NCBI GenBank assembly: GCA_902825985.1
Contig: CADEDC010000022.1
Coordinates: forward strand, 1-64,000
Direction of reading: 5' to 3'
Source: an uncultured Acidobacteriota bacterium
GTDB lineage: Bacteria > Acidobacteriota > Vicinamibacteria > Vicinamibacterales > CAVVIG01
Length of the DNA stretch: 64,000 nt
Part shown: piece after piece, positions 1 to 64,000 of the stretch
Position numbering within the stretch: the first letter of the stretch is position 1
How the letters are laid out: the number at the start of each line of letters is the position of its first letter
Notes under the pieces: model-generated
Databases searched by the model: none
Seen by the model: only the letters and a program-made list of their open reading frames with translations
What the model was told of the DNA's origin: nothing
Position numbers and translations under genes: made by a program

Positions 1-55
1 ATCCGGGCGCCGCGCGCCGGGACTTATGCAAGTCATCACGGTTCCAGGGGACTAG
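1..55. mobile_element. Palindromic CTAG-bounded element, copy A (partial, cut by window edge)
   Basis: These 55 bases are identical to the last 55 bases of the complete element at 44214-44379 and end in CTAG (52-55). The rest lies left of the window. The minus-strand gene that follows takes its stop codon (TAG, 54-52) from this CTAG. Seen directly; the mobile nature is inferred from the multiple copies. Confidence 0.85.
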
Positions 56-1611
56 AAGGCATTGCCATCCTGCTCGAGCAGCCGATACGGTCGCGGCCAC
101 GTCGAGAACAGGACGCGGTCCGCCAGCCTCGGAAGCCGGGCGTTGAGATATCGGTTCGCCAATTCGCGCGCGCCGTTCACGACCGACATCGTGGGATAGA
201 GGTCGGCCGCGCTGTCGCCGGGCAGGTGGTAGGCCGCGAAGGCGCCGAAGCGCTCGCGCATGCCGGTGCGGGTCGGATCGTCGAAGTGCAGGCCGAGCGC
301 CGGTCCGTGGTCGCCCACGATGACAATCGCCGGGCGGGGCCCCGGACGCGACAGCGCCCGCCCGACGAGGTCGGCGACGCGGTCGAGCGCGAACCGCGAC
401 TGGGCGCGGTAGCCGGCGACGTATTCGCGCGAGAAACCGGGCGTGGCCCGTTCCGCCTCCGACAGCCACTCTCCCTCGATCGCGGGTGCACCGTCCGGCG
501 GCGTCCGTGGCCGGCCGGCGTGATCGATGACAAACGGCGGATGCGGCGTGATGATGTGGGCGACGACGAATTTGCGACCCGGCAGCTGGGCGGCCCGTTC
601 GATGTCGGCGAGCGCGTCCGTCACGGCCCGCCGCCTCGCGGCCGCAATCCAGTCGTACAGCCGCAGATCGACCAGCGGCGTCGCCTTCATCGCCGCGAAC
701 TGCAGCTCGGTCGGTCCCCGTCGCGAGCAGAAGCAGACATCGGCGCCGGCGAAGGTGTCCGTGGCGGTGTAGTCCGACCCGATCGCCACGACGCGATACC
801 CGGCGCGACGGGCCAGCTGCATCAGGGCGTTCCCGCCGATGGCGGCCTTCAAAGGCCGGCGATCGTGGCTCGACTCGCCCATGGCCTGCGCGACGTCGTC
901 CAGATAGGCGAGATTCAGAATCGACGCGATCGAGAGGAAGGTCTGGGCGTAGTTGCTGCGACTGCGGGCCGGCAGGTAGAACCCCTGCGCCTGCATCGCC
1001 GCCACGTCGCGGCTGACGTCCAGCCCGTAGACATCCTGCAGCACGTCGGCGCGGGCCAGCCCGTCGAAAATCAGGAGGTAGACGTCGCGCTCCGGGGGAG
1101 CGGCCGATGACGCCGCCGACGTCAGGCTCACCGCGGCCAGCGCCGCCACCGCCGGTTCCCAGCGTGTGCGCGGGCCGGACGAGTGCACGACCAGGGTCCA
1201 GAGATTGAGCAGGACGAGCACGGCGGCCATGACGGTCAGCGGCATGGAGCGGTGCAGGTGCCGGCGCCAGGGGCGCACGATCCCCACCGCCAGGCCGGCG
1301 GCACCCACCAGATACGCTGCCGCACGCCAGGCGCCCGGTGGCGCCTCACCCGAGGCCAGCCACGGCCGGATCGCCGGATAGCAGCCGCACGCGAACAGGA
1401 ACAGGCTGAGGCAGTTCGCCCGCGCCGGCAGGCTGGACCACGCACGGCCGAGCGCCCAGAGGGTGACGACAACGGCGGCGACGATGCCGGCGAGCGTGAC
1501 CAGCACGGCATCGCGGCGAATCGGGTACACGAGCGCATTGGCAGCGACGACGTACAGCAGGGGATACGCGGCAAAGGCGCAGGCGTGCCACGAATCGAGC
1601 AGGCGGGACAT
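52..1611 (-). CDS. Membrane-anchored sulfatase/alkaline-phosphatase superfamily protein
   Basis: A protein of 519 residues. The first ~170 residues contain several hydrophobic segments, and the rest resembles the sulfatase fold of LtaS/phosphoethanolamine-transferase-like enzymes. Visible landmarks are LLIFDGLARADVL (metal-binding Asp region), SNYAQTFLSIASILN (probable nucleophile region with Thr/Ser), HIITPHPPFV and IVGDHGP near the C-terminus. It probably acts on an envelope substrate on the outer face of the membrane; the substrate is unknown. The ATG at 1611 is chosen because it precedes the first membrane segment and lies 11 nt after the stop of the cupin gene, suggesting one transcript. 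The stop codon TAG is supplied by the palindromic element at 1-55. Confidence 0.8.
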   Translation of the reverse strand: MSRLLDSWHACAFAAYPLLYVVAANALVYPIRRDAVLVTLAGIVAAVVVTLWALGRAWSSLPARANCLSLFLFACGCYPAIRPWLASGEAPPGAWRAAAYLVGAAGLAVGIVRPWRRHLHRSMPLTVMAAVLVLLNLWTLVVHSSGPRTRWEPAVAALAAVSLTSAASSAAPPERDVYLLIFDGLARADVLQDVYGLDVSRDVAAMQAQGFYLPARSRSNYAQTFLSIASILNLAYLDDVAQAMGESSHDRRPLKAAIGGNALMQLARRAGYRVVAIGSDYTATDTFAGADVCFCSRRGPTELQFAAMKATPLVDLRLYDWIAAARRRAVTDALADIERAAQLPGRKFVVAHIITPHPPFVIDHAGRPRTPPDGAPAIEGEWLSEAERATPGFSREYVAGYRAQSRFALDRVADLVGRALSRPGPRPAIVIVGDHGPALGLHFDDPTRTGMRERFGAFAAYHLPGDSAADLYPTMSVVNGARELANRYLNARLPRLADRVLFSTWPRPYRLLEQDGNAF

Positions 1612-1622
1612 ACCGTGCCGGA

Positions 1623-2135
1623 TCACTTCACCGTCTGCAGCCCCTCCGGGTCCGGCCGGTAGATCAGGTAGCGGATGTCGCTGTCGAGCGAGCTCCACCA
1701 ATGCGGCAGGTTGCCGGGGATGACGATGACGTCGCCGGGACCGACGCGACGGCTGACGCCGCCCTCGATCCGCGGCGCGCGAAAGTTCGGCCGCTTCGTG
1801 TTCGGACTGAGCCCGGCGCTCCGCTCACCCACCATCGTGCCACCGGTCACCAGCGTGCCGGTTCCCGCGAGCATGTAGTAGATCTCGGTGACGCTCGTCT
1901 GGTGCCGATTCGCGTCGCCCGGCGTCGTCTGCGGCCGGAACACTCCGTAGATGCCGACCTTGGCGCCGCCGACGTCGGTGACGCGAATCGGCAGATCGCT
2001 GACGCGGTCGCGCGGCAGTCGGTCGATGAACGCGGTGATGTCCGCCGCGCTCACGTCGAGTGCGGGGGGTGCCACCTGTGCCGCCGTGACCGAGGACCAG
2101 CACACCGCAATCGCGACCAATCCGGGAATACGCAC
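1623..2135 (-). CDS. Exported cupin-domain protein
   Basis: A protein of 170 residues starting with GTG at 2135, preceded by an AGAGGAG ribosome-binding site. The N-terminus (MRIPGLVAIAVCWSSVTAAQ) is a signal peptide. The body is a single cupin barrel with HQTSVTEIYYMLAGTG followed by GDVIVIPGNLPHWW, the usual two cupin motifs, so a metal-binding or small-ligand role in the periplasm is likely. No catalytic function can be assigned. It lies directly upstream of the sulfatase-like gene on the same strand and probably shares its transcript. Confidence 0.8.
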   Translation of the reverse strand: MRIPGLVAIAVCWSSVTAAQVAPPALDVSAADITAFIDRLPRDRVSDLPIRVTDVGGAKVGIYGVFRPQTTPGDANRHQTSVTEIYYMLAGTGTLVTGGTMVGERSAGLSPNTKRPNFRAPRIEGGVSRRVGPGDVIVIPGNLPHWWSSLDSDIRYLIYRPDPEGLQTVK

Positions 2136-2209
2136 GACAGCTCCTCTGCACGGGTGAACGCGTCGCGCCATTGTAGCGCCGGTCCGTTCCCGGCACCTCG
2201 GCGAGCGGT

Positions 2210-4156
2210 TCACGGGACGGCCGCGCCGTTGACGACCGGATCGAGCGTGCCGCGCGTCACCGCGTGGTAGAGCGGGCGTGCCCTGGCGTAGATGCGCCTG
2301 GCCGCGGGCGTTCCCCAATCGGTCCGCATGAGATCGGTGAACAGCGGCGCGACGAACTTGCGCCGCCCCTGGGTGGTGAGGAAACGCTCGAGCGACGGCA
2401 TGGCCGGACCGTAGCGATGGCCGATCGCCAGCCGCAGCCACATGAACAGCACTTCGGCGTTGCCGCTCGCACTGAACCCGAACGTCCGATCGAGATCGGC
2501 GAGCTGCGCGGCGGACAGCCCCGGCGGCAGTTCGCCGATGAAGTGCTGCCATTCCTGCGTGCTCCAGCCGGTCGTCGTCAGCGACCGCGCCGGCGTGCCC
2601 GCGGCGAAGTCGCGCGCCTGCTGCGCCGCCACGTCGAAGGCCGCCGACTGCGCAACCGGATGGTTGTCGGGCAGCCCGGGCCGGTAGAGCCACTCGTCGA
2701 GACGCACCGTCGCGGCGCGCGCCGGGTCGCCGGCGAGCAGGCGATCGCGCACGTAGGCGTCGAAGTCGGCCGTCGTGATCGACTGGAACGCGAAATGATC
2801 GAAGTAGCCGCGGAGGTAGGCGTCGAACCGTTCGCGGCCGAACGTCTGCTCCAGCAGCCGCAAGAGCGCCGACCCCTTGTTGTAGGCGATCATCGTCGAG
2901 CCTTCGTCGGGGTCGCGGCCCTGCAGATCGACATGCAGGATGGTGTCGGGGTCAGCCGGGCCGCCAAGCCCGGCCATCTCGTCCATCAGCTCGCGATGTT
3001 CGAGGATGCGCAGCATCGCGGCGCGCGCCGGACCGTAGACGGCTTCCATGATGCGGTTCTCGACGTACGTCGTCGTCCCCTCGTTCAACCAGAAGTCGGA
3101 CCAGGTCGCGTTGGTCACGAGATTGCCCGACCATGAGTGCGCGAGCTCGTGCGCCAGCAGCGCGACCAGCGACCGATCGCCGGCGAGCACCGTCGGTGTC
3201 GCGAACGTCAGCCGCGGGTTCTCCATGCCGCCGAACGGAAACGACGGCGGCAGGACGAGCACGTCGTAGCGGCCCCAGCGATACGGACCGAGCAGCTGTT
3301 CGGCCGCCGTCACCATCCGCTGCAGTTCGGCGAACTCGCGGGCGGCGCCGTCGACGACCGACGGCTCGGCATAGACGCCGGTCGTCGGCCCGAGCGGCCG
3401 GAACGCGAGATCGCCGACGGCCAGCGCGATGAGATACGGCGGCACCGGCTGCGTCAACCGGAACTCGAACGTCCGGCCGTCGGGGCCGTCGACGCCGTCC
3501 GGTGTGAGCATCTCGGCACTCATCACCGCCCGCAGGTTGGCCGGCACGGTGATGCGCGCCGCGTAGGTCTGCCGCACGCCGGGGCTGTCCTGCGTCGGAA
3601 TCCATGTCCGGGTCAGGATGGACTGGCCCTGCGAGTAGAGGAACGGCTGTCGGCCGCCGGCCGTCTGGCTCGGTTCGAGCCACTGCAGCGCCGCGGCGCC
3701 TGGCGCCGTCGCGTACGACACGACGACTTCGGCGACGCCGTCCGGCAGCGTGATGGTGAGCGCCTGGCCGAGCACCGGGTCGGCCGGGCCACGGGTCAGG
3801 TCCAGCGGACGACCGTCGCGCGTGGTCACCGACGACACGTCGAGGCCGCGGGAATCGAGGATGATGGCACCCGCGGCAGCGGTGCGTTGCACGCTGAGGG
3901 TCGCGGTGCCTCGCAGGACGCGGGCGGCGAAGTCGGCCGTGAGATCCAGGGCGACGTGTGTGACGCGGGCGTCCTGCGGACGGGCGTAGGAGTGGACGTC
4001 GGCTACCGCCGCAACGGTCTGAACCGCGGGCGACGAGGGTGGTGGCGGCGGCGGACCGCCGCACGCGGACACCGCCAACCCGACAACGGATACGACACCC
4101 GATACGAACACGAAGCGGGACGAATGAGCGGACGGCAGGCCGGTGCGCGACGTCAT
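2210..4156 (-). CDS. M1 family metallopeptidase (leukotriene-A4-hydrolase-like aminopeptidase), lipoprotein
   Basis: A protein of 648 residues. An N-terminal hydrophobic stretch ends in VSACGG, a lipobox, so it is probably a lipoprotein. The M1 domain shows FPFGGMENPRLTF (the GxMEN substrate-binding loop) and HELAHSW about 20 residues before WLNEGTTTYVE, the HExxH-(18)-E zinc site at roughly residues 335-360. The C-terminal ~200 residues look like the helical domain of LTA4 hydrolase-like members. It should release N-terminal amino acids from peptides outside the cytoplasm. The ATG at 4156 has no clear ribosome-binding site; TAGGCT ends 6 nt upstream, which would fit a leaderless message. An upstream ATG at 4180 is the alternative start. 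Confidence 0.9.
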   Translation of the reverse strand: MTSRTGLPSAHSSRFVFVSGVVSVVGLAVSACGGPPPPPPSSPAVQTVAAVADVHSYARPQDARVTHVALDLTADFAARVLRGTATLSVQRTAAAGAIILDSRGLDVSSVTTRDGRPLDLTRGPADPVLGQALTITLPDGVAEVVVSYATAPGAAALQWLEPSQTAGGRQPFLYSQGQSILTRTWIPTQDSPGVRQTYAARITVPANLRAVMSAEMLTPDGVDGPDGRTFEFRLTQPVPPYLIALAVGDLAFRPLGPTTGVYAEPSVVDGAAREFAELQRMVTAAEQLLGPYRWGRYDVLVLPPSFPFGGMENPRLTFATPTVLAGDRSLVALLAHELAHSWSGNLVTNATWSDFWLNEGTTTYVENRIMEAVYGPARAAMLRILEHRELMDEMAGLGGPADPDTILHVDLQGRDPDEGSTMIAYNKGSALLRLLEQTFGRERFDAYLRGYFDHFAFQSITTADFDAYVRDRLLAGDPARAATVRLDEWLYRPGLPDNHPVAQSAAFDVAAQQARDFAAGTPARSLTTTGWSTQEWQHFIGELPPGLSAAQLADLDRTFGFSASGNAEVLFMWLRLAIGHRYGPAMPSLERFLTTQGRRKFVAPLFTDLMRTDWGTPAARRIYARARPLYHAVTRGTLDPVVNGAAVP

Positions 4157-4220
4157 ACCCCAGCCTAGCAGAGGCGGCACGACGGGCTGGTGACGGGCGG
4201 CAGCCGCGAGCCGCGACCGC

Positions 4221-5471
4221 TCAGGGCTCGACGACCGGCTCCAGTTTCAGCACGGCGCCGTCGGGCATGTCGGTGGTCAGGTACACCAATCCGTCCGGTC
4301 CCTGCCGGATGTCGCGGATGCGCTGCCGTAACTCGGTCAGCATGGCCTCGCGGCGCGTCTCGAGCCCCTGCCGGTTGAACTGAATCCGCGACACCTGCAT
4401 GCCGACCAGGCCGCCGGCCAGCAGGTGGCCCTTCCAGAGCGGGAACCGGTCACCGGTATAGAACAGCAGTCCGGCGAGGGCGATGGACGGCTTGTAGTAG
4501 GTGACCGGCTCCACCATGCCCTCGAATGACGTCGGCGGCTGCACCGTTGGCGGCGGCAGCCCGGACCGCTTCCCTTCCGGGTCGCTCGTATAGGCCCGCC
4601 CGTACGTGATCGCCGGCCAGCCGTAGTTCAGGCCGGCCTTGATGATGTTGACCTCGTCGCCGCCCTGCGGTCCGTTCTCGGTCTCCCAGATCTCGCCGGT
4701 GTCGGGGTGGAGCGTGAGACCGATGGCGTTGCGAATGCCCAGCGCGTATAGCTCGGGGGCATAGCCTCGGCGGCCGACGAAGGGATTGTCGGAAGGTGTG
4801 GTGCCGTCGTCGTTCAGCCGCAGGATCTTGCCGACGTGCGACGCCGGGTTCTGGGCATCGGCGGCACTGCCGGCGTGCTCGTTGAACCCGGGCGCCCCAA
4901 GCGCCATGTACAGCTTGCCGTCGCGACCGAACAGCAGGCGGGCGGCGGACGGGCCGTCGACCCAGGCATTGGCGACGAAGATCTCCCGCACGTCCTGCAG
5001 CGCCGGCGCCCCGTCGTCGTATCTGGCACGCACCAGGGTGGCAGCGCGGGTTTCGGGCGTGCCCCCTTTCGGCTTCCAGTAGGCCACGTAGATGAAGTGG
5101 TTCTCGGCGTAGCGCGGGTGGACGATGACCTCGACGCCCGCGGTATCGCGGCGGGTGCTCGTGATCCCTTGCGGCAGGCCGGTAATCGGCACCGGATCGA
5201 GCGCGCCGGCGTGGATGCGCCGCAGCGTGTTCCGCCCCTGCTCGCTGACCAGGGCGTCACCGCTCGGCAGGAAGGCCAGCGCCCATGGGTAGACGAATCC
5301 CTTGATGGCGGTGACCCTGACCGTGTGGGCGGCGGTGCGAATCAGCTGCGGACGATCGAGCGCGCCCGAGGCAGTGGGCGCCTGGGCGGCAGCCCCTCCC
5401 GGCCACAGGCAGAGCAGTCCGGCGACGGCCGCCAGCCGGCCGGTTCTCGGTGCACCCCGCGGTACGGCCAT
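4221..5471 (-). CDS. PQQ-dependent sugar dehydrogenase (soluble aldose dehydrogenase type)
   Basis: A protein of 416 residues with a signal peptide ending near AAAQA. The fold is the six-bladed beta-propeller of the GSDH/Asd family: FVYPWALAFLPSGDALVSEQ at the start of the domain, then ENGPQGGDEVNIIKAG and LNYGWPAITYGRAY, the family signature around the PQQ/calcium site. The expected reaction is oxidation of aldose sugars in the periplasm with electrons passed to quinones or cytochromes. A GGGAGGA ribosome-binding site precedes the ATG at 5471. Substrate specificity cannot be read from the sequence. Confidence 0.88.
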   Translation of the reverse strand: MAVPRGAPRTGRLAAVAGLLCLWPGGAAAQAPTASGALDRPQLIRTAAHTVRVTAIKGFVYPWALAFLPSGDALVSEQGRNTLRRIHAGALDPVPITGLPQGITSTRRDTAGVEVIVHPRYAENHFIYVAYWKPKGGTPETRAATLVRARYDDGAPALQDVREIFVANAWVDGPSAARLLFGRDGKLYMALGAPGFNEHAGSAADAQNPASHVGKILRLNDDGTTPSDNPFVGRRGYAPELYALGIRNAIGLTLHPDTGEIWETENGPQGGDEVNIIKAGLNYGWPAITYGRAYTSDPEGKRSGLPPPTVQPPTSFEGMVEPVTYYKPSIALAGLLFYTGDRFPLWKGHLLAGGLVGMQVSRIQFNRQGLETRREAMLTELRQRIRDIRQGPDGLVYLTTDMPDGAVLKLEPVVEP

Positions 5472-5587
5472 GCAATCCTCCCAGTCGCGGCGCGTGCCGC
5501 GGTCGGGGCAACTCTACTGCAAAGGCGGCGTCCACGCACGCGCCAGGTTGGCGACGCTGGCCGTCGGGATGGGTCGGCCCCGGCCCG

Positions 5588-6577
5588 TCAGCGTCGGGCC
5601 GGGGCACCAGCGGCCGCGTCGGCGGCGCGCGCCGCCGCCAGGATGTTCGCGAGACTGCGATTCCCCTCGTGACACGCGTACTCGAACAGCCGGCCGTCGA
5701 GCGGCTGCATCGGAATCTCGGCACTCCACGACCCGGTCCAGGTCGCCGGATCGGAGGCCGTGAAGCGATAGATCAGCTGATCGGTCGATGTCCGCGTGAA
5801 GCGCTCGATGAGGTGCAGCTGCGCCGTGGCACCGCGCATGTCGCGCTGATCGTTGAAGCGGGTCGTTTCGACGACCAACGTCTCCCCCTCCCAACGGCCG
5901 CGCGAGTCACCGAACCAGAGCCCGATACCGGCCGGCAGGTGGGGGCGGCCGTCGAGCGGAATGATCCGCACGCCGTCGCCCATCTCGATGTGAATGGCGA
6001 CATGGGTCGGTGTCTGGACGATCTCGTAGTTGCTGTTGTAGGTGATCCCGGGCAGCATCGGTGGCCCTTCCACCGGGAACCACAGGCAGCGCTCCCACAG
6101 CGGCCGCTCCTCGGGCGAGTCGGCCCGGCTGCGCAGCGCGGCGCGTGCCGCGGCACGGCGCTGCCCATCCGCCGTCAGCGGCGGCAGCTTGCCCGTCGGC
6201 CCGACGATGAGCGACGTCCGCCGCGTTGCGACGATCGTCCGTGGCTCGCCCCAGAGGCCGTCGCTGAACTCGCCCGCGAGTGCCTCCTCCTGCTGCTGAT
6301 TGATCTGCACGAGCAGGCGTTCGAGCGCGGTCTTCGCGTACTCGCGCGCCTCCGCCTCGGTGAAGAACTCCTTCCCGCCCAGCTCGCTCGGCCGCTCGAG
6401 CGGCGTCAGCGTGGCGCTGGTCCAGCGGCCCGAGAGGTCCGGATGTCCCCACGCCGTTCGCGGCCCGCCGCTGCGGACGGCGTCCGGCCGCGCCTGCCGG
6501 CCCAGCGCCGCGGCGCCGAGCGCGACGAAACCGATGAGAAGGACGCCGGCCGAGCGCTGGATCGTGATGTGCCCCAT
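5588..6577 (-). CDS. Exported protein of an uncharacterised ~330-residue family (paralogue of 39073-40068)
   Basis: A protein of 329 residues with an N-terminal hydrophobic segment (about residues 9-27). After it comes GHPDLSGRWTSATLTPLERP, and later GDSRGRWEGETLVVETTRF and LFEYACHEGNRSLANIL. The same order of motifs is present in the protein at 39073-40068, so the two are paralogues. The function is unknown; the family is exported and has a conserved EYACHEGN box with one Cys and one His. The ATG at 6577 is preferred over one at 6613 because it gives a compact signal peptide. Confidence 0.75.
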   Translation of the reverse strand: MGHITIQRSAGVLLIGFVALGAAALGRQARPDAVRSGGPRTAWGHPDLSGRWTSATLTPLERPSELGGKEFFTEAEAREYAKTALERLLVQINQQQEEALAGEFSDGLWGEPRTIVATRRTSLIVGPTGKLPPLTADGQRRAAARAALRSRADSPEERPLWERCLWFPVEGPPMLPGITYNSNYEIVQTPTHVAIHIEMGDGVRIIPLDGRPHLPAGIGLWFGDSRGRWEGETLVVETTRFNDQRDMRGATAQLHLIERFTRTSTDQLIYRFTASDPATWTGSWSAEIPMQPLDGRLFEYACHEGNRSLANILAAARAADAAAGAPARR

Positions 6578-6707
6578 CCCGGCTACGATGCCACACCACG
6601 TCCGTCCGGTCATAGCACTCTGCTCGGCACGCTGCGCGCGGCGCGCCGCGCGCCCCGGCCCCGAACGACCGCCGGCGGAAGGGCCGCGCTGCGAGGTCCT
6701 GCGGCGG

Positions 6708-7826
6708 TCAGCCGCGGGGTGGCATCACGCGATGACGCCATTGACGCGCCGTTTCGAGCACGGAGACGACGAGGCTGGCGGCGGCCGGCGGCAGCCATGC
6801 CGCCAGCGTGAGCCAGCGAAACCGGCGGCCGTAGCGGGCGGCGCGCTTCAGGTGGAGCCGGGCACGTCGGGCGAATCGGCGGCGCACCGCCGCCGTCCCT
6901 GGCTGCAGCAGCATGGGAACGGCCACTGCCCGGTGCAGTTGCGCCAGGTTCGCCTCGAGCTGCGGCCGGTGCGCCGCATAGTAGGCGGCGTCGGCTTCGG
7001 CATGCCGGCGCACCACGCGCAACAGGATCTGCTGCTTCCGCATCCAGCGATACGGACCGCCCGCCGAAATCTGCCCGGCGTGGTAGCGCAGCTGGTAGGT
7101 CGGGACGTCGGCGAAGCAGACGCCGTGGCGTCGCGTGATCCGCAACAGATAGTCGACCTCCTGCCAGTGCCTGATCCGCTCGTTGCGCGGTCCGACGTCG
7201 TCGATCACCGCCCGACGCAGCATCACGCTGTTCTGGCAGATGATGAGCCGCTGCAGGTAGGTGTCGAAGACATGGCCGAGGTAGACGCGTCGATCGCCGG
7301 CCGATGGTTCCTCGTCGACGAGCGACGGCGGCATACGCACCACGTCGGCCAGGCGATGGCTCTCGGCATAGAGGCGTTCGTACGGCTCCGACCGATCCCT
7401 GAACGCCGACTGATGGTAGGTCCGCAGGTGGTAGCGTTCGAAGAATCCGCTGTCATCGAAACCGCTCATCTCGGCGCAGCTCAACCCGGCGGCAGGAAAC
7501 CGGTCCAGCAGCGCCACGTGCAGTTCCAGTGCGTAGCGGTAGAGCCGGTCGTCGGAATCGAGAAACGTGAGGTAGCGGCCGCGCGCGTACTGCGCGCCGA
7601 CATTCCGGCCGTGGGCGACGCCGCCCTGGTCGGTGTGCACGTAGCGCACGGAGTCGCCGTAGGCGGCCACCACGGCACGCGTGTCATCGGTCGATCCGTC
7701 GTCGACGACGATGACTTCGAAGCCGGTGAACGTCTGCGCCAGGACGCTGTCGATCGCCTGGCGGACGAGCATGGCGCGGTTGTGGGTCGGCACGATGACC
7801 GAGACGACCGGCTGGTGGACGGTCAC
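6708..7826 (-). CDS. Family 2 glycosyltransferase
   Basis: A protein of 372 residues. The N-terminal half is a GT-A domain: VSVIVPTHNRAMLVRQAIDS, EVIVVDDGSTDDT (nucleotide-sugar site), then LTFLDSDDRLY (DxD-like metal motif). The C-terminal part is basic and ends in a hydrophobic segment (about residues 335-360), suggesting membrane association. It is likely to transfer a sugar onto a surface polysaccharide or lipid carrier. The GTG at 7826 is chosen because the GT-A fold begins immediately after it; it overlaps the stop of the small ORF upstream as GTGA, which implies translational coupling. The frame stays open upstream to 8222, but that part has no recognisable domain content. Confidence 0.82.
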   Translation of the reverse strand: MTVHQPVVSVIVPTHNRAMLVRQAIDSVLAQTFTGFEVIVVDDGSTDDTRAVVAAYGDSVRYVHTDQGGVAHGRNVGAQYARGRYLTFLDSDDRLYRYALELHVALLDRFPAAGLSCAEMSGFDDSGFFERYHLRTYHQSAFRDRSEPYERLYAESHRLADVVRMPPSLVDEEPSAGDRRVYLGHVFDTYLQRLIICQNSVMLRRAVIDDVGPRNERIRHWQEVDYLLRITRRHGVCFADVPTYQLRYHAGQISAGGPYRWMRKQQILLRVVRRHAEADAAYYAAHRPQLEANLAQLHRAVAVPMLLQPGTAAVRRRFARRARLHLKRAARYGRRFRWLTLAAWLPPAAASLVVSVLETARQWRHRVMPPRG

Positions 7827-8074
7827 GACGGCCGCGCCGGAAGGGGCGCGGTGCCGGCGGCACCAGGGCGGGCGAGGGTTGGCGTCGTACACCCGGGCGG
7901 CGCGACCGCCGCCGCCGCGGCCGGGCCGGCGACGCGCCTCGCATCGCGGTCCGGCGGCACCGGCGCGTGGACGGCGTTCCCGATCGCGACGCCCGTGGCG
8001 ACGATGCCGGCGGCGGTCGACCGGCGTGCGCATGCGAGCGGGATGCGGATGGCCGCGAGGCGGTCGCCGTCCAT
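7823..8074 (-). CDS. Possible small gene coupled to the glycosyltransferase
   Basis: An 83-residue ORF with one weakly hydrophobic stretch (TAAGIVATGVAIGNAV) followed by a Pro/Ala/Arg-rich tail. I recognise no family. In its favour: ATG at 8074 has TAGGAT ending 7 nt upstream (readable either as an AGGA ribosome-binding site or as a -10 box), and its TGA stop overlaps the glycosyltransferase GTG start as GTGA. Against it: the low-complexity composition is typical of chance frames in GC-rich DNA. The remaining 8075-8276 holds no gene I can support. Confidence 0.35.
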   Translation of the reverse strand: MDGDRLAAIRIPLACARRSTAAGIVATGVAIGNAVHAPVPPDRDARRVAGPAAAAAVAPPGCTTPTLARPGAAGTAPLPARPS

Positions 8075-8276
8075 GACGCGATCCTAGCGCGTTTGCGACG
8101 ACCGTCGCTCGCCGGCCCGGCGGCCGGCCGCCGGCAGGCGCCGCCGGAGGCTCGCGCCGCGACGCCTCCGCCCGTGCGGCATGGCAACAACTCTGTCGCT
8201 TTTGGGGCGCCGGCCGGCGCACGCGAATTCAGCTGGCGCGCCGCCGCGTCAGCTGAAGGACAATGATCGCGCTGCC

Positions 8277-9785
8277 ATGCGCTTCGCCGACTACGACGCG
8301 GGCCCGTTCTTCGATGAGATGTTCGAGCGTGGAAACCTGCCGCGGCCCGACGCGCGGGCGCTCGCCGCGTTCATCGACTCGCTGCCGCCAGGCGAACTGG
8401 CGCAGCGTCAGACCGCCGCCGAGCGAGCCCTGCTGCACATGGGCATCACGTTCAACGTCTACGGCGACGGTGCCGGCACCGAGCGGATCTTCCCGTTCGA
8501 CCTGGTGCCGCGCATCGTTTCGGCCGCCGAGTGGACGGTCATCGAGCGCGGCCTGAAACAGCGCATCCGCGCGCTCAACCAGTTCATCGACGATCTCTAC
8601 CATCGGCAGCAGATCGTCAAGGACGGCGTCTTCCCTCTCGAACTGCTGACGTCCGCCACCAGCTACCGCCAGGCGTGCGCCGGGATGACACCGCCCCGCG
8701 GGATCTGGTGTCACATCACGGGCACCGACCTGGTGCGCGACGCCAGCGGACAGGTCTACGTGCTCGAGGACAACCTGCGCTGTCCGTCCGGCGTGTCCTA
8801 CGTGCTGCAGAACCGCCAGGTGATCAAGCGCACCTTCCCGCAGCTCTTCGCCTCGTCACGCATCCGGCCGGTAGATGACTACCCCGGCCGCCTGCGCGAC
8901 ATGCTCGAACATCTCGGCCCCGCGGATACCGGACAGCCGCGCGTCGTCGTCCTGACGCCGGGCCCGTACAACTCGGCCTACTTCGAACATTCGTTCCTGG
9001 CGCAGCAGATGGGGGTGGAACTCGTCGAGGGGCGCGACCTGCTCGTCGCCGACGGCTTCGTCTGGATGCGGACCACCAAGGGCAACCAGAAGGTCGACGT
9101 CATCTACCGGCGCCTGGACGACGACTTCCTCGATCCGACGGTGTTCCGCAAGGACTCGATGCTGGGCGTCCCCGGTCTGTTCGAGGTCTACAAGAACGGA
9201 CATGTCGCGCTCGCGAACGCGCCGGGCACCGGCATCGCCGACGACAAGGCGGTGTACCGCTACGTGCCCGAGATCATCAAGTACTACCTCGGCGAGGACA
9301 TCGTGCTGCCCAACGTGCCGACCTTCCTCTGCGACGACCCGACGGAGCGCCAGCACGTGCTGTCCAACCTGAAGGATCTGGTCGTGAAGGCGACCAACGA
9401 GTCCGGCGGCTATGGGATGCTGATCGGGCCGCGGTCGTCAGCCGCCGAACGGGAGGAGTTCGCGCGCCGCATCCAGGCTTCGCCGCGCAACTACATCGCC
9501 CAGCCGACGCTGTCACTGTCGCGCGTGCCGACGATCATCGACGGCCGGTTCGAAGGACGGCACGTCGATCTGCGGCCGTACATCCTGTACGGCGAGGAGA
9601 TCTTCGTGATGCCGGGCGGGCTGACGCGGGTCGCACTGCGGGAAGGCTCGCTCGTGGTCAATTCGTCGCAGGGCGGCGGCAGCAAGGACACCTGGGTGCT
9701 GGCGACGGACGACGCCGCCGCCGCGGCACCGCCGCCGGCCGCGGTCGCGCGGGTCGCCATGAGCCAGTCGCAGGGGCAGGGGTAG
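8277..9785 (+). CDS. Circularly permuted ATP-grasp type 2 protein (DUF404/DUF407)
   Basis: A protein of 502 residues matching the CP_ATPgrasp_2 family along its length: [16 protein letters not shown] at the start, [51 protein letters not shown] (ATP-binding loop) and [16 protein letters not shown] near the end. Such proteins are predicted peptide- or amide-bond-forming ligases, usually encoded beside an alpha-E protein and a transglutaminase; no product has been firmly assigned. The following alpha-E gene starts 4 nt after the stop. The ATG at 8277 begins the conserved domain; a frame extension to 8181 is possible but adds only unstructured sequence. Confidence 0.9.
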
Positions 9786-9788
9786 GCG

Positions 9789-10775
<987 letters not shown>

Positions 10776-10843
10776 CGCCAGCCTCCTTCCACCTCGAGCG
10801 TTGCCGTTCGCTTCCGGCTCGACTTGTGAATACTTGGGAGCCG

Positions 10844-11908
10844 ATGAAAGTCTTTCACTGCGATCACTGCGGACAACTGCTCTTCTTCGAGAACAGCCAA
10901 TGCATCCGCTGCGGCCACACCGTGGCCTACCTGCCGGACCTGGCGCTCGTCGGCTCGCTGGACCACCAGCCGGACGGCACGTGGCTGTCGCCGCTGCCGG
11001 CGGCGAACGGACGCCCGTACCACCTCTGTGAGAACTACACCATCCATCAGGTGTGCAACTGGGCCGTGCCGGGCGACGATGATCACCGCTTGTGCGTGTC
11101 CTGCCGACTGACCCGGGTCATCCCGGACCTCGCCATCGACGAGAATCGTCCGTCATGGTACCGGCTCGAGGTCGCCAAGCGTCGCTTGCTCTTCACCCTC
11201 ATGGAGCTCGGACTGCCGGTCGCCAGTCGCGATGACGATCCGCAACGCGGACTGACCTTCGAATTCATGGCCGATCGGCCGGACGGCCCGGTCGCGACCG
11301 GCCACGCCGCCGGCGTAATCACGATCAACATCGCCGAGGCCGACGATGCGGAACGGGAGCGCCGGCGCCAGTCGCTGAACGAGCCCTATCGCACGCTGGC
11401 CGGGCATCTCCGCCATGAGATCGGCCACTACTACTGGGACCGCCTCATCGCGCACTCCCCCTGGCTCGACCGCTTCCGCGAGATGTTCGGCGACGAGCGG
11501 GCCGACTATGGCAGGGCGCTGCAGGACTATTACGCACGCGGACCCGCCGCCGACTGGGGCGTTCGGTTCATCAGCGCCTATGCCAGCGCACATCCGCTGG
11601 AGGATTGGGCCGAAACCTGGGCGCACTACCTGCACATGGTCGATACGCTCGAGACCGCGGCGTCCTGCGGCTTCTCGCTGCGTCCGCCGCGCGCCGACGA
11701 ACCGTCCCTTCCGAAGGTCCCCAAGTTCGCCGGCTCCGGTCACCTGCCGTTCGAATGGCTGATCGACAGCTGGTATCCGCTGACCTATGCGCTGAACAAC
11801 CTGACGCGCGGCCTGGGACTGGCGGACGCCTACCCGTTCGTGCTGGCCCCGCCGGCCGTCGCAAAGCTGCGCTTCGTGCACGATCTGATGAGTCAGCCGA
11901 TGGCCTGA
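10844..11908 (+). CDS. Putative zinc-binding metallopeptidase with N-terminal zinc ribbon
   Basis: A protein of 354 residues. The N-terminus has a zinc ribbon (CDHCGQLLFFENSQCIRCG), more Cys pairs follow around residues 65-85, and the catalytic motif HEIGHYYWD appears at about residue 195, the HExxH of this putative zinc-peptidase family. DWAETWAHYLH further on may supply the third ligand. The ATG at 10844 has a GGGAG ribosome-binding site 4 nt upstream; the gap from the alpha-E stop is 68 nt. Members of this family often accompany the ATP-grasp/alpha-E pair, suggesting that a peptide product is made and trimmed. This functional link is inference. Confidence 0.85.
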   Translation: MKVFHCDHCGQLLFFENSQCIRCGHTVAYLPDLALVGSLDHQPDGTWLSPLPAANGRPYHLCENYTIHQVCNWAVPGDDDHRLCVSCRLTRVIPDLAIDENRPSWYRLEVAKRRLLFTLMELGLPVASRDDDPQRGLTFEFMADRPDGPVATGHAAGVITINIAEADDAERERRRQSLNEPYRTLAGHLRHEIGHYYWDRLIAHSPWLDRFREMFGDERADYGRALQDYYARGPAADWGVRFISAYASAHPLEDWAETWAHYLHMVDTLETAASCGFSLRPPRADEPSLPKVPKFAGSGHLPFEWLIDSWYPLTYALNNLTRGLGLADAYPFVLAPPAVAKLRFVHDLMSQPMA

Positions 11909-11996
11909 CGGCCGCGCCGGCCGGCCGCACTACACTGATCCTTCGTCGTGCACGGTCCACGTGGAGTGTGATGCGCGCGACGGGAGGACACCCGGT

Positions 11997-13031
11997 ATGA
12001 AACAGTTCGTGCTCGGCACCACCGCTCTCGCGATCGCCACACTCGGCGCCGCCATGACCTCCGCCCAGCAGGCGGCACCGAAGCCGCCGTTCGCCGTCGG
12101 CAACCCGCTCGGGATGCCGATCGCCCCGGCCGCCGACGGCCGATTCACCCCGATGTCATCCAACGTGAAGGTGTACGGCGCCATCTACTCCGCCGAGAGC
12201 TGCTCCTACGACACCACCCGCAACGTCATCGTCGTCCCCAACCGTGGCGTCGGCCAGGCGGTACAGGCCAACAACGGCTGGGTGTCGTTCATCAACCACG
12301 ACGGGTCCGTTCACACGGCCCGCTGGATCGGCCTGCAGAATGCCGGTGACGAGCGGATGAACATGGCGACCCCGCTCGTGCTGAACGAGCCTTCCGGCAG
12401 CGACATCAACGGCGGCAGGTTCTACGTGTCCGACCGCGACGGCGGGACGTCGCCGGGCGTGCCGCTCTCGGCCGTCATCCGCAGCTTCTCGATGAAGGAC
12501 GGCATGCCGGCGGGAGAGATCAAGGTGCCGGGCGCCACCGGCTTCAACGATATCGAGGTCGCAGACGACGGGACGATCTACGCAACCAACACCGGCACGG
12601 GCGCGCCGAACCCGGACCCGAAGACCTGGCAGGTGTGGAAGATCACGAAAGAGGGCAGCGCATCGATCCTGATCCAGGGTGAGCCGCTGCGCCAGCCGAA
12701 TGGCATCGCCTTCGATCCCCAGGGCAACCTCGTGGTCGTCAACATCGGCAGCAACGACGTCCAGACATTCTCGACCGACGGCAAGCTGCTGAAGACCGAG
12801 AAGGCCGTCCAGCCGGGCAATGACGGCCTCGTCGTGATGGCGGACGGCACGAAGTACGTGAGCAGCGTGCAGCAGGGCGGCGTGTCGCGCATCCGCCCGA
12901 ATCAGCCGGCGGAGCTGATCGCGCAGAACATTCCCAACCCGGCGTCGATGTGCTACGACGCCGGCGCCAACCAGCTGGTGATTCCGATGAACGCGAACAA
13001 CGCACTGGCGTTCATCCCGCTCGGACGGTAG
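11997..13031 (+). CDS. Exported SMP-30/NHL-like beta-propeller protein
   Basis: A protein of 344 residues starting at ATG 11997 with GGGAGG upstream. A signal peptide covers residues ~1-23 (ending TSAQQ). The body has repeated beta-propeller strands such as PGATGFNDIEVADDGTIYAT, QPNGIAFDPQGNLVVVNIGS and GNDGLVVMADGTKYVSSV, typical of SMP-30/gluconolactonase/NHL folds. It may be a lactonase or a ligand-binding propeller in the periplasm; the metal ligands of SMP-30 could not be placed with certainty. Confidence 0.75.
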   Translation: MKQFVLGTTALAIATLGAAMTSAQQAAPKPPFAVGNPLGMPIAPAADGRFTPMSSNVKVYGAIYSAESCSYDTTRNVIVVPNRGVGQAVQANNGWVSFINHDGSVHTARWIGLQNAGDERMNMATPLVLNEPSGSDINGGRFYVSDRDGGTSPGVPLSAVIRSFSMKDGMPAGEIKVPGATGFNDIEVADDGTIYATNTGTGAPNPDPKTWQVWKITKEGSASILIQGEPLRQPNGIAFDPQGNLVVVNIGSNDVQTFSTDGKLLKTEKAVQPGNDGLVVMADGTKYVSSVQQGGVSRIRPNQPAELIAQNIPNPASMCYDAGANQLVIPMNANNALAFIPLGR

Positions 13032-13156
13032 CAGTCAGGCAGCGCGACCAGACGGGATGCGCAGGCGGGCGGGGCCCGGTGGCCTCGCCTCTGACGGGCG
13101 TCTCCCCGGGTGCCGCCGGCTCGCGGGACGGCGCGGCCACAAGGTAGGATGACCGT

Positions 13157-13798
13157 ATGCTGTTCGATCTGGCCACCGTCGATCCGGCGATCGGCTACAA
13201 GCTGCTCGTCTCGACCATCACGCCACGCCCGATCGCGTGGGTCGTGTCGCAGGATCTCGACGGCACGTTGAACGCGGCGCCCTACTCCTTCTTCAACGCG
13301 CTCTCGTCCGACCCGCCGGTCATCGGCATCGGCATCGGCCGGCGGCCGTTCGGCTCGGCCAAGGACACACGGGCCAACATCGCGCTGACGCGTGAGTTCG
13401 TCGTCAACCTCGTGTCGGAGGACACGGCGCCGGCGATGAACGTCACCGCCATCGACTTCCCGCCGAGCGTCGACGAACTGGCGCAGGCCGGCCTGACGAC
13501 GACGCCGTCGGCGCGCGTGAAGCCGCCACGGATCGTCGAGAGCCCGGTGGCGTTCGAGTGCGAGCTGCTGCAGATGATCGACCTCGGCCCGCACAGCGGC
13601 ATCGTGCTGGGTCGGGTGCTCGCCATCCACGTTCGTGATGAATCGGTACGCGATCCGGTCCGCGGTCACATCGACACCCCGGCCCTGCACCTGATCGGCC
13701 GGATGCACGGCAGCGGCTGGTACGCGCGCACGTCGGATCTCTTCGACATGCCGCGGCTGTCGCTGGCGGACTGGACGCGCGATCATTCCATCGGTTGA
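13157..13798 (+). CDS. Flavin reductase family protein (FMN-binding split barrel)
   Basis: A protein of 213 residues. ITPRPIAWVVSQDLDGTLNAAPYSFFNALSSDPP split across the first 60 residues is the flavin-reductase-like (Flavin_Reduct) signature, followed by KDTRANIALTREFVVNLVSE. It probably binds FMN and either supplies reduced flavin or acts as an oxidoreductase. TAGGAT (13145-13150) lies 6 nt before the ATG and could be a -10 box of a leaderless message or a weak ribosome-binding site. No dedicated monooxygenase partner lies beside it. Confidence 0.85.
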   Translation: MLFDLATVDPAIGYKLLVSTITPRPIAWVVSQDLDGTLNAAPYSFFNALSSDPPVIGIGIGRRPFGSAKDTRANIALTREFVVNLVSEDTAPAMNVTAIDFPPSVDELAQAGLTTTPSARVKPPRIVESPVAFECELLQMIDLGPHSGIVLGRVLAIHVRDESVRDPVRGHIDTPALHLIGRMHGSGWYARTSDLFDMPRLSLADWTRDHSIG

Positions 13799-13812
13799 CA
13801 CCGTCGAGGTAG

Positions 13813-15087
13813 ATGATGCCCTTGCACCCTGCTCACGTTCGGCTCGCGCCTCCGTCCCTGCCGGTCGCGGCACTGGTGGTCGCCCTGATGGGCGCCGGCA
13901 GCGACGTCGCGGCGCAGACCTCTCCGCAAGACTTTCCGCAGTGGCGCGGACTGCAGCGCGACGGCAGCGTCGCCGGCTTCGTCGCGCCGAGCCGCTGGCC
14001 CGAGCGGTTGAACCTGAAATGGCGGGTCGCGGTCGGCGAGGGATACGGCACGCCGATTCTCGTCGGCGGCCACGTCTACACGCTCACGCGGCAGAGCGGT
14101 CACGAAGTGATGGCGGCCCGCCGGGCGGAGACCGGCGCGGTCGTCTGGGAAACGCGCTATCCGGCGCCACACACCATCATGTCCGGCGCCGCCGGCCACG
14201 GGCAGGGGCCGAAATCGACGCCGCTGTTCCTCGCCGGCCGCCTCTACACGCTCGGCATCACCGGCATCGTCTCGTGTTTCGACGCGACGGACGGCACGCT
14301 GCTCTGGCAGAAGCCGGCGCCGGCGGAGGAAACCCTGTACAACAATTCGGCAATGTCGCCGATTGCCGATGGGAATCGGGTCATCTTCCACGTCGGCGGC
14401 CACAATCGCGGCGCGCTCACGGCATTCGATGCCGCAAGCGGCGACGTCCGCTGGCGGTGGGATGGCGATGGCCCGGCCTACGCATCGCCGGTCATCGTCG
14501 AACTCGGCGGCGTGCGACAGGTGGTGACGATGACGCAGCGCAGCGTCGTCGGCGTCGACGCCGCCACCGGCGCGCTCCTGTGGCGCCGCCCGTTCGAGAA
14601 TCAGTTCTCCAACCACTCCATCTCGCCGATCGTCTATCGTGACATGGTCATCATCTCGGGCTACGAAATGGGGGTGACCGCGTTCGCACCGACACGGCGT
14701 GGCAGCGGCTGGACCACCGAACCGCGCTGGCAGACGGCCGAGGTCTCGATGTTCATGAGCAACCCGGTGCTCATCGACGATACGCTGTATGGATTGTCGC
14801 AGCGCGCCAGCGGCCAGTTCTACGCGCTGGACGTGCGCAGCGGCAAGGTGCTGTGGCGCAGCCGCGGCCGCGAGGCGACGAACACCTCGGTCATGAAACT
14901 GGACGGCACGCTCTTCCTGCTGAACGACGACGGTGAGTTGATCGTCGCGAAGAGCGACCCGGCCGGCCTGCAGATACTCGCACGCTATCCCGTGGCCGAG
15001 GATGCCACGTGGGCGCAGCCGGTCCTCTCCGGCAATCGCGTGTTCGTGAAGGATCTCACCACGCTGGCCCTGTGGACGGTCGACTGA
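13813..15087 (+). CDS. Exported PQQ-like (outer-membrane-protein BamB-type) beta-propeller protein
   Basis: A protein of 424 residues with a signal peptide ending near DVAAQT. The domain starts with FPQWRGLQRDGSVAG and carries repeated blades: GEGYGTPILVGGHVYTL, GTLLWQKPAPAEE, DVRWRWDGDGPAYASP and GKVLWRSRGR. These are pyrrolo-quinoline-quinone-like repeats that usually do not bind PQQ. The role is unknown and it is probably periplasmic. GAGGT precedes the two adjacent ATG codons at 13813 and 13816. It sits 14 nt after the flavin reductase and 6 nt before the phosphopantetheinyl transferase. Confidence 0.82.
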   Translation: MMPLHPAHVRLAPPSLPVAALVVALMGAGSDVAAQTSPQDFPQWRGLQRDGSVAGFVAPSRWPERLNLKWRVAVGEGYGTPILVGGHVYTLTRQSGHEVMAARRAETGAVVWETRYPAPHTIMSGAAGHGQGPKSTPLFLAGRLYTLGITGIVSCFDATDGTLLWQKPAPAEETLYNNSAMSPIADGNRVIFHVGGHNRGALTAFDAASGDVRWRWDGDGPAYASPVIVELGGVRQVVTMTQRSVVGVDAATGALLWRRPFENQFSNHSISPIVYRDMVIISGYEMGVTAFAPTRRGSGWTTEPRWQTAEVSMFMSNPVLIDDTLYGLSQRASGQFYALDVRSGKVLWRSRGREATNTSVMKLDGTLFLLNDDGELIVAKSDPAGLQILARYPVAEDATWAQPVLSGNRVFVKDLTTLALWTVD

Positions 15088-15093
15088 GGCGGA

Positions 15094-15864
15094 GTGCCAG
15101 CTGGCGATTCGAACGGCGTCGTGCGGCCGGCTCAGGCCATCGAGGTCTTCTATCAGTGGACGCGGGAGCTGACCACGGAGGCGGTGGCCGATGTCTGCCG
15201 CCACCTCGACGACCGCGAACGGGCCCGTTGCAGCCGTTTCGTCGACCGTGACGCGCGCCGCGACTACGCCGCCGCCCACGCCCTGGTCCGCCACGCCCTC
15301 GCGGCGACCGGCGACCGTGCGGCCGGCGAATGGCGGTTCGTCACCAATGAGCACGGCAAGCCGTCGGTGGTGGCCGGCCAGGCCGGATCGCCTCCGCTGA
15401 CATTCAATCTGTCGCACACGGACGGGTTGGTGGCCTGTGCCGTCAGTCGCGGCGTCGCCCTCGGCGTCGATGTCGAACGCCACTCGAGAATCGAGCACGT
15501 GCCGGTGATCGCCGAGCACTATTTCACCGATCCGGAGATTGCGGCGCTGCGGGAGTGCCCGGCCGGGCAGTACGCCGCCCGCTTCACCGAGCTGTGGACG
15601 CTGAAGGAGGCCTACGTCAAGGCGCTCGGCGTCGGTCTCTCCCGGGTGGTCGACGCCGCCGCCTTCGAGCTCACCGGAGACACGGCGTTGGTGTGGCGTC
15701 ACGCGGACGGCGCGACGACCTGGCAGTTCTGGCTGGCAGATCTGGGACGCGACGGCCGGCTGGCGGTTGCGGCGTCTGGCCAGCCACCTGCCGGTGGCTG
15801 GCCACTCCGGTTTCACATGGTCGGCGACGGACCGGGGGTGCAGCGCACCCGGACGTCGCGCTGA
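15094..15864 (+). CDS. 4'-phosphopantetheinyl transferase (Sfp-type)
   Basis: A protein of 256 residues with the Sfp-family motifs in order: FNLSHTDGLVACAV, GVDVERHSRI (GxDxE magnesium site) and LWTLKEAYVKALGVGLS (WxxKEAxxKxxG). It moves the phosphopantetheine arm of CoA to a carrier-protein serine for fatty-acid, polyketide or peptide synthesis. No carrier protein or synthase gene is present in the window, so its partner is elsewhere. The start is a GTG at 15094, 6 nt after the preceding stop, with GGCGGA just upstream; GTG at 15121 is an alternative. Confidence 0.9.
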   Translation: MPAGDSNGVVRPAQAIEVFYQWTRELTTEAVADVCRHLDDRERARCSRFVDRDARRDYAAAHALVRHALAATGDRAAGEWRFVTNEHGKPSVVAGQAGSPPLTFNLSHTDGLVACAVSRGVALGVDVERHSRIEHVPVIAEHYFTDPEIAALRECPAGQYAARFTELWTLKEAYVKALGVGLSRVVDAAAFELTGDTALVWRHADGATTWQFWLADLGRDGRLAVAASGQPPAGGWPLRFHMVGDGPGVQRTRTSR

Positions 15865-15912
15865 GACAGCGGTCTCGACGGCCGCTCCCGGAGCCCGGCG
15901 TCGCACCGGCGC

Positions 15913-15928
15913 TGCCCGGCGCCGGGCA
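15913..15928. repeat. 16-bp perfect GC palindrome between convergent genes
   Basis: TGCCCGGCGCCGGGCA lies between the phosphopantetheinyl transferase and the oppositely oriented TonB receptor. It could pair in the RNA of either strand and act as a weak bidirectional terminator, but there is no loop and no T tract. Seen directly; function is a guess. Confidence 0.35.
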
Positions 15929-15965
15929 CGGTCGCGCGCCGGTCGTTTCGAGAGTCCGCGAGTGA

Positions 15966-18887
15966 TCAGAAGCCGAGCCGCATGCCCACCTGCAGTTGCC
16001 GCGGGAACCCGCCGCCACGCAGCTGGGTCGGCACCAGGAAGTTGCCGGAACGACGATCACCGCTCGGGTTGTTGAAGTTGGCGCGGTTGGTCAGGTTGAA
16101 CACTTCGGCAAACAGATCGACCGTGCGCGTCGGCCCGAGGCGCAGGCGATAGCCGGCGCGCATGTCGACCTGCGCGAACCCGGGTCCGTAGGCGCCGTTG
16201 CGTCCGCCGGCGTTGTCCACCGTGATCGCGTTCTGGCCAGTGCCGCTGTAGGTGCCCGGCGGCAGTGGATCGACCAGCACACCGTTGCGATCGACGTCGA
16301 CGTTGCTGTCGAACATGGTGAACGGCGAGCCGCTCATCAGGCGAGCGGTCGCGGCCAGGGTGACGCCCCTGAGTTGCGGCAGGTCGACACGGCCACTGAG
16401 TGACAGCGTCTGCCGGCGATCGAAATTCGTCGGCCCGTCGTTCAGATCCAGGTTGGGGTTGTCGAGGACCTGGAAATCGTTGACCGCCGTCGGCAGGCCG
16501 CTGGTGTTGCCGCGCGCGTAGCCGACGTTGTACGACGCCCGGGCGCTCCACGCATTCGAGAACCGCTTCTCGAGCTGGACGCTCAGGCCGTCGTATTGCG
16601 CTGACGCCTCGTTGCGGTAGGTGAAGACGTCGGCGGCAAAGGGGGTCAGGCCGAGCTGGTCCGCCAGGCCAAGGACGTCGACGCGTGTGATCGGCCCGGT
16701 TCGGCTCGTGTTCGCCCGCACCGCCGGATTGAAGTTGTAGCGGAGCGGCATGTTGCGATTCCACGAATGCACGTAGTCCGCCGCGAACGACATGTTGGCG
16801 CGCAGCTGGCGTTCGAAGCCCACCGTCATCTGCTGCTGCGACGGCAGGATCCGGTCGGGAGTGTCCAGATAGACCGCGCCGGTGTTCCGCGCCAGCGTGC
16901 CAGGGGGCACCACCTGATTCAGCAGGGCACGGTTCACCACCGGGCCGTTGACCAGGAACGGATCGGTCGGCAAGCGGCCGTTGCTCGGCCCGGGATCTGC
17001 CGCGTTGAACGGGTACTGTGCCAGGAATGAGTCGGAGAAGACACGGTTCAGCAGATACGGTTCGAAGCGATCGATCCACTGTTTCTCGTAGAACAGGCCA
17101 TATCCCCCACGGATCACCGATCGTCCGCCGATGTTGTAGGCGAACCCCAGCCGTGGCTGGATGTTGTTCCGATCGATGGGATAGGCCGTCTGATCGCTGA
17201 ACAGCGGATTGAACTGTTCGACGAGCGGCGACACATGGAGGTCGTAGCGCACGCCGATGTTCATCGTGAGGTTGGGTGTCGCCTGCCACTTGTCGTGCAG
17301 GTACAGGCCCAGGGAGTGGGTCCGCGAGGTCAGACGCTGCAGGCCCGGCACGCGGATCGTCAGCCGCTCGGGATAGGTTCGGGGATCGGCGGGATCGAAG
17401 TCCATGTCGGTGGGGAACTCGAACCGGCCGTTCGTGAACCGCTGGTCCTGGCGGACGTGCTGCCCGAACTGGTACTGCGATCCCATCTTCAAATCGTGGC
17501 TGCCGGCGCGACCGGGCACGAACCACGAGAAGCTCGTGTCCCACCCATAGACCTTCATCTCGCGCACGTCTGCGTACTCGTTCCCGGTCTGGTCGTAGAA
17601 GCTCAAGTAGTCCAGCTGTGGCGGCGCATCGGCCCAGGAGCCGGCGAAGTACTGCGGCATGCCGCGATCGGGCCGCTCCTGCACGTATGACAGGCGGGTG
17701 AGGAACAGCTTCGTCGGGCTCGCCAGCCAGTTCACCGTGCCCACGGTCGTCACGTCGTCGTCCTTCTCGATATACAGGGTGTCCATCGTGCCGTCGCCGA
17801 GCACCTGGTTGTAGTTGGGCTGATGGTCCCACAAGGCGCGCACCGAGTAGTTGACCGACCGGCTCAACTGGTGATCGATGCGGCCGAGGTAGTTGAAGGA
17901 GTTCGTCTCCTGCGTCGCCGAGAACGTCTTGTCGGGGCGCGTCGGATAGACGCGGCTGCGCCCTTCGTCGAGATCGCTGCGTTCGAAGCTGCCGAAGTAG
18001 TGCATCCGGTCGCGGATGATCGGGCCGCCGACCGTGCCGCCCCACTGCTTGCGCTGCGACTCCGGCTTGTCGAGCCCCTGCTGGCTGACCAGGAAGTCCT
18101 TGGCGGTGACCGATTGGTTGGTGAAGTAGCCGAAGGCGCTGCCGCGCACGCTGTTGCTGCCCTGCTTGCTGACCGCGTTGATGACGCCGGCGGTGGCGCC
18201 GCCATAGGCCGCGTCGAACTGGTTGGTGACGACCTGAAATTCCTGAATCGCTTCCAGCGGCGTGCGCGCCTGCGCTCCGGCGCTGCCGCCGCGCAGATCG
18301 TCGTTGTTGCTGCCGCCGTCCATCAGAAAGACGACACCGCTGCCGTGCTGGCCGTTGATGGTGACGTTGTCCGAGGAGGAGTCAGACGTCGGATTGTAGA
18401 CAACGCCGGGCAACAGCGCGACGAACCCGGTGAAGTTGCGGTTGCCGGACGGCAGGTTGGTCAGCTCGGTCGTCCCGACGTTGCCGCCGACTTCGGTCGA
18501 CGTCAGGTCCACCTGCGGCGCTTCGGTGGTCACGGTCAGTGTTTCGGTGAGGCCGCCGATCTTCATGACGACCTCGAGCTGCGCGGTCGCCCCGACACGC
18601 AGGTTGATGTCCGGCACCTCGAACCGCGCGAACCCGGCCAGATCGGCCTGCAGACGATAGGGTCCGGGCACCAGCCCCGGCAGCGAGAACGTTCCGTCAC
18701 CGCCGCTGACGGTCTCCCTTGCGACGCCGGAATCGCGATGGGTGATGGTGATGGCCACGCCGGGGAGCACGGCGTCCTGCTCGTCGGTGATCCGGCCGCG
18801 GACGCCGGATGTCCCCTGTCCCTCAACGGTCGCACTCGTCGTCAACAGCACGCACCCGATCACAGCCAGGAGCCGGAGCCTCTTCAT
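15966..18887 (-). CDS. TonB-dependent receptor with N-terminal carboxypeptidase-regulatory-like domain
   Basis: A protein of 973 residues. Residues 1-23 form a signal peptide; about 25-110 form a carboxypeptidase-regulatory-like beta-sandwich (VRGRITDEQDAVLPGVAITI); the plug domain follows (NLPSGNRNFTGFVALLPGV, GVVFLMDGGSNND), then a large beta-barrel ending in aromatic strands and a terminal Phe (QVGMRLGF). This is the OmpA-related/TonB receptor type that is expanded in Acidobacteria. It should take up a large substrate, possibly a carbohydrate or peptide, across the outer membrane; the ligand is unknown. The ATG at 18887 has GGAGGA upstream. No inner-membrane transporter is adjacent. Confidence 0.92.
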   Translation of the reverse strand: MKRLRLLAVIGCVLLTTSATVEGQGTSGVRGRITDEQDAVLPGVAITITHRDSGVARETVSGGDGTFSLPGLVPGPYRLQADLAGFARFEVPDINLRVGATAQLEVVMKIGGLTETLTVTTEAPQVDLTSTEVGGNVGTTELTNLPSGNRNFTGFVALLPGVVYNPTSDSSSDNVTINGQHGSGVVFLMDGGSNNDDLRGGSAGAQARTPLEAIQEFQVVTNQFDAAYGGATAGVINAVSKQGSNSVRGSAFGYFTNQSVTAKDFLVSQQGLDKPESQRKQWGGTVGGPIIRDRMHYFGSFERSDLDEGRSRVYPTRPDKTFSATQETNSFNYLGRIDHQLSRSVNYSVRALWDHQPNYNQVLGDGTMDTLYIEKDDDVTTVGTVNWLASPTKLFLTRLSYVQERPDRGMPQYFAGSWADAPPQLDYLSFYDQTGNEYADVREMKVYGWDTSFSWFVPGRAGSHDLKMGSQYQFGQHVRQDQRFTNGRFEFPTDMDFDPADPRTYPERLTIRVPGLQRLTSRTHSLGLYLHDKWQATPNLTMNIGVRYDLHVSPLVEQFNPLFSDQTAYPIDRNNIQPRLGFAYNIGGRSVIRGGYGLFYEKQWIDRFEPYLLNRVFSDSFLAQYPFNAADPGPSNGRLPTDPFLVNGPVVNRALLNQVVPPGTLARNTGAVYLDTPDRILPSQQQMTVGFERQLRANMSFAADYVHSWNRNMPLRYNFNPAVRANTSRTGPITRVDVLGLADQLGLTPFAADVFTYRNEASAQYDGLSVQLEKRFSNAWSARASYNVGYARGNTSGLPTAVNDFQVLDNPNLDLNDGPTNFDRRQTLSLSGRVDLPQLRGVTLAATARLMSGSPFTMFDSNVDVDRNGVLVDPLPPGTYSGTGQNAITVDNAGGRNGAYGPGFAQVDMRAGYRLRLGPTRTVDLFAEVFNLTNRANFNNPSGDRRSGNFLVPTQLRGGGFPRQLQVGMRLGF

Positions 18888-19130
18888 GGTGTCCTCCACG
18901 AGCCGGTTGCTGACACCGCCGGCAGCGCGCGAGCGCCGGTCGCGACGTGTCCGTTGGCTCTCCACGTTGCGCGGACTCTATGCGATGACAGTTGCCCTGC
19001 AATCCCTGAAAACAGGCAAGGGATGGACGGACGGTGCGGCGCGCCGGACCGTTGGATCGATGCGAACCTCGTCCGCCGCGACCCGCGCCAGCGTCGCGAC
19101 ACCACCCGCGGTGGCGCTATACTCCCGCTC

Positions 19131-20774
19131 GTGGCTGACATGATTTCCGTCCTCCGCCGTGCCTCCACAACCCTTCTTGCGATCGGCCTGCTGCTCGGAA
19201 CCTTTCGGGTCGTGCTGCCGGCACAGCAGTTCCCGCCCGGCTACGTCGACCCGGTGCCGCTGCTGGCGGCGGCCGCGAAGGAGATCGGTGAAAGCGACCT
19301 GCGCTGCATCACCTACTCCGGCACCGGCTATGCGGGAGCGGTGGGTCAGACAGTGGAGAACGCCGTCAACATCGACTGGCCACGCATCGACGCTCTCACC
19401 AACTACACCCGGACCATCAACTGGGACACCGCCACCAGCGTCGAGACGTTCGATCGCAAGCCGGGTCTCAGCCCGGCGTCATGGAAGTACGGGCTCGGAT
19501 GGCAGGGCGGCACGCCGACGCAGACGTCGACACGCCAGACGCATGTCGTCAGCGGCGAGCATGCGTGGCACGTCGACGGCGACGGCGCGGCGGTCGCCGT
19601 GCCGCCGGAACTGGCCGAACTCTATCGGCTCGACCTCTGGCTGAACCCGCACGGGTTCATCAAGGCGGCGCGCCTGCCCGGGGCGAACCCGGTGGCGTTC
19701 TGGCGGTGGGAACAGATCGAGAAGGGCCGCGACGGCAACGTCGTCGAGCCCGAGAAGATGCACGTCGTGGCGATCACGATGTTCGGCAAGTACCGCGTCG
19801 ACGCGACGATCAATCCGCAGAATCAGATCCAGCGGATCAAGACGACCGTCAACGAGCCGGCGCTCGGCGACTTCAACATCGAGCACGAGTCGACGAATCA
19901 GGCGACGTTCGGACGGGTGAAGTGGCCGACCGCGTGGCACTCGCACCACGGCTGGGACGACAACTGGCAGTTCTACCGGCAGAGCAGCGGCCACAACGGC
20001 TACGGCGGACGCTTCGAGTCGGTGCAGCCGAACGTCTGTCCGCCAGCGCCGGCGGTTCCCGCTGCCGTGCGACCGGTCACGGCGGCGCCGCGCGTGACCG
20101 TCGACAAGATGGCCGACGGTGTCTACCGGCTGGGTGGCGGTCCGGCCAACAGCTACATGGTGGAGTTCGACCGCTTCGTCGCCGTGTTCGAGGCGCCCGG
20201 CAACGAAGCGCGCAGTCTCGCGGTCATCGAGGCCGTGGCGAGGCTCGCGCCCGGCAAGGCGATTCGCTGGCTCGTCAGTTCACATCCGCATTTCGATCAC
20301 ATCGGCGGCCTGCGGACCTACCTCCACATCGGCGCGACCATCGTCGCGCACATGTCGAATATTCCGTTCCTGAACCGCGACGTGCTCAGCTACGAGCCAC
20401 GCACGGTGGCTCCGGACATCGTCTCGAAGTGGCCGCCGACGGAAGTCGCCGAGGGCTACAACTACGAAGCCGTCCAGGAGAACTACGTCATCACCGACAA
20501 CCGGCGGATCCTGCGCGTCTACTACGTCCAGCCGCTCGCGCATGTCAACGGCATGCTGATGATGTATCTGCCGGCCGAGAAGATCGCCTTCGAGGCCGAC
20601 CTCTTCGACACGCACGAGCCGCCGCGGGCGGCACAGTTGCCGGCGATGCGCAGCCTCGCGGCGCAGGTGCAGCGGATGAAGCTGGACGTGCAGACCCTGG
20701 CGCCGGTGCATGGGGAGCCGGTCACCTACGCCGCCTTCCTCGAGGCGCTGGCGACGCTGGCCGCCGGCCGCTGA
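19131..20774 (+). CDS. Exported metallo-beta-lactamase-fold hydrolase with N-terminal extra domain
   Basis: A protein of 547 residues if the GTG at 19131 is used (ATG at 19140 gives 544). After a signal segment, residues ~25-300 form a domain I do not recognise. Residues ~310-545 are a metallo-beta-lactamase fold with ANSYMVEFDRFVAVFEAPGN, SHPHFDHIGGLRTYLHIGA (HxHxDH with Pro in the first spacer) and a late APVHGEP. It probably uses two metals to hydrolyse an unknown ester, lactone or phosphate in the periplasm. TATACT at 19118-19123 sits 7 nt before the GTG with no ribosome-binding site, so a leaderless message is possible. Confidence 0.82.
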   Translation: MADMISVLRRASTTLLAIGLLLGTFRVVLPAQQFPPGYVDPVPLLAAAAKEIGESDLRCITYSGTGYAGAVGQTVENAVNIDWPRIDALTNYTRTINWDTATSVETFDRKPGLSPASWKYGLGWQGGTPTQTSTRQTHVVSGEHAWHVDGDGAAVAVPPELAELYRLDLWLNPHGFIKAARLPGANPVAFWRWEQIEKGRDGNVVEPEKMHVVAITMFGKYRVDATINPQNQIQRIKTTVNEPALGDFNIEHESTNQATFGRVKWPTAWHSHHGWDDNWQFYRQSSGHNGYGGRFESVQPNVCPPAPAVPAAVRPVTAAPRVTVDKMADGVYRLGGGPANSYMVEFDRFVAVFEAPGNEARSLAVIEAVARLAPGKAIRWLVSSHPHFDHIGGLRTYLHIGATIVAHMSNIPFLNRDVLSYEPRTVAPDIVSKWPPTEVAEGYNYEAVQENYVITDNRRILRVYYVQPLAHVNGMLMMYLPAEKIAFEADLFDTHEPPRAAQLPAMRSLAAQVQRMKLDVQTLAPVHGEPVTYAAFLEALATLAAGR

Positions 20775-20905
20775 CTGAACCGACAGCGCCGGCACCGCAC
20801 GCTGCGGCGAATGGGGGCTTCCTTCTCAGCCGCGGCTCACATATCCTACCGGTCGCGGGGCATGCCGCCCCGACAGCCACTCCTGGGCACCCCCGGGACC
20901 TAGAC

Positions 20906-20924
20906 GCAGACGCGCAACGTCTGC
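20906..20924 (+). promoter_or_regulatory. Small inverted repeat in the leader of the antiporter gene
   Basis: GCAGACG and CGTCTGC flank the loop CGCAA, a perfect 7-bp stem ending a few bases before the AGAGAGG ribosome-binding site of the MFS antiporter. It may be an operator or a translation-modulating hairpin. No regulator gene is adjacent. Low certainty. Confidence 0.3.
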
Positions 20925-20944
20925 CTGCAGAGAGGTTTGACGCC

Positions 20945-22246
20945 ATGTCGGCCCAACCCAACGCCGCCGGCGCGGCGTCCACCAACCGCTGGATCCAGCT
21001 CGTGGTCGGCATCGGCTGCATGGTCGCCGCCTCGAACGTGCAGTATTCGTGGACGCTCTTCGTGCCCGAGATCATCGAGGTCCATGGCTGGTCACGCGCC
21101 GCCATCCAGACCGCGTTCACGATTTTCGTCATCGTCCAGACGTGGTGCACCCCGGTCGTCGGACACTTCATCGACCGCCATGGACCACGCACGCTGGTGC
21201 TGTTCGGCGGCCTGATGACCGGCCTCGCGTGGGTGCTCGATTCCTACGCGACGTCGCTGACCGGCTTCTACGTCGCGTCGGTCGTCGGCGGCCTCGGCGT
21301 CGGGGCCGTCTATGCCACTTGCATCAATAACGCGCTGAAGTGGTTTCCCGACAAGCGTGGCCTCGCCGTCGGCCTGACGGCCGGCGGCTACGGCTCAGGC
21401 ACCATCGTCACGATCATCCCGATCGCGAACATGATCGCCGCCTCCGGGTACCAAAGCGCCTTCTTCACCTTCGGCCTGTTGCAGGGTGCGGCCATCTGCC
21501 TGTGCGCCTGGTTCCTCCGGGCCCCTGGCGCGGTGCAACAGGCGGCCAGCACCGCCAAGGTGGTGCAGTCCGGGCGCGATTACACGCTCGCCGAGGCGCT
21601 GCGGACGCCGGTGTTCTGGGTGATGATGGCGATGTTCACCGGCACCGTCACCGGCGGCCTGATGGTGGTGGCGCAACTCGGCATCATCGCCGAGGACCTC
21701 GGCGTGCGGGGCCTGCAAGTCGACGTCTATTTCTTCGCGATGGCGGCCTTGCCGTTCGCGCTGATGCTCGACCGGCTGATGAACGGCGTCTCACGGCCGA
21801 TGTTCGGCTGGCTGTCCGACCACATCGGCCGCGAAACCACGATGTTCATCGCGTTCTCGCTCGAAGGGATCGGCGTGCTGGCCCTCGGCTGGTTCGGTCA
21901 CCAGCCCTGGGCGTTCGTCTTCCTGTCGGGCGTCGTGTTCCTGGCGTGGGGCGAGGTCTACAGCCTCTTCAGCGCAACCGCCGGCGACACCTTCGGCACC
22001 CTGCACGTCGGCAAGATCTACGGTGTGCTCTATTGTGCGAAGGGGATCGCGGCGCTGCTCGTACCGTTCGGCAACGTGCTGATGGAAGCGACCGGCACCT
22101 GGAAATCGGTGCTCTACTCGATGTCGGCAATGGACCTGATGTCGGCTCTGGCCGCCTTGCTCGTCCTGAAGCCGCTCATCCGCCGGCATCACGCCCGCGA
22201 TGCCCGGCAGGTCGGCTACGGGGCTGCCGCCCCGGCCCGCGGCTGA
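20945..22246 (+). CDS. MFS transporter, oxalate/formate antiporter (OxlT)-like
   Basis: A protein of 433 residues with about 12 membrane segments. NVQYSWTLFVPEIIEVHGWS in helix 1, FIDRHGPRTLVLFGGLMTGL (the MFS motif-A region), AVYATCINNALKWFPDKRGLA and GLTAGGYGSGTIVT are typical of the oxalate/formate antiporter subfamily. It probably exchanges oxalate or a related small carboxylate. The substrate call gains support from the oxalate-CoA ligase-like and PanE-like genes that converge on it from the right. ATG 20945 has AGAGAGG about 9 nt upstream. Confidence 0.8.
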   Translation: MSAQPNAAGAASTNRWIQLVVGIGCMVAASNVQYSWTLFVPEIIEVHGWSRAAIQTAFTIFVIVQTWCTPVVGHFIDRHGPRTLVLFGGLMTGLAWVLDSYATSLTGFYVASVVGGLGVGAVYATCINNALKWFPDKRGLAVGLTAGGYGSGTIVTIIPIANMIAASGYQSAFFTFGLLQGAAICLCAWFLRAPGAVQQAASTAKVVQSGRDYTLAEALRTPVFWVMMAMFTGTVTGGLMVVAQLGIIAEDLGVRGLQVDVYFFAMAALPFALMLDRLMNGVSRPMFGWLSDHIGRETTMFIAFSLEGIGVLALGWFGHQPWAFVFLSGVVFLAWGEVYSLFSATAGDTFGTLHVGKIYGVLYCAKGIAALLVPFGNVLMEATGTWKSVLYSMSAMDLMSALAALLVLKPLIRRHHARDARQVGYGAAAPARG

Positions 22247-22307
22247 TGACCGGCAGGGCCGGGAACGGGCCATCTGGCCCCATGGTGGACGTCAGGTGCG
22301 CGGACCG

Positions 22308-23306
22308 TCAGGTGCGCGGAGGCGCGAGCGCGGCCGGCCCGGAAATCAGGTCGTTCAGGAGCGACGCACACGCGTAGACGGAACGCGTCGCCGGCATCGG
22401 AATCCCGAGCCGGTCGCCCAGTTCGAGCACGGCGCCGACCACCGCGTCCAGTTCCATCGGCCGACGGGCCTCCACGTCCTGCAGCATGGACGTCTTGTGG
22501 GCGCCGACCTTCGCCGCTCCCGCAATCCGCTGGTCAATCGAAATCGGTAGCTCGATCCCCAGCCGCCGGGCCACCGTCTCGGTTTCCGTCATAATCGCCC
22601 GCACGAGCTGCGACGTTTCGCGGTGCTCGGCAATTTCCACGAGGGTGCCGCCGGTGAGCGCGCTGATGGGATTGAACGCGACGTTGCCGAGCAGCTTCAC
22701 CCAGATCTCCTGACGAAATCTGGCCGTGACCGGACAACGCAGTCCTGCCGCAATCAGCGCCTGGGCGATCTTCGTCACCCGCTCCGATTTGGTCCCGTCC
22801 GGCTCGCCAATGCTGATTCGCTGGCCTTCGTTGTGGCGGATGACGCCCGGCGCCGCGATCTCGGTCGAGAAATAGGCCAGCGACCCGACCACGCGCCGCG
22901 GCTCGATGGCGTGGGCGATCACGCCGCCCGGGTCGAGCCGTTCGAGCGTGAGGCCGTCGAACTCGCCGCCGTGGCGCTGGAAGTACCACCACGGAATTCC
23001 ATTCTGCGTGCTCATCGCCACCGTGTCCGGACCGAAGAGCGGCCCGAGCTGCGGCGCCAGCAGCGGCAGGCCGTGCGCCTTGACGCCGAGCACGACGACG
23101 TCCACCGGTCCGATGGCCGCCAGGGAATCGCTGACCTCCGGCTGCACGGTAAACGACTCCTCCGCTCCCTCGACGCGCAATCCATGCGCCCGCATCGCCG
23201 CCAGGTGCGGCCCGCGGGCGAACAGGACGACGTCGGCTCCCACCCGCGCCAGCCGGGCGCCGATATAGCCGCCGATCGCGCCGGCGCCAACGATGGCGAA
23301 TCTCAT
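22308..23306 (-). CDS. PanE/ApbA-family reductase (ketopantoate reductase or oxalyl-CoA reductase)
   Basis: A protein of 332 residues. The Rossmann NADP site is at the N-terminus (RFAIVGAGAIGGYIGARLA), followed by STQNGIPWWYF, the catalytic Lys in EIWVKLLGNVAFNPISAL, and SMLQDVEARRPMELDAV. All these are canonical 2-dehydropantoate 2-reductase features. Its ATG overlaps the stop of the oxalate-CoA ligase-like gene (ATGA at 23303-23306), so the two are translationally coupled. In Methylobacterium extorquens a PanE homologue (PanE2) reduces oxalyl-CoA to glyoxylate; the neighbours here point to that role, but true ketopantoate reduction is not excluded (pantothenate kinase lies 4 kb away). Confidence 0.88.
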   Translation of the reverse strand: MRFAIVGAGAIGGYIGARLARVGADVVLFARGPHLAAMRAHGLRVEGAEESFTVQPEVSDSLAAIGPVDVVVLGVKAHGLPLLAPQLGPLFGPDTVAMSTQNGIPWWYFQRHGGEFDGLTLERLDPGGVIAHAIEPRRVVGSLAYFSTEIAAPGVIRHNEGQRISIGEPDGTKSERVTKIAQALIAAGLRCPVTARFRQEIWVKLLGNVAFNPISALTGGTLVEIAEHRETSQLVRAIMTETETVARRLGIELPISIDQRIAGAAKVGAHKTSMLQDVEARRPMELDAVVGAVLELGDRLGIPMPATRSVYACASLLNDLISGPAALAPPRT

Positions 23307-24838
23307 CGCCCCGGCCCGGCGAAGCTCTCGGCGACCACGCGACGCTGAATCTTGCCGGTGGCCGTCCGGGGGATGGCGGTGGTCACGTGTACCTGCTTGG
23401 GTCGCTTGAAGTCAGCCAGCCGCTCGCGACAGTACGCGATGATCTCGGCGTCGGTGGCGGTCATGTCCGGTCGGAGCACGACGCACGCCGCCACTTCCTC
23501 GCCCCAGGTCGGGTGGGGGGTGCCGAACGCGACAGCCTCGGCCACGGCCGGATGGCCGAGCAGGACCTCGTCAATCTCACGCGGCGCGATCTTCTCGCCG
23601 CCTCGATTGATCATCTCCTTCAGCCGGCCGGTGATCGTCAGATAGCCCTCGGCATCGAGCACCCCTTCGTCGCCGGTCCGGAACCAGCCGTTGACGAACG
23701 AGGTGGCGTTCGCCTCAGGGTTGCTTTCGTACCCGGTGATGACATTCGCGCCGCGGATGACGACTTCGCCCCGTTCGCCGGTCTTCAACAGCTGTCCGGC
23801 GCCATTCATGATCGCCACCTCGCAGGTGCCGGTGTTCTGCCCGACCGAACCCGGCTTGCGCGCCGCCGGCGGCAGCGGGTTCGACGACATCTGGTGAGCC
23901 GCTTCGGTCATGCCGTACGCTTCCAGTACCGGCGCGCCGAAGGCCGACTCCATGTCCTGCATCAGCTGGGGCGACAGCGATGCACTGCACGATCGGATGA
24001 AGCGCAGCTTCTCGGCACCCGCGGGTTTCGCGCCCGGCTCAGCCCTGGCCATCAGCAGCTGGTGCAGGGTCGGGACGGCCGAATACCAGGTGACGCCGCA
24101 GTCGCGCGCCACGCGCCAGAACGACAGGGGATTGAACTTCGCCGGCACGACGACGGTGCCGCCGCTCGCCAGCGTGGCCAGGGTCGAGGCGACGAGACCG
24201 TGGACGTGGAAGAGCGGCATCACACACAGCGACACGTCCCCCGGTCCGAGTCCGTAGGTGGTGGCGACGTTCTGCGCCGAAATCGCCAGCTGCCCGTGGG
24301 CCAGCGGCACCCGTTTCGGCCGACCGGTGCTGCCGCTCGTGTGGAGGATCAGCGCCACGTCATCGGCCCCGGGCGGCGTGAACGTCCCGTCGCCTTCCGG
24401 CGCCGACAACGTGACCATGTTCGTCTCGTCGAGCGTGACCGTCAGGATCGGGATCCCGTCCCCCGCGGCCCGTCGGGCGTCGGCGGCGCCGTCGGGCGGC
24501 AGCAGCAGGACCTTCGCACCGGTGTCGTTCAGGTAGAAACGGAAGTCGTCTTCCTTGTAAGCCGGATTCAGCGGGGCGGCCGTACCGGCCACCGCGGCCG
24601 CCAGGAAGGCGACGACGTTCTGAAGCCCGTTCGGCAGTGAGATACCGACGCGATCCCCATGTCGGATGCCGGCTGCCGCCAGCTGGGCCGCACACCGTTC
24701 GACGTTCTGACGGAGCGCCTCGTAGGTGACCCGCTGGTCGCGTTCCGGCACGATGAGCGCCACGGCGTCCGGCCTCGCGGCGGTCAGCAGGTCGAGCAGG
24801 GTCCTGGGTTCAGCGGCATCTGACGAAGACGAGTGCAT
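23303..24838 (-). CDS. Acyl-CoA synthetase, probable oxalate--CoA ligase (AAE3/Pcs60 type)
   Basis: A protein of 511 residues of the AMP-forming adenylating family. ILHTSGSTGRPKRVPLAH is the P-loop-like A3 motif, MPLFHVHGLVASTLATLASG and RFIRSCSASLSPQLMQDME follow, then PVLEAYGMTEAAHQMSSNPL and KPGSVGQNTG. The C-terminal Lys lies in IPRTATGKIQRR. The MSSNPLP and SCSASL segments match plant AAE3 and yeast Pcs60, which are oxalyl-CoA synthetases. It should convert oxalate, CoA and ATP to oxalyl-CoA. The ATG at 24838 has GAGG upstream; a GTG at 24844 is less likely. It is the first gene of an operon with the PanE-like reductase. Confidence 0.86.
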   Translation of the reverse strand: MHSSSSDAAEPRTLLDLLTAARPDAVALIVPERDQRVTYEALRQNVERCAAQLAAAGIRHGDRVGISLPNGLQNVVAFLAAAVAGTAAPLNPAYKEDDFRFYLNDTGAKVLLLPPDGAADARRAAGDGIPILTVTLDETNMVTLSAPEGDGTFTPPGADDVALILHTSGSTGRPKRVPLAHGQLAISAQNVATTYGLGPGDVSLCVMPLFHVHGLVASTLATLASGGTVVVPAKFNPLSFWRVARDCGVTWYSAVPTLHQLLMARAEPGAKPAGAEKLRFIRSCSASLSPQLMQDMESAFGAPVLEAYGMTEAAHQMSSNPLPPAARKPGSVGQNTGTCEVAIMNGAGQLLKTGERGEVVIRGANVITGYESNPEANATSFVNGWFRTGDEGVLDAEGYLTITGRLKEMINRGGEKIAPREIDEVLLGHPAVAEAVAFGTPHPTWGEEVAACVVLRPDMTATDAEIIAYCRERLADFKRPKQVHVTTAIPRTATGKIQRRVVAESFAGPGR

Positions 24839-24991
24839 GATCACCTCAGGGTCAGATTATGACCCAGGATTCGCACGCCGCCGCCGGCGCCGCGCGGCCG
24901 GCCGCACGGCAACGGGCCCGCCGGCGTGCGCTGACAGCCGCGCGAGGGCACGTCCCGACCGCCGGCGCCGAGGATGGACCGTGGCCGGCGG

Positions 24992-25906
24992 CTACCGCCG
25001 GACCGTCAGGACGGGACAGGTCGCCTGGCGCACCACCTGGTTCGTCGTCGATCCGAACAGGGCGACGTCGAAGGCCGAACGGCCGTGGACGCCAAGTGCG
25101 ATTAGATCGGCATTCATTGTCCGGGCGGTGTCGAGCAGCTGGACGTGCGGTTTGCCATGGACCACCTCGCCCCGTGCCTCACACCGGTCGCCGACCACCG
25201 TGGCGATCACGGCAGAGAGCGCCGCGGTCGCGCGATCGCTGGCGTAACGCCGGTATTCCCTGAGGGCATCTGCCTGCGCCTGCGGCAACTCGTCGAAGGC
25301 CGGCGCCGGCGGTTCGTGCCAGGGCCATTCGATGGCGTGCACGACGCGTAGATGGGCCTGACAGGTCTCGGCCAGCGCCGCTGCCATGTCGAGTGCGGCG
25401 AGCGAGCACTCGCTGAAGTCGACGGCGCAGACGATGCGCTGGAACGGCGTACCGCCGCCGGCCTCGCGCACGTGCGGCGGCACGGTGAGCACCGGGCACG
25501 CCACCTGGCGCAGCACCTTTTCCGTGACCGAACCGAGCACCAGGTGCCTGAAGCCGCCCGCGCCGTGGGTGCCGATGACGACCAGGTCGGCGCTGTCACG
25601 CGCGGCGCGCGCGACAATCGCGTCGGCCGGCCGGCCGGAGTCGATCACGACGGTCGGACCAGGGCTCCCACCACCGGTCCGCGCCGCGAACGTCAGCGTC
25701 TCCGACATCAGACGCTCGAGTTCGGCGTCCGGAATCGACTCCACGACGGCCGGCATCCCGGGCACTTCGACCGTGAGCGGGAGGTAGACATGTTGCACGG
25801 TCAGTTGCGCCTTGAACCACGTCGCGATCTGGCTCGCGTAGCGGACCGCGTGGGCCGACGTGTCGGAGAAATCGACCGGACAGAGTACGCGCGTGAACGT
25901 CACCAT
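24992..25906 (-). CDS. Tandem universal stress protein (two UspA domains)
   Basis: A protein of 304 residues with two Usp domains, about 1-145 and 155-304. Each ends in the ATP-binding signature: VVIGTHGAGGFRHLVLGSVTE then CPVLTVPP in the first, LIALGVHGRSAFDVALFGST then CPVLTVRR in the second (G-2x-G-9x-G-S/T type). It probably binds ATP and helps survival under energy or oxidative stress. GGAGG precedes the ATG at 25906. A second tandem Usp is encoded at 43309-44217. Confidence 0.9.
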   Translation of the reverse strand: MVTFTRVLCPVDFSDTSAHAVRYASQIATWFKAQLTVQHVYLPLTVEVPGMPAVVESIPDAELERLMSETLTFAARTGGGSPGPTVVIDSGRPADAIVARAARDSADLVVIGTHGAGGFRHLVLGSVTEKVLRQVACPVLTVPPHVREAGGGTPFQRIVCAVDFSECSLAALDMAAALAETCQAHLRVVHAIEWPWHEPPAPAFDELPQAQADALREYRRYASDRATAALSAVIATVVGDRCEARGEVVHGKPHVQLLDTARTMNADLIALGVHGRSAFDVALFGSTTNQVVRQATCPVLTVRR

Positions 25907-26194
25907 CACTGGTGCCTCCGGCGGGCTGCCGACAATCCGGCAGCGCTGGGACTTTGTTCCACCAGGGTGCAATTCCGGTGACACGTCTGGGGTCGCGCGA
26001 GCGGCTGCGCGTTCGACACTCCAAGGGCTTCGGCGCCGGGTATATGTCGCTGCGGACGGTGGCGCATGGTCGCAGCGTACTGCTGACCTTGCAGCCGGCC
26101 CGCGGTGCGGTGCGACAGCCTGTGGCCTTGCGTCGAACGGCGCGCTCAGCTAGGCTTCAATCTCGAGTCGGATTCCAGACACCCATCGCGCGCT

Positions 26195-26464
26195 GTGCCG
26201 CCGCCACGGACGACCCGCATCACGACGACGCCCGATACGCCTGCGCCGCCGCTTGAATGCCTGACCTGCCGGCAGCCGCTCGAATATCGGGAGACGGTGT
26301 TTGGCGGCGTGCATCCACCCGAACGCTGGGACTATTTGAAGTGCCGCACGTGCGGATTGTTCCAGTATCGCCATCGCACCCGTAAGCTGACCGCGGTGCT
26401 CCTGCAGCCCACCAAGGAGCGACCGGCCCGTCGGCCCCCGCCAGGTTACTGGGACGACGACTGA
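26195..26464 (+). CDS. Small zinc-ribbon protein
   Basis: About 89 residues if the GTG at 26195 is the start; the true start is uncertain because no ribosome-binding site is evident. The core is ECLTCRQPLEYRETVFGG and ...DYLKCRTCGLFQYRHRT, two CxxC knuckles about 25 residues apart, a classic zinc ribbon. The tail is basic and Pro-rich. The function is unknown; it may be a nucleic-acid or protein-binding accessory factor. It stands alone between a divergent Usp gene and a convergent DoxX gene. Confidence 0.6.
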   Translation: MPPPRTTRITTTPDTPAPPLECLTCRQPLEYRETVFGGVHPPERWDYLKCRTCGLFQYRHRTRKLTAVLLQPTKERPARRPPPGYWDDD

Positions 26465-26519
26465 CCCCCTTCGCGGCGTTCCGCTGACCGCGCCCAGGCC
26501 CCCGCTCGACGCGGCGGCG

Positions 26520-26903
26520 TCAGGTCGTCCGTCGCCGCGGTTGCACCGGCACCAGCCGCTGGCGGGCGTAGGCGACGAACCAGGCCATCGCGAGCAGCAC
26601 GGCGGTGACGATGCCCGAGCCGATTTCTCCGCGCGCGAAGTGCAAGACGGTCGCCGAAATCATCACAATCATCACGCCGACCGCCGCCCACACCACCAGC
26701 CACGGCAGTACGCGCGTGGCTGCCGGCAGCACCAGTCCCACCGCCGCCAGGACCTCGGCCACTCCCAGGAACAGCTGAAACCAGCGCGGAAGCAGCTCGT
26801 TCATCTGAGCAGCAATGTCTGGTGGCGGAACCAGAAACATGACACCGTGGGCCAAGAACGCCGCGGCGAGCAATCCCTGAATAATCCAGAGCAAGATGTT
26901 CAT
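26520..26903 (-). CDS. DoxX family membrane protein
   Basis: A protein of 127 residues with four hydrophobic segments. The N-terminus ILLWIIQGLLAAAFLAHGVM and the middle FQLFLGVAEVLAAVGLVLP are characteristic of DoxX-like proteins. It is an inner-membrane protein; family members have been linked to redox or thiosulfate metabolism, but none of the usual partners is nearby. The last ~15 residues are basic and cytoplasmic. Confidence 0.8.
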   Translation of the reverse strand: MNILLWIIQGLLAAAFLAHGVMFLVPPPDIAAQMNELLPRWFQLFLGVAEVLAAVGLVLPAATRVLPWLVVWAAVGVMIVMISATVLHFARGEIGSGIVTAVLLAMAWFVAYARQRLVPVQPRRRTT

Positions 26904-27055
26904 CGATGCTAGTCCCTTTGACCTGGTCGGACGGCCGTCGGACGAAGGTCGAACGATTGTCGAACCATCGCCTGCCGATTCGACATGTTACCCGTCACCC
27001 CCGCCCCGGGGCCACCGGCGGCCGAGGGTTGGCCGGCGAGGCGGGCCGGCGGCCA

Positions 27056-28012
27056 CTAGACCCGTCGCAGCAGCACCCGTTCGATCGTGTGATCGACGGA
27101 CTTCTCGAGAACGAGGTGCGCACGCTCGCGCGTCGGCAGGATGTTCTCGGCCAGATTCTTCCCGTTGATGGTCGTCCAGATGCGGCGAGCCGTCTCGCGC
27201 GCCTCCTTCTCCGACAGACTGGCGTAGCGGTGGAAGTACGACTGCGGATTGGCAAACGCGGTCTCCCGCAGCGTGAGGAAGCGCTCGACGTACCAGCGCT
27301 GCACGAATGACGTTCGCGCGTCGACGTAGATCGAGAAGTCGAAGAAATCCGAGACGAACACCGGGGCGCGGTGGCCGCGCGGCGGGTTGCCGGCCTGCAG
27401 GACGTTGAGCCCCTCGATGATCATGATGTCCGGGTGGCGCACCAGCTGCGCTTCATCGGGCAGGATGTCGTAGTGCAGGTGCGAGTAGACCGGCGCCGCG
27501 ACTTCGTCCTTGCCCGACTTCACGTCACCGACGAACTCGACGAGCCGGCGGATGTCGTAGCTCTCGGGAAATCCCTTCCGCTCCATCAAGCCCCGCGTCT
27601 TCAGCACGCGGTTCGGGAACAGGAAGCCGTCGGTGGTGATCAGGTCGACCTTGGGGTGATTCGGCCAGCGGGCCAGCAGTTCGCGCAACACGCGCGCTGT
27701 GGTGCTCTTGCCGACCGCGACGCTGCCGGCGATGCCGATGATGAACGGCACCTTGCCGCTGCTGTTGCCGAGGAACTCCGCCGTGGCGCGAAACAGTTGC
27801 TGGGTCGCGCCGACGTAGAGGTTCAGCAGCCGCGACAGCGGCAGGTAGATGCGAACGACTTCGTCCATCGAGAGCCGATCGTTGATGCCGCGCACCCGCG
27901 CGAGGTCGGCTTCGGACAGCGTCAGCGGCGTCGACGCCCGCAGCTCGGCCCACTCGTCGTGCGTGAACTCGAGAAACGGGGAGAACGCGGACGAGCGGGC
28001 GGCGGTCGGCAT
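27056..28012 (-). CDS. coaA: Type I pantothenate kinase
   Basis: A protein of 318 residues matching bacterial CoaA end to end: [16 protein letters not shown], the Walker A motif [47 protein letters not shown] and [13 protein letters not shown]. It phosphorylates pantothenate with ATP, the first and usually rate-setting step of CoA synthesis, in the cytoplasm. GACAAT lies 8 nt upstream of the ATG and there is no ribosome-binding site, hinting at a leaderless message. Its stop codon is a C-TAG site (CTAG) that does not carry the palindromic element. Confidence 0.95.
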
Positions 28013-28248
28013 GCCCGGTCATTGTCTCACGCTCATGCAGCCGTCTCACCCTCATGCCGCCGCACGGCCGATGCCGGCGCTTCAAGCCAGCCCAGGCGCC
28101 CCGCGCCGGGCCGCCGCCCACGGCGATCGCTCGTCTGCGGGTGAACCCGCTGTGCCGTTGGCCAGACGGCACACTCCGTGCTGGTTCACGGACCGCACCT
28201 CGCCGGGACCCATCCTGGAACCGATTGGTGCGGGAGGAATGGCAGGCC

Positions 28249-28455
28249 ATGAAGGTGGTGGGAATTCTGTTGCTCGTCGTCGGGCTCATCGGCATCGCCT
28301 ACGGCGGCATTTCATGGACGCGGCAGCGGACGGTCGTCGATGCCGGACCGATCGAACTGAAGGCCGACCGGCGGGAGTCGCTGCCGATTCCGCCCATCGC
28401 CGGGGTCGTCTGCGTCGCTGTCGGCGTCGCCCTGATGGTGTCCGGCAGACGGTGA
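28249..28455 (+). CDS. Small two-helix membrane protein (DUF3185-like)
   Basis: A protein of 68 residues. Hydrophobic helices cover about residues 3-20 (VVGILLLVVGLIGIAYGG) and 48-65 (PIAGVVCVAVGVALMVSG), joined by a short basic linker. It resembles small DUF3185-type inner-membrane proteins of unknown function. GGGAGG lies 11 nt before the ATG, with GCAGG closer. The 236 bp between it and the divergent coaA gene hold no other ORF I can support and probably contain both promoters. Confidence 0.7.
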   Translation: MKVVGILLLVVGLIGIAYGGISWTRQRTVVDAGPIELKADRRESLPIPPIAGVVCVAVGVALMVSGRR

Positions 28456-28519
28456 CAGCGGGCGGCGCAGCGCAACGGTCGAGGGGCGCCGCCGGGCTGC
28501 GGCGCACGCCCCGGGAACG

Positions 28520-30106
28520 TCACGGCATCTCGTCGTCGGTCCACGGCGTGCGGCAGGGATCGGCGCGGTCGTAGAGCGCCAGGCGCTCGACGAGCCGCCG
28601 CCGCAGGGCCGGCAGCTTGGCACGGTCGGCCGCCGCAATGAGATCGCGCTGCAGCGACTGCGCCTCCCGGAACTGTCCGAGCTCGGCCAACGTCATCGCG
28701 TAGGTTTCCCCGAGTTCCAGTGTGCGCCCCTTCTCCAGCATCTGCTGTATGAGCGCCAGTGACCGCCGTCCGTCGCGCACCGAGGCGTCGGGCGCGGTCG
28801 CCAGCAGCCGGGCGAGCGCGTGAGTGAAGACGAGATCGCCGGCGGCAGCCGCCTCGTTCAGCGTCTCCCGGGCGTCGCGGTAGCGGCGCAGCTTCGTGAG
28901 GACCATGACATACCCGATGCGCGCCTCGCTGCGTTCCGGCGCTCCGGCCATGGCCTGTGAGTACTCGTCGAGGGCCTCATTCAATCTGCCCAACCGTCGC
29001 AGGCTCGAGGCGAGGCGCAGGCGCGCCTCGGTGTAGGTCGGCCGGACGCGCAACGCCGCGGTGAAACGGTCGACAGCCTGCGCGTGCCGGCCATCCGCCT
29101 GCAGCAGCACCCCCAGGCTGAACTGCGCCGGAAAGTACTCCGGATCCTTCGTGATGGCGATCTCGAACTCGGCCCGCGACGACTTCTCGTCGCCCATCAG
29201 GTTGAGCGCCGTCGCCAGGCGATGGTGGAGGGCGGCGTTGTCCGGGGCGAGCGCCAGCCCCTTGCGGAACTGCTCGGCGGCACCGGTCCAGTCCTCGTCA
29301 TCGAGCCGGCGGATGCCGATGCTCTCGAAGGTCTGCGGGCTCTCGAGCAAGGAGTCGAGTTCGACCATCAGCGTGTCGCGCGGCGCGATCCGCCCGTCAC
29401 GGCGCAGGCGCAGGTGCTCGGCCGACTGCTCCTGGTTGCCGAGCGCGGCATGGGCCTGCGACAACGGATAGTGTGCCGCGGTTGCCTTGGGATTGAGACG
29501 CAGCACCTCCTCGAGCAACGCCACCGCTTTCCGGTAGTCGCCGGTCGCGAGGGCCGCCCGTCCCGCGCCATATCGTGCGGACACCGAGTTCGGGTCGAGC
29601 GTCAGCGCGCGCGCGAACGACGGCGCCGCCGACTCAGGCCTGCCGACGGCAAGATTGACGTCGCCGAGCCAGACCAGGGCGTCCATGTCGTCCGGGCGGC
29701 GCCGCAAGACTTCCTCGAAGAGCCCAGCTGCCTTCGGCAGGTCGCCCTGGGTGCGCGCGATGTGGGCAAGATAGTACGGCCAGCGGTAGTCGTCCGGATT
29801 CAGCGACTGGGCGGTGCGAAACCCGGCTTCGGCCGCTTCGGGCAGCTGCGCCGCCATGAACAGTTTCGCCAGCTCGCCGAACGCATTCGATCGGTCGGTT
29901 GGCGTCGTCGTCGGATCGGTGAGCCGGGCTTTGAGGTATTCGTGCTGAACCGTGATCTGCTTCTGGACGGAGGGGACGAGCTTGGCGATGTCCGGCAGGG
30001 GCGCCGCCTGGATTGCGGGCGCCGGTGCCGGCGCCGGCGACGAGCAGGCCGCCAAGAGGACGGCTGTCAACGCCACGGCGCCCGCCGCCGCCCTGGTCCC
30101 CCTCAC
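28520..30106 (-). CDS. TPR-repeat lipoprotein
   Basis: A protein of 528 residues starting with GTG at 30106. The start overlaps the upstream CRTAC1 stop as GTGA, and GGGGAG lies in the end of that gene. A signal segment ends in VLLAACSS, a lipobox. The remainder is a series of about ten tetratricopeptide repeats, for example AAGLFEEVLRRRPDDMDALVWLGD and AVALLEEVLRLNPKATAAH (split across residues ~105-190). It should be anchored in an envelope membrane and serve as a protein-interaction scaffold. TPR and CRTAC1 genes recur together near TonB receptors in Acidobacteria, which suggests a shared uptake or surface-processing role; this is inference. Confidence 0.86.
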   Translation of the reverse strand: MRGTRAAAGAVALTAVLLAACSSPAPAPAPAIQAAPLPDIAKLVPSVQKQITVQHEYLKARLTDPTTTPTDRSNAFGELAKLFMAAQLPEAAEAGFRTAQSLNPDDYRWPYYLAHIARTQGDLPKAAGLFEEVLRRRPDDMDALVWLGDVNLAVGRPESAAPSFARALTLDPNSVSARYGAGRAALATGDYRKAVALLEEVLRLNPKATAAHYPLSQAHAALGNQEQSAEHLRLRRDGRIAPRDTLMVELDSLLESPQTFESIGIRRLDDEDWTGAAEQFRKGLALAPDNAALHHRLATALNLMGDEKSSRAEFEIAITKDPEYFPAQFSLGVLLQADGRHAQAVDRFTAALRVRPTYTEARLRLASSLRRLGRLNEALDEYSQAMAGAPERSEARIGYVMVLTKLRRYRDARETLNEAAAAGDLVFTHALARLLATAPDASVRDGRRSLALIQQMLEKGRTLELGETYAMTLAELGQFREAQSLQRDLIAAADRAKLPALRRRLVERLALYDRADPCRTPWTDDEMP

Positions 30107-31884
30107 TTCGCGCTCCCCTTCTGCAGCGTCGTCCAGGTGTCGACCGGCACGGTCGGCCAGTGTTCGCGGCCGCCATCCGGCCACCACACGTCGACGGCAG
30201 ACACCGCGTTCGTCCCGCCCAGGCCGACCAGCACGCGGGGATCGCTGGCCGACGCGTAACTGCCGTCGGCGCGGACGCGGCGCCAGAGTACGGTGCCATC
30301 CGACCGTGTCACGCCGACCCTGGCCCCGAGTTGGTCACGGTCTCCGGGACCGCCGACAAGGCGGAGACCGAGCCAATGCTGACGGTTGCCGACGTGATTG
30401 ATCAGCAGCCGTGCGCGGCCGGCATCGTTGCCGACGAGGATGTCGACGTCCCCATCGTTGTCGACATCGCCGAACGCCGCTCCGCGGCCGGATTCCGACA
30501 GTGCGAACGACGCCCCGGCACGGGCCGTGACATCCTCGAAGCGACCGTTGCCGAGATTGCGGAACAGCAATCGCGTCTGGTCGTACGGGAACGCGGCCCT
30601 GTCGTGTCCCTCCAGGGTGATGATCGTGCCGTTCGCACTGAAGGTGTCGAGCCAGCCGTCGTTGTCGTAGTCGAACCAGGCGGTGCCCCAGCCGGTGTAG
30701 GGCATGCTGGCCGGACCCAGCCCCGACACGGCGCCTTGATCGCGAAAGCGGGCGGCGCCGTCGTTCACGAAGAGATTGAAGCCCTGACTCGTGAGCTCCG
30801 TCATCACGAGGTCCTCGTCGCCGTCGTTGTCGTAATCTCCGGCGTCGACCCCCATGCTGGCTTCCGCCTTCCCTTCGGCGGTAATCGCGGCGCCGCTGGT
30901 CAGCGCCGACTCGCGGAAGGTGCCGTTCCGCTGGTTCATCCACAGCAGGTTGTCGGCGCCATCGTCGGCGACGTAGATGTCGATCCAGCCGTCGCCATCG
31001 AAGTCGGCGGTCGACACGCCGAGCGCGGGAGCCGGCCTCAGGCCGACCAGCGCCGTGGCACTGACGTCGGTGAAGCGCCCGTCGCCTTCGTTGTGGTACA
31101 GGCGATCGCGGATGCCGCCGTAGATCTGCGGTGGACAGTAGTCGCGCGCGCCGGCCGGGTTCGGACAGATGCTTTCCTTGTCGAGACCGCGGTAATTGAC
31201 GTTGTTGCCGACGTACAGGTCGAGCGCACCGTCACGATCGTAGTCGAGGAAGGCGGCCGAGACCGCGAATCCGGGCTGGTTGGCGGTTCCGCTCGTCGCG
31301 GTGATGTCGACGAACCGGCCACCGCCGCGATTGCGGTACAACTGGTTGCCGCCGAGGTGCATCAGGTAGAGGTCGACGAAGCCGTCGTTGTCGACGTCGC
31401 CGGCTGCGACGCCGAGGCCGTAGGCAACGGCCTCGATGCCGCTCTGCGCCGTGACGTCGACGAAGCGCAACGACCGACTGCCGTCGGGCCGCACCTCGAG
31501 GTCGTTCCGGTACAGCCGGCCCCGCAGTTCGGGGTTGGCGTTCGGCGTCCCGAGTGGATGGCCCTGCACCAGGTAGACGTCGAGATCGCCGTCGTTGTCC
31601 ATGTCGAACAGGGCGACGCCGGGCGGCAGAATTTCGGGGTAGTAGAACTGTCCGGCTGCGCCGTTCACGTGGATGAAGTCGATCCCGGAGGCCTGCGCCT
31701 CATCGGTGAACCACTCGACGGACGGGTCGGCAGGTGGGCCCGACGGGGTGTCCACGACCGTCGGCGGTGCAGCGTCCCCGCCGGCGCAGGCGGCGAGACT
31801 CAGCGTGAGCCCCAGACACCAGCCGCGTGCGCCATGGCTGACGTGGTGCCAGAGGGGGGCCCGGTGAGCATCGGCGAACCGCAT
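30103..31884 (-). CDS. CRTAC1 family lipoprotein (FG-GAP repeats, ASPIC/UnbV C-terminus)
   Basis: A protein of about 593 residues from the ATG at 31884. A signal peptide ends in LSLAACAGG, a lipobox. The body is an integrin-like propeller with repeated calcium-binding DxDxDG loops: FDMDNDGDLDVYL, GDVDNDGFVDLYL, FDGDGWIDIYVADDG, DYDNDGDEDLVMTE, FDYDNDGWLDTFSANG, GDVDNDGDVDILVGND. The C-terminal ~120 residues form the ASPIC/UnbV domain (NRQHWLGLRLVGGPGDRDQLGARVGV, split). It is likely to be surface- or periplasm-facing and to bind a carbohydrate or protein. It is coupled to the TPR lipoprotein by the GTGA overlap. Confidence 0.9.
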   Translation of the reverse strand: MRFADAHRAPLWHHVSHGARGWCLGLTLSLAACAGGDAAPPTVVDTPSGPPADPSVEWFTDEAQASGIDFIHVNGAAGQFYYPEILPPGVALFDMDNDGDLDVYLVQGHPLGTPNANPELRGRLYRNDLEVRPDGSRSLRFVDVTAQSGIEAVAYGLGVAAGDVDNDGFVDLYLMHLGGNQLYRNRGGGRFVDITATSGTANQPGFAVSAAFLDYDRDGALDLYVGNNVNYRGLDKESICPNPAGARDYCPPQIYGGIRDRLYHNEGDGRFTDVSATALVGLRPAPALGVSTADFDGDGWIDIYVADDGADNLLWMNQRNGTFRESALTSGAAITAEGKAEASMGVDAGDYDNDGDEDLVMTELTSQGFNLFVNDGAARFRDQGAVSGLGPASMPYTGWGTAWFDYDNDGWLDTFSANGTIITLEGHDRAAFPYDQTRLLFRNLGNGRFEDVTARAGASFALSESGRGAAFGDVDNDGDVDILVGNDAGRARLLINHVGNRQHWLGLRLVGGPGDRDQLGARVGVTRSDGTVLWRRVRADGSYASASDPRVLVGLGGTNAVSAVDVWWPDGGREHWPTVPVDTWTTLQKGSAK

Positions 31885-31907
31885 GGCTCTCAACCTTCCA
31901 ACCATAA

Positions 31908-31946
31908 AGAAAAACCCCCACCGGACGCCAGTGGCCCGATGGGGGT
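31908..31946 (-). terminator. Rho-independent terminator downstream of the small exported protein
   Basis: On the minus strand, CCCCCA pairs with TGGGGG across an imperfectly paired inner region and is followed directly by TTTTTC. This is a standard intrinsic terminator. It lies between the stop of the 121-residue gene (31990) and the start of the CRTAC1 gene (31884), so it would separate or attenuate transcription between the receptor side and the lipoprotein pair. Confidence 0.7.
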
Positions 31947-31989
31947 GTCTCGCCGGCGTCACCGCCGGCGGTGTCTGTCGCGGGCGGCG

Positions 31990-32355
31990 TCAGTCCTGCC
32001 GCGTGCCGAGGGAGGACGGCGTAACGTCGAGAACGTTCTTGTCAATCGTATAGACGGTGGCGGCGAAGCCGACGCCCATCGCGATGAACAGCAACGTCTT
32101 CTTGGCCTTGGACATGCCGTGCTGGGACAGGTTGCCGCCCTGCTCCTGGTAGGCCGAGGCCTTCTTCTTCTGGTTCTCGCGGACGGCGATACGGGCCGCA
32201 GTCGGCACCGTCGCGGTCGCCGGCGAGGCGACGATCTCGGTCGCGGCAAGCTGCTGGACGTGCCGGGTGCCGGCGGTGAGGATCGACTCACCGGCGACGG
32301 CGACCGACACGTGTCCGAGCGAGGCAACCAGTGCGAATACAAGCAACCGGTTCAT
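31990..32355 (-). CDS. Small exported protein of unknown function
   Basis: A protein of 121 residues with a signal peptide (MNRLLVFALVASLGHVSVAVAG) and a hydrophobic segment near the C-terminus (TLLFIAMGVGFAATVYTI) preceded by a charged Lys-rich patch. I recognise no family. It lies between the TonB receptor and the CRTAC1/TPR lipoproteins on the same strand and may be part of the same envelope function. It is followed by a clear intrinsic terminator. Confidence 0.7.
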   Translation of the reverse strand: MNRLLVFALVASLGHVSVAVAGESILTAGTRHVQQLAATEIVASPATATVPTAARIAVRENQKKKASAYQEQGGNLSQHGMSKAKKTLLFIAMGVGFAATVYTIDKNVLDVTPSSLGTRQD

Positions 32356-32385
32356 TCACATTCTCCTGACAGATACCCAGTGAAC

Positions 32386-32409
32386 GGCCCGCGCCGCTGG
32401 CAGCGGGCC
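32386..32409. repeat. Inverted repeat in the gap after the TonB receptor
   Basis: GGCCCGC and GCGGGCC flank a 10-base loop, in the short gap between the receptor stop and the start of the small exported protein. Together with the stronger hairpin at 32428-32461 it may reduce read-through or stabilise the 3' end of the receptor message. Confidence 0.35.
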
Positions 32410-32427
32410 GAGATGCGCGTCACGACG

Positions 32428-32461
32428 GGCCGGTTCGGGGCGCGACGCCCGCGAACCGGCC
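32428..32461 (-). terminator. Strong hairpin just after the TonB receptor stop
   Basis: GGCCGGTTCG at 32428-32437 pairs perfectly with CGAACCGGCC at 32452-32461, and the bases between can form a further GGGCG/CGCCC stem. It begins 8 bases after the receptor stop codon. There is no T tract, so it could be a 3'-end stabiliser or a factor-dependent terminator rather than a classical intrinsic one. Confidence 0.45.
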
Positions 32462-32468
32462 GCACCGA

Positions 32469-35400
32469 CTAGAACGACAGTGCCGCAGTTACGCGCGCGA
32501 GTCGCGGATCGAGGAACGTCGACGGCCGCAGCCAGCGCGCGCCGTAGGCTGTCGTCACGTTCTGCACCGAGTTCGAGTTCAACGCGTTGTAGACGTCGAA
32601 CGCCAGGCGCACCTTCCCCCAGCCGATGCCGACCGTCTTGCTGACGGCCAGGTCGAGCTGATGGAAGCGCGGCCCGAAGTCGGAGTTCGGGGTGATCAGG
32701 TTCACCGTCTGCTGCTGCGTCAGGGTGTTCGACGCCCGCACGGTGCCGTCGGCGCGCGGCTTGAAGGTGACACTGGCCGCGGTGGCGACGAACGTCGCGT
32801 TCTGTGCCGCGCCGCGGGTGTTGCGGTAGATGAAGCTGGCATTGAACCCGCCCTTGATCGGCACGCTGCCGTTGAAGCGGATGTCCATGTTGTCCTTCAA
32901 CGCCGTGACGATGCGGCACGAGCCTTCGCCGTTGTTCAGGAAGGTGTAGAAGTTCGCGCCACCCGCCGTGCCGGTGATGTCGACCGGCGTGTTCGGCACG
33001 TCGACCGTGAAGCAGTTGTCGTTCACCTGCCGGCCGGCGTCGAGGCCGCCGCCCACCCGGATGTTGTGCGGGAGCCGACCGTCGAGGCTGATCCAGAAGC
33101 CATCCCAGTAGCGCTGGGGCAGCCGGGTGTTGCCGTTCTGGCCGACGAACTCCTTCGCGTTGGTCACGCGAATCTGACCTTGACCGAAGAGCTCGGGGCG
33201 GACGTTGTAGAAGCCGCAGCGCTGCTGCCCGGCGTTCGGCAAGCGCGGATCGTTCGGCACCGAGATGCAGAACTCGTCGAACGACGCCGGCGTGAGCGCC
33301 GTGTTCTCCGTCACCGTGAAGCTGCCGTCCCAATTGTGGTTGTAGCCGACGTTCAGCGACAGGCCGCGCGTGACCTCGTGCTGCAGGTCGACGTTGATGT
33401 CCCACAGGAAGTCGCGGTTGTCGAACTTCGCCGAGTCGTCGAAGAGGACCGCGTTCGGGTTGAACTGGCCGAAGAACACGCTGCTCATCGGACCGCACTC
33501 GCCGTTGGGCTGCAGGTTGCGGATGTCGCAGTCCGGCGTGTAGTCGCCGTCGGCGTCGCTCCAGTTGCGCGTCGCGCTGTTGACGGACGAGTTGAACGGG
33601 TGGAAGCGGCTGGTGAAGTCGCCGCGGCTCAACTGCACGTAGCGGCCGGTCGACAGGCGCAGCGCCGTGCGGCCGTTGCCGAAGACGTCAATGGCCGCGC
33701 CGAGGCGCGGGTTGATGTCGTTGTAGATCGGCACGCCCTTCAGTTCCGGCGCCTCACGACGCGGCACGTAGGGACCGGCCTCGGCGACCGAGGCGAGGTA
33801 GCCCATGCTGACGCGGTCGTAGCGGACGCCGAGGTTCCAGGTGACGCGGCCCATCCTCCACGCGTCCTGCGCGAAGATGCCCAGTTCCGAGTTCTGGCGA
33901 ACGTTCACCTGGAACGGCAACGCGTAGTATTCGAGCTGCGCCGGGCGGCCGTTCGTGAAGATGTAGTTCAGGCCGTCGACGACGTTGTTGCGGCTGCGCG
34001 ACTCGTCGTTGAAGCCCTGCTCGTTGGTCACGCCGACCTTCACGTTGTGCGTGCCGGTGACGTACGACACCGCGAAGCGCTGGGCGCCGCGGCCGGTTCG
34101 CGCCTTCGGCGCGGTGAGCAGCGCCGTGGCGCCGTAGCGGAACGCGGTCGTCGATTCCAGAATCGACCGGTCGTTCTGCGTGACACCGTCCTCGGCGAAG
34201 TTCACCCAGTTGGCCGTCTGCCAGGACGCGCCGGCTTCGAGCAGCAGGCGGCTGGTGATCGGCGCGGTCCACACCCCCTGCACGACGCCCGAGGGGAACC
34301 AGTCCCAGCCGCGTTCCGACTCGATCGAGTTCGCGCCGGTGAACGGGCCGGTCGTGCAACGGCACGACTTCTGGATGTCGCCGTAGAAATTCAGGCGGTT
34401 CTTCTGGTTGATCTGGGTGGTGATACGACCGGCGTGGTTGCGATACCAGTCGAAGCTCGCCGCTTCGCGGACCGTCCCGAGGGATGGATCACCATACCGG
34501 GCGCTCGCAAACGGGGTGCCCGGCTGGCCGGGGTAGAACAAGGTGGGCGTCACGCCGGAGAAGCCCTGGGCTCGTCCGAGGTTCGGGTTGAATTCCTGGG
34601 CCCGTCCCTGAAGCGGATTGTAGAACGCGCTCGGCTGGACGACCGTCGAGCCCCAGCGCGCGACGGCGCCGAAGAACCAGACCTTGTCCTGCTTGATCGG
34701 ACCGCCGAGCTGACCGCCGGCGCGGTAGATGCGCTGCACCTTGGCCGCCGAGTTGATGCCGGCGGCACTCAGCTGCGCCGCGTTCCCCAGGGCCCACTCG
34801 TTCAGGTTGTCGCGCACGTTCGCGCTCTGCATCGACCCGTTCGAAAAGAAGCCGTCGATGCCGCCGGTGAACGTGTTGCTGCCGCTCTTGGGGATGGCAT
34901 TCAGCGAGACGCTGCCCGAGCCGGCTTCGGCACCCATGCCGCTCGTCTCGATCTGCAGCTCCTGGATGTTGCCCTGATCCGTGATGTAGCCGACGCCCGA
35001 TGCCTCGTTGACGAAATACTGGTTGCGGAAGCCGTCGAAGTTGGCGCGCGTGCCGGTCTTGCCATGGAACAGGGTGTAGTTGCCCTGCGCCGACCAGGTG
35101 TCGCGCGTGCCGCCGACGTCTGCCTGCGTGGCCGCAAACCCGGGGGTGACGTAGGCCAGCGTCTGCAGGCCGACGTTGCCGCTCGGAAGGGTGTCGAGTT
35201 CGCTGGCGTTCAGCGTGTCCTGCTTGCGCATGCTCGAGGTATCGACGACCGGCGCCGCGCCGCTCACCGTGATCGTCTCCTCGAGCGAGCCGACCTGCAT
35301 CGAGACGTTCACCGACGCCGTGAACCCGGTCGGCAGGTTGATGCCTTCGCGCTTGACGCTCGCGAAACCGGGCAGCGTGAACGTGACGGTGTAGTCGCCC

Positions 35401-35639
35401 GGCCGCAGATCGACGATGCTGTACCGGCCTTCACCATCGGTGGTCACTGAACGAACTTTTTCGATCAGAACCGGACTCGCGGCTTCGACGGTGACACCAG
35501 GCATCGCCAGGCCCGATGTGTCCCGCACGATGCCCGAGATGCCGCTAGCCTGCTGAGCCAACGCCCCGGACGCGCTGATGGCCAGTGCCCCGAGTGCCCC
35601 GAGCACGACCTCCAGCCATCGCTTCCTCAATTGAACCAC
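32469..35639 (-). CDS. TonB-dependent receptor with N-terminal carboxypeptidase-regulatory-like domain
   Basis: A protein of 1056 residues. The GTG at 35639 is chosen because GGAGGGG lies directly upstream and a clear signal peptide follows (ending SGALAQQ). The carboxypeptidase-regulatory-like domain covers about residues 30-115 (ISGIVRDTSGLAMPGVTVEA), then a plug (NASELDTLPSGNVGLQTLAY; GSGSVSLNAIPKSGSNTFTG) and a beta-barrel ending in ARVTAALSF. It has the same architecture as the receptor at 15966-18887, but the plug and barrel are clearly different in sequence. It is an outer-membrane importer of unknown ligand. Its stop is a C-TAG site without the palindromic element. The two lipoproteins downstream may cooperate with it. 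Confidence 0.92.
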   Translation of the reverse strand: MVQLRKRWLEVVLGALGALAISASGALAQQASGISGIVRDTSGLAMPGVTVEAASPVLIEKVRSVTTDGEGRYSIVDLRPGDYTVTFTLPGFASVKREGINLPTGFTASVNVSMQVGSLEETITVSGAAPVVDTSSMRKQDTLNASELDTLPSGNVGLQTLAYVTPGFAATQADVGGTRDTWSAQGNYTLFHGKTGTRANFDGFRNQYFVNEASGVGYITDQGNIQELQIETSGMGAEAGSGSVSLNAIPKSGSNTFTGGIDGFFSNGSMQSANVRDNLNEWALGNAAQLSAAGINSAAKVQRIYRAGGQLGGPIKQDKVWFFGAVARWGSTVVQPSAFYNPLQGRAQEFNPNLGRAQGFSGVTPTLFYPGQPGTPFASARYGDPSLGTVREAASFDWYRNHAGRITTQINQKNRLNFYGDIQKSCRCTTGPFTGANSIESERGWDWFPSGVVQGVWTAPITSRLLLEAGASWQTANWVNFAEDGVTQNDRSILESTTAFRYGATALLTAPKARTGRGAQRFAVSYVTGTHNVKVGVTNEQGFNDESRSRNNVVDGLNYIFTNGRPAQLEYYALPFQVNVRQNSELGIFAQDAWRMGRVTWNLGVRYDRVSMGYLASVAEAGPYVPRREAPELKGVPIYNDINPRLGAAIDVFGNGRTALRLSTGRYVQLSRGDFTSRFHPFNSSVNSATRNWSDADGDYTPDCDIRNLQPNGECGPMSSVFFGQFNPNAVLFDDSAKFDNRDFLWDINVDLQHEVTRGLSLNVGYNHNWDGSFTVTENTALTPASFDEFCISVPNDPRLPNAGQQRCGFYNVRPELFGQGQIRVTNAKEFVGQNGNTRLPQRYWDGFWISLDGRLPHNIRVGGGLDAGRQVNDNCFTVDVPNTPVDITGTAGGANFYTFLNNGEGSCRIVTALKDNMDIRFNGSVPIKGGFNASFIYRNTRGAAQNATFVATAASVTFKPRADGTVRASNTLTQQQTVNLITPNSDFGPRFHQLDLAVSKTVGIGWGKVRLAFDVYNALNSNSVQNVTTAYGARWLRPSTFLDPRLARVTAALSF

Positions 35640-35657
35640 TGACCCCTCCACCGAATC

Positions 35658-35680
35658 GCGCCCGGCTGAACGCCGGGCGC
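35658..35680. promoter_or_regulatory. Hairpin in the leader of the TonB receptor gene
   Basis: GCGCCCGGC and GCCGGGCGC flank the loop TGAAC, a perfect 9-bp stem 19 bases before the receptor start and about 10 bases before its GGAGGGG. In the receptor message it would sit just ahead of the ribosome-binding site and might modulate translation. Read on the plus strand it is followed by TTT, so it could also stop antisense transcription. Confidence 0.45.
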
Positions 35681-35756
35681 TTTCCGAGCAGCGTTTGTGC
35701 GCGTTGGACCCAGCCGGCACACATTCGTGTCGACACTCCCTCCAAGCGCGGCCAGT

Positions 35757-35786
35757 TTTGTAGCATGTTTACACTAGCGCTGGCAA
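35757..35786 (-). promoter_or_regulatory. Candidate sigma-70-type promoter for the TonB receptor
   Basis: On the minus strand TTGCCA (35786-35781) and TACAAA (35762-35757) are separated by 18 bases, in one of the few AT-richer patches of this gap. Transcription from here would give a leader of about 110 bases containing the hairpin at 35658-35680. Prediction by eye only. Confidence 0.35.
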
Positions 35787-36158
35787 TCGATGCCGAGCTG
35801 GATTCCGACGCTCCGATAGCCCGGTTCGGGCCCACGATCCAAAAACGAGGATGTCCAGCGCCGTCCAAGATGTCATCACGTGCACCTCCGGGCCGGGAAG
35901 CCGCGTAGGTTGCGGTCGTACGGCACCCAGACGGTCATGGCGCAGCGGGTATTCGCCATAAATCCCGCCGGTGGCACCGGCCCTGGCGTCCGGCGACGAC
36001 ACCGACACCAACTCCGACACCGACGGGGGGATGGGATGGGGGCGAACGCTCGAGCGGCGGCGATATCGTCCTCTCGCGGAGCTCCGGGCGCCGCGTTCGG
36101 CCGGTCCGACGACTCGTCATGGCGTGAAGAAAGTCGTCGCGGCCGCTCCGGCCGCAGC
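35787..36158. other. Gap with no supported gene
   Basis: This 372-base stretch lies between the receptor promoter region and the DUF5996 gene. Frames are open in several directions but are low in complexity, lack ribosome-binding sites and show no domain. I see no repeat or RNA gene. Confidence 0.5.
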
Positions 36159-36170
36159 TACGATGCGAGC

Positions 36171-37073
36171 ATGGCGAGCAACGACTGGCCGGCCCTGCCG
36201 TACCACGAGTGGAAGGACACCTACGCGACGCTCCACATGTGGACGCAGGTCGTCGGCAAGGGGGCGGTCGCTCACGCATTGCCCCTCAATCATTCCTGGG
36301 GCGTGGCGCTGCGCCTCACCAGTCGCGGACTGGAAACCGGGCTCCTCCACCACGGCCCCCGGCAGTTCACCATCCAGTTCGATTTCATCGACCACCAGCT
36401 ATGGATTGCCGCCTCGGACGGGGCGCGACGGGTGCTGCCGCTGACGCCGCGTACGGTGGCCGATTTCTATCGTGACGTCACCGCGCTACTCACCGACATG
36501 GGGCTGCCGGTGCGCATCTGGACGATGCCGGTCGAGATCCCCTCGCCGATCCGCTTCGAAGAAGACACGACGCACCGCGATTACGACCCCGAGCCGGTGA
36601 ACCGCATGTGGCGCATCCTGTTGCAGGTTGAACGCGTGTTGAACGTGTCGCGCTGCCGCTTCGTCGGGAAGGCCAGTCCGGCGCACTTCTTCTGGGGGAG
36701 CTTCGACCTCGCACAAACCCGCTTCTCCGGCCGACCGGCGCCGCCCCGCGACGGTCCGGCATTCGCCCGCGAGGCGTATTCCCACGAGGTGATCAGCCAT
36801 GGATTCTGGCCCGGCGGCGACCAGATGCCCGAGCCGGTCTTCTATGCGTATGCCGTCCCGCAGCCGGATGGCTTCAGCGCGGCCCGGGTCCGTCCCGACG
36901 CGGCGGCCTATCACGCCGGGCTGGGCGAGTTCCTGCTGCCCTACGAGGCCGTCCGCCGTGCGGCGTCTCCCGACGCCGCCCTGCTCGACTTCGTCGAGAG
37001 CACGTACGCAGCCGGCGCCACGCTCGGATCCTGGGATCGCGCGGCCGTCGAGCAGGGGGCCGGCGGCTCCTAG
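36171..37073 (+). CDS. DUF5996 family protein
   Basis: A protein of 300 residues beginning with WPALPYHEWKDTYATLHMWT, followed by LNHSWGVALRLTSRGLETG, FDFIDHQLWIAASDG, EDTTHRDYDPEPVNRMWRIL and PAHFFWGSFDLAQTRFSGR, the conserved blocks of DUF5996. The function is not known. It is predicted to be cytoplasmic, as there is no signal peptide. The ATG at 36171 is preceded by TACGAT (36159-36164) with a 6-base spacer and no ribosome-binding site, which suggests a leaderless message. The frame remains open upstream to 35880 but carries only low-complexity sequence. Confidence 0.85.
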   Translation: MASNDWPALPYHEWKDTYATLHMWTQVVGKGAVAHALPLNHSWGVALRLTSRGLETGLLHHGPRQFTIQFDFIDHQLWIAASDGARRVLPLTPRTVADFYRDVTALLTDMGLPVRIWTMPVEIPSPIRFEEDTTHRDYDPEPVNRMWRILLQVERVLNVSRCRFVGKASPAHFFWGSFDLAQTRFSGRPAPPRDGPAFAREAYSHEVISHGFWPGGDQMPEPVFYAYAVPQPDGFSAARVRPDAAAYHAGLGEFLLPYEAVRRAASPDAALLDFVESTYAAGATLGSWDRAAVEQGAGGS

Positions 37074-37096
37074 GACCCGCGTCAGATGTGGCAACC

Positions 37097-37261
37097 TCAG
37101 GCGATCGTACGGCGTCCGGTCAGCAGGTGCACCAGGAACAGCACGATGGCGATGACGAACAGCACGTAGGCGATATTGGTCGCCACAGCCGCGACACCCG
37201 AGACACCGAGCACGCCTGCGATGAGCGCTATGACGAGGAACACGAGCGCGTAATACAGCAC
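37097..37261 (-). CDS. DUF1328 / UPF0391 small membrane protein (YtjA-like)
   Basis: A protein of 54 residues starting with GTG at 37261 and preceded by GGAGGTGAAT, a near-perfect ribosome-binding site. LYYALVFLVIALIAGVLGVS followed by GVAAVATNIAYVLFVIAIVL is the complete UPF0391 pattern of two membrane helices. It is an inner-membrane protein of unknown function, often stress-induced in other bacteria. Confidence 0.9.
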   Translation of the reverse strand: MLYYALVFLVIALIAGVLGVSGVAAVATNIAYVLFVIAIVLFLVHLLTGRRTIA

Positions 37262-37471
37262 ATTCACCTCCGCCTGCCAGCAATAGCAGGGACTGTGCCG
37301 TATCGGAACGGGTGTGGAACCGGTCGCGGGACTCCCGATCGTGACGGTTGAGAAGTCCGCTACCAATTGATGGGTGATGGGGCACCGTCTGCCGGCCGCC
37401 GGGGCCGGCAACGCCCCCGGCAGCGATGGTGCCGCTCTTGCGACCGTCTGCGGTCGGCAGGAGGCGCGACA

Positions 37472-38404
37472 ATGGCTGCACCCCAGGACATCCCCCGTCG
37501 TCCATTCGGACGGCACCGCGATCTCGTCTCGATCATGGGCCTCGGCGGTTTTCACCTCGGCCGGACGAAGACCGCCGCTGAGGCCGTTCGAATCGTGCAC
37601 GAGGCGATTGATGCGGGCATCAACTTCCTCGACAACGCCTGGGAGTATCACGAGGGAGAGAGCGAACGCCGGATGGGCCGGGCGATTGCCGACCGCCGGG
37701 ATTCGGTGTTCCTGATGACCAAGGTGTGCACGCATGGACGCGGGGCGACCGTGGCGATGCGCCAGCTGGACGAGTCGCTGCGGCGTCTGCGGACCGACCA
37801 CCTCGACCTCTGGCAGATCCATGAGTGTGTGTACGCCAACGATCCCGATCTGCACTTCGCCCGCGGCGGCGTGATCGAGGCGCTCGATCAGGCGAAGGCG
37901 CAGGGAAAGGTCCGCTACGTCGGGTTCACCGGGCACAAGCATCCGGCGATTCACCTGCGGATGCTCGCGGCCGGCTTTCCGTTCGACGCCTGCCAGCTGC
38001 CGCTCAACGGCTTCGACGCGCAGTTCCGCAGCTTCCAGACGCACGTCCTTCCGGAGCTGCGCCGCCAACGGGTGGCGGCGATCGGCATGAAGAGCCTCGG
38101 CGGCGACGGACGCGCGGTCAGGAAACGGGCGGTGGGCGCCGCCGACGCGTTGCGCTATGCGATGAGCCTGCCGGTGTGCACCACCGTGTCGGGCATCGAC
38201 TCGCTGAAAGTCTTGCGGCAGAACCTACGGATCGCCCGCAGCTTCGTGCCGATGTCCGCCCCTGAGCGCCGCGCCTACGAAAGACGTCTCCGGGACACCG
38301 CGCCGGACGGGCGTTTCGAGTTGTACAAGACGACGGCGGAACACGAGGGCGACGTCGGGCGAGCCCAGCACGGCTATCCGACGCAGGACGAGATTGCCCT
38401 CTAA
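37472..38404 (+). CDS. Aldo/keto reductase
   Basis: A protein of 310 residues, ATG at 37472 with AGGAGG 8 bases upstream. It is an AKR TIM barrel: SIMGLGGFHLG, AIDAGINFLDNAWEY (catalytic Asp and Tyr region: D in FLDNA, Y in WEY), FLMTKVCTHGRG (Lys), and DHLDLWQIHECVY (His). It reduces aldehydes or ketones with NADPH; the substrate is unknown. The C-terminal ~40 residues differ from typical oxidoreductases and are shared with the AKR subfamily that carries a ferredoxin-like tail in other bacteria, although no Cys cluster is present here. Confidence 0.9.
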   Translation: MAAPQDIPRRPFGRHRDLVSIMGLGGFHLGRTKTAAEAVRIVHEAIDAGINFLDNAWEYHEGESERRMGRAIADRRDSVFLMTKVCTHGRGATVAMRQLDESLRRLRTDHLDLWQIHECVYANDPDLHFARGGVIEALDQAKAQGKVRYVGFTGHKHPAIHLRMLAAGFPFDACQLPLNGFDAQFRSFQTHVLPELRRQRVAAIGMKSLGGDGRAVRKRAVGAADALRYAMSLPVCTTVSGIDSLKVLRQNLRIARSFVPMSAPERRAYERRLRDTAPDGRFELYKTTAEHEGDVGRAQHGYPTQDEIAL

Positions 38405-38420
38405 GAGTTCGGTTCGCCAC

Positions 38421-38930
38421 ATGCAGAGCCGGATATCCAGGCCACCGGCCGTCGGGACGCGCGTGATCTCCGCGATCGCGCTCGGCACACTGACCGGCAT
38501 GCGCAGCATGAGCGGCCTCGCCATCGCCAGCCTGGCGCAGCGGCGTCGCTGGGCCCCCGTGGCAGTGGCCGCGGCAATCGCCGAGCTGGCCGCAGACAAG
38601 ACGCCGTGGGTGGGGAACCGGATCGATGCCGCCCCGCTCCTCGCACGAGCCGCCCTCGGTGGGATCGTCGGTGGACGGGTGACCGCTCGGCGGCGGCCCC
38701 TTGGTGCGCTCGCGGGGGCAACGGCCGCGGTTGCCGCCACGTTCGCAGCCTTCCACGTGCGCCGCAACGCTCCCGGTGCCGACATGGCGAAAGCGCTGGT
38801 CGAAGACGTCATCGTCGCGGCGATCGGCGCCTGCCTCCTGTGCTCACACCTGGTCGACGGCGATCGATGCCGGTCGTCCGTGGTCTCTGAGCCCGCGCCC
38901 GGCCTGCCTCGCCCGTTCGAAACGCGGTGA
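38421..38930 (+). CDS. DUF4126-like membrane protein
   Basis: A protein of 169 residues. SAIALGTLTGMRSMSGLAIAS near the start and ALGGIVGGRVTARRRPLGALAGA in the middle resemble DUF4126-type proteins, with three or four hydrophobic segments. It is probably in the inner membrane; the function is unknown. It starts 17 bases after the aldo/keto reductase stop, so the two may be co-transcribed. The C-terminal 20 residues are polar and variable. Confidence 0.65.
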   Translation: MQSRISRPPAVGTRVISAIALGTLTGMRSMSGLAIASLAQRRRWAPVAVAAAIAELAADKTPWVGNRIDAAPLLARAALGGIVGGRVTARRRPLGALAGATAAVAATFAAFHVRRNAPGADMAKALVEDVIVAAIGACLLCSHLVDGDRCRSSVVSEPAPGLPRPFETR

Positions 38931-39072
38931 CGGGTCGGCCGTCAGCGGGCTCCGCGGGTGCCGGCGCCGTGGGGCAGTTTGCGAGCGCCCGGCGACGTGA
39001 CCGCTTGCCAAGCGATTCGAACTCGACTAGCGTGGCACCCGCCAACGGCTCACTGGCTCTGGAGGATTCGCG

Positions 39073-40068
39073 ATGCAGGCTCGATCTCTCGCCGCGACGC
39101 TCGGCGTTGTGGCCGTCACACTGGTGATACCGGCATTTCTGACGGCCCAGTCGCGTCCGGCCGCCCTACCGCGGACGCCCGACGGCAAGCCCGACCTTCA
39201 GGGCACCTTCACGTTCAGCACGATCACCCCGCTGCAGCGGCCCGAGGCGCTGGCCGGCAAGGACGTGCTGAACGCAGAGGAAGCGGCGGAATTCGAGGCG
39301 GCCGAGAACCGCCGCCAGAACCGCGACCTGTTCGATCCGGACAAGGGCGCGCCCGGCCTCGGCTATCCGCCGCGGTCGCAGGGCGGCGTGCTCTCCTACA
39401 ACGAGTTCTGGTACGAGCGCGGCAATCAGATGACCGGCGACCGCCGGACGTCGCTCATCACCGATCCGCCGGATGGGCGGATTCCGTTCACGGAAGCGGC
39501 ACGGGCCCGCAACGCCGTGGTCACCTTCCGGAACAACACCGGGTTCGCCGAGTCGTACGAGGATCGCAGCCTCGTCGATCGCTGCCTGCTCGGCTTCAAC
39601 GCCGGCCCGCCGATGGTCTCGGGCGCCTACAACAACAACGTCCAGATCGTGCAGACACCCGGCTACGTGGTCATCGTCAACGAGATGATTCACGAGGCAC
39701 GCATCATCCCGACCGACGGCCGGCCGCACGGCACGCTGCCACGCTGGACCGGCGATTCGCGCGGCCGCTGGGAGGGCGACACCCTCGTCGTCGATACGAT
39801 CAACTTCAAGCGCGAGACGAGTCTGTCGGGTTCGAGCGCGACGACGCATCTGGTGGAGCGCTTCACCAGGGTCGACGCGAAGACCATCAACTACGAATTC
39901 ACCGTCACCGATCCGAACATGTACACGCGGCCGTGGAGCGCCGCGATGCCGCTGCGCGAAATCGACGACCTCATCTTCGAGTATGCGTGTCACGAGGGAA
40001 ACCACGGCCTCGAAGGCATCCTGCGCGGCGCGCGGTTCCGCGACAAGACGGAGGCGGCGAAGCCGTAG
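39073..40068 (+). CDS. Exported protein of an uncharacterised ~330-residue family (paralogue of 5588-6577)
   Basis: A protein of 331 residues with a signal peptide ending near FLTAQS. It then reads KPDLQGTFTFSTITPLQRPE, MVSGAYNNNVQIVQTPGY, GDSRGRWEGDTLVVDTINF and LIFEYACHEGNHGLEGIL. The order and spacing match the protein at 5588-6577. The function is unknown; the recurring GRWEGxTLVV and EYACHEGN boxes are likely to be structural or catalytic. GGAGG lies 9 bases before the ATG. It is probably transcribed on its own. Confidence 0.78.
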   Translation: MQARSLAATLGVVAVTLVIPAFLTAQSRPAALPRTPDGKPDLQGTFTFSTITPLQRPEALAGKDVLNAEEAAEFEAAENRRQNRDLFDPDKGAPGLGYPPRSQGGVLSYNEFWYERGNQMTGDRRTSLITDPPDGRIPFTEAARARNAVVTFRNNTGFAESYEDRSLVDRCLLGFNAGPPMVSGAYNNNVQIVQTPGYVVIVNEMIHEARIIPTDGRPHGTLPRWTGDSRGRWEGDTLVVDTINFKRETSLSGSSATTHLVERFTRVDAKTINYEFTVTDPNMYTRPWSAAMPLREIDDLIFEYACHEGNHGLEGILRGARFRDKTEAAKP

Positions 40069-40108
40069 CGGCACCGCCCGGGCGGCCGGCGCGCGGCAGG
40101 GTGCATCG

Positions 40109-40876
40109 ATGCCCGCTACCCGTTCGTCGCTCGCGCACGATCTCAAACGCCTCGGCGTGTCGCCCGGTGCCGTCGTCATGGTGCATGCCGCCGTTCGCGC
40201 CGTCGGCGCCGTCACCGGTGGCGTGAACGTCATCATCCAGGCGCTGCAGGACGCGGTCGGCGACGCCGGCACCCTCGTGGCCTACGTCGACTTCGAGCCA
40301 GGCTTCGCGGACGGCGACGCCGAGATTCCGGTGTTCGACAAACGGATCGCCCAGGCGGCGCGCGACCACGGCGTGCTTCACGAGACGCTGCGCACGTGGC
40401 CGGGCGCCCGCCGCAGCGACCACCCGGACGCCGGCGTGGTCGCGGTCGGCCGGCGGGCCGAGTGGATCACCGGCACGCATCCGTTCCGCTACGGATATGG
40501 CGACGGTTCACCGTTCGAGCGGGTCCTCGAAGCGGGCGGCCAGGTGCTGATGCTCGGCGCGCCGCTCGACACGATCACGCTCCTCCACTATGCCGAGCAC
40601 CGGGCCCGGATCCCTGACAAGCGGGTCGTGACCTACCGCCGGCTGATGCCGGGTCCGAACGGACCGGAGTGGGTGACCTTCGAGGAGTTCGACACATCGC
40701 AACCGGTGCATCCGGCGCTGCCAGACGATGCGTTCGACCGCATCGCGAGGGCAGCCCTGGCATCGGGCCAGGGGACGGTCGGGAGCTTCGGCAACGCCAC
40801 GGCGACGCGGTTCGACGGCAACGAACTGGTCGCCACGGCGATCGAATGGCTGGAACGTGCCGCCGGGCGGCGCTGA
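40109..40876 (+). CDS. AAC(3)-family aminoglycoside N-acetyltransferase-like protein
   Basis: A protein of 255 residues matching the antibiotic N-acetyltransferase (AAC(3)) fold: LGVSPGAVVMVHAAVRAVG, RRSDHPDAGVVAVGRRAEWI, HPFRYGYGDGSPFERVLEAG and VLMLGAPLDTITLLHYAEH, including the conserved His-Pro and the catalytic His near LHYAEH. Authentic members transfer acetyl from acetyl-CoA to the 3-amino group of aminoglycosides; many environmental homologues act on unknown amines. No mobile-element gene is adjacent. Resistance cannot be inferred from sequence alone. Confidence 0.85.
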   Translation: MPATRSSLAHDLKRLGVSPGAVVMVHAAVRAVGAVTGGVNVIIQALQDAVGDAGTLVAYVDFEPGFADGDAEIPVFDKRIAQAARDHGVLHETLRTWPGARRSDHPDAGVVAVGRRAEWITGTHPFRYGYGDGSPFERVLEAGGQVLMLGAPLDTITLLHYAEHRARIPDKRVVTYRRLMPGPNGPEWVTFEEFDTSQPVHPALPDDAFDRIARAALASGQGTVGSFGNATATRFDGNELVATAIEWLERAAGRR

Positions 40877-40894
40877 CGCGCCGGACGCCGGGCT

Positions 40895-42511
40895 TCAGCG
40901 GCCGGCTGACGGCATGACCTCGGGCAGGTGCCGCAGGACGAAGAGCATGTGGGCTTCGTCGACGTCGCTCCGGACCTGGCCGCCGTCGAGCGTCGTGTAG
41001 ACGGCGCCGTTGCGGACGATGAGGGCGTCGTCCTCCAGCGCCAGCACGGCATCCACCGGGCCGCGGGGCGACATCCAGCGCCAGCGCTCCCGGCCGCTAT
41101 CTGCATCGAAGGACAGTACGGTCTGGCCGCGGGCGGCGTAGACGGCGCGGTGTCCATCGCTCGAGAGAAGGCTGACGGGCGCCGCCTCACGCGCCGCCGG
41201 CAGCGGCACCCGGTAGACGATGTGCCGCGCGTCGCCACTCAGCCGCAGCACGAACTCGCCGAGCGGACGCGCTTCCCCGCTGACCCAGTCTCGCGACAGG
41301 CGGCGCACGGCCAGCAGGTGGCCCGCCGAACCGGCCAGCAGCGCCGGCATCGGCGCCTGCATGACGACGCTGCGCTCACCGCCGTTCGCGTCGTTCGTGC
41401 TCGCGTCGAGGATGTGGCGCGTCACGGCGAAGCCGGGATCGACGTCGAGCAGCACCAATTGCTGCTGTGTATGCACCCGGATGTCGCTCGGCGCGACGCG
41501 CGCGCCAGCCGCGCATGCCCCGGCATCGGCGACGATGGACCATTCGGCATAGGCGACGTTGGCTCCGCCGCGCGCATTGGCGACGACCGGCGTCGCATGC
41601 AACGGCAGCGCATCCCGCTTCACGTAGGAAGGGTCGCAGACGAACCCTCCGGCGTGCACGCGGAAGCCGCGGTGCACCGTCTGCCCGCCGTCGAGCAGCA
41701 GCGCCGCGGTCTGCCGTCCGGCCGGCCCGTCGAGAGCGATCAGACGCTGCGGCGGTCCGGCGTCGCTGACATAGAGCGCGGCGCCGCGCGACGTGTGGGC
41801 GATGCCGGCGGGCGGTACGCCGGGGGCCGACATCCGCCAGCGTTCTCGTCCCTCATCGTCCAGACTCACCAGTTCCCGGTGCTCGCGCGTCGCCACCCGC
41901 AGAAGGACGCCGCCAGCCGCATCGGTCGCGAGCAGGGTCGGCTGGCCGCCGGCGAGCGGGGGCGGCCACTGCCACGCCTGCAGGCCGTCCTTGCGGATTG
42001 CGCGAATGTGCGCCGACGCGCGTCCGCGGTCCTCGTAGAAATAGGTGGCGGCGGCGCCCAGCACCTTCGTGAAACGGCCGTCAACCGGCCGGAGCAGCCA
42101 CCGTGCGGTGGTGAACTCCGGGGCACGCGGCCGCACCCGGATGGCATCGCTGCGGGCGCCGCGGCCGTTCACGAGCGTGACGACGCCGTCGCGCCGGCCG
42201 GTGAGCCGAGCCCGTCCGTCCTCCACGGTGAGGTCGGCAACGGTCGGATCGGAGAGGCTCCACTCGTCGGACGGGACAGCGCGGCCGTTCATGTCCAGCA
42301 GCTGGAAGGGCTGGGTGAGCCCGATGGGGATCTCGGCCGCGATCGGTTGCACGACGAGGACAGGCCGGCCCAGTTGCGCCGCGCCGGTCGTGCCGGCGGC
42401 GGTCAGCCACGCGATCGCCGCTGCGGCGCCGGCGGCCCGCACGATGGCCGGGCACCGGTCTGCGGTCGAGGTCGCTGATCGTGTGATGGCCGGCGGACGA
42501 TTGCAGAACAC
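40895..42511 (-). CDS. Exported PQQ-like beta-propeller protein
   Basis: A protein of 538 residues. An N-terminal hydrophobic stretch ends near TTGAAQ. Residues ~45-130 look like a small beta domain (Big-like: LLDMNGRAVPSDEWSLSDPT), and the rest is a propeller of PQQ-like blades, for example WQWPPPLAGGQPTLLATDAA, ELVSLDDEGRERWRMSAPG and LSFDADSGRERWRWMSPRG. It is probably periplasmic; the function is unknown. The start is uncertain: GTG at 42511 is the outermost candidate. Confidence 0.7.
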   Translation of the reverse strand: MFCNRPPAITRSATSTADRCPAIVRAAGAAAAIAWLTAAGTTGAAQLGRPVLVVQPIAAEIPIGLTQPFQLLDMNGRAVPSDEWSLSDPTVADLTVEDGRARLTGRRDGVVTLVNGRGARSDAIRVRPRAPEFTTARWLLRPVDGRFTKVLGAAATYFYEDRGRASAHIRAIRKDGLQAWQWPPPLAGGQPTLLATDAAGGVLLRVATREHRELVSLDDEGRERWRMSAPGVPPAGIAHTSRGAALYVSDAGPPQRLIALDGPAGRQTAALLLDGGQTVHRGFRVHAGGFVCDPSYVKRDALPLHATPVVANARGGANVAYAEWSIVADAGACAAGARVAPSDIRVHTQQQLVLLDVDPGFAVTRHILDASTNDANGGERSVVMQAPMPALLAGSAGHLLAVRRLSRDWVSGEARPLGEFVLRLSGDARHIVYRVPLPAAREAAPVSLLSSDGHRAVYAARGQTVLSFDADSGRERWRWMSPRGPVDAVLALEDDALIVRNGAVYTTLDGGQVRSDVDEAHMLFVLRHLPEVMPSAGR

Positions 42512-42644
42512 GGACGTGGTGTGCGGACCCGGGCACCCGGGATGGCCGGGCGCGGTACCGCCTCACCTGGGAATATCGACCGGAAGTCCCGTTTCCGCAG
42601 TGAGGTGCGTGTCGCGCGTCGCGACCGCGTACACTGCAAGTGCG

Positions 42645-43082
42645 ATGAAATACTGGATCAGTGTCATTTCGAAGGACCACGTCCTGTCCGGTCTGGCCGC
42701 CGGCTTCACCCAGGCGCACGGCGACAAGGCGGCGCAGCTCGACCTGCTCGGCGAGGGCGACCTCGTCTTCTTCTACTCCCCCGGCACCCTCTTCCGGCAC
42801 GGTGAAATCCTGCAGGCGTTCACCGGAGTCGCCCGGGTCACGGACAACAAGGCCTACGAAGTGAAGGGCTCGCCGAACGGACCGGCGCTACGCCGCAACG
42901 TGACGGCGGTACCGTCGGCAGAGGTAGCGGCGGCCGCACTGGCCCCGGCCCTCGAGTTCATCACCGACAAGGCGGACTGGGCGACCGCGTTGCGCCGCGG
43001 CCTGATCGAAATCGGCGAAGCGGATGCGCGGCGGCTCGCGACCGCCATGGGCGCCGCCCTTCCAGCGAGGACCGCGGGCTGA
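42645..43082 (+). CDS. EVE-domain (UPF0310) protein
   Basis: A protein of 145 residues. MKYWISVISKDHVLSGLAAG, then EGDLVFFYSPGTLFRHGEIL and QAFTGVARVTDN, is the EVE/PUA-like fold. EVE domains bind modified bases or RNA and occur both in housekeeping proteins and in modification-dependent restriction systems. No restriction or defence gene is nearby, so a housekeeping or RNA-related role is more likely. TACACT at 42630-42635 lies 9 bases before the ATG with no ribosome-binding site, again suggesting leaderless transcription. Confidence 0.85.
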   Translation: MKYWISVISKDHVLSGLAAGFTQAHGDKAAQLDLLGEGDLVFFYSPGTLFRHGEILQAFTGVARVTDNKAYEVKGSPNGPALRRNVTAVPSAEVAAAALAPALEFITDKADWATALRRGLIEIGEADARRLATAMGAALPARTAG

Positions 43083-43308
43083 TCGGTCGTATCCCTGGCG
43101 CTCCGCTCGCGGCATTGCCGTATCAGCGGAATCCCGGCGCCCGCCCGGTAAAGGACCCGGAGCAATCTGCCGCCGGTGGAGAAACGGCGCGAAACGGCGG
43201 CCTGCGCGCCGCGGCGCGCAGGCACGGCACTTGCTCCGGCCGGCTATCAGAGCCATCACGAGCAACGCAACGCGCACGCGGGGCGGCCCGCACCCATGGA
43301 GGTGACCT

Positions 43309-44217
43309 GTGGTCGCCATCAAACGGATCGTCTGCCCGATCGACTTCTCTGACTTCTCGCAGCACGCGCTCGAACATGCTGCCGGCGTCGCCCGCTGGTA
43401 CGAGTCGCAGGTCACCGTTCTGCACGTCATTCCGATTCAGCCGCCGCCGGTGTCGCAATCCGAGTTCGACGGCTATCAGCTGACGCCGCAGGCGCCGCCG
43501 ATCGAGCTGGGACCCATCGCCGCCGCGGTCCAGCGATTCTGTGCGCCGGTGATACAGGGGGGGCGTGCCGAAACCGTGGTCCGGGTCGGCAACCCGCTCG
43601 ACGAAATCGTTGGAGAAGTCGGCGCGCGCGCCGCCGATCTGCTGGTCATGGGCACGCACGGGCGGAGCGGCTTCGACCGGCTGTTCCTCGGCTCGGTCGC
43701 CGAACGGGTGATCCGCAAGGTCAGCTGTCCGGTCATGACGGTGCCGCCGCGCAACCGGCACCTCGCCGGCGGACCGATCGTCTACAAGACGATTCTCTGT
43801 CCGATCGATTTCTCGCCACCGTCGGTGCGCGCCCTCGAATTCGCCCTGACGCTCGCCAAGGAGGCCGGTGGACGGCTGATCCTGATGCACGCCATCGAGG
43901 TCCAGACCGACGAGATGATGTTCGGCGAGAAGACCCACTACACGGTGCCCGAGTATTTCCGCTATCTGCGCGAAGACGCGCAGAAGCAATTGGACTCGAT
44001 GGTGCCGGACGAGGCTCGCGCCTGGTGTACGCCGGAGTGTCGGCTGCCGTCCGGGACGCCGTATCGTCAGATTCTCGCCACTGCTGACGAGACGGACGCC
44101 GATCTGATTGTGATGGGGGTGGCCGGACGCGCCGGATTCAGTACGATGCTGCTCGGGTCGACGACCAACCAGGTCCTGCGCGGCGCCACCTGCCCGGTGC
44201 TGACGGTCCGAAGCTAG
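43309..44217 (+). CDS. Tandem universal stress protein (two UspA domains)
   Basis: A protein of 302 residues starting with GTG at 43309; GGAGGTGA lies just upstream. The first domain ends in LLVMGTHGRSGFDRLFLGSV and CPVMTVPP, the second in LIVMGVAGRAGFSTMLLGST and CPVLTVRS, both ATP-binding Usp signatures. It is related to the Usp at 24992-25906. The last codon is AGC and the stop TAG (44215-44217) belongs to the CTAG that begins the palindromic element, so the element abuts the gene without altering its reading frame. Confidence 0.92.
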   Translation: MVAIKRIVCPIDFSDFSQHALEHAAGVARWYESQVTVLHVIPIQPPPVSQSEFDGYQLTPQAPPIELGPIAAAVQRFCAPVIQGGRAETVVRVGNPLDEIVGEVGARAADLLVMGTHGRSGFDRLFLGSVAERVIRKVSCPVMTVPPRNRHLAGGPIVYKTILCPIDFSPPSVRALEFALTLAKEAGGRLILMHAIEVQTDEMMFGEKTHYTVPEYFRYLREDAQKQLDSMVPDEARAWCTPECRLPSGTPYRQILATADETDADLIVMGVAGRAGFSTMLLGSTTNQVLRGATCPVLTVRS

Positions 44218-44379
44218 TCCCCTGGAACCGAGATGACTCACATAATTCCCGGGCGCGGCATCCCGCCTCGCGGCGTTGCTCCTCCCTCAGATATGGCCAA
44301 TATCCTCGGTCGTCGCGCCTTGCGATCCGGGCGCCGCGCGCCGGGACTTATGCAAGTCATCACGGTTCCAGGGGACTAG
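44214..44379. mobile_element. Palindromic CTAG-bounded element, copy B (complete, 166 bp)
   Basis: The element runs from CTAG (44214-44217) to CTAG (44376-44379). Its outer ends, CTAGTCCCCTGGAACCG and CGGTTCCAGGGGACTAG, are exact inverted repeats, and the match continues imperfectly (GATGACT / AGTCATC) inward to a centre at GATATGGCCAATATC, so the whole 166 bp can fold into one long hairpin. It carries no transposase. The copy at 58296-58461 is identical except for one base in its right CTAG. The left CTAG supplies the stop of the universal stress protein gene. This looks like a MITE or REP-like element mobilised in trans, with CTAG as target or duplication; the mechanism is inferred. Confidence 0.9.
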
Positions 44380-44517
44380 CTCCGACGCCAGATCGGACCG
44401 GCCCGGCCGGGCGGTTCACGGGATCGACGGCGGCGGATGACCGCCCGCGGCGCATGTTGGTCGACGATCCGGAGCCCGGGATGCGATGATAGGTGGACGT
44501 CAACCCAAGGGATGTTC

Positions 44518-45393
44518 GTGCACCACCACCGCCGGATCGATCAGCGCCGCTCCTCACGCTCAGCCATCCTGCAGCTGGTCAGCGCCGCCGCGATCGCGAC
44601 GAGCGTGATGCTCGCCGGCGGCGGCGCTGCCGCGCAGCAGGAGGCCGGCCCGGCCGACGGACCATCCGACGGACCGCGGCTGAACCAGCCGGGCAAGGAC
44701 GTCCAGTGGGTGCCGACGCCGCCGGCACTGGTGGAAAAGATGCTGGACATGGCCGGCGTGACGCCGAAGGATCGGCTCGTCGATCTCGGTTCCGGCGACG
44801 GGGTGCTGGTGATCGCGGCGGCCCGGCGCGGCGTCCGCTCGCGCGGCATCGAGTACGACCGCGGCCTGGTCGACTATTCGAGGCGCCAGGCGGCGGAAGC
44901 CGGTGTCGACCACCTCACGCGATTCGTGCGGGGTGACATCTTCAAGAGTGACTTCTCCGACGCGACGGTCGTCACGACCTTCCTGCTGCCGTCGATGAAT
45001 CTGCGGCTGCGGCCGACGCTGCTCGCCATGAAGCCCGGCACCCGCATCGTCGCCAACACCTTTGCTATCGGCGACTGGCAGCCGGATGAATCGGCGGCCA
45101 TCGAGCCATGCGAACGCTGGTGCACGGCCCTCATGTGGATCGTTCCGGCGCGCGTCGGGGGCACCTGGATCACCCCGAAGGGCGATCTCATCCTGACGCA
45201 GCGCTTCCAGCACTTCTCGGGCACGCTGGGCCGGGACCCGATCGAGAACGGCAAGCTGCGCGGCGAGACGATCTCGTTCACGGCCGGAGCGGCGCACTAC
45301 ACCGGACGGGTCGACGGCGACCGCATGCGGGTCAGCGCGGTCGTGGACGGCGAGGCGATCGAGTGGACCGCGCGCCCGCGCCCGCCACGGTAA
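44518..45393 (+). CDS. SAM-dependent methyltransferase-like protein with signal peptide
   Basis: A protein of 291 residues. The GTG at 44518 has AAGGG 6 bases upstream; ATG at 44512 is too close to that site. An N-terminal hydrophobic stretch (LVSAAAIATSVMLAGGGAAAQ) looks like a signal peptide. The Rossmann methyltransferase core follows: WVPTPPALVEKMLDMAGVTP, motif I LVDLGSGDGVLVIAAA, then RSRGIEYDRGLVDYSRR, and later FKSDFSDATVVTTFLLPS and KPGTRIVANTFAIGDW. It resembles small DOT1-like methyltransferases. Residues beyond ~190 form a beta-rich C-terminal part. A SAM enzyme with an export signal is unusual, since SAM is cytoplasmic; an anchored orientation is possible. Confidence 0.78.
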   Translation: MHHHRRIDQRRSSRSAILQLVSAAAIATSVMLAGGGAAAQQEAGPADGPSDGPRLNQPGKDVQWVPTPPALVEKMLDMAGVTPKDRLVDLGSGDGVLVIAAARRGVRSRGIEYDRGLVDYSRRQAAEAGVDHLTRFVRGDIFKSDFSDATVVTTFLLPSMNLRLRPTLLAMKPGTRIVANTFAIGDWQPDESAAIEPCERWCTALMWIVPARVGGTWITPKGDLILTQRFQHFSGTLGRDPIENGKLRGETISFTAGAAHYTGRVDGDRMRVSAVVDGEAIEWTARPRPPR

Positions 45394-45413
45394 GCCGTCG
45401 CCGTGTGATCGCC

Positions 45414-46271
45414 TCAGGGCACGGTCGTCAGCTCGGACGACGTGACTGTCACCTGCAGCGCCGTGAAGTCGTGGGCGCGTCCGTGGTAGGAACCCGATAC
45501 CGGCATCACGCCGCGCGGATGATGGCTGACGCCGGTGACCACGTGGGCGGCCGTCACCGGCCCTCCGACCGTCGGGTCGAAGCCGCGCCAGCCGAGTGTC
45601 GGCAGGTAGACCTCCGTCCACGCGTGCGTCGAGGCGCGCCCGGCGACCGATGCGGCACCATGGTGATAGCCGCTCGCGAAGCGGGCCGCGACGCCGCACT
45701 GACGCGCCGCCTCCATCAGCAGCGTCGCCATGTCGCGACACGACCCGGACTGCCGGGCCAACGTCTCCTCGGGCGATTGCACCCCCTTCTCGGAGCGGTG
45801 CTGATACTGGATGGTGGCGCGCACCAGTCGGCACAAGGTCAGCATCGAGCCTTCGGCGTCGCCGGCGTCGGCCACGAAGCCGGCGCGCAGCCAGTCCCGC
45901 AGCCGTGGCGCCTCCCCCGGCGGCGTGACATAGGGTGCGATCACCGGGGCTTCGAGCGGGTCGTAGCGCGGCGGATACGGCACGCGCCATGGCTCGTGCA
46001 GGTCGCGCTCGGGAAACGGCACGGTGCGCTCGACGACCACATCGGTAGCGATGCGCAGGAGGTCGGCAGGCTCGAGCCAGTCGACGAGCGCGATGGAATT
46101 GCCGAACACATCGCGGATCCACTGCACGCGATGGCGCGGCGCCAGCTGCAGTCCGAAGCGCTCGATGCGCAGGTCGTGTCCCTCGCGCGGCCGGACGACC
46201 AGGCGGTGGCGATGAAACGTCACCGGAACGGCGTAGGCGTATGCCGTGACGTGTTCGATGTGCAGGCGCAT
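45414..46271 (-). CDS. Transglutaminase-family protein (Bact_transglu_N plus core)
   Basis: A protein of 285 residues. The N-terminal beta domain (MRLHIEHVTAYAYAVPVTFH) is that of bacterial transglutaminase-like proteins. The catalytic triad is visible as Cys in QSGSCRDMATLLMEAAR, His in ASTHAWTEVYLPTLGWRGF and Asp in GFDPTVGGPV. It is likely to be a cysteine peptidase or amide-transfer enzyme. Such genes usually adjoin the circularly permuted ATP-grasp/alpha-E pair; here they lie 35 kb away. It follows the second transglutaminase gene by 9 bases on the same strand. Confidence 0.9.
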   Translation of the reverse strand: MRLHIEHVTAYAYAVPVTFHRHRLVVRPREGHDLRIERFGLQLAPRHRVQWIRDVFGNSIALVDWLEPADLLRIATDVVVERTVPFPERDLHEPWRVPYPPRYDPLEAPVIAPYVTPPGEAPRLRDWLRAGFVADAGDAEGSMLTLCRLVRATIQYQHRSEKGVQSPEETLARQSGSCRDMATLLMEAARQCGVAARFASGYHHGAASVAGRASTHAWTEVYLPTLGWRGFDPTVGGPVTAAHVVTGVSHHPRGVMPVSGSYHGRAHDFTALQVTVTSSELTTVP

Positions 46272-46280
46272 CGCTCGCGC

Positions 46281-47135
46281 CTACGTGTCGGTGCTGGCGA
46301 CGCCGCTGCGCGACAGCTGGCGGCGCCCGATCGGTGCGAACGACTGCCGGTCAGCCAGCTGGCAGGCCACCTCCACCCGCGTGCAGGTCGCGCTGCCGAA
46401 GATGCTGGCGACCGCCGCGTCGGCGGCGTCGCGGCCGGTGCCGATGCGCACCAAGCCGTTCAGATGCGCCAGGCGCGTGGCGTCGAAGACCACCCAGCTG
46501 CCGCCGATGAAGCATTCGAAACAGGCATGGAAGTCGGGTGGATCGAGTTCGTAGGCGTAGGCCGAGTAATAGCGCGCCGGGATGTTCAGCGCCCGGCACA
46601 GCGCGATGCCGAGGTGCGAGAAGTCGCGGCACACGCCGGTGCGCTGGGTCACGGTGTCGTACGCGGACGTCATCGAGTCGGTCGAGCCGCGGAGATACTC
46701 GACGTTGTCGTAGATCCAGTCGCTGATCGCGACCACCTTGGCATGCGGATTCCCGATGTCGCCGAACAGGTCCCAGGCCAGGCGGCTCAGCCGATCCGAC
46801 TGGCAGTAGCGGCTGGGGAACAGATAGGGCAGGGTGGCACCGTCGAGCTCGGCGACCGGCGTCACTGCGACGTCGCCGGCGCGGTAGATGTGCACGTCGC
46901 AATCGACCGTCGCAGCGTAGTTGACGACCAGCGTCCGGTGCGCGCCAGACTCGATCCGGACGAACCGGTTCGCCGAGTCGGCTGACGAGAATTCCGTGGT
47001 CGCGAGCGGCGGGTCGATCGTGAACGTCTCGTCGAGGATGGTCTGCGACGGCGTGCGCTGCGCATGCACGTTGAGAATCAGCGTGGATGGGAACCTGGCT
47101 TCGTACTCGAGGGCGCACGACACGTGGAACCGCAT
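46281..47135 (-). CDS. Transglutaminase-family protein
   Basis: A protein of 284 residues. The N-terminal ~110 residues form a beta domain (RFHVSCALEYEARFPSTLIL), then the transglutaminase core: Cys in QRTGVCRDFSHLGIALCRAL, His in DFHACFECFIGGSWVVFDAT, and the Asp in VVFDATR. It is the first gene of a two-gene operon with 45414-46271. It is probably a cysteine peptidase that cooperates with its neighbour. The ATG at 47135 has no strong ribosome-binding site. Confidence 0.88.
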   Translation of the reverse strand: MRFHVSCALEYEARFPSTLILNVHAQRTPSQTILDETFTIDPPLATTEFSSADSANRFVRIESGAHRTLVVNYAATVDCDVHIYRAGDVAVTPVAELDGATLPYLFPSRYCQSDRLSRLAWDLFGDIGNPHAKVVAISDWIYDNVEYLRGSTDSMTSAYDTVTQRTGVCRDFSHLGIALCRALNIPARYYSAYAYELDPPDFHACFECFIGGSWVVFDATRLAHLNGLVRIGTGRDAADAAVASIFGSATCTRVEVACQLADRQSFAPIGRRQLSRSGVASTDT

Positions 47136-47181
47136 GGTGGTGGTTGGCTGCAAGGGATGTGCCTCGCGGGTCAGTGACGTG

Positions 47182-47304
47182 CTAGCGATAGCGGCGGCCG
47201 AGGATTCGGCGGACGATTGCGAGCCGCGGCCAGCGCCTGGCCGCCCTCCCGGCGACCCACGACGCAACCGACATCAGCAGGAGCCGTCTGAGTAGGAGCC
47301 ACAC
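47182..47304 (-). CDS. Possible 40-residue basic small protein
   Basis: GTG at 47304 opens a 40-residue frame beginning MWLLLRRLLLMSVASWVAG and continuing with many Arg residues (RRILGRRYR at the end). GGGGGA lies about 9 bases upstream, a reasonable ribosome-binding site. The short amphipathic, Arg-rich pattern fits a small membrane-associated protein, but I recognise no family. It sits in the 354-base gap between the first transglutaminase and the WYL regulator; the rest of that gap shows nothing I can support. Confidence 0.4.
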   Translation of the reverse strand: MWLLLRRLLLMSVASWVAGRAARRWPRLAIVRRILGRRYR

Positions 47305-47489
47305 GGACACATCCCCCTTTTCTCGCCAGCCCTCACGACTTCAAAACGGATGCCTGCCGACCGGGCACGCCGCCGACCGTCGGACACGGTCGAGCAGGCG
47401 CGCCACACACCACGGGGCGGCCGCGGCGGCCGCGGCTCCGACGTGCGATGCCGGCAGCGGGAGCGCCGGCGGCTGCCCGGTGCGCCCGT

Positions 47490-48146
47490 TCAGCCCGTTG
47501 CGTGGGCGGGCGGCACCACCTCGGCCCACTCGATGCGATCGAGACGGTACTGCCGCGGCTGCTGTTTGTCGAGATCGACTGCGTTCAGCAGCGTCAGGCT
47601 GCGTTCGAAGACGATCCGTTCGACGCGAATGGTACGGAGCGACGCCGCCTGGCCCGGCGACGTGCCGGCGTAGAGAATCTGGAGCGGCCGCTGCTCGAAC
47701 CATGCCTGCTCCAGCGCGGTGCGCACGCTCGCCGGCACCGGCAGCGACGGCACCCCGGTAAACGTCAGCCGCTGCATCAGGTCGCCCAGCTCCCACTGCA
47801 CGGAAGACGAGAGGGCGCCCTGCACCTTGTCGAGTCCGCTCGCACAGGTCTCCAGGAACGGCACGAGCCGGAGGTCGAGCGCCCAGCGGCCGACGGTGAT
47901 CAGCACCGCCGCTTCGCGCGCCGTGAAATTGACCGGCGGCAGCGAATAGTGCCGATCGAGCGCGTAGCCACCGCCACGTCCGCGATCCGCCTTGAGCGGC
48001 AGGGCGCCGTCGCGCAGGGTGTTCAGATCCCGGTAGATCGTCCGCAGCGTCACGCCAAATCGCGCGGCCAGCACCTCGGCGGTCACGCCGGACCGGCGGC
48101 CGCGCATGTATTCGACGATCGCGAACAGGCGGGCGCGTCGATGCAC
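47490..48146 (-). CDS. WYL-domain transcriptional regulator (YafY-like)
   Basis: A protein of 218 residues starting with GTG at 48146. The N-terminus is a winged helix-turn-helix (RRARLFAIVEYMRGRRSGVT; AARFGVTLRTIYRDLNTLRD), and the C-terminal part is the WYL sensor region (QILYAGTSPGQAASLRTIRV). The region is somewhat shorter than the usual 230-300 residues. It is divergent from a VOC protein, and the gap between them carries a perfect inverted repeat (48155-48170) that is the likely operator for both genes. The ligand is unknown. Confidence 0.88.
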   Translation of the reverse strand: MHRRARLFAIVEYMRGRRSGVTAEVLAARFGVTLRTIYRDLNTLRDGALPLKADRGRGGGYALDRHYSLPPVNFTAREAAVLITVGRWALDLRLVPFLETCASGLDKVQGALSSSVQWELGDLMQRLTFTGVPSLPVPASVRTALEQAWFEQRPLQILYAGTSPGQAASLRTIRVERIVFERSLTLLNAVDLDKQQPRQYRLDRIEWAEVVPPAHATG

Positions 48147-48154
48147 ATCAAACC

Positions 48155-48170
48155 TGACAGAAGGCTGTCA
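48155..48170. promoter_or_regulatory. Inverted-repeat operator between the WYL regulator and the VOC gene
   Basis: TGACAG-AAGG-CTGTCA is a perfect 6-4-6 inverted repeat 9 bases upstream of the regulator start and 70 bases upstream of the VOC gene. A regulator gene divergent from its target with a dyad between them is the usual layout for autoregulation. A TATACC at 48182-48187 may be the -10 box of the VOC gene. Confidence 0.65.
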
Positions 48171-48240
48171 CAGCGGTCCAGTATACCTGTGGGTGCGCTC
48201 GCGGCCACGCCCGGCCGCCGCGTTCAGGAGTAAACACGTC

Positions 48241-48630
48241 ATGCATCACGCCATCCACTGGTTCGAGATTCCGGTGAACGACCTGCCACGGGCCACCGCC
48301 TTCTACGGCGCGGTCCTCGGCATCCACGAGTTCCGTTCCGAACAGTCGGGCGACACGGCGATGGCGCTGTTCCCGCACGACCGGACGGACCGGGGCGTCG
48401 GCGGCGCCCTGCTCGCGGGTGGTCGAGCCCGACCGTCGGCGACCGGCGTCATCGTCTATCTGAATGCCGGCAGCGACATCCGGGGCGCGGTCGAACGGGC
48501 CGTCGCGGCCGGCGGCAGCGTGAAGCAGCCGGTGACGGACATCGGCCCGCCCGGATTCGTCGCGTTGATCGAGGACACCGAGGGCAATGTGGTCGGGCTC
48601 CATCAGCCGCGCGCCGCTTCCGAGGTGTGA
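48241..48630 (+). CDS. VOC family (glyoxalase/bleomycin-resistance-like) protein
   Basis: A protein of 129 residues. HAIHWFEIPVNDLPRATAFYGAVLG is split across the first betaalphabeta unit, and GPPGFVALIEDTEGNVVGLH forms the last strand with the metal-ligand Glu. It is a small vicinal-oxygen-chelate protein acting on an unknown small molecule, perhaps a toxic aldehyde or electrophile. AGGAG lies about 10 bases upstream of the ATG. It is divergent from, and probably controlled by, the WYL regulator. Confidence 0.88.
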   Translation: MHHAIHWFEIPVNDLPRATAFYGAVLGIHEFRSEQSGDTAMALFPHDRTDRGVGGALLAGGRARPSATGVIVYLNAGSDIRGAVERAVAAGGSVKQPVTDIGPPGFVALIEDTEGNVVGLHQPRAASEV

Positions 48631-48722
48631 GCGGTCCGGCGGGCCAGGAGCGGGTTGACCCGCTCTCGGGAGAGCGGCAGGGGTCACGACAGGGACCGTG
48701 GCCCGTGCACTCCGCCTGGCCG

Positions 48723-49277
<555 letters not shown>

Positions 49278-49621
49278 GAGCGTGCCTCCGGAAGAAGACG
49301 AATGCGCCGACGAAGTCTGCGACGCGAACGACGAACCGGAGAACGTGCCCGTTCAGCTGAGCGACGAGGAGTCGACCCGAGTGACAGCGACGAGAGGTGG
49401 TGCGGACAGGATGTGTATCACGAACCCGGGTTGGTGGGAAGTCCTCCGCGAGCGGGAGAGTACCGAAGCACGGCCATCCACGGCAGCCGGCGAGCTGCGG
49501 TGCCCGTACCCGTCGAGCTGGGCGAGGAGCCCGCTGTTCGTCCGTGCATCCCTCGACAGCGCATCGTGATGCGGTCGGCCAGGGGTTCGAGACAGCTCAG
49601 CGATTCCCCTGGCCTCCGGCG
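49278..49621. other. Gap with a hairpin but no supported gene
   Basis: A 344-base stretch between two minus-strand genes. GGCCAGGGG (49577-49585) and CCCCTGGCC (49606-49614) form a perfect 9-bp stem with a 20-base loop shortly after the stop of the exported protein at 49622-50383, a likely 3'-end hairpin without a T tract. Open frames here have no domain or ribosome-binding site. Confidence 0.5.
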
Positions 49622-50383
49622 TCAGCGTCCGCTGTCGCGAGCCGTCCGAAACACGATGGGCGTGAGGATCGTGTTGCTGGAGTTGAACAGGTACCCGTCC
49701 CCCTGAACCGCCTGCGACGGTCCGTTGTGCGTGAACGTGGCGCTGCCGCCGCGACCGGCGGGAATCGGGCCACCCGTGAACGCGTCGAAGGTCGTGATGA
49801 ACGTCGTCTGATTGGCGGGCAGCGTGACGGCCCGCGTGTAGGTCGCCGAGCCGCCGAACGACTCGCGAACCGTCAGCGTCCCGGAGATCGAGCTGCCGGT
49901 CGTATTCTGCAAGCCCCACTGCGTGGCGAAGCCGCCGACGGTGCTCCAGCTCGAGTTGTAGAGCGTCGTATCGGATACCGAGTAGTAGAAGGTCCCGGTC
50001 GGCACGCGGGTGACGATGTAGCCCGAGCCGCTGGCGGTGGTGGTGACGCGGTAGGTGCGCGAGTCTCCACGCGGGTCGATCGGCTCGTTGCTCGACACCG
50101 TCGCATGGTCGGCGGTCGGGCAAATCTCGCTCAACGCGCCTGTGGTGGCTGCCCCCGCCAGGGCGTCGGTGGCCGACACGATCTCTATCGAATAGCTATG
50201 GCCCGCCGACGCCTGGAAGTACGGGGCGAAGATCGTGGTGGAGCCGTTGCTCGTGAACGGCCCCATGACGCGGCCATCAGCGAATGTGATGACGTAATCG
50301 GTGCATTGGGCCTGCGCCGGGTCGGCAAGGGAGAGTCCGAGGGCCAGAACCAGCATCGCCAGAATCGTTCGCACAGTTGGCAC
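49622..50383 (-). CDS. Exported protein of unknown function
   Basis: A protein of 253 residues starting with GTG at 50383, preceded by GGAGGA. A signal peptide ends at PAQAQC. The rest is Ser/Thr/Gly-rich and appears all-beta (GHSYSIEIVSATDALAGA; GSGYIVTRVPTGTFYYSVSD; GSSISGTLTVRESFGGSATY), resembling secreted pre-peptidase-type or adhesin-like beta domains. No catalytic motif is visible. It is probably secreted or on the cell surface. Confidence 0.65.
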   Translation of the reverse strand: MPTVRTILAMLVLALGLSLADPAQAQCTDYVITFADGRVMGPFTSNGSTTIFAPYFQASAGHSYSIEIVSATDALAGAATTGALSEICPTADHATVSSNEPIDPRGDSRTYRVTTTASGSGYIVTRVPTGTFYYSVSDTTLYNSSWSTVGGFATQWGLQNTTGSSISGTLTVRESFGGSATYTRAVTLPANQTTFITTFDAFTGGPIPAGRGGSATFTHNGPSQAVQGDGYLFNSSNTILTPIVFRTARDSGR

Positions 50384-50537
50384 AGTGTGTCCTCCGCACC
50401 GACATTTGAGCTCATCCGGTGCCAAAGGACAAGGTTGGCAACCTTCCCCACTGACCGGCCGTCTAAGCAGGTGGCTCACCGGACCCCGCCGGTGTCCTCC
50501 TCACGCGCGGCGGTGGTGCTGGCCCTGGCCCGACCCT

Positions 50538-51668
50538 ATGAGACGCATGTTGAGCAGCTCGTTGCTGGCGTTGGTGGCCGCTGCCCTCCTGGAGACCGTT
50601 CCCGGGCTCCGCGTCCGCGGTATCCATGCGCAGCCGGCGCCACAGGGCGCCAACGGCCTCCAGGCACTCGAAGAGACCATGGCGGTCGTCCGGAACCGGA
50701 ACGCACGAGACTACGCCATCACCTCACCGAACGGCATCGATGAAGGCCGGTGGGTGCCGCTCGGCGGCATCGAACAATGGATCACGATTCGGGGCGAGGA
50801 TCGCCAGAACCCGGTGATCCTCTTCCTGCACGGCGGCCCCGGCGACGCGAGCAATCCGTGGGCGTATGCCGGGTTTCGGTCGTGGCTGCGGGCGTTCACG
50901 GTCGTGCATTGGGATCAGCGGGGCGCCGGCAGGACGCTCGGCCGCAACGGCACGTCGGTGGCGGCGACCCTCACCATCGACCGGCTGACCCAGGATGGCA
51001 TCGAGCTCGCGGAAGTGCTGCGGGAGTCGCTGCACAAGGAGCGCATCCTCCTCGTGGGTCACTCATGGGGTTCGACGCTTGGCCTGTTCATGGCGAAGAG
51101 GCGACCGGACCTCTTCGCCGCTTTCATCGGCACCGGGCACGTGTCCGATCCGGCGCGCAATTATGCGGTCGCGCATGCCGACCTGCTGCGACACGCGGAA
51201 GCGCTGCGCGACCGTCGCGCCGTCCAGGAACTGACGGACGTGGGACCGCCGCCGTATCCGGACGGCCGCGGCTATTCGGTGCAGCGCAAGTGGTCGAATC
51301 TCTTCGAAGGGGCCGACCGGTTCATCGCATCGACGTTCGGTCTCGCCCTCGGTGCCCCCGGCTACACGACGAAGGACGTGGCGGACTGGATCGATGGCCA
51401 GGGGGTGAGCGCCGAGCGGCTGGTGCCCCACACGAGCGCCCTCACGAAGGAGCAGCTCGGCGGCGCCTTCCGCGTTCCCGTGTTCGTGGTGCAGGGCGCC
51501 GACGACTACACGACCCCTGTCAGTCTGGCACGCGCGTTCGTCCAGGAGATTCAGGCGCCGCGAAAGGCGTTCATCGTCATCGAGGGAGCCGGCCACTTCG
51601 CAGTGTTCATGAAGGCGGACGACTTCCTGAACATCCTCGTCTCGCGGGTGCGCCCGTTGACCCGCTGA
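50538..51668 (+). CDS. Exported alpha/beta hydrolase (prolyl iminopeptidase-like)
   Basis: A protein of 376 residues with an N-terminal hydrophobic segment (about residues 4-22). The hydrolase core shows ILFLHGGPGDASNPWAYAGF (oxyanion-hole HGGPG), VHWDQRGAGRTLGRNG, the nucleophile elbow GHSWGS, the acid in FVVQGADDYTTP and the His in EGAGHFAVF. HGGPG with WDQRGAG is the mark of proline iminopeptidase-like enzymes. It is likely to cleave small peptides or esters outside the cytoplasm. It converges with the flavin oxidoreductase gene, separated by 10 bases. Confidence 0.88.
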   Translation: MRRMLSSSLLALVAAALLETVPGLRVRGIHAQPAPQGANGLQALEETMAVVRNRNARDYAITSPNGIDEGRWVPLGGIEQWITIRGEDRQNPVILFLHGGPGDASNPWAYAGFRSWLRAFTVVHWDQRGAGRTLGRNGTSVAATLTIDRLTQDGIELAEVLRESLHKERILLVGHSWGSTLGLFMAKRRPDLFAAFIGTGHVSDPARNYAVAHADLLRHAEALRDRRAVQELTDVGPPPYPDGRGYSVQRKWSNLFEGADRFIASTFGLALGAPGYTTKDVADWIDGQGVSAERLVPHTSALTKEQLGGAFRVPVFVVQGADDYTTPVSLARAFVQEIQAPRKAFIVIEGAGHFAVFMKADDFLNILVSRVRPLTR

Positions 51669-51678
51669 CGCCGGCGCC

Positions 51679-53079
51679 TCAGATGGCACGACTGCCGACG
51701 CCGGCCTGCTCCGACGCCGGTCCGACCGCCGCTTCCTTGTAGATCCGGTACGCCTCCTCGAACATCTGATCCCGGTTCGCGAAACGGCTCTCTTCCCAGC
51801 AGGCCAGCGGCTGCAGCAGCGCATTGACGAGGCACTTGTTGCAGTAGGTACAGGGGCGCTCGGGCGCGTCCTGCCCCTGGCCGAACCGCTGGACCATGTC
51901 CGGGTTCGCCAGCAGCCCGCGCGCGACCGACACGACGTCACAGTGCCCCGCCTCGAGCGCCGCACGGATTCGGCTGGCCGTCTGCCAGCCGCCGACGCAG
52001 ATGACCGGCAGGCCTGAGGCCGCCTTGAGCTTCGCGGCATCGCCCTGGTTCATGCCTTCGATCTTCTCCGGCAGCAGCCGGCCCCGCTGCTTGAAGGGCA
52101 TGCGCCGGCCCCAGTTCCACTCGAAGATCCGGCGGAGCACCGCGAACTGCATGAGGAAGAACGTCAACGGGACGCGCGTACCCTCGTAGAAGAGGCCGGC
52201 AAGGCTGTAGCGGGAGTCGTCGGCCGGCAGCAGCCCGGCGGGCACGAGCGGATGCGGGAAGGAATCGCCCTGCGACAGATGGATGGCGTCGAGCCCGGCC
52301 TCCGCCAGCCAGCGTGAGAGCTGCATCGTGTCGTCGATGGTGTTGCCGACGCGACGGACGAACGGCGCCATATAGGCGTTGTGTTCGTCGCGGCCGCTCA
52401 GTTTCATCGACACGAAGAAGTCGCGGCCGACCTCGGCCCGGACGGCCGCCAGCACGTCCAGCAGGATCCGGGCGCGCGTCCGCAGGTCGCCGTTGTACTC
52501 GTCGCGGCGATCGTTGATGGCACTCGAGAGAAACTGATGCAACAGGTAGCCGTTGCAGGCGACGATCTCGATGCCGTCCGCGCCCGCCGCACGGGCGCGG
52601 CGGGCCGCCTGCGCATAGGCGCGGACCACGTCGTGGATTTCCGGAATCGTCATGCGGCGGCAGCGCAGCCCGTACAGCAGGTCCGGCCGGTCGGTGGCGC
52701 TCGGCGGGTGGATGCCGACGAACTCCTTCCGCGGCAGATCGCGCTGGCGCCCCGAGAAGTGGAGCTGGATGATGTACCGGCAGTCGTAGCGATGCACTTC
52801 GTCGATCAGCCGCCGCCACGACGGAATGGTGCGGTCGTCGTCGATGCTGGCATAGCCGGGTACCGCGATCCCATCGGTACGGATGCCGACGTTCGAGGAG
52901 ATGATGGCGCTGACGCCTCCCTTGGCGAACCGGCGCTCCCAGGCAATCCGCGCTTCCGACATCGAGCCGTCGTAGTAGTCGACACGTCCACCCATACTGG
53001 AGCGGACCACCCTGTTCTTCAGGGTCAATCCATTGATGCGCAGGGGCTGAAAGATCGGATCAGTGGCTGGCGCTGTCAC
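51679..53079 (-). CDS. Old Yellow Enzyme-family NADH:flavin oxidoreductase
   Basis: A protein of 466 residues; GTG at 53079 with GAGGAGG upstream. The FMN TIM barrel begins IFQPLRINGLTLKNRVVRSS, with IIQLHFSGRQ, AARRARAAGADGIEIVACNG and LLHQFLSSAINDRRDEYNGD. PVICVGGWQTASRIRAALEA and CDVVSVARGLLANPDMV form the phosphate site. A Cys cluster CTYCNKCLVNALLQPLACWE follows, similar to the iron-sulfur motif of 2,4-dienoyl-CoA reductases, but the C-terminal FAD/NAD domain of those enzymes is absent. It probably reduces an activated double bond. It is divergent from the five-gene redox operon. Confidence 0.9.
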   Translation of the reverse strand: MTAPATDPIFQPLRINGLTLKNRVVRSSMGGRVDYYDGSMSEARIAWERRFAKGGVSAIISSNVGIRTDGIAVPGYASIDDDRTIPSWRRLIDEVHRYDCRYIIQLHFSGRQRDLPRKEFVGIHPPSATDRPDLLYGLRCRRMTIPEIHDVVRAYAQAARRARAAGADGIEIVACNGYLLHQFLSSAINDRRDEYNGDLRTRARILLDVLAAVRAEVGRDFFVSMKLSGRDEHNAYMAPFVRRVGNTIDDTMQLSRWLAEAGLDAIHLSQGDSFPHPLVPAGLLPADDSRYSLAGLFYEGTRVPLTFFLMQFAVLRRIFEWNWGRRMPFKQRGRLLPEKIEGMNQGDAAKLKAASGLPVICVGGWQTASRIRAALEAGHCDVVSVARGLLANPDMVQRFGQGQDAPERPCTYCNKCLVNALLQPLACWEESRFANRDQMFEEAYRIYKEAAVGPASEQAGVGSRAI

Positions 53080-53134
53080 CGGACCTCCTCGTGTGCGGCT
53101 GCCGCGAACCGCTACGCATGAGCTAGAACAGCAG

Positions 53135-53163
53135 TTGTTCAGGACGGCGGTTACTCATATCAT
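53135..53163 (+). promoter_or_regulatory. Candidate promoter of the redox operon
   Basis: TTGTTC (53135-53140) and TATCAT (53158-53163) are separated by exactly 17 bases, with the start codon of the SRPBCC gene 43 bases downstream of the -10 box. The spacing and composition fit a sigma-70-type promoter for 53206-58299. Prediction by eye. Confidence 0.5.
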
Positions 53164-53205
53164 GTCCACCCGTCCCACGTATCGATATCCAAGGCGGACA
53201 TCAAG

Positions 53206-53712
53206 ATGGCCAAGGTTGCCACGACCGTGATCGCGACAATCGCTGTACCGAGAACGGCTCTCTGGAACTGGCTCGTCCCGGGTGTGTTCTACGACCAGCT
53301 CGAGAGTGTCGTCCGCGATGAAGCAGGCCTTCCCGGCTGCACCAAGACCACCGGAACGACCGGACCCTGGGATGTCGCCGGGTCGACGCGCATCGTCCAC
53401 CTCTCGGACGAGACCTACGTGCGGGAAACCGTGAAGGTGGCGACCGCCCCGCACTATTTCTCCTACCGGCTGACCGATTTCTCGAGCCGGAGCATCCGCC
53501 TCCTCGTCCGGGAGGCCGGCGGACAGTGGTGGTTCACCGACGAGGGGTCTGGCACCCACGTGAAGTGGACCTACACCGCAGAGAGCCGGAACTGGCTCGC
53601 CATGGCGGTCCTCTTCCCGGTCATCAGGATCCTGTGGAACCGCTACATGCGCTCGTCCATGCGCATCATCACGACGCGGGCGGAAACGGAAATCGGGGTG
53701 GCGGCGCGATGA
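53206..53712 (+). CDS. SRPBCC (START/polyketide-cyclase-like) family protein
   Basis: A protein of 168 residues. AVPRTALWNWLVPGVFYDQL at the start, a beta-rich centre with GPWDVAGSTRIVHLSDET, and a long C-terminal helix (FPVIRILWNRYMRSSMRIIT) fit the helix-grip SRPBCC fold, which binds hydrophobic ligands such as lipids or sterols. No enzymatic residues can be named. Its TGA overlaps the next ATG (ATGA), so it is translationally coupled to the catalase-like gene. It is the first gene of the operon. Confidence 0.7.
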   Translation: MAKVATTVIATIAVPRTALWNWLVPGVFYDQLESVVRDEAGLPGCTKTTGTTGPWDVAGSTRIVHLSDETYVRETVKVATAPHYFSYRLTDFSSRSIRLLVREAGGQWWFTDEGSGTHVKWTYTAESRNWLAMAVLFPVIRILWNRYMRSSMRIITTRAETEIGVAAR

Positions 53713-54797
53713 CGCAGTGGGATTTCGACCTGGTCAAGCTACACGGGCCGCAGGAAATGACGGCCGAGGACTTCGGCTATCACGGTTCGCGGTACGCCGA
53801 CGTCCGCAGGGCGATGTACGAGAACCCCTATCGGGCCGGTCCCAGCGGTCAGGAGCCGGGTCCGCTGCCCCTGTTCAAATCGACGATCCGCAACGCGTGG
53901 CGCGGCCTGCTGTCCGGTGAGAACAAGTTCCGGCAGGCGTCGGCACGGTCCATGGACTCGCAGGCCGACCTCCGGTGGGGTCCGGACCGCAAGGGCTGGC
54001 GGCGGATCATCGCGCCGAACGGCATCTGTGTCTTCGGCACCTGGGAGATCACCGAGAACAACATCTACACGGGCTACTTCCAGAAGGGTTCGAAGGGGCT
54101 GACCGTCGGCCGGTTCTCGTCCGACGGCAACGAAACCCGGCGGGGCCAGCGCCGGTCGTTCAGCCTCGGCATGAAGGTCTATCCGACGACGGATCCCGAG
54201 CATCCGTCGCCGCTCGTCCCGGCCAGCGTGATCGTCCAGGAAGATCTCGGCGGCATGCGCACCGATTACATCAACGATGCCGAACTCGTGAACACCCCGA
54301 GCGTCCACTCGTATCGTCGCGGCATCTACTTCCTCGTCATGCTGCGGGCCGGCACGATCTTCCAGCGGCTCGACAAGGTCGGCGACGCCAGGCAGGTGTT
54401 CCAGGTGGCGGAACTCGGCAAGGACCCGGCCGTACCGACCCACGCGCCCGAGCATCTGATGTTCAAGATGGCGCAGGGACAGCGGCGCGTCGAAGGCCGG
54501 GGGCTGGATTTTCGCGACGAAATCTACGGCCACCTGTTCAATCCCGGCGATGCGGCTCCGACCGGTTCCATGGTGTTCGACATCTGCGTCTCGAGCACCG
54601 GCCGGATGAGCGGCGTCCGCGGCCTGTCGACCGTGAAGGTCGACGACTGGCAGCGCATCGGGACCCTGCGGTTCGCCGAGGCCGTCTGCTCGTACAACGG
54701 CGACCACGTCATCCAGTTCCACCACCCGCGCTGGCGCGACGACCGCAACGATCCGTCCACCTACATCCGCGTCAACGGCATCCGGGTTCGCCGCTGA
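53709..54797 (+). CDS. Catalase-like (heme-fold-related) protein, tentative
   Basis: A protein of 362 residues. The block RRIIAPNGICVFGTWEIT, then TGYFQKGSKGLTVGRFSSDG and RGQRRSFSLGMKVYPTTDP, resembles the catalase/catalase-related core, in which the motif reads roughly VHAKGxxxFGxF followed by VRFS. By hand alignment the distal heme His is replaced by Ala (IIAPNG), and I cannot find the usual proximal Tyr box. It may be a divergent heme protein, an allene-oxide-synthase-like enzyme, or a member that has lost heme. It overlaps the SRPBCC gene by ATGA and precedes the GMC oxidoreductase by 22 bases. Confidence 0.55.
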   Translation: MTQWDFDLVKLHGPQEMTAEDFGYHGSRYADVRRAMYENPYRAGPSGQEPGPLPLFKSTIRNAWRGLLSGENKFRQASARSMDSQADLRWGPDRKGWRRIIAPNGICVFGTWEITENNIYTGYFQKGSKGLTVGRFSSDGNETRRGQRRSFSLGMKVYPTTDPEHPSPLVPASVIVQEDLGGMRTDYINDAELVNTPSVHSYRRGIYFLVMLRAGTIFQRLDKVGDARQVFQVAELGKDPAVPTHAPEHLMFKMAQGQRRVEGRGLDFRDEIYGHLFNPGDAAPTGSMVFDICVSSTGRMSGVRGLSTVKVDDWQRIGTLRFAEAVCSYNGDHVIQFHHPRWRDDRNDPSTYIRVNGIRVRR

Positions 54798-54819
54798 GCC
54801 GCGGACCAGAACACCGCCC

Positions 54820-56400
54820 ATGGCCGCATCCTTCGACGTCATCGTGATCGGCAGCGGCTTCGGCGGTGCCATCATGGCCCGGCGCCTCGCCGAGCAGGGC
54901 ATGCGCGTGCTCGTGCTCGAACGCGGCCGACGGTGGGAACCCAGCCAGTACCCGCGCAAGCCCGGCGATGCCTGGGTGTACAGCGACGACCATCCCGGCC
55001 TGTTCAACGGCTGGCTCGACATGCGCTTCTTCCGCGGCATGACGGTCGCCCAGGCTGCCGGCGTTGGCGGCGGTTCGCTCTGTTACAGCAGCGTCGCCGT
55101 CGAAGCGCGGCCGGACGTCTTCACGCGCGGCTGGCCGGCCGAGATCACGCACCAGGAACTCAAGCCGTACTACGACACGGTGGCCCGCGAGATGGACCTG
55201 CAGGTCCTGCCCGACGGACAGCTGACCCGCCGATTCGAGCTGGCGCGCGACGCGTCGAGAAACCTCGGCTATGCCGCGCGATTCGCCAAGGCGCCGCTCG
55301 CCGTCAGCTTCTCCCCCGACTGGCACTATGGTCTGGACGATCCGTTCGACCACAAACACTCGCGGCAGTTCACCAATGCCCACGGCCAGACGCAGGGGAC
55401 GTGCGTGCACCTCGGGAACTGCGACCTCGGCTGCGACGTACGAGCCAAGAACGGCCTCGACGTCAACTATATCCCGCAGGCCGAACGGCGAGGCGCCGAC
55501 GTCCGCCCGCTGTGCCTGGTTCGCTACATCGAGCCGGCCGACGGTGCGTATCGGGTGATATTCGACCGCATCGAGCACGGCCGTCTGGTGCGCAGTCACG
55601 AGACGGCGACGCGCGTCGTCCTCGCCGCCGGCAGCCTGGGCAGCACCGAGATCCTGCTGCGCTGTCGCGACCAGTACCGGACGCTGCCGCTGGTGAGTGC
55701 AACACTCGGCACGCGGTGGAGCGCGAACGCCAATTTCATCTCGATGGCGGTGTACGCGGGCGACGAGAACATCCGGCAATCGACCGGCCCCACCATTTCC
55801 GGCATGCTCGACTTCGCCGATGGCGGCTATCGGAACCAGCGATTCGTCGTCGAGGACGACGGGTTCCCGAATCTGCTGCTGAATGCGATCAAGGCCAGCC
55901 TCGACAGCCGGGTGCGGACGCGATTCGGCCGGCAGCTGCTCGACGAGCTCGAGGAGTTCGTGCGAGACGACACGCCGCTCCGCAACCTGATGTTGTGGCT
56001 CGGCGCCGGTCAGGATGCCGGCGACGGCCGCATCTTCCTCAAGCGTCGATGGTTCACGCCGTGGAAACGGGCGCTGAGCCTGTCGTGGCAGGTCGAACCG
56101 TCCGAAGGCGTGCTCGAGGCGATCGAGTCGATGCACCAGAACCTGACGGAAGCAACGGGTGGGCGCTTCCGCTCGATGCCGACCTGGAGCCTGCTGAAGA
56201 GCCTGTTGACGCTGCACCCGCTGGGCGGCTGCCCGATCGGTACGTCGGCCGACAACGGCGTCGTCGATCACCTCGGCCGGGTCTTCGGCTATCCCAACCT
56301 GATCGTCGCCGACGGCGCCGTGCTGCCGACGCCGACGGTGCGCAATCCCTCACACACCATCGCCGCGCTCGCCGAGCGCATGGCCGCTCACGTCCAGTAA
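54820..56400 (+). CDS. GMC-family FAD oxidoreductase (cholesterol-oxidase-like)
   Basis: A protein of 526 residues. FAD binding: FDVIVIGSGFGGAIMARRLA at the N-terminus and VLVLERGRRW; GGGSLCYSSV follows in the substrate/FAD region. TCVHLGNCDLGCDVRAKNGL is a Cys-rich block shared with cholesterol-oxidase-like members, and TLHPLGGCPIGTSAD carries the catalytic His. NLIVADGAVLPTPTVRNPSH completes the FAD site. It should oxidise an alcohol, possibly a sterol, terpenoid or other lipid, with oxygen or a carrier as acceptor. There is no signal peptide, so it acts in the cytoplasm. Confidence 0.9.
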   Translation: MAASFDVIVIGSGFGGAIMARRLAEQGMRVLVLERGRRWEPSQYPRKPGDAWVYSDDHPGLFNGWLDMRFFRGMTVAQAAGVGGGSLCYSSVAVEARPDVFTRGWPAEITHQELKPYYDTVAREMDLQVLPDGQLTRRFELARDASRNLGYAARFAKAPLAVSFSPDWHYGLDDPFDHKHSRQFTNAHGQTQGTCVHLGNCDLGCDVRAKNGLDVNYIPQAERRGADVRPLCLVRYIEPADGAYRVIFDRIEHGRLVRSHETATRVVLAAGSLGSTEILLRCRDQYRTLPLVSATLGTRWSANANFISMAVYAGDENIRQSTGPTISGMLDFADGGYRNQRFVVEDDGFPNLLLNAIKASLDSRVRTRFGRQLLDELEEFVRDDTPLRNLMLWLGAGQDAGDGRIFLKRRWFTPWKRALSLSWQVEPSEGVLEAIESMHQNLTEATGGRFRSMPTWSLLKSLLTLHPLGGCPIGTSADNGVVDHLGRVFGYPNLIVADGAVLPTPTVRNPSHTIAALAERMAAHVQ

Positions 56401-56413
56401 CAAGGAGCCCTCG

Positions 56414-57838
56414 ATGCCGCCGACTCACAAAGGATTGCGCGAGCTGTTCACGTATCCGTTGATGTCCGCGATTTTCGACCGCCGCACGCGCCGCGTCGCC
56501 CGCGGAACGTCGGTCGTGTCAGGCCCGATCAGCTACACGAGCCCGAACAAGCCGGCGCCGCTCAGCCCACTCGAGGAGGCGGTGCTGATCGTCTCGACCG
56601 GGCTGACCGGCAAGTCGACGATGCACGACGTGCCGGCGAAGAACGACGACGGCAGCGACCGATTCTCGGCGCCGCTCATCAACATCCTGGCGCGCTCCGC
56701 CAGCAGCATCGACAACGCCCACGCCGTGTCGTTCTTCCTGATCAACGACGAGGGGACGTGGTTGATCAAGCATCCACGCAACCGGGCGGGGCTCGAACTG
56801 CTCAGCCAACTGCCGCCGCGCTGGGAAGACTGGAGCGAGTCTGACTGGCTCGCCGCCGCCGCGAGCCTGAAGCACAAGCTGTACAAGGAACGGTTGGACT
56901 TCCCGCGCCACTGGCCGTACTACTTCATCTGGAACCGGCAGCTGTCGAACCGCCCGGGTACGACGATTCTGCTGCCTGTCGTCGACCTGACGCGCCAGTT
57001 CATCAACGTGATCATCTCCCTGCTGTCGGAGGAGGACGGCCAGCGGCCGCTCTTCATCGACGACTGGCAGCGCTTCCGGCCGCGCACCCTCCTCGACTGG
57101 GGCGCCTGGTTCGGCGGACTCGTCGGGTTGGTGCCGGACATCACCTATCAGATCATCGGCGGCGCCACGCGCGCCCGTGGTGACTGGCTCAACCGCGACT
57201 ACCCCGCGCCGATTGGCTTCGCGAACACGCTGCGGACCGACTACGAAACGTTCTTCCAGATGCAGAATCTGATGCTCATCGCCCAGGGCATGGGGCTCGG
57301 CGCCTGGATCCACGCGGCCGTCGGCTCGCCCTACCTGTTCGAACGCGATCCCGCCAAAGGGAAGTTCGGCATCGAGTTCCGCATGCAGAAGCCGAAGAAG
57401 TGGCGGCGCTGGCCGCCCCTCCCGACGACGCTGGACAACCCGATCGGCATCGATGGCGTGCTCGAGACACTGACGCCGCCCTATGTCAAGTCGATGAACG
57501 ACGCCGTGGACACGGTCATCGAGGAGAAGTACGGGCCGGCCGGCACCTACGGCGACTCCACGATCTTCGATCGCGCCTACAAGACCAAGGAGTTCGGCGA
57601 TGCCTTCCTGAAGATGGCGAACCGCCGGCCGACGCCGCAGGCCATCGACTACACGAAGGAGATCTGCAACTACATCTACGACACCTACGGCCGCTTCCCG
57701 GCCCACGTCAACGCCGTCCACGTCCCCGGTGTCTGGCTCCAGTTCTCACACCTGGAGCTCGAGTTCTACGAGAAGTACTTCGACAAGGACCTCTATCATC
57801 GGCAGGCGGCTCACGATCAACTGTGGGAAGAGCGCTGA
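56414..57838 (+). CDS. Uncharacterised protein, possible nitroreductase-like fold
   Basis: A protein of 474 residues with AAGGAG before the ATG. MSAIFDRRTRRVARGTSV near the N-terminus, PLSPLEEAVLIVSTGLTG, and QMQNLMLIAQGMGLGAWIHA in the middle recall the FMN-binding nitroreductase fold (arginine-rich start, mid-domain GLGA helix). I cannot confirm FMN ligands, and the protein is more than twice the usual length. Later blocks such as PPYVKSMNDAVDTVIEEKYG and CNYIYDTYGRFPAHVNAVHV are unassigned. It may accept electrons from, or act after, the GMC oxidoreductase encoded 13 bases upstream. Confidence 0.5.
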   Translation: MPPTHKGLRELFTYPLMSAIFDRRTRRVARGTSVVSGPISYTSPNKPAPLSPLEEAVLIVSTGLTGKSTMHDVPAKNDDGSDRFSAPLINILARSASSIDNAHAVSFFLINDEGTWLIKHPRNRAGLELLSQLPPRWEDWSESDWLAAAASLKHKLYKERLDFPRHWPYYFIWNRQLSNRPGTTILLPVVDLTRQFINVIISLLSEEDGQRPLFIDDWQRFRPRTLLDWGAWFGGLVGLVPDITYQIIGGATRARGDWLNRDYPAPIGFANTLRTDYETFFQMQNLMLIAQGMGLGAWIHAAVGSPYLFERDPAKGKFGIEFRMQKPKKWRRWPPLPTTLDNPIGIDGVLETLTPPYVKSMNDAVDTVIEEKYGPAGTYGDSTIFDRAYKTKEFGDAFLKMANRRPTPQAIDYTKEICNYIYDTYGRFPAHVNAVHVPGVWLQFSHLELEFYEKYFDKDLYHRQAAHDQLWEER

Positions 57839-57912
57839 TTCCCGCACGTCGGCGGGGCCGCCACGAACATGGCCGTTGACACCGCGCGTCGCGGTGCCCA
57901 GAATGACGACTG

Positions 57913-58299
57913 GTGAGCGCGACCAAGACGTATCGGCTGATGCTGGCGATCAGCATCCTGGCCAATCTGGCAACCGGAGCCATCATCTTCGGATGGCCCG
58001 ACGCCTTCACGAGTTTCGCCGGACAGCCCGAGGCGTTCCCGAAGGCGTGGCCCCGCCACTGGGGGATGCAGCTGTGGGCGATCAACCTGCTGTATCTGCC
58101 AGGATTCTGGGATCCCGAACAGAACCGCTGGCCGAACTGGATGGGGATCGTCATCCGGTTCACGTTTGCCGCGTTCTTCTTCAGTCAGGGCGACGGATTC
58201 ACGCCGATGGGGATTTACGACGCCGTCTCGGGAGCGCTGCTGCTCATTACCTACCTGCCGGTGACACGCGTGAGCCGCGTCACGCGGGCCGACGCCTAG
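57913..58299 (+). CDS. Four-helix membrane protein of unknown function
   Basis: A protein of 128 residues, GTG start at 57913, with hydrophobic stretches at about residues 8-27, 48-62, 73-90 and 98-115 (LMLAISILANLATGAIIFGW; MGIVIRFTFAAFFF). It is an inner-membrane protein; the closest impression is of small DoxX-like or DUF membrane proteins, but I cannot assign a family. It closes the redox operon. Its final codons are GAC GCC TAG, and the TAG (58297-58299) belongs to the CTAG opening the palindromic element. Confidence 0.65.
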   Translation: MSATKTYRLMLAISILANLATGAIIFGWPDAFTSFAGQPEAFPKAWPRHWGMQLWAINLLYLPGFWDPEQNRWPNWMGIVIRFTFAAFFFSQGDGFTPMGIYDAVSGALLLITYLPVTRVSRVTRADA

Positions 58300-58461
58300 T
58301 CCCCTGGAACCGAGATGACTCACATAATTCCCGGGCGCGGCATCCCGCCTCGCGGCGTTGCTCCTCCCTCAGATATGGCCAATATCCTCGGTCGTCGCGC
58401 CTTGCGATCCGGGCGCCGCGCGCCGGGACTTATGCAAGTCATCACGGTTCCAGGGGACCAG
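58296..58461. mobile_element. Palindromic CTAG-bounded element, copy C (complete, 166 bp)
   Basis: Starts with CTAG (58296-58299) and ends with CCAG (58458-58461). It is identical in length and sequence to copy B except for C instead of T in the last tetranucleotide. The left CTAG provides the stop codon of the membrane-protein gene, and the element sits between that gene and a convergent cytochrome gene. A short plus-strand frame from 58315 crosses it but is simply a translation of the repeat. Confidence 0.9.
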
Positions 58462-58530
58462 GCGACGGCAGAACACCAGGGTGGTGCGTCGTGCGACCCT
58501 GGCCGCCGCCCGTGACCCCGCCGCGGCGCG

Positions 58531-59979
58531 TCAGCGGGTCTTCAGGTATTCGACGAGCGCCCGTTTTTCCTCGGCCGGAAGCGTCGTGCCGTAGATGTGG
58601 CCGGTGGCGGCGTTGCCAGGCTGCGTGACGTCGAACAACGTCCCCAGACGCCGGGCCTCCGCCCCATCGCCGACGAATCCGACGCGCACCTGATCGTAGA
58701 CGTCGTAGCCGCGCCAGAATCGCGCCGGACGATCGCCGGGCGCCTCGAGCAGATCGCCCAGCGTCGGAACCGACCCGTTGTGCAGGTACGGCGCGTTCAA
58801 CCAGACGCCGTCGAGGCGGGGAGCGACGTAGCCGGGCGCCGGCTTTCTGAATCGCTCGAACTTCCAGGCATGCGTCCCCGCGAAGCTGTTGAACGCCTCG
58901 GCGTCGCCGGCGGTCCACGCGTCGGTGCGGGTTCGATCGGTGCCGAGTTCGCCGATCGGTATCGCGGTGCCGGCGCGCCCGCCATTCGGCTCGTGGCACT
59001 GCGCGCAGGTGGCCGCATAGGTGGCCGCGCCGGTGGCAGCGAGCGCGACATCCACCGGAAACGGGTACTTCGGCGGCTGCAGATCGCTCAGATAGTCGAA
59101 GACCCGGCGCAGGCTGGACGGTTGCCGGGCGTCCGACCGATCCCATACCGCGAAATCCCTGTCCATCCATGCCGTCGAAGCGCCTTCGATGACGGCTGCC
59201 GATCGCACGACCTCTTCCAATGAGGGATTGGACCCGTCCCACTGGTAGCCGTGTCCGTTGCGCCGCTGCAGATGCCAGAGCGGCATGGCGTCGGCGGCGC
59301 CGTGGCTCGCGCCGGCGGGCTGATCGAGGAGCGTGAACCGGGCGCGGCCCACCAGGTCGGCCCGCCCCCGGCCCCACGCCGGAAGGCTGCCGGCGGTCTC
59401 GTCGGCGAGACGCCGCAGTGCGCGGCGCGTGTCCGGGATGAGGACGAAGCGATAGAGCAGCTGGTCCGGCCACGACAGCTTCACGTTGCGGGCTATCTCG
59501 CCGAGGATGGTATCGGCGGTGAAGCGCGCGTCGGAGGCCGCGGCGACGAGGAATCGCAGATACTCCTGCGCACCGGCCTGGTGGGCCGGAGCGCCGGGGT
59601 AGACCATCGGCACATCGCTCGGCCTGGCGCGGACCATCGCGGTGTGACAGAAGGCACAGTTGACGCCGACGCGCGGCACCCCGATCTCGACCTTCGAGAG
59701 CCCGATTGGCATCTCGTGCCCGTCGCGGGCAATGATGCCGATTGACGCGTAGCCGCCGGGCGCCGGCAGGTACTCCGGGAAGATGCGCGGCAGCACCAGC
59801 CAGATCCAGTACGGGACACCGCGCCGTTCCTCCGTGCCCACCGATCCGTAGAGAAAATGATCCTCCGCCGACTCGAACTGTTGCACCGGCGCCACCCGGT
59901 ACAGCCGGTAGTAGGTATGCAGACCGGCCGCACCCAGCAGCAGGACCAGTACCACGAGGATCCATCCGAGGCGTGACAT
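58531..59979 (-). CDS. Membrane-anchored diheme cytochrome c
   Basis: A protein of 482 residues with an N-terminal membrane anchor (ILVVLVLLLGAAGLHTYY). Heme-binding motifs CAFCH (about residue 107) and CAQCH (about residue 335) show two c-type heme sites. NAPYLHNGSVPTLGDLL and FWRGYDVYDQVRVGFV belong to the C-terminal cytochrome domain, as in di-heme peroxidase/thiosulfate-dehydrogenase-like proteins. It is paralogous to the next gene upstream, 11 bases away. It probably carries electrons in the periplasm from an unknown dehydrogenase. Confidence 0.85.
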   Translation of the reverse strand: MSRLGWILVVLVLLLGAAGLHTYYRLYRVAPVQQFESAEDHFLYGSVGTEERRGVPYWIWLVLPRIFPEYLPAPGGYASIGIIARDGHEMPIGLSKVEIGVPRVGVNCAFCHTAMVRARPSDVPMVYPGAPAHQAGAQEYLRFLVAAASDARFTADTILGEIARNVKLSWPDQLLYRFVLIPDTRRALRRLADETAGSLPAWGRGRADLVGRARFTLLDQPAGASHGAADAMPLWHLQRRNGHGYQWDGSNPSLEEVVRSAAVIEGASTAWMDRDFAVWDRSDARQPSSLRRVFDYLSDLQPPKYPFPVDVALAATGAATYAATCAQCHEPNGGRAGTAIPIGELGTDRTRTDAWTAGDAEAFNSFAGTHAWKFERFRKPAPGYVAPRLDGVWLNAPYLHNGSVPTLGDLLEAPGDRPARFWRGYDVYDQVRVGFVGDGAEARRLGTLFDVTQPGNAATGHIYGTTLPAEEKRALVEYLKTR

Positions 59980-59990
59980 CAGCAGCTCAC

Positions 59991-61478
59991 TCAGAAAGTC
60001 TTCAGGTACTCGACGATGGCGCGCTTGTCGTCATCGGAGAGCGTCGTCCCGTAGACATGGCCGGTATTGGCGTTGCCTGGCACGCTGGTGTCGTAGCGGG
60101 TGAACACCTGACCGTCGGCTTCGGCGACGGTCGCCACGAACCCGAGCCTGACCTGGTCATAGACGTCGTAGCCCCGGTAGAACGCCGTCGGACGCGACTC
60201 GGGCGGCTCGAGCAGGTCGCGCATCGTCGGCACCGATCCGTTGTGCAGATAGGGTGCGCGCAGCCAGATCCCGTCGAGCGGGTGGTTGGCGTAGCCGTTC
60301 GTCTTGCGGAAGTGCGAGAAGCGGTAGCGGGAGTCTGGATAGAGCCCGTACTGATTGGAGGCGAAGGCCGGCGTATACGAATCGAGGCGATACGGATCGG
60401 TGCCGATCGTGTCGATCGCCTCGACCTGGCCGACGCGCGCTCCGGAGACCACACCGTCACGAAAACGGTGGTCGGCGTGGCAGTTGGCGCACAGCTGCCC
60501 ATACAAGGGCGCGCCGCGCGAGGCGAGCTCCCGATCGATCGGGTAGGGGTAGACCGGCGCCGGCAGCGACCAGATCCAGTCGCGCACCCGCTTCAGGTTG
60601 TCGTGATCCACCGTGACCGGCGTCACGCCGGCACCGAGCGCGGCGCTGAGGTTCCGTTCGTCCACCGAGTCGTTGTCGCCGTCCCAGTGGAGATGCATCC
60701 CCTCGCGCGGCTTCTGGTTCCAGATCGACGGGTAGTCCGAGGCGCCAACCAGTTCGCTGGGGGGGAGCTTTCTGAGGTCCCAGTTGAACTGGACCGACTT
60801 GTACGGATTGAACGTGTCGACACGCCCCCTGCCCCACCTCGGCACGCTCTCGGCCAGGACCGGCGCAATGCGATTGCGCAGGTTGAGCGTGGTGTCCTTC
60901 AGCCGCTCGATCAGACCGAAGTCGAGCAGCACGCGCTCGAAGAGCGATGGTCCGCCGGTCTTCGGCAGGCGGCCCTTGATGGCGTCGGGGGTGAGGCGAT
61001 TGTCGAGCGAGCACTCCAGCACGAACTGGACGAATGCCTGCAGGTCGAGGCGGTGGGCCGGCATGCCGAGCACGAGCCGCGGCGCCGCCGTCGGCGTGTC
61101 GCGAATCGTCCCGGTGTGGCACACGGCACAGTTCAGCCCGACATGGTCGATTCCGAGGCGACGCCGTCTCGAAACACCGATCGGCAGGTCCCGGCCCTTT
61201 TCGGTGATGAAGCCGAAGGTGGCGTAGCCGTTCGGCAGCTTGTCGCTGCAGATCGACGGCAGCGCGGTGAACACCCAGTAGGGCGGCAGCGCGCCGCCGA
61301 TCGGCGACAGCAGACGTCCACCCGGTTCACTCCCGATCGACCCGTACTTGAAATGTTCTTCGATCGGCTCGTAGGTGACCGGGCGATCGGTCGTCAGCGA
61401 GACAACCGCCCAGATGCCGGCGACCAGCCCCCCCACGCCGGCGGCGAGGCCGAGGAACGTCAGGGCGCGGCGAATCAT
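59991..61478 (-). CDS. Membrane-anchored diheme cytochrome c (paralogue of 58531-59979)
   Basis: A protein of 495 residues. The N-terminal anchor (FLGLAAGVGGLVAGIWAVVS) is followed by heme motif CAVCH and, in the C-terminal domain, CANCH. RAPYLHNGSVPTMRDLLEPP and YRGYDVYDQVRLGFV align directly with the neighbouring cytochrome, so the pair arose by tandem duplication. The ATG at 61478 overlaps, as ATGA, the stop of a short ORF upstream. It is a probable periplasmic electron carrier that may work with its paralogue. Confidence 0.85.
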   Translation of the reverse strand: MIRRALTFLGLAAGVGGLVAGIWAVVSLTTDRPVTYEPIEEHFKYGSIGSEPGGRLLSPIGGALPPYWVFTALPSICSDKLPNGYATFGFITEKGRDLPIGVSRRRRLGIDHVGLNCAVCHTGTIRDTPTAAPRLVLGMPAHRLDLQAFVQFVLECSLDNRLTPDAIKGRLPKTGGPSLFERVLLDFGLIERLKDTTLNLRNRIAPVLAESVPRWGRGRVDTFNPYKSVQFNWDLRKLPPSELVGASDYPSIWNQKPREGMHLHWDGDNDSVDERNLSAALGAGVTPVTVDHDNLKRVRDWIWSLPAPVYPYPIDRELASRGAPLYGQLCANCHADHRFRDGVVSGARVGQVEAIDTIGTDPYRLDSYTPAFASNQYGLYPDSRYRFSHFRKTNGYANHPLDGIWLRAPYLHNGSVPTMRDLLEPPESRPTAFYRGYDVYDQVRLGFVATVAEADGQVFTRYDTSVPGNANTGHVYGTTLSDDDKRAIVEYLKTF

Positions 61479-61576
61479 CGCGGCCCGGCCACCTGGTGCC
61501 GCCACGACCTCGGGACGAAACGGTGAGTCACGATGCGCTTGCGGAACGTCAGCGGTTCGAAGATGACGTCGGACAT
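61475..61576 (-). pseudogene. 33-residue ORF resembling a truncated OYE N-terminus
   Basis: ATG at 61576 has GAGG 7 bases upstream and encodes 33 residues starting MSDVIFEPLTFRKRIVTHRF. The first 25 resemble the conserved start of Old-Yellow-Enzyme flavin oxidoreductases (compare IFQPLRINGLTLKNRVVRSS at 53079), after which the similarity stops. The stop overlaps the cytochrome ATG as ATGA. It may be a gene remnant or a short translated leader of the cytochrome gene. Confidence 0.35.
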
Positions 61577-61716
61577 GTCGGCCTCGCGGGAAGCCAATTC
61601 AAACACGAGCCCTTCAGTGGCACCAAGCGGATTCGGCCGAAGGGGGGCGCACGCCAGCTCATCCAACCACGCGGCGGGCGAACGCGCGGACCGCGACAGC
61701 GGTCCGCCCGGTAGGT

Positions 61717-62631
61717 TCAGGGCGCAGTGACGACGACCTTGAGATCCTGCAGCGCGGTCGCGGCGGAATCGGTCGCGCGAGCGCGGAGCACGTACTCGCC
61801 TGGCTGGGTGAAGGAGGCGGTGATCACGGCGCTGCCGGCATCGGCGCTGGCACCAGGAGGGTCGAACGCGACCGGCGCCGGGCCGCGCCAGACGAACCAG
61901 GTGACCTGCAGCCGGCCGCTGATCCTCGCCGGGGCAGGCCGTTCGACCTGCGGCACGTTGACCGGCGGTGTCGCCTTGAATTCGGAGTTGTCGAACGCCG
62001 GTGGCCGATTCGCCCCGGCCCCACCGCCACGGGCCCCGCGGCCGCGCGGTACCGGCAGGCCGTCGTCGGTGACGGTGGCCGTCAGCGTCAGCGGGCTCGA
62101 TACCGCGATGCGCGCGGCGCCGGAGACCGTGAGCGTCGGCGGGCGATTCTGCTCGATCTGCCCGCCGCGTCCGGTCCCGGTACCCGCCAGCGGCGGCGCA
62201 ATCTCCCAGTCGGGGCGCAGCCAGCCGACCGCCCGCTCGGTCTGGCCGTGCACGACGAGCGTCCACACCACTTCCTTCTTGCCCCAGTCCGCCGGAACGG
62301 TGACGGCGAACAGCTGCCGGTTGAAGCGCGGGTAGAAGTAGGTGGGCTGGCCGCGATCCGGTCCGGCCGGCTCGATCCGGTTGTTCGGTCCGACCGGCAC
62401 CTGCACGTTCTCGACGTGATTGCGATTCAGGTAGCCGAAGTAGATCTGGTAGCTTCCGTCCGGATTTCGCGTCCATCCCTCATAGATCGGCTGCACGCTC
62501 TGGCCGGTGCTGTACTTGATGTTGCCGCTGAGGAAGCCGTCCTTCGGCTGCGCGGCTGCCAGAGCCGGAGCGCCGAGCACCGCGACCATCAGCGAGAGCG
62601 GCAGCAGGCGCCGCCGAATCCGAATCGACAT
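61717..62631 (-). CDS. Exported protein with Ig/PKD-like beta domain, function unknown
   Basis: A protein of 304 residues from the ATG at 62631 (GAGG upstream). A signal peptide ends in PALAAAQ. Residues ~30-150 include IYFGYLNRNHVENVQVPVGP and PTYFYPRFNRQLFAVTVPAD; after a Gly/Arg-rich linker the C-terminal ~70 residues look like a PKD or cadherin-like strand (AVITASFTQPGEYVLRARAT). It is probably periplasmic and is encoded just after the cytochrome c/copper-domain gene. Function unknown. Confidence 0.7.
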   Translation of the reverse strand: MSIRIRRRLLPLSLMVAVLGAPALAAAQPKDGFLSGNIKYSTGQSVQPIYEGWTRNPDGSYQIYFGYLNRNHVENVQVPVGPNNRIEPAGPDRGQPTYFYPRFNRQLFAVTVPADWGKKEVVWTLVVHGQTERAVGWLRPDWEIAPPLAGTGTGRGGQIEQNRPPTLTVSGAARIAVSSPLTLTATVTDDGLPVPRGRGARGGGAGANRPPAFDNSEFKATPPVNVPQVERPAPARISGRLQVTWFVWRGPAPVAFDPPGASADAGSAVITASFTQPGEYVLRARATDSAATALQDLKVVVTAP

Positions 62632-62738
62632 GAGACCTCGTTCGTCGTGGTGCGACGTGGTTCGTGGATGGCCGCGGACGCGGCACGGCGGGAGAGCCAC
62701 GGGGCTCTCCCACCGCGTGCGGTGACGGGGCGACGCGA

Positions 62739-64000
62739 CTACTGCTGCTGTTGCTGCTGCTGTTGCGTCGCGGTCGGCGGCTTGTTGCGGTTCGCCGCAC
62801 GATCGGCCATCTCCTTCTCGTACTCCTCAGGCGTCAGATCGATCCAGCCGATCCACGAGAAGCCCATTTCGTCGATGGTGCGATCGCCATACCCGACCCA
62901 GTTCTGCGGATCGGGGTTGTTGCGATTGGCGGCCGTGTTGTCGTGCCAGCTGACGATGTGGATGACCGTACCGGCCGGGACGAGGGGCGCCACGTGATCC
63001 TGGTAGTTGTATACCGAGTGCCAGTTGTAGTCCCAGTTGGCGCAATTGATGGTCTCGCGCTTCATCACGTTGCTGGGATTGCCGGGGTAGATGAGCTCGA
63101 GGCACTGGTACTTGCCGCGGATGTGCATGTGCGGCTGCCAGGCGATGATCTTGCCCGGCTTGGTGTGCAGCGTATACCCGTCCACGCGCGCCACGCTCCC
63201 CGCCGGGATGTCGAGCGAATCGTTCGCGTTCGGCGTCGGATCGCCGTGATGCGTGGAATAGCGGATGTACTTCGGCGTGACCCCCTTGGGATACAGCTGG
63301 AAGCCGACCTCGACCTGGGCGTCGATTTCCTCACCGACGGAATGCAGGTGGTTGCCGAGGCTCAGCGAGCTGCCGGCCTTGAGGAGGACGCCGGAGTTCT
63401 CCGGGTAGACCTCGGGCGCCTTGCCCGATGCATATTCGACGATGAACTGGGCGTTCGCGCCGTCGGCGTCCGGACTCAGCGGGGCGCCGTCGCCGCCGCC
63501 GGACACCATCGTCGTGATCGCGTGATGGACGACCCGCCGCGAATTGATGCCGACCGGGCGCGTTTCGATGGCCTTGATGTACCGGTCTTCGGTCAGGCCG
63601 GTCGGGGCAACGATGGTCGGGAAGAGGTCGGGACCGGCGGCCGGCACGTGATACGCCGGGAACCTGACGACGAGGTCCGGCTTGCCGATGGCCCACTCGT
63701 CACCGCTGCTGAACTCACGTTGCGGCGGCATGTCTGCCGGATTGCCACGCGGCGCGCCGGCGTCCACCCACCGGGCGATCGTCGCGATGTCGGCATCCGG
63801 GAGCGCCAGGTTGTTCTTGAATTCCTGAATGCCGACGTTCCGATCGATGTGCCAGGGCGGCATCTCACGCGCGCTGACGCGGGTCTTGATGGAACGCGCC
63901 CAGGGACGGACGTCCTCGTACGTCCGGAGCGACATCGGCGCGGACTGACCGGGCCGGTGACAGGTGACGCACGAGCGCTGCAGGATCGGCGCGACGTCCT
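62739..64000 (-). CDS. Cytochrome c fused to a copper-monooxygenase-like domain (5' end outside window)
   Basis: The frame continues past the right edge, so the start is missing. The visible part begins with a heme motif CVTCH, then MPPWHIDRNVGIQEFKNN and a linker. Two His-rich strands, SLGNHLHSVGEEIDAQVEVG and WQPHMHIRGKYQCLELIYPG, resemble the copper-binding C-terminal half of peptidylglycine hydroxylating monooxygenase-like proteins that occur fused to cytochrome c in Acidobacteria and Planctomycetes. The C-terminus is eight consecutive Gln encoded by CAG/CAA. It is probably exported and may oxidise a substrate using electrons from the heme domain. Confidence 0.8.
   Translation of the reverse strand, partial: DVAPILQRSCVTCHRPGQSAPMSLRTYEDVRPWARSIKTRVSAREMPPWHIDRNVGIQEFKNNLALPDADIATIARWVDAGAPRGNPADMPPQREFSSGDEWAIGKPDLVVRFPAYHVPAAGPDLFPTIVAPTGLTEDRYIKAIETRPVGINSRRVVHHAITTMVSGGGDGAPLSPDADGANAQFIVEYASGKAPEVYPENSGVLLKAGSSLSLGNHLHSVGEEIDAQVEVGFQLYPKGVTPKYIRYSTHHGDPTPNANDSLDIPAGSVARVDGYTLHTKPGKIIAWQPHMHIRGKYQCLELIYPGNPSNVMKRETINCANWDYNWHSVYNYQDHVAPLVPAGTVIHIVSWHDNTAANRNNPDPQNWVGYGDRTIDEMGFSWIGWIDLTPEEYEKEMADRAANRNKPPTATQQQQQQQQ

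What the first reader, a model, noticed from the sequence alone, without database searches (positions are those of the whole stretch)
44214..58461. A 166-bp near-palindromic repeated element, two full copies differing by one base plus a partial third
Copies at 44214-44379 and 58296-58461 have the same length and are identical except for one base in the right CTAG/CCAG; 1-55 is the right third of another copy. The termini are 17-bp exact inverted repeats and the symmetry continues to a central GATATGGCCAATATC, so the entire element can form one hairpin. Near-identity at distant sites means recent spread or strong conservation. No transposase is present, so it would be mobilised in trans. I do not recognise this element from described families.
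Basis: partly seen in the sequence, partly recalled or inferred. Interest (0 to 1): 0.85.

Follow-up and report, generated by a model that had tools for sequence, protein, structure and literature searches.

The report
Hitchhiking transposon with conserved hairpin core
The repeat is a tiny gene-less transposon that apparently borrows the enzyme of a larger one (an IS630 element) to jump into the stop codons of genes, and its centre is a folded hairpin motif shared by otherwise unrelated mini-transposons in about ten bacterial phyla, which suggests an undescribed function that such elements need in order to spread.

Summary
Copies at 44214-44379 and 58296-58461 differ by one base (T164C), and 1-55 is a third copy cut by the contig start. 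The genome holds 12 full copies (98-100% identical, both orientations, unrelated flanks) and 3 contig-edge copies. It is a MITE of the IS630 (Tc1/mariner) type: target CTAG with TA duplicated. Three relatives carry a 1.19-kb IS630 transposase element with the same ends. Thirteen of 15 sites lie on the in-frame TAG stop of a gene, and the element restores CTAG on both sides.
The unexpected part is the centre. It holds a conserved asymmetric motif (AAGGCGCGACGA...GAGGAGCAACGC, minus strand) that folds as a ladder of facing GA tandems between covarying pairs. The motif recurs in MITEs with different ends and arms, mostly of fixed size (161-166 bp), in about ten phyla. G.U far exceeds A.C next to it (44:10) but not in the outer arms (65:51), so one strand acts as RNA or ssDNA. 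The autonomous IS lacks it. Rfam and the papers searched do not describe it. Its function is inferred, not shown. Correia resembles it weakly; ERIC does not detectably.

The parts
44214..44379 (-). MITE copy 1, 166 bp including the flanking CTAGs; structured strand is minus
58296..58461 (-). MITE copy 2; one difference (CCAG at the right end)
1..55 (-). Right end (element positions 112-166) of a third copy, cut by the start of contig C22
44214..44249 (+). Left IS630-type end of copy 1; 17 bp exact inverted repeat, resemblance to the IS end over about 36 bp
44344..44379 (-). Right IS630-type end of copy 1
44262..44333 (-). Conserved structured core of copy 1 (model R1, 80.7 bits)
44310..44321 (-). 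5' half of the core motif, AAGGCGCGACGA
44273..44284 (-). 3' half of the core motif, GAGGAGCAACGC
58344..58415 (-). Conserved structured core of copy 2 (80.7 bits)
43309..44217 (+). Universal stress protein gene; its TAG stop (44215-44217) lies in the left CTAG target
57913..58299 (+). 128-aa open frame without a family match; its TAG stop (58297-58299) lies in the left CTAG of copy 2

Best explanation
The element is a non-autonomous MITE of the IS630 (Tc1/mariner-type) group. A transposase supplied in trans by an IS630 element with the same ends cuts it out and inserts it at CTAG, duplicating TA. Because the element starts with G and ends with C, CTAG is restored on both sides, so insertion at a gene's TAG stop codon keeps the gene intact. 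Its middle is not left-over IS sequence. It is a separate conserved module: a hairpin with a ladder of facing GA tandems, held at a nearly fixed distance from both ends. That module acts as a single strand of defined sense, most likely as RNA, and helps the element to spread or persist. Shown: copies, ends, targets, same-ended IS in relatives, covariation, strand asymmetry, cross-phylum recurrence. Inferred: mobilisation in trans (no assay), that the core acts as RNA, and what it does.
For: Twelve full copies with unrelated flanks, all flanked by CTAG except one CCAG end. IS630-family transposase elements with CTAG ends of the same classes occur in relatives. The exact end CTAGTCCCCTGGAA occurs in 18 of 193 class genomes against 1 control hit; in three of them CTAGTCCCCTGGA bounds a 1187-1191-bp element; the two transposases tested are called IS630 by NCBIfam (258.8 and 251.7 bits, cut-off 100) and DDE_3 by Pfam; end alignment. 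Insertions at in-frame TAG stops in 13 of 15 sites vs 7 of 18 other CTAGs examined. One site is unoccupied in two relatives. Core: covariation 0.331 vs shuffled 0.104 and 0.429 vs 0.150, slid controls far lower; G.U vs A.C 44:10 in the inner arms and 65:51 outside, 28 cluster representatives; a G.U pair kept in 46 of 56 rows; core found in about ten phyla; 161-166 bp in most elements despite different arms; absent from the IS630 loci.
Against: No transposition was observed and no strain pair with occupied and empty site was available. The own assembly holds no DDE_3 gene, so a current donor is not shown. IS and MITE ends agree well for 13 bp and only partly to about 36 bp. Insertions show no orientation bias relative to flanking genes (22 sense, 21 antisense), and no sigma-70-type promoter was found in the element, so transcription of the core is unproven. 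G.U bias would also fit selection on one ssDNA strand.
Confidence: 0.8

Rival explanations
1. DNA-level role of the core: the conserved length and fold serve DNA bending, cruciform extrusion or a host protein (IHF-like) that brings the two ends together for transposition. The element is still an IS630-type MITE; only the role of the core differs.
For: Nearly fixed arm lengths (56-58 / 54-56) and total size across phyla. A Correia form carries an IHF site (PMC2229807).
Against: G.U excess over A.C on one strand only, and only in the inner arms, is not expected for a double-stranded site; base pairs covary while GA tandems stay.
Confidence: 0.3
2. The core is kept because it serves the host as a regulatory RNA in 3' untranslated regions, as proposed for ERIC and Correia transcripts.
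For: Insertions lie directly behind stop codons; a strand-specific structure is selected.
Against: No orientation bias relative to flanking genes; the one site checked is not shared with relatives; the core is found in different MITEs rather than next to fixed genes.
Confidence: 0.12
3. An ordinary internal-deletion derivative of an IS630 element whose middle is left-over IS sequence.
For: The ends resemble the IS ends over up to 36 bp.
Against: The core is absent from the IS630 loci tested and is shared by MITEs with quite different ends.
Confidence: 0.05
4. Segmental duplication or an assembly artefact.
For: Contigs break at the element.
Against: 12 full copies with unrelated flanks on 11 contigs, related copies in other genomes.
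Confidence: 0.01

Closest known systems
IS630-family MITEs such as RUP (IS630-Spn1, Streptococcus pneumoniae)
   Same: Short, no gene, inverted-repeat ends like those of an IS630 element, TA target, dispersed near-identical copies.
   Different: RUP has no reported internal functional motif (PMC2229807); here the centre is conserved across phyla and the ends vary.
Correia / NEMIS elements of Neisseria
   Same: TA-ended hairpin MITE; carries CAAGGCGACGA and GCAACGCC, close to the two core halves (1 of 1000 shuffles as good).
   Different: Not detected by the core model R1; different ends and size. Membership not shown.
ERIC of enterobacteria
   Same: TA-ended hairpin MITE; the fold contains facing GA dinucleotides.
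   Different: 5.2 bits with R1; resemblance within shuffles (63-86 of 1000).
REP elements / REPINs with RAYT transposases
   Same: Dispersed short palindromes.
   Different: The element here is larger, with a CTAG/TA target and a DDE-type donor with the same ends.

Membership tests
IS630-type MITE | Short, without transposase gene, inverted-repeat ends | tested here: met
   166 bp, 17-bp exact inverted repeat
IS630-type MITE | TA target duplication (here in CTAG) | tested here: met
   CTAG at both ends of 11 of 12 copies, CCAG at one end of copy 2; TA preceded by C is the commonest flank across relatives. No same-strain empty site was available.
IS630-type MITE | Ends match an IS630 transposase element | tested here: met
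IS630-type MITE | Mobilised in trans by that transposase | not testable with these tools
   Needs a transposition assay
IS630-type MITE | Donor IS in the same genome (usual, not a strict requirement) | tested here: not met
   No PF13358 match in G000; draft assembly, 98% complete
Correia / NEMIS | Detectable homology of the core | tested here: inconclusive
   R1 negative, motif halves 1/1000
ERIC | Detectable homology of the core | tested here: not met
Known Rfam RNA family | Match to a covariance model | tested here: not met
   No match at gathering score in the window or over the cores of 18 loci; lenient search of two copies gave only chance-level hits

The most novel reading that the evidence does not exclude
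A hairpin motif built of facing GA tandems is a general, transferable module of bacterial IS630-type mini-transposons: it acts as RNA (or as one ssDNA strand), is carried by non-autonomous but not by the tested autonomous elements, combines with many different transposon ends, and is needed for their success in about ten phyla. Correia elements may be a diverged branch.
Probability: 0.4. Interest if true: 0.9.

Novelty: new variant of a known kind. Interest (0 to 1): 0.72.

Why it matters
MITEs are usually seen as passive remnants defined by their ends. Here the ends vary and the centre is what is conserved, over about ten phyla, with fold, length and strand under constraint. If the core proves to be a functional RNA, non-autonomous elements carry a trait of their own that helps them to exploit many different transposases. 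It also gives a model (R1) with which such elements can be found and named in many genomes, and makes the old question why some MITEs outnumber their donors testable.

Tried and rejected
Plasmid and phage collections: no match to the core. ERIC as a homologue: rejected by R1 and shuffles. Correia: left open. Rfam: nothing. Gene-orientation bias: none. Replication-strand bias: strong in two complete chromosomes (about 41:14, counted by hand from the listed hits with arrays collapsed) but absent in a third (26:29, hand count); a fourth has too weak a skew to judge; not used. Promoter or terminator in the element: none by simple consensus. Literature: the core sequences occur in none of the held papers (the wider search gave unrelated primers in the listed papers); reviews do not mention a shared core; a Polaromonas MITE paper was not held. 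Burkholderiales elements first looked as if they had no inverted repeats; the right end lies 130 bp away and the ends are CCTAG...CTAGG.

Full report
Observation. The element folds far better than shuffles. The genome has 12 full copies of 98-100% identity on 11 contigs, in both orientations, with unrelated flanks, plus contig-edge copies on C22, C108 and C95/C63. Contig breaks at the repeat are expected for an assembly of a multi-copy repeat; they do not create the copies.

Type of element. The ends are C-TA-G. In relatives, IS630-family transposase genes (PF13358) lie inside elements with CTAG ends of the same classes. A class-wide search for the exact end CTAGTCCCCTGGAA found it in 18 of 193 genomes, with one hit for the reversed control. 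In L257 (326-1514), L258 (1501-2691) and L264 (328-1514) the end CTAGTCCCCTGGA bounds a 1187-1191-bp element with a transposase gene related to the others; the two transposases tested match NCBIfam IS630 and Pfam DDE_3. The MITE and IS ends are identical over the first 13 bp (apart from the mutated end of copy 2) and share scattered identities to about 36 bp. The own assembly has no DDE_3 gene, so the donor is inferred from relatives.

Target. In ten of the 12 full copies and at all three contig-edge sites, the CTAG contains the in-frame TAG stop of a gene-like frame, against 7 of 18 other CTAGs looked at. In the window these are a universal stress protein gene (43309-44217) and a 128-aa frame (57913-58299). 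The element begins with G and ends with C, so CTAG, and with it the stop codon, is restored. CTAG is rare (13 sites in the window outside the element), so stop codons are a large share of the available targets; the excess may reflect purging of insertions inside genes. One site (behind a gene that I take from its sequence to be arginine decarboxylase) is unoccupied in two relatives, where the gene ends in TGA.

The core. In 18 of 27 family genomes related copies occur, but often only the middle (about positions 37-130) matches, with other ends outside. Fifteen of these genomes were searched whole and carry 3-71 copies each, which speaks against single misbinned contigs, though most are MAGs. 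Within the class, 87 of 149 genomes have the core.

Structure. On the strand reading AAGGCGCGACGA...GAGGAGCAACGC, the halves pair as GC-[GA]-C-[GA]-CC-[GA]-apical stem, each GA facing a GA. That these form sheared G.A pairs is my inference. The pairs between them covary: the single pair is C-G, G-C or A-U, the double pair CC/GG, GC/GC, CU/GG and others. In L037 one GA/GA step is replaced by bases that can form Watson-Crick pairs. Covariation exceeds all 500 shuffles and all slid controls in both alignments. A1 contains sequences chosen by exact motif, so its conserved positions are biased; A2 was gathered by the model and is therefore fitted to the structure; the arms and most variable pairs were not part of the search pattern.

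Strand. In double-stranded DNA, C to T on one arm and G to A on the other are equally likely, giving G.U or A.C. In the 20 bp next to the core G.U:A.C is 44:10 (p = 3e-6, not corrected for shared ancestry beyond clustering), farther out 65:51, on one representative of each of 28 clusters. A G.U pair is the commonest state at one apical position (46 of 56). This points to selection on one strand, as RNA or ssDNA, limited to the core and its inner stem. It is not explained by gene orientation (22 sense, 21 antisense).

Length. Elements with recognisable ends mostly have a left arm of 56-58, a core of 48-52 and a right arm of 54-56 bases, in all 161-166 bp, from Acidobacteria to gammaproteobacteria and Eisenbacteria, though the arms are of different sequence. 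Burkholderiales elements are mostly 229-231 bp with a long right arm.

Known relatives. Rfam has nothing similar. The core sequences are in none of the held papers, and reviews of bacterial MITEs do not mention a shared core. Most subscription papers are not held, so prior description is possible. Correia shares both motif halves with small gaps (1 of 1000 shuffles) but is not detected by the model. ERIC is not distinguishable from chance.

Mechanism. Most likely an IS630 transposase acts in trans on the ends, and the core provides a separate, strand-specific function that raises the success of the element. What binds the core is unknown. The alternative of a DNA-bending or end-synapsis role is kept at about 0.3 because of the fixed length.

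Noticed in passing
L102, L104, L115, L120, L130, L145, L165, L174 and others (Gemmatimonadota): Many copies carry an extra stretch of about 70 bp in the right arm with TGACATAATGTAATGT...TTTACAT-like repeats, reminiscent of the 50-bp insert of the long Correia form.
   Followed up: partly
L106, L113 (Longimicrobiales OX639991): Tandem arrays of the MITE at about 171-bp spacing, two to five units.
   Followed up: no
L249 1481-1514, L265 1489-1514, G000:C30:3513-3533, G000:C5:69264-69280: End-to-end mini palindromes of 26-34 bp and solo ends of the same MITE type, perhaps deletion products.
   Followed up: no
L026, L105, L140, L169, L176: A GC-rich mini hairpin (CCCCAACGCGGC.GCCGCGTTGGGG and similar) lies inside the arms of several acidobacterial copies.
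   Followed up: no
G203 (Binatia), G204 (Longimicrobiales), G099: The structured strand lies mostly opposite to the leading strand in two complete chromosomes but not in a third.
   Followed up: partly
L088 1377-2640: An IS630-type element and a MITE with other ends abut at one CTAG, suggesting repeated use of a restored target.
   Followed up: no
NZ_CP119140.1, NZ_CP119142.1: Two Neisseria gonorrhoeae records of 2.17 Mb are filed as plasmids in PLSDB but are chromosome-sized.
   Followed up: no
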